Shown: in pieces, positions 1 to 21,333 of the stretch
Layout of the letters: each line of letters opens with the position of its first letter
Position numbering within the stretch: position 1 is the first letter of the stretch
IMG/VR virus record: IMGVR_UViG_3300036398_003367
Location: 1-21,333 of that record
DNA from: a virus
Strand: one strand, 5' to 3'
DNA: 21,333 nt
Position numbers and translations under genes: made by a program
The notes under the pieces: generated by a model
The model's database searches: none
What the model saw: the letters and a program-made list of their open reading frames with translations, nothing else
Told to the model about the DNA's origin: nothing

Positions 1-514
1 CAACTTCAAGTTTATTTACTCCACCTATTCTGCTTATTAAGCCAGAGCCATCAAAAGTAACTAGTCCGTCTGAGGCAATTCTCATTCTTTCATTTTGCCC
101 TAGAGTCTCAAAAACAATATTAGAATAACCTTGCAACTTAATTCCATTTAGTCCACTATCAAACTTTAAATAATGAGATGATTGATCTGATGCCCAAGAG
201 ATTCCAGTTCCAGTTCCACCATTCATGTGTATATTTCCAGTAACAGAAAATTTTTGCTGTGGAGTGACTGTGCCAATTCCGACATTTCCTGCAGCATCAA
301 TCACAAAAGGGGATGAATCTGGATTAGACTCATCTTCAACTCTAAACGCTTCTCCTGCTCCTCGCTGTGTAATTCGAAGGGCGGCAACTGAAGTAGAAGC
401 ATCAATTACTTGATTAGTGCTAAATGAATTAGTTACACTTGTAGTAGGAGGAGTGATTGCAAATGTAACATCTTCCCAAGAAGAGCCGTTATATATCTTA
501 AGTTTCTTTGCCAT
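1..514 (-). CDS. Tail-fibre-like protein, 3' end cut by the window edge
   Basis: The gene starts with ATG at 514 and runs leftward off the window, giving about 171 visible residues with no stop. It begins MAKKLKIYNGSSWEDV, a short tag of the form MAxK...NGxxWE that is also used by the fibres starting at 4895 and 6186. Two fibre repeats follow: an 'AAGNVGIGTVTP' segment and an 'ERMRIASDG' segment. Such segments usually precede a C-terminal chaperone domain in phage fibres, so the missing part may carry one (inference). The ribosome site TAGGAG lies 5 nt before the ATG and contains the stop codon of the upstream gene, so translation of the two is likely coupled. Role: virion fibre or appendage; receptor unknown. 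Confidence 0.8.
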   Translation of the reverse strand, partial: MAKKLKIYNGSSWEDVTFAITPPTTSVTNSFSTNQVIDASTSVAALRITQRGAGEAFRVEDESNPDSSPFVIDAAGNVGIGTVTPQQKFSVTGNIHMNGGTGTGISWASDQSSHYLKFDSGLNGIKLQGYSNIVFETLGQNERMRIASDGLVTFDGSGLISRIGGVNKLEV

Positions 515-522
515 TTAGTCTC

Positions 523-1566
523 CTATAATTCGGCTGAAAAGCCGATCCATCCATTTGTAGCGTCCATTAATAAAATTGCTGTATCTCCAGTTGCTCCATC
601 TGATGTTCCTTGACCTATGACAAATGAGGCAGACCATACTGATGCTCTATTTGAACTAAAGCTGGTTGCTGGATAAGTTGTTGAACCATTTACTGCTGAT
701 AAAGAAATGTCTGATAAAGATGAGTATGTTCTAGTTGGAGTTGCCCTCATGTTTGTTTTTAAATCTACAATAAAATATGAAGTAGCGCCATTATTTTTCG
801 ATCCAATTACTCCTGAACCAGAAATTAATCTTTGATAGTATGATTGACACTTTGCGTACTCGCTATTATAGTCTCCGCCTGCTAAGGAAAAAGTTGTTGC
901 AGAAGAACCAATTTCTAGTTGAACTCCTGTTACGTCATAATAAAAATCAGATGGATTTGTAGTTGCAAAATTAGGTACCATCATAAAGTTAACACTCATA
1001 CCATTTATGGTTGTTGGAACTGTTCCAGTAACAGTATACCTAGTCCATGTTGTTGGGAATTGTCCATTTGGAATATTTATTTGAGCAATTGTAGTATCTG
1101 ACCATCCATCATATGAAGCTGGTGTAGCTGAATTATATCCATAAACTGATGCTTGAATGCTTGTTAAAGCAGTTCCCCCAACATTGCTTGTATATGAAGA
1201 TGCTGATGCTTTCATATAAAATGAAAGGGTTACTATCTTACCAATCATTGGTTGAGCAACAGTACTATCTATCATTTGCCCTAAATGATGCCATGAAGTT
1301 CCTCCAGAAAGTTGTGTTGAACTCATGCTTCCGCATCTTAAAGCATATTTAGATGGGGTAAATGTTGAGTTTGTTAAAACTCTTTGAAAGTTATTGCTTT
1401 GATAAAGAACCGAAGCCCACCTATCTAGCAAATAGCTTCCTGCTGGAATTGCTGATGAAGAGCTTCCAATTCCTCTTTGTGCAATTTCCATTCCGCCGTT
1501 GATAACAAAATTTTTACCAGCGGCTGTGGAATTAATTGATGATCCTAAATCTCTAGCTCTACTCAT
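523..1566 (-). CDS. Tail fibre with QRG...SAEL receptor-binding-type module
   Basis: This 347-residue protein has a very short N-terminal tag (MSRARD) followed at residues 18-32 by the motif GKNFVINGGMEIAQRG and then 'LLDRWAS'. The middle is a beta-rich jelly-roll-like segment ('VTLSFYMKAS...', 'TTWTRYTVTG'), followed by 'AKCQSYYQR' and 'NMRATP'. It ends in GFSAEL. The same order of motifs occurs in the proteins at 4906, 6198 and 7182, and similar modules are common in phage tail fibres, where they resemble carbohydrate-binding domains. The tag matches that of the 6198 protein (MTRARD). Its start overlaps the end of the upstream S74 fibre gene by 8 nt, with GGAGG 9 nt before the ATG. Probable role: receptor-recognising fibre or tip; specificity is not predictable from sequence. 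Confidence 0.8.
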   Translation of the reverse strand: MSRARDLGSSINSTAAGKNFVINGGMEIAQRGIGSSSSAIPAGSYLLDRWASVLYQSNNFQRVLTNSTFTPSKYALRCGSMSSTQLSGGTSWHHLGQMIDSTVAQPMIGKIVTLSFYMKASASSYTSNVGGTALTSIQASVYGYNSATPASYDGWSDTTIAQINIPNGQFPTTWTRYTVTGTVPTTINGMSVNFMMVPNFATTNPSDFYYDVTGVQLEIGSSATTFSLAGGDYNSEYAKCQSYYQRLISGSGVIGSKNNGATSYFIVDLKTNMRATPTRTYSSLSDISLSAVNGSTTYPATSFSSNRASVWSASFVIGQGTSDGATGDTAILLMDATNGWIGFSAEL

Positions 1567-3292
1567 TTACTGTAGCCTCCAGCGCTTCTAGTCTTTCTAT
1601 TAATTCTTGATTTGCTTTTACTAGAGCAGATACAATTGAATTATAATCTACAGACCAAGGTACACCTTCTCCGCCTGGAAGAACAATTTCCTCATTTTCA
1701 ATGTCTTGAGCAATAAATCCATACTGCTTTCTTTCTGAGCCAATAAAATTAAATTGCTTAGGAACTAATGATTTTATAATATCTGTTGCATTTGAGTAAG
1801 TCTGAATATTTTCTTTTAAGTCTTGATCTGAAACATCTGATCTTCCAAAGATAAAAGTTGTTGCTCCAGATCTGCCTAAGTACATGTTTGCAACGTCGTT
1901 TCTAATTGTTAAAGAGTTTGCTCCGTTATCCTCTGCTCTTGTTGAGCCATTCAAGAACACGACAAGTCCGTTTCCGCCAGTGTTATTTGCACCATTAATT
2001 ATATAATTATAAGAATTAGTAGCTGTTCCTGCAACCCATTGAGATGAAAAAGAAATGTCTGTTGCTGGTGCTAAGCTATATAGTGGAACATATTGATAGG
2101 TAAGATTCTTTTGAAACCATGCCATATCTTTATATGTACCAGTTCCAGTAACCTGAGATAGCCTTATTCCTCCAGTCAATCCAGCACATGTGTTAAATAA
2201 ACTTGTTTCTCCAGAACCTCCGCTAAAATTGTTAGTCATTATAAGTGTTGGGTTTGTTCCATTATCTTGAGCAGGAACTGATTGAGAATTATCACGAAAT
2301 CCAAAGGTTCCATCTATTTGTAGTTTTACTGCTGGAACAGAAGTCCCAATGCCAACATTCCCTGCCGAAGTAATACGCATTTTTTCTGATCTACCTGCAG
2401 AACCAATATTCGTAGTATCAAATGTTATAAAGGATCCTCTTGTGGTGGGGGTTAAATTTTCTGCTGCATACATATTTATTGCAGCATTATTTCCATATGT
2501 AGTTCCGTCATAGCCAGCTCCTATAAAAAAAGCAAATCTTTCATTTAATAAAACTGGAGTTGGTGCAGAAATAGAACCATTTGTTGTTCTTGCAATAATA
2601 CCGCTTGGAGATGCGTATCTGTTTAAATGCAGAGGATCTCCAGTAGATGAATTTATAACTAACCCTAAAGATGAAGATTGAGAAACATTAATTGCTTGTG
2701 TTCCTATAAACGTGTTTGCACTTAATGTAGCAGTATTTACCAAATTAATTGGAGTAGATGAAATAATTTCAACTGTATCTCCTGCTGATGCTCCTTGTAA
2801 TAATGTAACTGTATTGGTTCCGCCGTTTGTTGTATAATCTGTTGTTCTAACAAGTAATACGCCGTTATAATAAATCTGCTCATATCCATCTGTAAATATT
2901 ACATCTGTAGTGAATACTGTTTGGCCTGCAGTTGCTGTAATTGTTTTTCTACGGATAATATATGGGTCTAGTGAATCACCAGTCTCATCAGAATCCACCC
3001 ACAATTGTCCAGTAACTGGATTATCTGGGGCGGAAGTCTGATATGCAATTCCTGGAGAAACCCAAGATGCAGATGTACCATTTGTTCCTAGTAGCTTATT
3101 AGCATTATTTGTTTGAGTTGGAAGAAGGGCATCAAATGCAGCTGATGCACTTGTTTGCCCTGTTCCGCCCAAATTTACTGGCAGAGCAGAAGATGAGGCA
3201 AGAACACCAGATGAGTCTACAGTAACTGGGCCAGCAACGGCCAAGTCTGTAACCTGGATATTCTTTTTTACCTTAAAATTCTTATCTGCCAT
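1559..3292 (-). CDS. Tail fibre with C-terminal S74 self-cleaving chaperone
   Basis: 577 residues. Residues 1-50 form a tag (MADKNFKVK..., 'AGPVTVDSSG', 'LGGTGQT') shared with the 7182 protein. Residues about 137-178 ('YEQIYYNGVLL...GDTVEI') are a fibre domain also found there. 'KMRITSAGNVGIGTSVP' near the middle is a typical fibre repeat. The C-terminal 90 residues match the peptidase S74 intramolecular chaperone: SDQDLKENI places the expected Ser-x4-Lys dyad at Ser488/Lys493, followed by 'QYGFIAQDIE', 'VDYNSIVSALVKANQEL' and a terminal coiled coil. In this family the domain guides trimerisation of the fibre and is then cut off at the Ser. The mature fibre would therefore end near residue 487 (inference). 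The first gene downstream overlaps its end by 8 nt. Confidence 0.9.
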   Translation of the reverse strand: MADKNFKVKKNIQVTDLAVAGPVTVDSSGVLASSSALPVNLGGTGQTSASAAFDALLPTQTNNANKLLGTNGTSASWVSPGIAYQTSAPDNPVTGQLWVDSDETGDSLDPYIIRRKTITATAGQTVFTTDVIFTDGYEQIYYNGVLLVRTTDYTTNGGTNTVTLLQGASAGDTVEIISSTPINLVNTATLSANTFIGTQAINVSQSSSLGLVINSSTGDPLHLNRYASPSGIIARTTNGSISAPTPVLLNERFAFFIGAGYDGTTYGNNAAINMYAAENLTPTTRGSFITFDTTNIGSAGRSEKMRITSAGNVGIGTSVPAVKLQIDGTFGFRDNSQSVPAQDNGTNPTLIMTNNFSGGSGETSLFNTCAGLTGGIRLSQVTGTGTYKDMAWFQKNLTYQYVPLYSLAPATDISFSSQWVAGTATNSYNYIINGANNTGGNGLVVFLNGSTRAEDNGANSLTIRNDVANMYLGRSGATTFIFGRSDVSDQDLKENIQTYSNATDIIKSLVPKQFNFIGSERKQYGFIAQDIENEEIVLPGGEGVPWSVDYNSIVSALVKANQELIERLEALEATVNE

Positions 3293-3325
3293 GATACTCC
3301 TATTTTACCATTTAAGGTATGCTAA

Positions 3326-3538
3326 TTACTCTGCTTCTGGAATTACATAGGCTTCTGCAGTATTACCCGCTTCAACCCAACGAAGATATCTTGCATAATC
3401 AGAATTAGCGGGATCAGTAGGAATCCACCATACTTTACCATCTTCATCTGTTCTTACAATTGTTGATCCAAAATCTGTAGTATTAACTTTATAATCTGAG
3501 TTATCTACAAACTCTGGCATTGTCATTTCTTCTGTCAT
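3326..3538 (-). CDS. Small acidic phage protein between two fibre genes, function unknown
   Basis: 70 residues, acidic, no signal peptide or membrane segment. The C-terminal half 'SDYARYLRWVEAGNTAEAY' resembles a short 'Y..YL.W...GNTP' motif seen at the end of many small phage tail-associated proteins. That is recalled family knowledge and does not define a function. The ATG at 3538 is preceded by AAGGAG with good spacing, so I prefer it over the internal Met at residue 5. It sits between the G2-domain fibre and the S74-domain fibre in the same operon, so a role linked to fibre assembly or as a minor virion part is plausible but unproven. Confidence 0.7.
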   Translation of the reverse strand: MTEEMTMPEFVDNSDYKVNTTDFGSTIVRTDEDGKVWWIPTDPANSDYARYLRWVEAGNTAEAYVIPEAE

Positions 3539-3548
3539 TTTATTCTCC

Positions 3549-4895
3549 TTATTTAACTAGCCATTCTTCGACTTCTGCCGAAATGTCTTTCATCTTAATC
3601 CAACTTGGTGAAACAATTTGTCCCTTACGTAAACGAAGTTTACCCATGAGACCAATTGTAGACCACTCTGGTCTACTTTCACGACTAACATATTCTGCTT
3701 CTTCATCATATTCAGGATTTAATACTCTATATCCATCTTCATCACGTATATATGAGCCAAAGTCATCTTTTAGATATTTCCCCGCCCACTTCATTGGAGC
3801 ATCATCTCCAACTACTGAAGGGTTTCCAGATACAACCCCAAATACAATTTCCCCCTCTTCAGCAATCTTAATTTTATCATTTATTAATGAAACTGAATAG
3901 CCTCTTCTATCTTCATTACTAGGATTGCCGTCTGCCCATTCAAAATATTCAGCATAGTCAGCTCCTCCTCCTGTAAATGAAAGATCGGCATTTACCTGCC
4001 CATCTCCTCTTACTGTAAATTCTGCATCTCCACCACCGCCAGAATATGCGCTATTAAAATAATAGCCACTGTTATTGCCTCTTGATGCTAGTGTTTGCAT
4101 TACGTGCTGGCCAAAGCTAGCGTTCGTATTCCATACTCTAACTGTATCAAGCAACTGAGCATCTTCAATATATAATCTATGTGAACCAGTATTTGTTGAT
4201 CCAATCGCAATATTTCCTGCAGAGCCAATACGCATTCTTTCTGCGCCGCTATTATTAAATGATGTAAATCCATCATTATTATTTATAACAAATCCGCCAG
4301 TTCTGTATTTAACAATATCGACGGAGGTAACGGCAGAATTTGCAGCATTATTTGTAATAAGACGTATAATTGTTCCAGCGCTATTTCCAGAACTTGTATT
4401 ATATATATCAAAATATCTTAGTCCATCGAATGGTTGATTTGTTAATACTAAATCCCCATTTGCCTGAATACGCATTCTTTCTGTAATTGAATTTGTTCCG
4501 CTTGCAGTATTTGAAAATGCTAGAGATGTTCCTCTTGCAGATGGGGTCCAGGTTTCAGCAGCGTATGCTGTTATTTCAGCTCCGCCGTTCCATCCAAGTC
4601 CATAGTTTGTTCCATCATGTCCAGACATTGAAATTCCGCCTAAAGTAAATCCAGATGTTACTGCAGCATTATTATTTGATCTCTGTAGGAGTAGGTGGTT
4701 TCTATGTGTAGATGCTGGGTTTGTAAATCTAGATATTAATGGCCATTCAGATGCAGCAGTAATTGTTTGCACACCAAGGAATGTGTTTCCTGTTGATGCC
4801 AGCGTTGCTGCGCCAATTGCAGAAGGAGTGGCGGTCCCTGGGGTACCTACTAATTCCCATTGACTTGTACTTGCATTCCATCTTTTAATTGCCAT
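3549..4895 (-). CDS. Tail fibre with C-terminal G2-type self-cleaving chaperone
   Basis: 448 residues. The N-terminal tag MAIKRWNASTSQWELVG is shared in form with the fibres at 4906 and at the left edge. The body holds repeated 'ERMRI...G' segments and 'AGNIAIGSTNTGSHRLYI'. From about residue 311 the sequence 'GADYAEYFEWADGN', then 'EDRRGYSVSL', 'IVFGVVSGNPSVVGD', 'WAGKYLKDDFG' and 'PEWSTIGLMGKLRLR' matches the Peptidase_G2 (IMC autoproteolytic) domain known from Bacillus podovirus neck appendages. There the domain folds the trimeric fibre and releases itself. I expect cleavage just before or within the GADYAEYF segment; the exact bond is not visible from sequence. The C-terminus is somewhat short for the family. 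GGAG lies directly after the previous stop codon. Confidence 0.88.
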   Translation of the reverse strand: MAIKRWNASTSQWELVGTPGTATPSAIGAATLASTGNTFLGVQTITAASEWPLISRFTNPASTHRNHLLLQRSNNNAAVTSGFTLGGISMSGHDGTNYGLGWNGGAEITAYAAETWTPSARGTSLAFSNTASGTNSITERMRIQANGDLVLTNQPFDGLRYFDIYNTSSGNSAGTIIRLITNNAANSAVTSVDIVKYRTGGFVINNNDGFTSFNNSGAERMRIGSAGNIAIGSTNTGSHRLYIEDAQLLDTVRVWNTNASFGQHVMQTLASRGNNSGYYFNSAYSGGGGDAEFTVRGDGQVNADLSFTGGGADYAEYFEWADGNPSNEDRRGYSVSLINDKIKIAEEGEIVFGVVSGNPSVVGDDAPMKWAGKYLKDDFGSYIRDEDGYRVLNPEYDEEAEYVSRESRPEWSTIGLMGKLRLRKGQIVSPSWIKMKDISAEVEEWLVK

Positions 4896-4905
4896 TTATA
4901 TCTCC

Positions 4906-6186
4906 TTATAACTCTGCCGAAGCAACAATATGATAAAAACCATACTCGCCACTACTTGGATTAAAGTCAAAAAACCCTCCGCTAGTGCCTAGCGCAAATG
5001 GTCCATTCATCGTAAAATTAGTTGCTGCGTTAGTTCTTATTGTTCCAGTTCCACCTGTTGCAGGATTATATACAATCATAGAAGGAGCTGATCTCATAGT
5101 AACTGGAAACCTAAACCCATGTCTTGTTAATCTCAAGCTTGGTATGTCACAAACTAAATAGCCTGGATCTGTAATTGTTCCAGGAGTCACGTCTATGTTA
5201 TAAGTTTTATAGTAATATCTTTGGCATGCGGCAAGCTCTGCTTGAGGATTTGCAGTATTTGTTGTGAATGCGCTAGCAACTGATCCTGATTCCAACTCCC
5301 AACCCCAAGTATCTACAATTATATTTTGATTTGATGGAAGAGCTATAAATAACCTTAAATAGCTGCTTGTGCCTATAGTTTTACCAGAAATAGAAGACAT
5401 GTTTGCCACGGCAGTAAATCTTTGCCAAGAATTAGTTAAATTAAAAGTAGATTGTGGAAAACCTCCTGCGTTATAATTAACTGCAGAACCTCCAGAGCCA
5501 AAAAATTGATCTACGTTCCATCCCACATTTATATTTGCGCTTGCTTTGGCCCAAAAGCTAAATGTAACTGTCTGACCCGCAAAGGTCCTTACGTCTTCTA
5601 TAGACGTTGTAATATAGTTATAAGTATTTCCTGTTCCAGGAGCTGAAATATTATATCTTAAAAAATATTGACTTTCATACCCAGAAGCTGGAGCGGCCCC
5701 TGGAGTAAATGTTTCTCTTGTTATAGTTCTAGTAGCACCAGATCCATTATGAACAGAATAAAATCTATCTGCAGTAAAGCCAGTGTCAGAAGATGGATTA
5801 GTAAACGTTGTCCCTCTTTGCCAGATATCAAAAGCTCCATTTAGAATCTTATTTTTACCAGTATTAAAATCTCCCTGCCATCTTAATCCTGTACTAGTTG
5901 TAGAATCTGCATATAATGATTCTCCATTATTTCCCGCCGCAAATCTTGTATAGGCTGCATTTCCAGTAGCTGCAAATATATCACCTTTTGTTGTTAATGC
6001 TGTTGGAACAACTGCATTTGTAGTTGTATCCTGATCAATCCAAATATCTCCATCAACTTGTCCTGTAGGAGATGTAGCACCAATAAATGTAGTTTTACCT
6101 ACTCTGCCGTCGGTAACTTTGACGGGAGCTAGGTCGGCACCAGCATAGACTTCCCATGCCGTTCCATTCCATCTCTTTACTGCCAT
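4906..6186 (-). CDS. Tail fibre, MAxKRWN tag plus QRG...SAEL module
   Basis: 426 residues. Residues 1-20 are the MAVKRWNGTAWEVYAG tag. Residues about 40-105 hold 'DGDIWIDQDT' and 'TKGDIFAATGN', linker segments also seen in the large 8818 fibre ('TKGDILVASADN'). At 111 the module starts: KNKILNGAFDIWQRGTTF, 'FTADRFY', then a jelly-roll-like portion with 'FAGQTVTFSFWAKAS' and 'NSWQRFTAV', followed by 'ELAACQRYYYKT', 'FPVTMRSAPS' and a terminal ASAEL. The 'TFSFWAKA' and 'W.RF' pattern is typical of carbohydrate-binding beta-sandwich domains, which makes a glycan-binding role likely (inference). TAAGGAGG precedes the ATG. Confidence 0.82.
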   Translation of the reverse strand: MAVKRWNGTAWEVYAGADLAPVKVTDGRVGKTTFIGATSPTGQVDGDIWIDQDTTTNAVVPTALTTKGDIFAATGNAAYTRFAAGNNGESLYADSTTSTGLRWQGDFNTGKNKILNGAFDIWQRGTTFTNPSSDTGFTADRFYSVHNGSGATRTITRETFTPGAAPASGYESQYFLRYNISAPGTGNTYNYITTSIEDVRTFAGQTVTFSFWAKASANINVGWNVDQFFGSGGSAVNYNAGGFPQSTFNLTNSWQRFTAVANMSSISGKTIGTSSYLRLFIALPSNQNIIVDTWGWELESGSVASAFTTNTANPQAELAACQRYYYKTYNIDVTPGTITDPGYLVCDIPSLRLTRHGFRFPVTMRSAPSMIVYNPATGGTGTIRTNAATNFTMNGPFALGTSGGFFDFNPSSGEYGFYHIVASAEL

Positions 6187-6197
6187 TTATTTCCTCC

Positions 6198-7172
6198 TTA
6201 TAGTTCCGCTGAAAAATCTAAATATGATGTTGCGCTTGGAGCAAATACATATGAAGCGCTTCCTACGGGCATGGACGGCATTCCTAAAGTAGAAACATAT
6301 ATCCATGAATTATTTATATTTAATGAATTTGATGTTATTGAAGAAGATGTATAGTTTGTTTGACCATTTAATACATTATAATTATTGCCTCCAGTTGCGC
6401 TAAATCCAGGTGCTGAACGCATTGTAACTGGATACGTAATACAAACTGCGGTTTGAGCAGTTGCATTAATAAAACCCGTTCCAACTGGATTGTTAGCAGA
6501 AAGTCCACCTAATCTATAAAAATATCTTTGACATGCAGCAATCTCTGACTGAATGTTTGGCGTGTTTGTAGTAAATGAAGTTGCAACTGAATTTTGTTCC
6601 AACTGAACTCCAGTAATTTCCCAGTTTCCTGCATATGCTCCTGCTGCAATATAAGGAACAACCTGTAGGCAAGTATTTGTTCCAACTGGTGAAGAATTAA
6701 TTGTAAAAGTAAGTGAATATCTAGTCCAGGATGTTGAGGATGCGCCTATATTTGTATTAGAAATTACCTCTACGGCATTTGCAGATCCAGCTACTGCTCC
6801 ATCTGAAAATGCTACATAAATTGCTTGTGTTGATGCAATAGAAGTGCTAGTTCTTGCATAATACGATACCGTCCACCTAGTTCCTAGTTGAAAAATTCCA
6901 GCGTTTCCAGTTATTGGCAATTCTACACCTTGTCTAATTGCTGGATTTCCGCCGCTTCCAGTTACTCTTAGGCAATAAGGAAATTGTTCAGTTCCAGTCT
7001 GTCTTGTAATAGTTGTAGCAGAATCTGCACTCCATCTATCTGCTGTATATGAATTACCGCCGCTAAAAGTTGTACCTCTTTGCCAAATAGCAAAGTTTCC
7101 ATTCATTATTCTATTTTTACTGGAATAACTAGTATTGAGTGGATTGAATGCATTATCTCTAGCTCTTGTCAT
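6198..7172 (-). CDS. Tail fibre, M(S/T)RARD tag plus QRG...SAEL module
   Basis: 324 residues, the most compact member of the four-protein set. The tag MTRARDNAFNPLNTS is followed at residue 19 by KNRIMNGNFAIWQRGTTF and 'YTADRWS'. The middle is a beta-rich segment ('RWTVSYYARTS', 'TSWTRYSLTF', 'WEITGVQLEQNSVATSF'), then come 'EIAACQRYFYR', 'YPVTMRSAPG' and terminal DFSAEL. It is almost only tag plus module, so it defines the minimal unit. Spacing to both neighbours is about 10 nt and the start has an AAGGAG site. Probable receptor-binding fibre or tip. Confidence 0.8.
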   Translation of the reverse strand: MTRARDNAFNPLNTSYSSKNRIMNGNFAIWQRGTTFSGGNSYTADRWSADSATTITRQTGTEQFPYCLRVTGSGGNPAIRQGVELPITGNAGIFQLGTRWTVSYYARTSTSIASTQAIYVAFSDGAVAGSANAVEVISNTNIGASSTSWTRYSLTFTINSSPVGTNTCLQVVPYIAAGAYAGNWEITGVQLEQNSVATSFTTNTPNIQSEIAACQRYFYRLGGLSANNPVGTGFINATAQTAVCITYPVTMRSAPGFSATGGNNYNVLNGQTNYTSSSITSNSLNINNSWIYVSTLGMPSMPVGSASYVFAPSATSYLDFSAEL

Positions 7173-7181
7173 AGTTCTCCT

Positions 7182-8807
7182 TTATAGCTCCGCCGAGGCT
7201 TCTATATACGCAGTTCCTGCTGCAACTGATGTAATTAAAAATCCGCCATTAGATGAAAACTCAGATGTTCTTACAAAATCTATTGAAACCGCATGATTAG
7301 ATGAAGCTCCTAGTGAAACTGATGTTAGTCCAGATGTATTTCCAAATGACTTTTGAAATGTACTAGCAGATGAAAACGCTAATATAGGATTTGATCTCAT
7401 GTTTCCTTTTAGTGGTAAGTACATTCTAGCATTATTTGCATCTATTCCATGAGCCATTCCAAATGCTTCAAACGGAACGTTATTGCCAAACCTTTGGTAG
7501 TATCTTTGACATGCCGCAAGCTCACCCTGAACAGTGCCTGTTGAAGTTGAAAATGATGTAGGAACTGAACCAGCTTCAAATTGGAATCCCCAAAAATCTA
7601 TAGTTGTTGATTGAATTCCTAGTGAAGCAGACTGACTATTCCAATCTGATCCTGCTGATGTAAATATAAAAGGAGTTAATTTATTGTTTAAACCTATTGT
7701 CTGTCCTACTAATGCTGGAACTTGAAAAGTCATACTATATCTATTCCATGAACTATTTATAGTTACTTTTTGTCCAGGGCCATCGGCAAAGCCGTTTGTC
7801 CAGTTTTGAGCAAGATACACGGCAACTGAAGGAGTTCCGCTTTCAGATTTAGCCCAAAACGAAAATGTAGCGGTTTGTCCCGCAAACGTTCTAACATCTT
7901 CAATTGGCTGACTTATTGCTGTTCTTGTAGATGTTGCAGTTTGTCCAGATGAAGAAACTCTAATATAGTTTGTTGATTCATATCCTGCAACTGGAGCAGA
8001 GCCTGAAGTAAATGTCTGTGCAGTAAATGTTGATGTTCCGTCAACTGCTCTAGTCTGCCATCTGTCAAACAAAAAGGTGGCGGTTGAAGTAGTCGTAGTA
8101 AATCCTCTTTGATTTACTCCAAAATCTCCATTTATAATTTTATTTTTTCCAGCAACTGGATAATTACTATTTCTAACATATATAGAATTAGACTGTGATT
8201 GTGTATATGCATCTGTTACTGAAAAGAGGGGATTACCAAAAATTTCTAATGTATCTCCTATTTCCGCCGCCTGTGTTAAAACAACAGATGTTCCATTTGT
8301 GGCAGTATAGTCTTGACCTCTTGTAATTAGAACACCGTTAATATAAACCTGCTCATTTCCAGATGTGTAAGATAGAGTTAAGTTATTATCATCTAGTCCA
8401 GTTACGGTTGTTGTTGCAGATGCAACAGTTTTACGCCACCTGACTAATTGAATTCCATTTCCAGTTGTTTGATCAATCCAGAGATCTCCAACTACTGGCG
8501 AAGACGGAGTAACTGTTCCACTATATATTTTAGCCCCAACCACACCGTCTGTTGCTGTATGCTGTTGAGGAGTTGTCCATTGTGTAGTTACGCCATTAGT
8601 TTGTAAAAACTTATTGTCTTGGCTAGTCTGAAGAGGAAGGAATGCATTTAATGCGTTACCAGCAGTTGTCTGGCCTGTTCCTCCCTGTGAAATAGGAAGG
8701 GTGGCAGAAGAGGTAACATTACCTGCTGAATCTGTTGTTACAGGACCCGCTGTTGTAAGAGAGGGAACTTGTAAGCCAGATTTTACCTTAAAGTTTTTAT
8801 CTGCCAC
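7182..8807 (-). CDS. Tail fibre, MADKNFKVK tag plus QRG...SAEL module
   Basis: 541 residues, starting with GTG at 8807 (GGGAGG lies 5 nt before it). Residues 1-50 repeat the tag of the S74 fibre (MADKNFKVK, 'AGPVTTDSAG', 'QGGTGQTTAG'). Residues about 148-190 repeat its 'NEQVYINGVL...GDTLEI' domain. From residue 221 it switches to the other module: KNKIINGDFGVNQRG, 'FDRWQT', 'FAGQTATFSFWAKSES', 'SSWNRYSMTF', 'ELAACQRYYQRF', 'GNMRSNP' and terminal EASAEL. It is thus a natural hybrid of the 5' half of the 1559 gene and the 3' module of the 4906/6198 genes. This is good evidence of domain shuffling inside the array. Confidence 0.83.
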   Translation of the reverse strand: MADKNFKVKSGLQVPSLTTAGPVTTDSAGNVTSSATLPISQGGTGQTTAGNALNAFLPLQTSQDNKFLQTNGVTTQWTTPQQHTATDGVVGAKIYSGTVTPSSPVVGDLWIDQTTGNGIQLVRWRKTVASATTTVTGLDDNNLTLSYTSGNEQVYINGVLITRGQDYTATNGTSVVLTQAAEIGDTLEIFGNPLFSVTDAYTQSQSNSIYVRNSNYPVAGKNKIINGDFGVNQRGFTTTTSTATFLFDRWQTRAVDGTSTFTAQTFTSGSAPVAGYESTNYIRVSSSGQTATSTRTAISQPIEDVRTFAGQTATFSFWAKSESGTPSVAVYLAQNWTNGFADGPGQKVTINSSWNRYSMTFQVPALVGQTIGLNNKLTPFIFTSAGSDWNSQSASLGIQSTTIDFWGFQFEAGSVPTSFSTSTGTVQGELAACQRYYQRFGNNVPFEAFGMAHGIDANNARMYLPLKGNMRSNPILAFSSASTFQKSFGNTSGLTSVSLGASSNHAVSIDFVRTSEFSSNGGFLITSVAAGTAYIEASAEL

Positions 8808-8817
8808 TTAACCCTCC

Positions 8818-11800
8818 CTATAATTTAACTTTAGATAATTTAACTGCTACATTCGTGCTTGTTGCGTCTGTTATTGTTGCCTGCAAAACTGCGTCTGTTC
8901 CAGACACTGCTGCAGAAATTACCACACCAGAAATAACTCCGCCTGTTTCTGTAATTGCAAACTCTGTCATATCTACAGATGTTCCATTATTTTGTACAAT
9001 TACCTTAGAGGTTCTTACTTTTGAACCCTGCTTTAGAGACACCATATATTCAATACTTGTAAATGCTGACAATGCTGTTGTGTCTACAGTTGTAGCAGTA
9101 TTTGCTGTTACAGTTGCTGTCTTTGTTTCAATTGGTACAACTAGTGTTGCCCAAGAAGCTGTTGTTCCATCTGTAGTTAGATATTTTCCTGAGTTATCTG
9201 TTTGAGTAGGAAGACTTACTGGTGCAGCCGCCCATTCAATTCCATTTGTTGCAGATGAATTTGCTGTTAGTAGATATCCATTTGTTCCAGCTGCTAATTT
9301 TACTGGGGTATTGTCCGCAGAAGCAACTAGAATATCTCCCTTTGTATCAAATAAAGACTCGTCTACTTTACCGTCTAGCTGAGTTTGAATTGCTGAAGTT
9401 ACACCGCCTACATAATTTAATTCGGTTGTAGAAAGTGTGGCTCCATCAAGAATATTTAATTCTGCTGCTGTAGAAGTGACTCCGTCTAAAATGTTTAGCT
9501 CTGATGTTGATGCGGTTACTCCGTCTAAAATATTTAGCTCTGCTGCTGTAGAGGTAACTCCATCTAGAATGTTTAATTCTGCAGTAGTTGAAGTTATTCC
9601 ATCTAGAACATTAATCTCTGTTGCAGTTGCTGTAAGTACAACATCTTCATTAATCTTTGGAGATGTTAAAGTTTTATTTGTTAATGTGTCTGTGCTTGAA
9701 GCAGAGATCTTTCCATTAATCTGTGTCTGAATTGCTGAAGTTACACCATTAAGATACTGAAGTTCTGTATTTGAAACATCTCCAATTGTAGCTTCTGCTG
9801 CATCAAGTGCTCCTATTTTAAGCCCAGAGTATGATAGTCCAGCTTCTGCAAAGTTTGTTGTGCCAGATGGCTTTGTTGTTGCACCATGGAATATCTTAAC
9901 TACTCCATCAGATGCATCTCTTACAACTCCGCCAAACTTGCGTCTTGCGCCAACTGAGGCTGAACCATTAGGAGTAACCGCAGCACTTGTGACGTTTGTT
10001 GCAGTCTTAGCATATGTAAATGTTGTTGTGGTTGGAACATCGATAATATTAAATGTTCCATTAAATGTTGCGTCTACTCCGCTAACTACTACAACGTCTC
10101 CAGCTAAATATGTATGATTTGCTGATGTTGTAAGTGTAGCAATATTGTCAGCAAGTGCCTTATTTGTTACTGTAGCAGTAATTGCTGGTGACTGGGTAAC
10201 AGCAAATTCTGTATAAATACCAAGATCTACAAGGTCTGCTTGATTATTTGTACCAACGAAAATTGCTGGGTCTGTAACAGCAAGGTTCTGTGTTTCTACA
10301 GTTGTTCCGCCACCACCGAATGTAATAGTTCCTTGAATTGCTACGTCACCTTGAATATTAAGGTCACCTTGAATACCAACTCCACCTACTACTGTAAGTG
10401 CTCCAGTTGTAGCGCTTGTAGAAGCTGTAGGAATTTCAATATGAATATTTTGGTTTGGAGTAATCTCCATTTGAGTAGTTCCAGTTCCAAAACCACCTGC
10501 TGCGAAAATAATTTTGTTGTCTGTTCCTCTGTTTCCAGTTGCAATAACTAGATTTCCTTCTCCAGTTGTATCTTCTGGTGCTTCAAAGAAGAGGTATCCA
10601 TCATTTGGTCCTGTAATTCCAAATTGTGGCTGACTAAACTGGCTTCCAGTTACACCTAGATCAATCCATCCATGTGCATCTGTACCATTGTCTGTATAAA
10701 TAATAAGATCGGCGGAAGAATCAGAATCTGGGTTATGAATAGATACCTGAGAATATGGATCTCCAGTCAGTGCAAATACTGCAGCTGGATTAGTTAATGC
10801 TGCTGTTGTTTCAAATGCTTCTGCGGTTGCACCAACATAAACAGTATCTGTTAGTCTTGCTTTTCCATTAATAGAAAGGTTTCCAGTAATTCCTGCTCCA
10901 CCAGCAACAGTTAATGCTCCTGTTGTAGCAGAATCAGATTCTGTATCAATTTCAACATGCACATTTTGATCTGGGAAAATTGTCATCTGAGTATTATCAG
11001 ACTGTAATCCGCCTGCTGCAAATACGATTGCATTTTCTGCACCATTTGCACCTGTTGCTAATACTAGATTTCCATTACCTGTGTGTTGAGTTGCTGTGCC
11101 AACTGGAGAAACTGCAGCAGATGTAATATTTGCATTTGTTTTTGCATAAGTAAATGTAGTTGTTGTTGGGGTCCCAGTAATTGTATATACTCCATTAAAT
11201 GGTGCACCTACTCCAGCAATTGTAACCCTTTTACCAGCAGCAAATCCATGAGCTGCGGCTGTAGTAAGAGTTGCAACGTTATCTGTTAATGCTTTATTAT
11301 TAATTGAGGCTACTGTAGTAGCTGGGGCTTCCATAAAAATGTAGCCGTCATTTTTACCAGTAATAGTAAACTCAGCATCACTAAATGCGCTAGAAGTAAT
11401 ACCCATGTCAATCCAGCCAGCTGTATCGTTTCCATTATCAGAATATGCAATGATATCTGTAGATGAGTTTACGCCATTTCCTGTATTCTTAATAGCAAGT
11501 TGTGCGTAGTCTGAATCTGAATCAATTGAGAATACTGCCATTGGATTTGTATAGTCATCAGTTGTTCTTAATCCTGCAGATTGTGATCCAACGTTAAATC
11601 CATTTGAAAATGTTGGGCTTTCTGATGTTGCAATAGTTAGAGTGTTTGCTACATCGTTGTATGTCTTTACAATATTTGTTCCAGCCGTTAAAGCTAGGTC
11701 AATTGCATCTTGCGCTCTTTCGTCTGTAAAATATTTATTTGTTGTTCCTTCTGCAACGTCATCTGTATCTAGTGTTGGAATGTCTGTTGTTAGCGCAACT

Positions 11801-12198
11801 GTTCCAGATGAATTTGGGAAGGTAATTGTTCTATTTGCTGTAGGCTGTGTTGCAGTCAATGTTGTTGTATATGTATAGTCAGCGTCATCCCATAAAATTA
11901 TAGAATTTTCTGGAACAAGTAGGTCTCCATTTGAGTCTAGCTCTGCTGGTCCGCCTGGTGTTCCCTGATCCGCTAACTCAATATATGATGCAAGGCTGTT
12001 TGATAGCGATGTTGCTGTTACGTTTGCATATGATGTAATTGAATTCCACGCTGTACCAATTGCTGGTGCTGTAACTGTTGGACCAATCTTAAATTTAAGT
12101 GTGTCTGTTTCTACTCCAACCTCGCCTGGGCGAAGAACTGGATTATTTGTTGACCAATTTGATGCCGTATCTCTACGTAATTGAATTCTGACTGCCAT
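8818..12198 (-). CDS. Large repetitive tail fibre (1126 residues)
   Basis: Residues 1-55 (IQLRRDTASNW, 'NPVLRPGEVGVETD', 'FKIG') match the N-terminal domain seen in many phage fibres and similar to that of the Bordetella phage tropism determinant. Residues about 209-624 consist of two diverged copies of a 160-residue block ('GWID.G', 'NDGY.F.EAP', 'NLV.ATG', 'ATTGALTV.GG'). A further module of about 75 residues ('NKAL...TTTTFTYAKT') occurs at about 298-372 and 672-750. Residues about 855-930 carry five tandem 13-residue 'ELNILDGVTS' repeats, followed by 'GDILVASADNTPVKL'. The C-terminal beta domain begins near 1025. No chaperone domain of S74 or G2 type is visible. The length and repeat content fit a long shaft fibre. 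Start: ATG at 12198 after the TAA of the upstream gene. Confidence 0.88.
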   Translation of the reverse strand: MAVRIQLRRDTASNWSTNNPVLRPGEVGVETDTLKFKIGPTVTAPAIGTAWNSITSYANVTATSLSNSLASYIELADQGTPGGPAELDSNGDLLVPENSIILWDDADYTYTTTLTATQPTANRTITFPNSSGTVALTTDIPTLDTDDVAEGTTNKYFTDERAQDAIDLALTAGTNIVKTYNDVANTLTIATSESPTFSNGFNVGSQSAGLRTTDDYTNPMAVFSIDSDSDYAQLAIKNTGNGVNSSTDIIAYSDNGNDTAGWIDMGITSSAFSDAEFTITGKNDGYIFMEAPATTVASINNKALTDNVATLTTAAAHGFAAGKRVTIAGVGAPFNGVYTITGTPTTTTFTYAKTNANITSAAVSPVGTATQHTGNGNLVLATGANGAENAIVFAAGGLQSDNTQMTIFPDQNVHVEIDTESDSATTGALTVAGGAGITGNLSINGKARLTDTVYVGATAEAFETTAALTNPAAVFALTGDPYSQVSIHNPDSDSSADLIIYTDNGTDAHGWIDLGVTGSQFSQPQFGITGPNDGYLFFEAPEDTTGEGNLVIATGNRGTDNKIIFAAGGFGTGTTQMEITPNQNIHIEIPTASTSATTGALTVVGGVGIQGDLNIQGDVAIQGTITFGGGGTTVETQNLAVTDPAIFVGTNNQADLVDLGIYTEFAVTQSPAITATVTNKALADNIATLTTSANHTYLAGDVVVVSGVDATFNGTFNIIDVPTTTTFTYAKTATNVTSAAVTPNGSASVGARRKFGGVVRDASDGVVKIFHGATTKPSGTTNFAEAGLSYSGLKIGALDAAEATIGDVSNTELQYLNGVTSAIQTQINGKISASSTDTLTNKTLTSPKINEDVVLTATATEINVLDGITSTTAELNILDGVTSTAAELNILDGVTASTSELNILDGVTSTAAELNILDGATLSTTELNYVGGVTSAIQTQLDGKVDESLFDTKGDILVASADNTPVKLAAGTNGYLLTANSSATNGIEWAAAPVSLPTQTDNSGKYLTTDGTTASWATLVVPIETKTATVTANTATTVDTTALSAFTSIEYMVSLKQGSKVRTSKVIVQNNGTSVDMTEFAITETGGVISGVVISAAVSGTDAVLQATITDATSTNVAVKLSKVKL
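9411..9635 (-). repeat. Tandem 39-bp repeats encoding ELNILDGVTS units
   Basis: Five or six consecutive 13-codon units of the type (T)xELNILDGVTSTA encoded in the large fibre gene, ending in a diverged 'ELNYVGGVT'. A detached unit 'ELQYLNGVT' lies about 110 codons upstream in the protein. This is a common stalk repeat in phage fibres; copy number may vary between relatives. Confidence 0.8.
9950..10185 (-). repeat. NKAL module, copy 2
   Basis: Second copy of the beta-rich 75-codon module ('VTNKALADNI' to 'TPNGSASV'). It lies between 'GIYTEFAVTQSPA' and 'KFGGVVRDASDGV', a context unlike that of copy 1. The same module is known to recur in fibre proteins of other environmental phages (recalled, not searched). 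Confidence 0.75.
10325..11571 (-). repeat. Diverged internal duplication in the large fibre gene
   Basis: Two in-frame copies of a block of about 160 codons: approximately 10855-11571 and 10325-10810. Shared markers in order are 'TNP.AVF', 'YSDNG/YTDNG', 'GWID.G', 'NDGY.F.EAP', 'NLV.ATG', 'I.FAAGG' and 'TTGALTV.GG'. Once the 75-codon NKAL module is removed from the first copy, both copies have nearly the same length. Boundaries are judged by eye at protein level. Confidence 0.7.
11085..11310 (-). repeat. NKAL module, copy 1 (inside a duplicated block)
   Basis: About 75 codons running from 'INNKALTDNV' to 'SPVGTATQ'. The protein aligns with copy 2 (about 9950-10185) at roughly 43 of 73 positions by eye, including an unbroken 'PTTTTFTYAKT'. 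It interrupts the segment between 'EAPATT' and 'GNLV' that is continuous in the sister block. Confidence 0.75.
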
Positions 12199-12203
12199 TT
12201 TAT

Positions 12204-12665
12204 TTAACCTACCCCTCCATCAATTATATCATCATTAGGTGTTGTGGTATAGTCTGTTGTTGCAGTACCACCATCTAAAGAAACAATATAATTTCCGTAT
12301 TCTACATAATTTCCGTAATCTAATGTTCTAACTCCACCCTCACCTGCAAAGTGTGTGTGATCAAGCAATTCTTTTGGACCAGCCACATCGTACCATATTG
12401 TTCCGTTAAAAACTTTAATTGTATTTTCAGAAGAATCGAAATATGTTCTTCCTTGCGCTGGGGATGCTGGTGGACCTGAAAGAACTTCAAATGAATTTGA
12501 TGTTCCAGTGCCTCCTCCAGATCCAGTTAATAAAGACCAAACAGAGCCATTAAATATTTTTAACGCTCCTGATGCAGTATTATAGTATATCTCACCAGCA
12601 TAAGTCCCTGCAGGATCTGCAGATAACGCTGGCGGAGCAATTGTTGTTTTAAATTGCTTTGCCAT
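12204..12665 (-). CDS. Small fibre-region structural protein with two NGxxW units
   Basis: 153 residues. It contains two copies of the unit 'G..YY(N/D)....LKIFNGSVW' (residues about 24-46 and about 70-93), a short beta motif widespread in phage fibre and adsorption proteins. The C-terminal part is Gly/Asp/Thr rich ('DDIIDGGVG') with no recognisable domain. It lies between the 406-residue fibre-like protein, 2 nt away, and the 1126-residue fibre. The NGxxW unit resembles the N-terminal tags of three fibres downstream, so it may be a docking or connector protein (inference). Confidence 0.7.
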   Translation of the reverse strand: MAKQFKTTIAPPALSADPAGTYAGEIYYNTASGALKIFNGSVWSLLTGSGGGTGTSNSFEVLSGPPASPAQGRTYFDSSENTIKVFNGTIWYDVAGPKELLDHTHFAGEGGVRTLDYGNYVEYGNYIVSLDGGTATTDYTTTPNDDIIDGGVG

Positions 12666-12667
12666 GA

Positions 12668-13888
12668 TTATCCCGTAATTACTACTCTATATGCTCCAGC
12701 CGTTGGTTGGGCTGCAAATGTTAGTGTAACTACGGATGTAGATGTATGATCTACATCACACTCAATCTGGTTATATGGGGATGCGGTTGCAAATACTTGA
12801 ACTGTTACATCCCGTGTGCCTAAATTATGAGTTGCTACGAAAGTAAATGGTGCAGACTCTGTTGTTGTAATATCTGAAGAAAACTTACGAACAATCGCAT
12901 GATAGTTTGTTCCATTATTTGTAAGTGTCCAGTTATCATTTGCTTCATTCCAAAGAACTTCAACATCTGCACCTTCTCCACGCTCTACACGAATTCCCGC
13001 ATCTGCTACTGGTGCCCCTGTAAAGTCTGTATTAAGATTAATCTTATTATCAACAATATTTACCTGAGTAGTATTTACTGAGTTAATTGTTCCAGTTACA
13101 TTAAGGTCTCCACCAACTGTTAAGTCGTTTGTAATAGTTACATCATTTGGAAGACCAATTGTTACTGCTGAGTTTTCTGAACCAGATCCTGAAACTTCAA
13201 TTTCATTAGCTGTTCCAGCAATTGTTGCAATATAGTTTCCAGTAGTTTGTGTGGCAAGGTTAACATTTTTAATTGTTACTGCGCCAGATGTTACTGTAAA
13301 GTCTGCATCTGCAAATGAAGCAACACCCTTATTGCTAGTAGAAGCATCTTCTCCAGCAATTGTAATTGTGTTATTTGTTACTGCAACATCAATTCCTTCT
13401 CCACCAGATACCGTTAATGTATCTGTAAGAAGGTTTACTGTGTCTGTTCCAGTGTCGCCAGCAATTGAAAGATTTGTTGCTACATCTGCTTCTCCAGCAG
13501 CTGTTAATCTACCTTGTGCATCAACTGTAAATGTTGGGATCTTTGTTGTCGAACCATAAGACCCTGCAGTTACTGTTGTATTATCTAAATCAATTGTTGT
13601 TGTTCCAGCTGTATCGTTATATGTTGATGTTAAAGCAACTCCGCCAACGATTGCCGAACCAATAACATCTTGAATTACTTCTTGAGAAGCACCCATTGCA
13701 ACCCATGGGCCTTGTGGCTGTAAAGCTGTATCTGTTACACCATTGTAATAATACATCGTTTTTGTCGATGTGTCATAGTAAATCTGTCCAGTTACGGGTG
13801 CTGATGGGGCTGGTGTAACACCCTGAATTCTTGCGTTCTGAAGTTCATTCTTGTTAAGATTGATATCAGTTACAAATAATCTTGCCAT
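12668..13888 (-). CDS. Fibre-like structural protein, 406 residues
   Basis: The N-terminus MARLFVTDINLNKNELQNARIQ is followed by 'GQIYYDTSTKTMYYYNG', the same YY.D..NG unit as in the 153-residue neighbour. The middle is low-complexity Thr/Val/Gly beta sequence ('TGTDTVNLLTDTLTVSGGEGI', 'LTVGGDLNVTGTIN'), typical of trimeric beta-helical shafts. The last 60 residues ('HNLGTRDVTVQVFA...VVTLTFAAQPTAGAYRVVITG') match the end of the 145-residue protein at 13902 and look like a shared tip domain. AAGGAG lies upstream of the ATG at 13888. Probable baseplate or fibre protein; exact position in the virion is unknown. Confidence 0.78.
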   Translation of the reverse strand: MARLFVTDINLNKNELQNARIQGVTPAPSAPVTGQIYYDTSTKTMYYYNGVTDTALQPQGPWVAMGASQEVIQDVIGSAIVGGVALTSTYNDTAGTTTIDLDNTTVTAGSYGSTTKIPTFTVDAQGRLTAAGEADVATNLSIAGDTGTDTVNLLTDTLTVSGGEGIDVAVTNNTITIAGEDASTSNKGVASFADADFTVTSGAVTIKNVNLATQTTGNYIATIAGTANEIEVSGSGSENSAVTIGLPNDVTITNDLTVGGDLNVTGTINSVNTTQVNIVDNKINLNTDFTGAPVADAGIRVERGEGADVEVLWNEANDNWTLTNNGTNYHAIVRKFSSDITTTESAPFTFVATHNLGTRDVTVQVFATASPYNQIECDVDHTSTSVVTLTFAAQPTAGAYRVVITG

Positions 13889-13901
13889 ATTCTATTCTCC
13901 T

Positions 13902-14339
13902 TTAGGATAGGTACGCTATCCCACCGAATGGTTGAGCCATTGTCAGTGTTATTTTGTTAATACTATTATAGTCTATTCCAGTTTCTAAGATATCTCCTGC
14001 ACTGTTTTTAACAGTGACATTTGGGTTATATCCCATATTATGATTTATTTCAAGGGACCAGTAAGATCCTTGATTTAGAACCTGCCCAATGGAAAATGGG
14101 AATGTGAGTGTGCTGGTGCTCAAAAGGTAATTGGTTGCCCCTGCCCAGGTTAGATCTGTTGGTTTTGGTCCATAGAATCTTGTTGTTAGCTTGTCGTAGT
14201 AAAAGTCTCCTTCAAGCCCTAGATTTTCTGCAGGAACTCCGTTACCATTTAATATTGTTTTACCTCTAGGACCTTGTGGGCCTGGAGATGAAATAATTAC
14301 ATCATTAACAACTTCCGTTACTATTACTGTCTCTGCCAT
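13902..14339 (-). CDS. Short fibre-type protein with collagen-like stub
   Basis: 145 residues. After a short N-terminus comes 'SPGPQGPRGKT', only about three Gly-X-Y triplets, then 'LEGDFYYDKLTTRFYG', a YY.D unit of the fibre family. The C-terminal 'INHNMGYNPNVTVKNSAGD', 'DYNSINKITLTMAQPFGGIAY' is a compact beta domain shared with the end of the 406-residue neighbour. The gene overlaps the upstream stop codon by one base (TAATG), implying translational coupling. Likely a small baseplate or fibre component. Confidence 0.75.
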   Translation of the reverse strand: MAETVIVTEVVNDVIISSPGPQGPRGKTILNGNGVPAENLGLEGDFYYDKLTTRFYGPKPTDLTWAGATNYLLSTSTLTFPFSIGQVLNQGSYWSLEINHNMGYNPNVTVKNSAGDILETGIDYNSINKITLTMAQPFGGIAYLS

Positions 14340-14686
14340 TAGATTGTCACCGATCTACTAAGTGTTAAAAATCCTTCTAACACTTTGATTTTGTTTGTAT
14401 TTGAATCAGTTATCATTATGTCGTAAGATGATTTTGGATAAAACAACTTGCTAGTTTGTGTGGGAGTCATCTTTATAGTTAGTTTACCAAGCAATGGGGT
14501 TATTGTAATTCCACCCGCTGGAGATGTTAATGTAAAAGCTAGTTTGCTTCCGCCTTTTGTATCACGGACTTGCATCTTTGCTGTTGCACCTGTTAAATCG
14601 ATGGGCAATCCATTATTGTCTTTATATTCAACAATAAATGAAAAAGTGGTATTTTGATCCACTTCGAAATTCTTTTGTCCTGCCAT
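14339..14686 (-). CDS. Baseplate/fibre-type structural protein, 115 residues
   Basis: The pattern 'TTFSFIVEYKDNNGLPIDLTGATAKMQVRD' followed by 'PAGGITITPLLGKLTIKMT' and 'YDIMITDSNTNKIKVLEGFLTLSRSVT' matches a small all-beta protein common in phage tail operons, similar to the N-terminal part of lactococcal-type upper baseplate proteins (recalled family resemblance). It is the first gene of the leftward fibre array, immediately after the hairpin at 14712-14737. AGGAG lies about 9 nt before the ATG. The one-base overlap with the next gene suggests they are translated together. Confidence 0.72.
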   Translation of the reverse strand: MAGQKNFEVDQNTTFSFIVEYKDNNGLPIDLTGATAKMQVRDTKGGSKLAFTLTSPAGGITITPLLGKLTIKMTPTQTSKLFYPKSSYDIMITDSNTNKIKVLEGFLTLSRSVTI

Positions 14687-14711
14687 TTGCTAAATCTCCT
14701 AAATAGGAAAA

Positions 14712-14737
14712 CTCCTATGCTTATTTTAGCATAGGAG
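14712..14737 (-). terminator. Hairpin terminator before the fibre array
   Basis: Perfect 9-bp inverted repeat CTCCTATGC / GCATAGGAG around an 8-nt loop. Read leftward it is followed by TTTT. It lies between the holin-like gene and the first fibre gene. The T-run is short, so termination may be partial and allow read-through into the array. Confidence 0.7.
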
Positions 14738-14759
14738 CCGTCCTAATTGATTTTAAGAA

Positions 14760-14984
14760 TTACTTCTTTGTGAATCCGAAAGCTGGCTCATTAGAATTAA
14801 GAGCCTTTAGAATAACTGGCAAACATGCTGCGATTCCGCCCTTAATTAAGTCTCCTGGGTCAGTATTTCCAGTCATGTAAAGAGCAATGGTTGCACCCAA
14901 AAAGTGACGACCATAGCTTGACAATGCTGCGAGAATTTTCTCTTGCATAGTTACCTTTCCATCATTGTTTAGATCTTGTTTCAT
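14760..14984 (-). CDS. Putative holin with an N-terminal EF-hand-like loop
   Basis: 74 residues. Residues 4-15, DLNNDGKVTMQE, fit the 12-residue EF-hand/dockerin calcium loop exactly (D1, N3, D5, G6, hydrophobic 8, E12). The remainder, 'HFLGATIALYMTG', 'DPGDLIKGGIAACLPVILKAL' and 'FGFTKK', has one or two moderately hydrophobic segments and resembles small holin-like proteins of actinobacterial and environmental phages. The assignment is tentative, since hydrophobicity is modest. It has its own promoter (15043-15071), a GGAGG-type ribosome site and a terminator after it, so it forms a one-gene unit, as expected for a timed lysis function. Alternative: a small virion or membrane protein. Confidence 0.6.
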   Translation of the reverse strand: MKQDLNNDGKVTMQEKILAALSSYGRHFLGATIALYMTGNTDPGDLIKGGIAACLPVILKALNSNEPAFGFTKK

Positions 14985-15042
14985 TAGATCCTCCTATTTC
15001 TGGGCATTGTACCCAGGAATTTTGGGTTTTACCCCAATCTTT

Positions 15043-15071
15043 ATTATATACCCTTTATGCGGAAATGTCTA
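15043..15071 (-). promoter_or_regulatory. Sigma-70-type promoter for the holin-like gene
   Basis: Read leftward: TAGACA (15066-15071, 5 of 6 to consensus), a 17-bp spacer, and a perfect TATAAT (15043-15048). The -35 box lies inside the last codons of the ribonucleotide reductase gene and the spacer spans its stop codon. Transcription would start near 15036, about 50 nt before the 74-codon gene. Confidence 0.7.
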
Positions 15072-17001
15072 CAATCTCACAATTGCCATCTGAAGTGCAG
15101 GCAAGGGTCTGTGTTCCGCTGGTGCCATCTTCTGTTTCATAGAATGACAAGTCTTCCCAACGAATTTCGCTAGGCATCTTGGCTAGAAGATCTTCATACT
15201 CTTCTTTGCTGACTTCTTGGTAAGGGGCTTGCTTGTATGAGTGATCAGAATGCGGCAGGAATGAAATTCCAGATACTTCGTCAAAGTGCTTATACACCCA
15301 AGCTCCGACTTCCATCCATTCGTCTTCCTTTACAGAAACTGTAATAGAAGGCTTGTGCTCACACCATGCACGTTGGTAAACTAACCATATGTTTAAGTGC
15401 TCAATAGCAGTAAGATCATTTCTTACAATTGCACCTTCTGGTGCCTTTACTGGAAATGAGAATACGTATGTGTCGTTTGGCTTCATAACATCATCTTCTA
15501 CAGGAATTCCGACTTCCTTCAAGAATGTAGAGATTGGATCTCCCTTTGAACCACGAACTGTACGAATATAATATGGAGAATGCCATGCATGCATTCCCGA
15601 AGACACCCCGACCAATTGAGATACTGTTCCAGAAGGCTTTACGCAAGTAATGGCGGCAGACTCAGGAATCCCAATTTTCCCAGCCTCTTCTGTATTTGTT
15701 GCTCTAGCCTTTTCTCTAAGAGTCATTAAAAATGCTTCTAAAGAAACTAGGTCTTCTTTTCCTGACATAAACTTATGTCCAAATTGTCCAGTTAAGGAAA
15801 CTCCCAGTAGGCGCTCTTCTTCAGTATTATCTTTCCAAATTTTACGAAGGTATTTAAAATCTGTTAGGGTTGCTTGCCATGTTCCAAGAACTGTTGCAAG
15901 GTGTACTTTACGTTCAATATCTTTCTTTGTATCGTTTTCACGTAATACGACTTCTGAAAGATTACAAAACTGATAAGGACGTAAAATGATTTCTGAACAT
16001 GGGTTCGTTCCATAATGGACTTCAGGGTCTCTGCGACCATATTTCGCCGCCTGCTTCTGCGCTGCTGCGACATTATAGATTCCACGTTCCCCAGACTTTG
16101 AGTCATATAGTGATTTCCATTCTGCAATAAACTGTTCCATCTCTGGCTTGCGAGAATACGCAACAGAGTTATTTGAAAGAGCACGTTGTGAATTATTTTC
16201 CCACCAGTTACCTGATTTAGCTTGAGCCATTTCAATATCATTAATATTAGAAAGAGAAATCATTGCAGATCTACGAACTCCACCTACAACAACAATCTCA
16301 CCGATCTTACACATAATATCGTGTGCCTCAATTGGCTTTAGTTGACGACCTGCTGCTGACTTAAACTTTGCAATTGTAAAATCAAAAAGATTAATTAGTG
16401 GTTGTGGTCCTGATGAGCGTCCGCCCATTGTCTTAAGTCTTGCGCCTGCTGGACGAAGCTTGCTAACATCAATTGCTGGAACCTGTCCAGACCAAAGTAG
16501 TGCCAATAGTTCACGGTAGGCTTTAGCCCACCCTTGCTTTGAATCTTCAACGGTAATAATTGTTGTAGACTTATCAAATGAATCTGGGATGGCAGGAAGC
16601 TTATTAACATACTTGTACTCAACAGAGAATCCTACTCCTGTACCGCACATAAGGATATACATTGTCTCATCAAATGAACGAGGATTATCTACTGGAACAA
16701 ATGAGCAGTTATATCCTGCTACGTGATCTCTATCTAATGCTGCACCTGCAGTCATTACAGATCTCATTGATGGCATAACGTTACGGTTATAAACTGCATC
16801 CTTTAATTCTTCAACTAATTTAGAATCTGGTTCGTATGCATGGTTTTGGAAAAGATGATTTAGCATAAAGTCAAAATATCTATCTACTGTCTCACCCCAT
16901 GTTTCACGACGATTATCTTCAGATATCCATCTTGCATATCGAGATAATGCGATAAAGTTTTCGTACGGGTTTTCAATAGTTCTTGACATTTTTAATAACA
17001 C
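15055..17001 (-). CDS. nrdJ: Class II (B12-dependent) ribonucleoside-triphosphate reductase
   Basis: This 648-residue enzyme reduces ribonucleotides to deoxyribonucleotides for phage DNA synthesis, using an adenosylcobalamin-generated thiyl radical. The active-site residues fit the monomeric Lactobacillus-type enzyme: Cys99 (YNCSF), Cys335 and Glu337 in NPCSEI, and Cys346 in FCNLSE. The 335-346 spacing equals the 408-419 spacing of that enzyme. The C-terminal redox pair is Cys635/Cys641 (ACTSDGNC). Substrate-loop signature: 'VKPSGTVSQLVGVSSGMHAWHSPYYIR'-type region, seen in parts around residues 455-485. Two starts are possible: GTG at 17001, with GGAG 5 nt before it, or ATG at 16989, whose spacing is long. 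I keep GTG. A small CCGC-AAG-GCGG hairpin overlaps the ribosome site. No separate small subunit is needed for class II. Confidence 0.93.
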   Translation of the reverse strand: MLLKMSRTIENPYENFIALSRYARWISEDNRRETWGETVDRYFDFMLNHLFQNHAYEPDSKLVEELKDAVYNRNVMPSMRSVMTAGAALDRDHVAGYNCSFVPVDNPRSFDETMYILMCGTGVGFSVEYKYVNKLPAIPDSFDKSTTIITVEDSKQGWAKAYRELLALLWSGQVPAIDVSKLRPAGARLKTMGGRSSGPQPLINLFDFTIAKFKSAAGRQLKPIEAHDIMCKIGEIVVVGGVRRSAMISLSNINDIEMAQAKSGNWWENNSQRALSNNSVAYSRKPEMEQFIAEWKSLYDSKSGERGIYNVAAAQKQAAKYGRRDPEVHYGTNPCSEIILRPYQFCNLSEVVLRENDTKKDIERKVHLATVLGTWQATLTDFKYLRKIWKDNTEEERLLGVSLTGQFGHKFMSGKEDLVSLEAFLMTLREKARATNTEEAGKIGIPESAAITCVKPSGTVSQLVGVSSGMHAWHSPYYIRTVRGSKGDPISTFLKEVGIPVEDDVMKPNDTYVFSFPVKAPEGAIVRNDLTAIEHLNIWLVYQRAWCEHKPSITVSVKEDEWMEVGAWVYKHFDEVSGISFLPHSDHSYKQAPYQEVSKEEYEDLLAKMPSEIRWEDLSFYETEDGTSGTQTLACTSDGNCEIVDISA

Positions 17002-17080
17002 CTTTTCTCCGCCTTGCGGTTATATGATTTTTGAGTTGAAATCCAATTCTACCAAACTTTAATCTAAAGGGGAAGAGGTT

Positions 17081-18061
17081 TTATAGCTTTTTCAATATTT
17101 CTTCAAATGCTTTATTGGTCAACTGATCCCAGTTATATTCTTTATGTATTTCAGTTGCCTGAGAATAATAGTACCCAGAATATGCTTTAAAGTTAATTGC
17201 TGCTTCTTCAAGCAAACTAACTAGATGATCGTTGTTTGGAAAATAAATTTTTCCAGGATGCATAACTTCCCATGGGGAATCTATAAGTGTAGAGTTAAGC
17301 TTTAGGGGACCTAAATACTTTTTATAATCTGCCCAATCATGTGTTGATATAACTGGCATACCAGTTGCAAGTGCCTGAAAAGGAATAAATCCAAAGCCTT
17401 CTCCATAACTAGGATAAATCATAATATCGTGATCGTGGTACATCTTCACCAACTCATCATCTTCTAATTCTCTTGTGTCAAGATTTATATTGCTATACAT
17501 TTCGTGTGGAACCCCAATAATAGTTCCCATCGAATCATAAACTCTTAGAGTGCTGGTTTTATGAGCCTTTATTGTCAATGTGTAATTAGGATTATTGCCA
17601 AATGCTTTAATGAAGGCATTGACTGTATCTTGCCCGCCTTTTCTTGCTGAAGGTTCTCCAACATGCAAGAACTTTATAACATTTGTTTTCTCACGTTTTT
17701 TGGGAGACCAAATTGCATCTATCCCGTGGGGGAAAACATTAGAAACCTTAAATCCATTATTCTCATATACATCCTTACACCATTGAGATGTTGTCCAAAA
17801 CTCATCACAAGCATCTATCTTCTCTCTCCAAGATTCTGGAACGACTGTTGACTCCCATGGAGTATATCCAATCTGATATTGATATTTATGCATTTTGTAT
17901 AATGATGGCTGAGAAAAATTAATTTGTAATTTAGCCTTTGGGTTCTGATAAGTTAATCTATGACCCATTTTAGTAAGGGCTTCTGTAAATTTAAATCCAG
18001 CATGACCGTAACCATTTTTAGTCGTAAGATTAGATCTAGGCGTAGAATATGATATTTCCAT
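17081..18061 (-). CDS. GT-B glycosyltransferase (GT4-like)
   Basis: 326 residues from the ATG at 18061 (MEISYSTPRSNLTTKNGYGH). An upstream in-frame GTG at 18091 would add 10 residues, but its AGG is too close, so I prefer the ATG despite a weak site (AGAAAG). Features: 'FWTTSQWCKDVYENNG', 'FPHGID', the nucleotide-binding-half start 'FLHVGEPSARKGG' (residues about 131-143) and 'YPSYGEGFGFIPFQALATGMPVI' in parts, which corresponds to the E-x7-E motif of family GT4. Here it is Glu221-x7-Gln229, with the second acidic residue replaced by Gln. The enzyme would transfer a sugar from a nucleotide sugar; acceptor unknown (virion protein, host wall, or modified DNA base). It lies 79 nt upstream of the reductase gene on the same strand. 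Confidence 0.85.
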   Translation of the reverse strand: MEISYSTPRSNLTTKNGYGHAGFKFTEALTKMGHRLTYQNPKAKLQINFSQPSLYKMHKYQYQIGYTPWESTVVPESWREKIDACDEFWTTSQWCKDVYENNGFKVSNVFPHGIDAIWSPKKREKTNVIKFLHVGEPSARKGGQDTVNAFIKAFGNNPNYTLTIKAHKTSTLRVYDSMGTIIGVPHEMYSNINLDTRELEDDELVKMYHDHDIMIYPSYGEGFGFIPFQALATGMPVISTHDWADYKKYLGPLKLNSTLIDSPWEVMHPGKIYFPNNDHLVSLLEEAAINFKAYSGYYYSQATEIHKEYNWDQLTNKAFEEILKKL

Positions 18062-18084
18062 GATAATCTTTCTGGTTGACTGGC

Positions 18085-18114
18085 TTGACACCTACTGCCA
18101 AGTAATGTTACTAT
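18085..18114 (+). promoter_or_regulatory. Rightward promoter for the lysis-type operon
   Basis: Perfect TTGACA at 18085-18090, an 18-bp spacer, then TACTAT (4 of 6) at 18109-18114. A second TTGACT lies 9 bp upstream. On the opposite strand a perfect TATAAT (18113-18118) without a good -35 could serve the glycosyltransferase gene, so the two divergent promoters would overlap. Confidence 0.55.
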
Positions 18115-18147
18115 TATAGTTCGTTATCTCTAAAGGAGGAAATGCCA

Positions 18148-18702
18148 ATGGAGAAAGTAAAACAACGTTTGAGCGAAGTTGTTCACAACTGGTCTTATAT
18201 AGGAATGATAACATTATTCTTATTTACTGTCCAGCCTGGGCCTACAGAAACTCAAGCATTGCAGGTGGAAGCACCTGTGAAATCAACAGTACAACTAAAG
18301 AAAGAAACCTTAGAGAAGTACAGCACTACTGTGTACAAGCCTTCTGAGATGCTAACAGACGGAGAACTAAAAGAACTCCTATCAGCTGTTGGCTTTGAAG
18401 GAAAAGCCCTTAAACAGGCTTGGGCTATTGCTAAGGCAGAGTCTAATTCAAGACCTCTGGCTTACAATGGTAACAGGAAAACTGGAGACAGTTCCTACGG
18501 AATTTTTCAGATTAATATGTTGGGTGAACTCGGCATTGATCGTAAAGAAAAATTTGATCTAAAGTCAAACATCTTATTGTTTGACCCAGTAATAAACGCA
18601 GAGATAACGTATTATATGACTAAAGGCGGAATTGATTGGTCATCGTGGTCTTCCCTGAATGGGGCAAGATACAAAGAATTCCTAACCGAATTCAAAGATT
18701 AG
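18148..18702 (+). CDS. Secreted lytic transglycosylase/lysozyme-like protein
   Basis: 184 residues. I chose the ATG at 18148 because AGGAGG (18134-18139) is 8 nt before it; the upstream ATG at 18142 is only 2 nt away. Residues 5-35 hold a positive start, a short hydrophobic core ('YIGMITLFLFTV') and 'TETQA', consistent with a signal peptide or weak anchor. The catalytic domain spans about 75-184: Glu98 in 'AWAIAKAESN', then 'GDSSYGIFQINMLGELG', 'LFDPVINAEITYYM' and 'DWSSWSS'. This matches the single-Glu SLT-like muralytic domain common in actinobacteriophages. It would cut peptidoglycan, as an endolysin or a virion-independent lysis enzyme. First gene of a rightward small-gene operon. Confidence 0.85.
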   Translation: MEKVKQRLSEVVHNWSYIGMITLFLFTVQPGPTETQALQVEAPVKSTVQLKKETLEKYSTTVYKPSEMLTDGELKELLSAVGFEGKALKQAWAIAKAESNSRPLAYNGNRKTGDSSYGIFQINMLGELGIDRKEKFDLKSNILLFDPVINAEITYYMTKGGIDWSSWSSLNGARYKEFLTEFKD

Positions 18703-18714
18703 AGGGGAAGGTAC

Positions 18715-18921
18715 ATGAAGATACAGTACGTGTCTAAGTACCTTTTGCTTGCAGAGAAGGGCCTTGTTCCTAGACTTGAATGTCCCATGGATCAGGGCCC
18801 TTTAATGTGCAACGAAACAAATGAAGGTATAATTTATCTATACTGCTTATCGTGCAGCTTCAAGAAAACTGTGGGATTGGAATACTATGGAGAACTTAAA
18901 TCAGCCGTCGATTCAAACTGA
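18715..18921 (+). CDS. Small zinc-ribbon-like protein, 68 residues
   Basis: It starts 12 nt after the transglycosylase stop, with GGGGAAGG before the ATG. Four cysteines (Cys23 in 'ECPMDQG', Cys32, and Cys44/Cys47 in 'YCLSCSFKK') suggest a zinc ribbon, C-x8-C...C-x2-C. The protein is otherwise unrecognised. Small zinc ribbons of this kind recur in environmental phages and may bind nucleic acid or protein (inference). Confidence 0.75.
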   Translation: MKIQYVSKYLLLAEKGLVPRLECPMDQGPLMCNETNEGIIYLYCLSCSFKKTVGLEYYGELKSAVDSN

Positions 18922-19003
18922 CGGTGGCCAAATAAAAGAAACAGACCAAATGGGTCGAGAAAAGTTTTGGGAAGATATGGGTAGACCAGATGACAGAAAA
19001 TGA
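18887..19003 (+). CDS. Possible 38-residue protein filling the gap between two genes
   Basis: ATG at 18887 to TGA at 19001-19003, overlapping the previous gene by 35 nt and the next by 14 nt. The product is polar (MENLNQPSIQTDGGQ...FWEDMGRPDDRK) and resembles no family I know. It accounts for the 68-nt gap that would otherwise separate two tightly packed genes. The ribosome site is weak (TTGGAA). An alternative is an internal start at Met22 or Met31. Confidence 0.45.
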   Translation: MENLNQPSIQTDGGQIKETDQMGREKFWEDMGRPDDRK

Positions 19004-19208
19004 GCAACCGCAAAATCTAGAAGATAACCTACCAATGGTTAATTATATTATGCTTCACCGTATATACGATCTTCTTACCCTTATTGCTAATAAGCTGGTA
19101 GGCCCAGAAGATGTATCCAAGATGGTTGAGTATCATAACCAGGGATTTCTTCTTGGACCAACCCCATCATTTACTCCACAAGGTGAAAATGAAGAGAATC
19201 CACGCTGA
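18990..19208 (+). CDS. Conserved-looking small protein of unknown function, 72 residues
   Basis: MTENEQPQNLED start, then an amphipathic helix 'NYIMLHRIYDLLTLIANKL', then 'MVEYHNQGFLLGPTPSFTP', a Pro/Gly-rich tail. No signal peptide or metal site. Composition and tight packing (overlap with the next gene by 20 nt) support coding. Function unknown. Confidence 0.65.
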   Translation: MTENEQPQNLEDNLPMVNYIMLHRIYDLLTLIANKLVGPEDVSKMVEYHNQGFLLGPTPSFTPQGENEENPR

Positions 19209-19473
19209 TCAAATAGCGTACAAAATGAATCGGGCGGAAAAAAGCGTTTACGAAGACGTATCAAAAGCCACTGAAGCTTTAAAGTGGATGGTGGAAAAAA
19301 TAGAGTCATACTTAAATAAGTGCCTAAATGTAGAAAATGGGCATTGTACCCTTACATGGAAACACGATGACTGCAAAGTCCTTATGGATATCCTATACGA
19401 TTTAACCGAAGACGATAAGTATAAAGAAGTTCCTTGGGAATTTAATCCAAAGCAACAAAGCATCTGGGACTAA
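19189..19473 (+). CDS. Small protein of unknown function, 94 residues
   Basis: I place the start at the ATG at 19189 (MKRIHADQIAYKMNRAEK), where AAGG sits 5 nt upstream. The longer reading frame from 19111 would overlap almost half of the previous gene and its extra residues look out-of-frame. The product is mostly helical and charged ('YEDVSKATEALKWMVEKIESYLNKC', 'DCKVLMDILYDLTEDDKYKEVPWEF') with three cysteines. No family is recognised. It is the last gene before the promoter at 19477. Confidence 0.65.
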   Translation: MKRIHADQIAYKMNRAEKSVYEDVSKATEALKWMVEKIESYLNKCLNVENGHCTLTWKHDDCKVLMDILYDLTEDDKYKEVPWEFNPKQQSIWD

Positions 19474-19476
19474 CCA

Positions 19477-19505
19477 TTGACTTTAGATAGAGATTATTTT
19501 ATACT
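19477..19505 (+). promoter_or_regulatory. Strong sigma-70-type promoter of an orphan RNA unit
   Basis: TTGACT (19477-19482), exactly 17 bp, then TATACT (19500-19505); each box has one mismatch to consensus. It begins 3 bp after the preceding stop codon. No ORF of useful size follows before the terminator at 19571. Confidence 0.72.
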
Positions 19506-19511
19506 CTATAT

Positions 19512-19610
19512 GTGCTGGTTGTAGCATCCCACCAAAATTTGCTCCCAGTACATGATCGCAAGATCAACAGAACCCAATCGGATCCGCCTCTGATTGGGTT
19601 TTGTCCTTTT
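19512..19610 (+). ncRNA. Probable small non-coding RNA, about 100 nt
   Basis: Bounded by a near-consensus promoter and a strong terminator. Predicted folding by eye: a 9-bp stem pairing 19510-19518 (AUGUGCUGG) with 19545-19553 (CCAGUACAU, one G-U), with a possible inner AGCA/UGCU stem. Next comes a 5-bp hairpin UGAUC-GCAA-GAUCA (19553-19566) with a GNRA tetraloop, then the terminator hairpin. The only ORF is 13 codons from 19552 without a ribosome site. It could act as a phage regulatory RNA, or be an attenuated leader of the 19629 gene, although that gene has its own promoter. I recognise no known RNA family. Confidence 0.6.
19571..19610 (+). terminator. Rho-independent terminator
   Basis: Perfect 9-bp stem AACCCAATC (19571-19579) / GATTGGGTT (19592-19600) with a 12-nt loop, followed by TTGTCCTTTT. 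The orientation serves rightward transcription; read leftward there is no T-run. Confidence 0.85.
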
Positions 19611-19622
19611 TAGCGGTATAAT
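19594..19622 (+). promoter_or_regulatory. Promoter placing the start site on the ATG at 19629
   Basis: Weak -35 TTGGGT (19594-19599, in the terminator stem), a 17-bp spacer, and perfect TATAAT at 19617-19622. The ATG starts 6 nt after the -10 box, so the mRNA should begin at or next to the start codon. No ribosome site is present. Confidence 0.6.
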
Positions 19623-19628
19623 AGTAGA

Positions 19629-19913
19629 ATGATTAGAACAAAGCTGATTACACTAGGAAATACTCCCACAGAAATAACATTTACTGATGAGGTAGAGTCA
19701 CACTATACAATAGTTATAACAAATACTAGCGCTAATAAACATGCGCTAATAGGTGATATTTCTGTATCAAAAACAAACTACGGTCTTAGAGTAGAACATG
19801 ACGGTCCACCAGTAACTTTAGAAAACATATCTTTTAACGATAAACTTTTTGGAATATCTGAAGATACAAACGCAACGACTACAGTTGCTATAATGGTAAT
19901 AGAAAGAAACTAA
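19629..19913 (+). CDS. Small beta-rich protein, probably from a leaderless mRNA
   Basis: 94 residues, without signal or membrane segment. Alternating hydrophobic strands ('KLITLGNTPTEITF', 'YTIVITNTSANKHALIGDISV', 'TTTVAIMVIERN') suggest a compact beta-sandwich, as in small virion decoration or fibre-tip proteins; this is inference. There is no Shine-Dalgarno sequence. Its stop codon lies one base from the 3' end of the oppositely directed tRNA-Arg gene, with no terminator between them. Confidence 0.7.
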   Translation: MIRTKLITLGNTPTEITFTDEVESHYTIVITNTSANKHALIGDISVSKTNYGLRVEHDGPPVTLENISFNDKLFGISEDTNATTTVAIMVIERN

Positions 19914-19914
19914 G

Positions 19915-19987
19915 CCTCTTCGGCAGGAGTCGAACCTGCGGCCAGTCGGGTAGAAACCGAATGCTCTGTCCTCTGAGCTACGAAGAG
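19915..19987 (-). tRNA. tRNA-Arg (anticodon UCU)
   Basis: Acceptor stem CTCTTCG/CGAAGAG, D-arm TAGCTCAGAGGACAGAGC, anticodon loop TTTCTAC with TCT, T-arm GCAGG-TTCGACT-CCTGC, discriminator G. No encoded CCA. The top pair of the anticodon stem (T-C) is mismatched; otherwise it is complete. Reads AGA. Confidence 0.92.
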
Positions 19988-19991
19988 TTGG

Positions 19992-20062
19992 AGCGAGTGA
20001 CCAGAATCGAACTGGCACTATCTGCTTGGAAGGCAGAGACACTACCATTATGTAACACTCGC
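19992..20062 (-). tRNA. tRNA-Gly (anticodon UCC)
   Basis: Acceptor GCGAGTG/CACTCGC, anticodon stem TCTGC/GCAGA with loop CTTCCAA (anticodon TCC), T-arm GCCAG-TTCGATT-CTGGT, discriminator T as usual for glycine. The D-arm (ACATAATGGTAGTGT) is weakly paired. No encoded CCA. Reads GGA, a glycine codon used heavily in the fibre genes. Confidence 0.92.
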
Positions 20063-20066
20063 ATTG

Positions 20067-20138
20067 CTGGACCACCAGGGGTCGAACCTGGGACCTAGAA
20101 GTTAACAGCTTCCCGCTCTGCCTCTGAGCTATGGTCCA
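20067..20138 (-). tRNA. tRNA-Asn (anticodon GUU)
   Basis: Acceptor TGGACCA/TGGTCCA, D-arm GCTCAGAGGCAGAGC, anticodon stem GGAAG/CTTCT with loop CTGTTAA (anticodon GTT), T-arm CCAGG-TTCGACC-CCTGG, discriminator G. No encoded CCA. First gene of the leftward tRNA unit. Confidence 0.93.
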
Positions 20139-20148
20139 ATATATTATA

Positions 20149-20177
20149 AGTATACTAAATAAAGTGCGAATTGAAAA
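20149..20177 (-). promoter_or_regulatory. Candidate promoter of the tRNA unit
   Basis: Read leftward: TTTTCA (20172-20177, 4 of 6), 17-bp spacer, TATACT (20149-20154, 5 of 6). A second perfect TATAAT lies at 20143-20148. The -35 box overlaps the middle copy of the 14-bp repeats described next. Confidence 0.55.
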
Positions 20178-20202
20178 GTGCGCCCGAAAAAGTGCGGCGG
20201 GA
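20161..20202. repeat. Three AAAGTGCG repeats with exact 14-bp period
   Basis: AAAGTGCG at 20161-20168, 20175-20182 and 20189-20196, each followed by 6 variable bases. They lie in the -35 and upstream region of the tRNA promoter and just after the HNH gene, in a gap of 77 nt. This is a plausible protein-binding array, not a coding repeat. Confidence 0.7.
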
Positions 20203-20215
20203 AGAGAAGATATCT

Positions 20216-20500
20216 TTATTTATTCCTTTTAGATACTTTACGCATATGAGTCCTAATACGATGACAATTAGAACATACTATCTCACATTTAGCGATTTCT
20301 AGATCAATTTTCTTTTTAGACAGAGTGGGAATAAGTTCCATAACATTGGCATGCTTTACTCCACGTACGTGGTCAAAATCCATGACATAGTATGGATAAA
20401 ACTTCCCACAGTCTCTACAAGGAGAGTTTTGTTTAAGGTCTCTAATATACTGAGCCAAATAAGCCTTCTGCTTGGCTACAGAGAGCTTTTCAGACTTCAT
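20216..20500 (-). CDS. HNH endonuclease (zinc-ribbon type)
   Basis: 94 residues. Cys28/Cys31 (CRDCG) and Cys76/Cys79 (CSNC) form a zinc site that frames the HNH core: Asp43-His44 in 'VMDFDHVRG', then Asn78 and His80 in 'CSNCHRIRTH'. Small stand-alone HNH enzymes of this form are common in phages, either as homing endonucleases or as parts of DNA packaging. The placement beside tRNA genes and away from any terminase favours a mobile or free-standing endonuclease (inference). AAGG lies 6 nt before the ATG. Confidence 0.88.
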   Translation of the reverse strand: MKSEKLSVAKQKAYLAQYIRDLKQNSPCRDCGKFYPYYVMDFDHVRGVKHANVMELIPTLSKKKIDLEIAKCEIVCSNCHRIRTHMRKVSKRNK

Positions 20501-20537
20501 TGGTACCTTGTACCCTTATAGAGTCCCATATAGCTTA

Positions 20538-20564
20538 ATTATAGCAAGAGAATTTTCTTTTCAA
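20538..20564 (-). promoter_or_regulatory. Extended -10 promoter for the HNH gene
   Basis: Read leftward: TTGAAA (20559-20564), a 15-bp spacer, then TGC-TATAAT (TATAAT at 20538-20543). The TGn before a perfect -10 box can compensate for the short spacer. It overlaps the end of the 37-codon gene. Confidence 0.5.
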
Positions 20565-20674
20565 TCCCGCCTTTTTAATTTTTCAATACAACTTACACAG
20601 TAATTCTCTAGCACACCTTTACTGTTTAATCTTTCAACATACTTAGCGTTATCACAGAAATCACATTTAATCAT
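20561..20674 (-). CDS. 37-residue zinc-ribbon protein
   Basis: ATG at 20672-20674 (leftward) to TGA at 20561-20563. Cys4/Cys7 (KCDFC) and Cys26/Cys29 (YCVSC) are spaced as in a minimal zinc ribbon; the end is basic (KLKRRD). AGGA lies 8 nt upstream of the ATG. The product is too short to classify. The paired CxxC motifs make chance unlikely. Possible small nucleic-acid or protein binder. Confidence 0.65.
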   Translation of the reverse strand: MIKCDFCDNAKYVERLNSKGVLENYCVSCIEKLKRRD

Positions 20675-20684
20675 TATATATATC

Positions 20685-20721
20685 CTAGTCGACTACAATA
20701 TTAGATCTAACAAAATGTTAA
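20685..20721. repeat. 37-bp direct repeat, copy A
   Basis: It matches 21182-21218 at about 30 of 37 positions: CTAGTCGAC at the left, a variable 9-bp centre, and AGATCTAACAAAATGTTAA (17 of 19 conserved) at the right. It contains a perfect palindrome TAGTCGACTA (20686-20695) and lies just upstream of the 37-codon gene. Confidence 0.7.
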
Positions 20722-20735
20722 AAAATATTTTTTTG

Positions 20736-20843
20736 CTACTTACATGTCTTATGGTGATTGTTTAGTGTCATATGGGCAAATCCAGATCTTACTTCGATCT
20801 CCCGCCCACATTTATCACAAATTACTAATCGAGTTGATGCCAT
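20736..20843 (-). CDS. 35-residue zinc-finger protein from a leaderless mRNA
   Basis: ATG at 20841-20843 (leftward) to TAG at 20736-20738. Cys9/Cys12 (ICDKCG), His24, His30/His31 and Cys34 ('HMTLNNHHKTC') fit a C2-H-C or C2-H2 type finger. No ribosome site is present. The -10 box TACAAT ends 6 nt before the ATG, so the transcript should start at the ATG. A small DNA-binding or regulatory role is plausible. The longer rightward reading frame over the same DNA (20744-21067) lacks a site and a coherent composition. Confidence 0.65.
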   Translation of the reverse strand: MASTRLVICDKCGREIEVRSGFAHMTLNNHHKTCK

Positions 20844-20849
20844 TGGCTT

Positions 20850-20878
20850 ATTGTATACTCTATCTATATTCTAGTCAA
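20850..20878 (-). promoter_or_regulatory. Promoter of the 35-codon zinc-finger gene
   Basis: Read leftward: TTGACT (20873-20878), 17 bp, TACAAT (20850-20855); each box has one mismatch. The -35 box lies inside a near-palindrome TAGTCAACTA (20872-20881), a possible operator. Confidence 0.7.
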
Positions 20879-20881
20879 CTA
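20872..20881. promoter_or_regulatory. Operator-like near-palindrome over a -35 box
   Basis: TAGTCAACTA differs by one base from the perfect palindrome TAGTCGACTA at 20686-20695. A third relative, TAGTCGACCA, is at 21183-21192. The three sites are about 186 and 311 bp apart in the right-end region. Confidence 0.5.
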
Positions 20882-21112
20882 AGATATATATCATATGTTT
20901 ATATTCTTTTACTGATACTTCCAGATTTTAAGCATACAACCCCTATACCCCTAAATGAAATCTTTAAGGAACCCCGAAATTGTCAAGTTATAAATTCGCA
21001 ATTCATCGGTTTGAGCTGTAGCTTTTATCTGAAAGAAATGTTACACTTCCGTCATCATCGCACTTAGAGTTTAACCCCTTGATATTATCTCCGAAAACTG
21101 TCCAAGGTTATT

Positions 21113-21142
21113 ATGATAGCATTACAAATATTTCTAGGTCAA
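21113..21142 (-). promoter_or_regulatory. Candidate leftward promoter in the non-coding right end
   Basis: TTGACC (21137-21142), 18 bp, then TGC-TATCAT (TATCAT at 21113-21118), an extended -10 form. No gene starts within the next 230 nt on that strand, so the product, if any, would be an untranslated RNA. Confidence 0.4.
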
Positions 21143-21181
21143 GGGTTCCCGCCAACTTTTTATTTTTTGATCACAATAATT

Positions 21182-21218
21182 CTAGTCGACCAGTATTTCA
21201 GATTTACCAAAATGTTAA
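21182..21218. repeat. 37-bp direct repeat, copy B
   Basis: Partner of 20685-20721, on the same strand 497 bp away. It starts CTAGTCGAC and ends AGATTTACCAAAATGTTAA. The palindromic part is degenerate here (TAGTCGACCA). Confidence 0.7.
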
Positions 21219-21333
21219 TATGCATTTATTTTGTATGATCCAGGGTATTAAAATGTCCGTTTTGTCCATACAGTGCGCCCATACATTATTAACTTTGAGC
21301 GTGAGTGTGATGCTAATCACAAAAATAGTTTAA

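Follow-up and report, generated by a model that had tools for sequence, protein, structure and literature searches.

Does a stretch of phage DNA that carries a promoter and a terminator, with no plausible protein between them, specify a regulatory RNA, and if so, on what would that RNA act? The question is raised by a locus in IMG/VR virus record IMGVR_UViG_3300036398_003367, of which positions 1 to 21,333 were analysed (this whole stretch of 21,333 nt is referred to as the window). A first-pass annotation had proposed an orphan promoter-terminator unit for a compact, independently transcribed small RNA (sRNA), and the following features were assigned to it.

19477 to 19505, plus strand: sigma-70-type promoter TTGACT-N17-TATACT (-35 TTGACT at 19477-19482, 17-nt spacer, -10 TATACT at 19500-19505), seen in the sequence and kept in relatives.
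19511 to 19606, plus strand: structured sRNA, a predicted transcript of about 95-100 nt starting near 19511-19513, from the minimum-energy (MFE) fold, a covariance-model match (98.9 bits) and covariation.
19511 to 19552, plus strand: hairpin 1, from covariation, with an 8-bp outer helix (19511-19518/19545-19552), a 2-nt bulge, an inner helix (G19521-C19544 plus 19523-19526/19540-19543) and an apical loop AUCCCAC...
19519 to 19520, plus strand: the 2-nt 5' bulge UU of hairpin 1, whose first U is invariant in homologues.
19553 to 19566, plus strand: hairpin 2, UGAUC-GCAA-GAUCA, 5 bp with a GCAA cap, from compensatory changes.
19567 to 19612, plus strand: intrinsic terminator with a 16-pair stem and a U-rich tail, from sequence and covariation.
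19583 to 19588, plus strand: terminator hexaloop UCCGCC, invariant on comparison of homologues and the proposed antisense or kissing seed.

Promoter-like sites by themselves are in no excess in the window (19 vs 20.6 in shuffles), and a good promoter with a strong terminator at most 110 nt downstream occurs there once and is absent from all 100 dinucleotide-preserving shuffles. The promoter and terminator described by the first-pass annotation are therefore present in a combination that shuffling does not produce, and its GNRA-capped hairpin is found as the GCAA-capped 5-bp hairpin 2; the 9-bp length given for the terminator stem had to be corrected, since the stem comprises 16 pairs, G-U pairs included (19567-19582/19589-19604, followed by CCTTTTT). 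The predicted RNA has an MFE of -41.6 kcal/mol (z = -6.3), which none of 200 shuffled sequences equalled in stability. The absence of a plausible protein was likewise borne out: the RNA of about 95 nt contains no usable ORF, its sole ATG frame near the start has 4 codons, and frames are not kept in relatives.

Related phage contigs were fetched through two neighbouring proteins, without using the RNA as bait, and a DNA match to the unit was found in 77 of the 88 loci so obtained. A covariance model (R1) built from 14 sequences matched the window and 73 other loci (74 together), once per locus and on the forward strand; in one further contig the sequence stops partway through the unit, and weaker matches of R1 on the reverse strand represent the terminator read backwards. 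The unit is missing from its expected place in L006 and L064, both long enough to hold it, so it behaves as a separable module. DNA patterns for the terminator loop and for hairpin 1 retrieved at least 120 further stretches and at least 119 stretches, respectively, some of the latter coincidental. From IMG/VR phage contigs, 149 distinct unit sequences were gathered in total, which is a lower bound for the family. Each of 23 unit-bearing contigs (up to 115 kb) carries exactly one copy, that is, one per genome of roughly 100 kb. Of 137 distinct sequences upstream of homologous units, 133 contain the promoter (with a 17-nt spacer in 128 of the 133), whereas 19 of 398 control windows do. No reading frame is conserved: ATG frames of at least 15 aa occur in 34 of the 149 units, indels among relatives are not multiples of three, and the ATG of the 4-codon frame is not retained.

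Searches of Rfam 15 gave no match to the RNA at the gathering threshold and, under permissive settings (E up to 10), only chance matches to other families. Near relatives were not found among named phages, where only chance matches of 19-28 nt appeared. Among 84,980 cellular genomes searched by pattern, there were two coincidental matches and nothing else; these two were rejected as homologues, as the sequence around them is unrelated and hairpin 1 is missing.

Compensatory change was assessed first with 14 homologous sequences and then with 80. In the 80-row alignment, which was fitted to the structure and in which three rows are weak reverse-strand matches, leaving 77 true matches, standard pairing is seen in 96.4% of cells, and changes on both sides were seen in 23 of 32 pairs (402 cells); none of 500 shuffles came near these values. 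When the alignment was slid by one to three columns, paired cells fell to 33-46%. A smaller MAFFT alignment, not fitted to the structure, agrees on the compensatory changes, and individual minimum-energy folds show the same architecture in nearly all representatives. Hairpin 1 has both-side changes in all 12 modelled pairs, with 98.5% of cells paired, and hairpin 2 in all of its 5 pairs. Hairpin 1 and the terminator are present in every relative. The sequence and loop of hairpin 2 vary (GNRA, UUCG and others), and this hairpin is missing in L089, L090, L123, L197 and similar units, which makes it dispensable in some relatives.

Compensatory changes, whose lack the first-pass annotation had named as a refutation, are thus plentiful in each of the three hairpins, far above the shuffled and slid controls; together with the conserved promoter and terminator and the absence from Rfam, they support its suggestion of a compact new phage RNA with its own transcription unit. 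As would be expected of an independent sRNA gene, the unit combines its own promoter, an intrinsic terminator and a conserved structure without a conserved reading frame. Judging from these sequence comparisons, there is almost certainly a conserved, covarying, non-coding RNA family with three hairpins in phages distantly related to Stanwilliamsviridae. The family is previously uncatalogued; phage sRNAs as a kind are already known.

Upstream of the unit lies a conserved string of co-oriented genes (a 72-aa protein of phrog_12271 and its neighbours), and the genes downstream vary between relatives. The flanking genes have their named relatives in Streptomyces phages of Stanwilliamsviridae, which makes an actinobacterial host probable. 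In Stanwilliamsviridae such as Jay2Jay and TunaTartare, there are relatives of the glycosyltransferase, of NrdJ, of DnaE and of the 72-aa gene that precedes the unit; however, GGCGGA is absent from their sampled dnaE leaders, and the RNA did not turn up in the searched stretches of Jay2Jay and its relatives. At the syntenic place, downstream of the phrog_12271 gene, these phages have a conserved intergenic region of about 230 nt with a terminator-like hairpin at its end (L276 375-605, from Jay2Jay, and L278-L282), which was rejected as the same RNA owing to its different sequence and lack of a model match.

One of the invariant parts of the RNA is the terminator loop. The loop motif had been the bait for loci L089-L208; for this reason, only sets obtained in other ways were used to judge invariance, and UCCGCC never varies either in the protein-fetched set (74 loci) or in the set fetched by hairpin 1. 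In L209 and L214, both fetched by hairpin 1, the closing stem is changed (CGA/UUG and GAA/UUU) and the loop is kept. Many other terminators in these phages differ in sequence, 92 distinct ones being without the loop motif. The 3' end of 16S rRNA reads GGAUCACCUCC, and GGAUCCGCCUC was considered as a mimic of it; this idea was given up, since in L209 and L214 the closing stem is no longer GGA/UCU and UCCGCC alone is retained.

We tentatively favour, at somewhat less than an even chance, a trans-acting phage sRNA whose terminator hexaloop pairs with GGCGGA at translation starts. In this model, transcription starts at the promoter of the unit and stops at its terminator, and the resulting sRNA of about 95 nt would act in trans by displaying UCCGCC on the rigid terminator stem, where it could form 6 bp with GGCGGA in the translation-initiation regions of phage mRNAs. 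On sequence grounds, the most likely candidate target is dnaE, which encodes the DNA polymerase III alpha subunit; pairing at its leader would cover the Shine-Dalgarno sequence and may thereby lower translation of replication genes. In the L319-L398 set, GGCGG replaces GGAGG in the dnaE Shine-Dalgarno region of 27 of 28 distinct leaders, and the full GGCGGA is present in 25 of the 28 amid variable flanks. The dnaE starts considered were those of L319-L398 and of contigs G001, G002, G003, G006, G007 and G008; two of the contigs depart from the hexamer, with GGGAGGA in G008 and GGCGGT in G001, which counts against the model. Four sampled Stanwilliamsviridae have AAGGAG or AAAGG at this position and no GGCGGA.

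The leader of nrdJ contains GGCGGA in 110 of 121 distinct sequences, as one arm of a small leader hairpin. In L063, L080, L138 and L165, this hairpin has turned into other complementary sequences and the sRNA loop is still UCCGCC; hence, nrdJ is not an obligatory target, cannot explain the conservation of the loop in those four phages and is weakened as a universal one. Of 91 gene families, two (nrdJ and MGDRANF) conserve GGCGGA in their leaders, and just 148 of the 4096 hexamers are conserved in any family. Among 917 genes, the hexamer occurs 13 times at Shine-Dalgarno spacing vs 8, 5 and 5 times at control offsets, a weak enrichment. The match between loop and target is short (6 nt), and covariation between them is impossible because the loop does not vary. 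Given the weakened case for nrdJ and the weak genome-wide enrichment, the antisense reading is the best available and is not secure.

A different function is suggested by hairpin 1, whose 5' bulge opens with U in 77 of 77 aligned homologues while the helix around it changes freely. Beyond the bulge come a G-C pair and an A-U pair, either adjacent to each other or separated by one pyrimidine, and two subclasses, UN-GA and UN-G-U-A, alternate; the window copy has an extra U bulge, 19522, between the two pairs. In the arginine sandwich motif, the first bulge U forms a base triple with the A-U pair located two steps above it, as do U23 with A27-U38 in TAR and the U40U41 bulge with A43-U66 in 7SK (PMC6189040). 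The hairpin 1 layout (U, optional N, G-C, optional pyrimidine, A-U) agrees with that definition in secondary structure (PMC6189040), some members having the extra pyrimidine. Like HIV TAR and 7SK, it has a 5' pyrimidine bulge that starts with U, then G-C, then A-U; unlike them, it has no homology and the remainder of the RNA is unrelated, the likeness being one of layout only. The RNA may accordingly bind a phage or host protein through the U-bulge hairpin and C-rich loop, for titration or guiding, without pairing to any mRNA, a reading that is the main rival of the favoured one and that we consider unlikely on balance, though of appreciable probability. The likeness, however, is confined to secondary structure, no phage protein strongly rich in arginine turned up in all of six genomes scanned, and protein binding alone does not explain the invariant terminator loop. 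In the favoured trans-acting model, the U-bulge could provide a second interaction site, used either by an arginine-containing protein or for a tertiary contact. It is improbable, if conceivable, that a TAR-like arginine-fork site, recognised by a dedicated protein, and the invariant antisense terminator loop together form a protein-guided switch that lowers the expression of replication genes (dnaE) late in infection; such a switch, if true, would mean that a bacterial virus had arrived by convergence at a counterpart of the TAR/7SK arginine-sandwich RNAs.

The position of the unit directly downstream of the conserved co-oriented gene string would also suit an insulating terminator of the upstream operon, preceded by RNA with no function in trans. 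L155, L201 and L206 have no recognisable promoter, and L174 has, besides the full unit, a lone terminator copy with a GGATCCGCCTC loop directly after a reading frame (reverse strand, near 4489). However, the promoter retained in nearly all upstream sequences (133/137), the compensatory changes in hairpins 1 and 2, neither of which a terminator requires, the invariant loop and bulge bases, and the different sequences of many other terminators in these phages make mere insulation distinctly improbable. A cis-acting leader, riboswitch or attenuator for the gene beyond the terminator was suggested by the stable hairpins that precede the terminator and by a window gene that begins 16 nt past the T-run (19629); this is very improbable, as the downstream genes differ among relatives and are sometimes in the opposite orientation, the next window gene has its own TATAAT 6 nt ahead of its ATG, and folding revealed no obvious alternative antiterminator. 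A short mRNA for a tiny peptide, as might be read from ATGTGCTGGTTGTAG just past the -10 element, has next to no probability in view of its four codons, the unconserved ATG, the scarcity of longer ATG frames (just 34/149 units with at least 15 aa) and indels that are not multiples of three.

The favoured antisense sRNA has parallels in known systems. The 6C/B11 sRNA of Actinobacteria is likewise a stand-alone sRNA, with C-rich hairpin loops for which an action on G-rich 5' UTRs is reported (PMC10470900), a point in favour of the antisense reading; the present RNA differs in structure and sequence, is phage-encoded and has its invariant UCCGCC loop in the terminator itself, and the 6C covariance model of Rfam gave no match at the gathering score. 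With phage-encoded trans-acting sRNAs (reviewed in PMC12197685), it shares a phage-borne, non-coding nature and its own promoter and terminator, whereas no common Rfam family was found and the present family is large, covarying and drawn from metagenomic phages, with no isolate found.

Because a single copy is carried across a large group of environmental actinophage-related phages, the RNA is probably important to them. It probably helps the phage control genes during infection, although its role as a regulator is something we infer. To our knowledge, phage sRNAs from outside model phages are few, and those backed by covariation fewer still. The family, with its structure, model, two invariant elements and candidate target, offers an entry point to gene control in such phages, and could be added to RNA family libraries and thus annotated in future genomes.

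Several minor observations concern the surroundings of the unit. The nrdJ leader of the window (about 17002-17070, minus strand) contains a small hairpin, CCGCAAGGCGG, followed by AGAAAAGGUG; the hairpin shows compensatory changes in relatives (CUGCC/GGCAG, CGAC/GUCG, CGC/GCG and UCCA/UGGA) and, together with AGAAAAGGUG, constitutes a second conserved leader element. Three tRNA genes adjoin the unit at 19914-20138 on the minus strand (Arg-TCT, Gly-TCC and Asn-GTT). At 19617-19629, TATAAT stands 6 nt ahead of the ATG of a 94-aa gene, as in leaderless transcripts, and TANNNT is found 4-7 nt ahead of ATG at 74 of 517 distinct gene starts in related loci.
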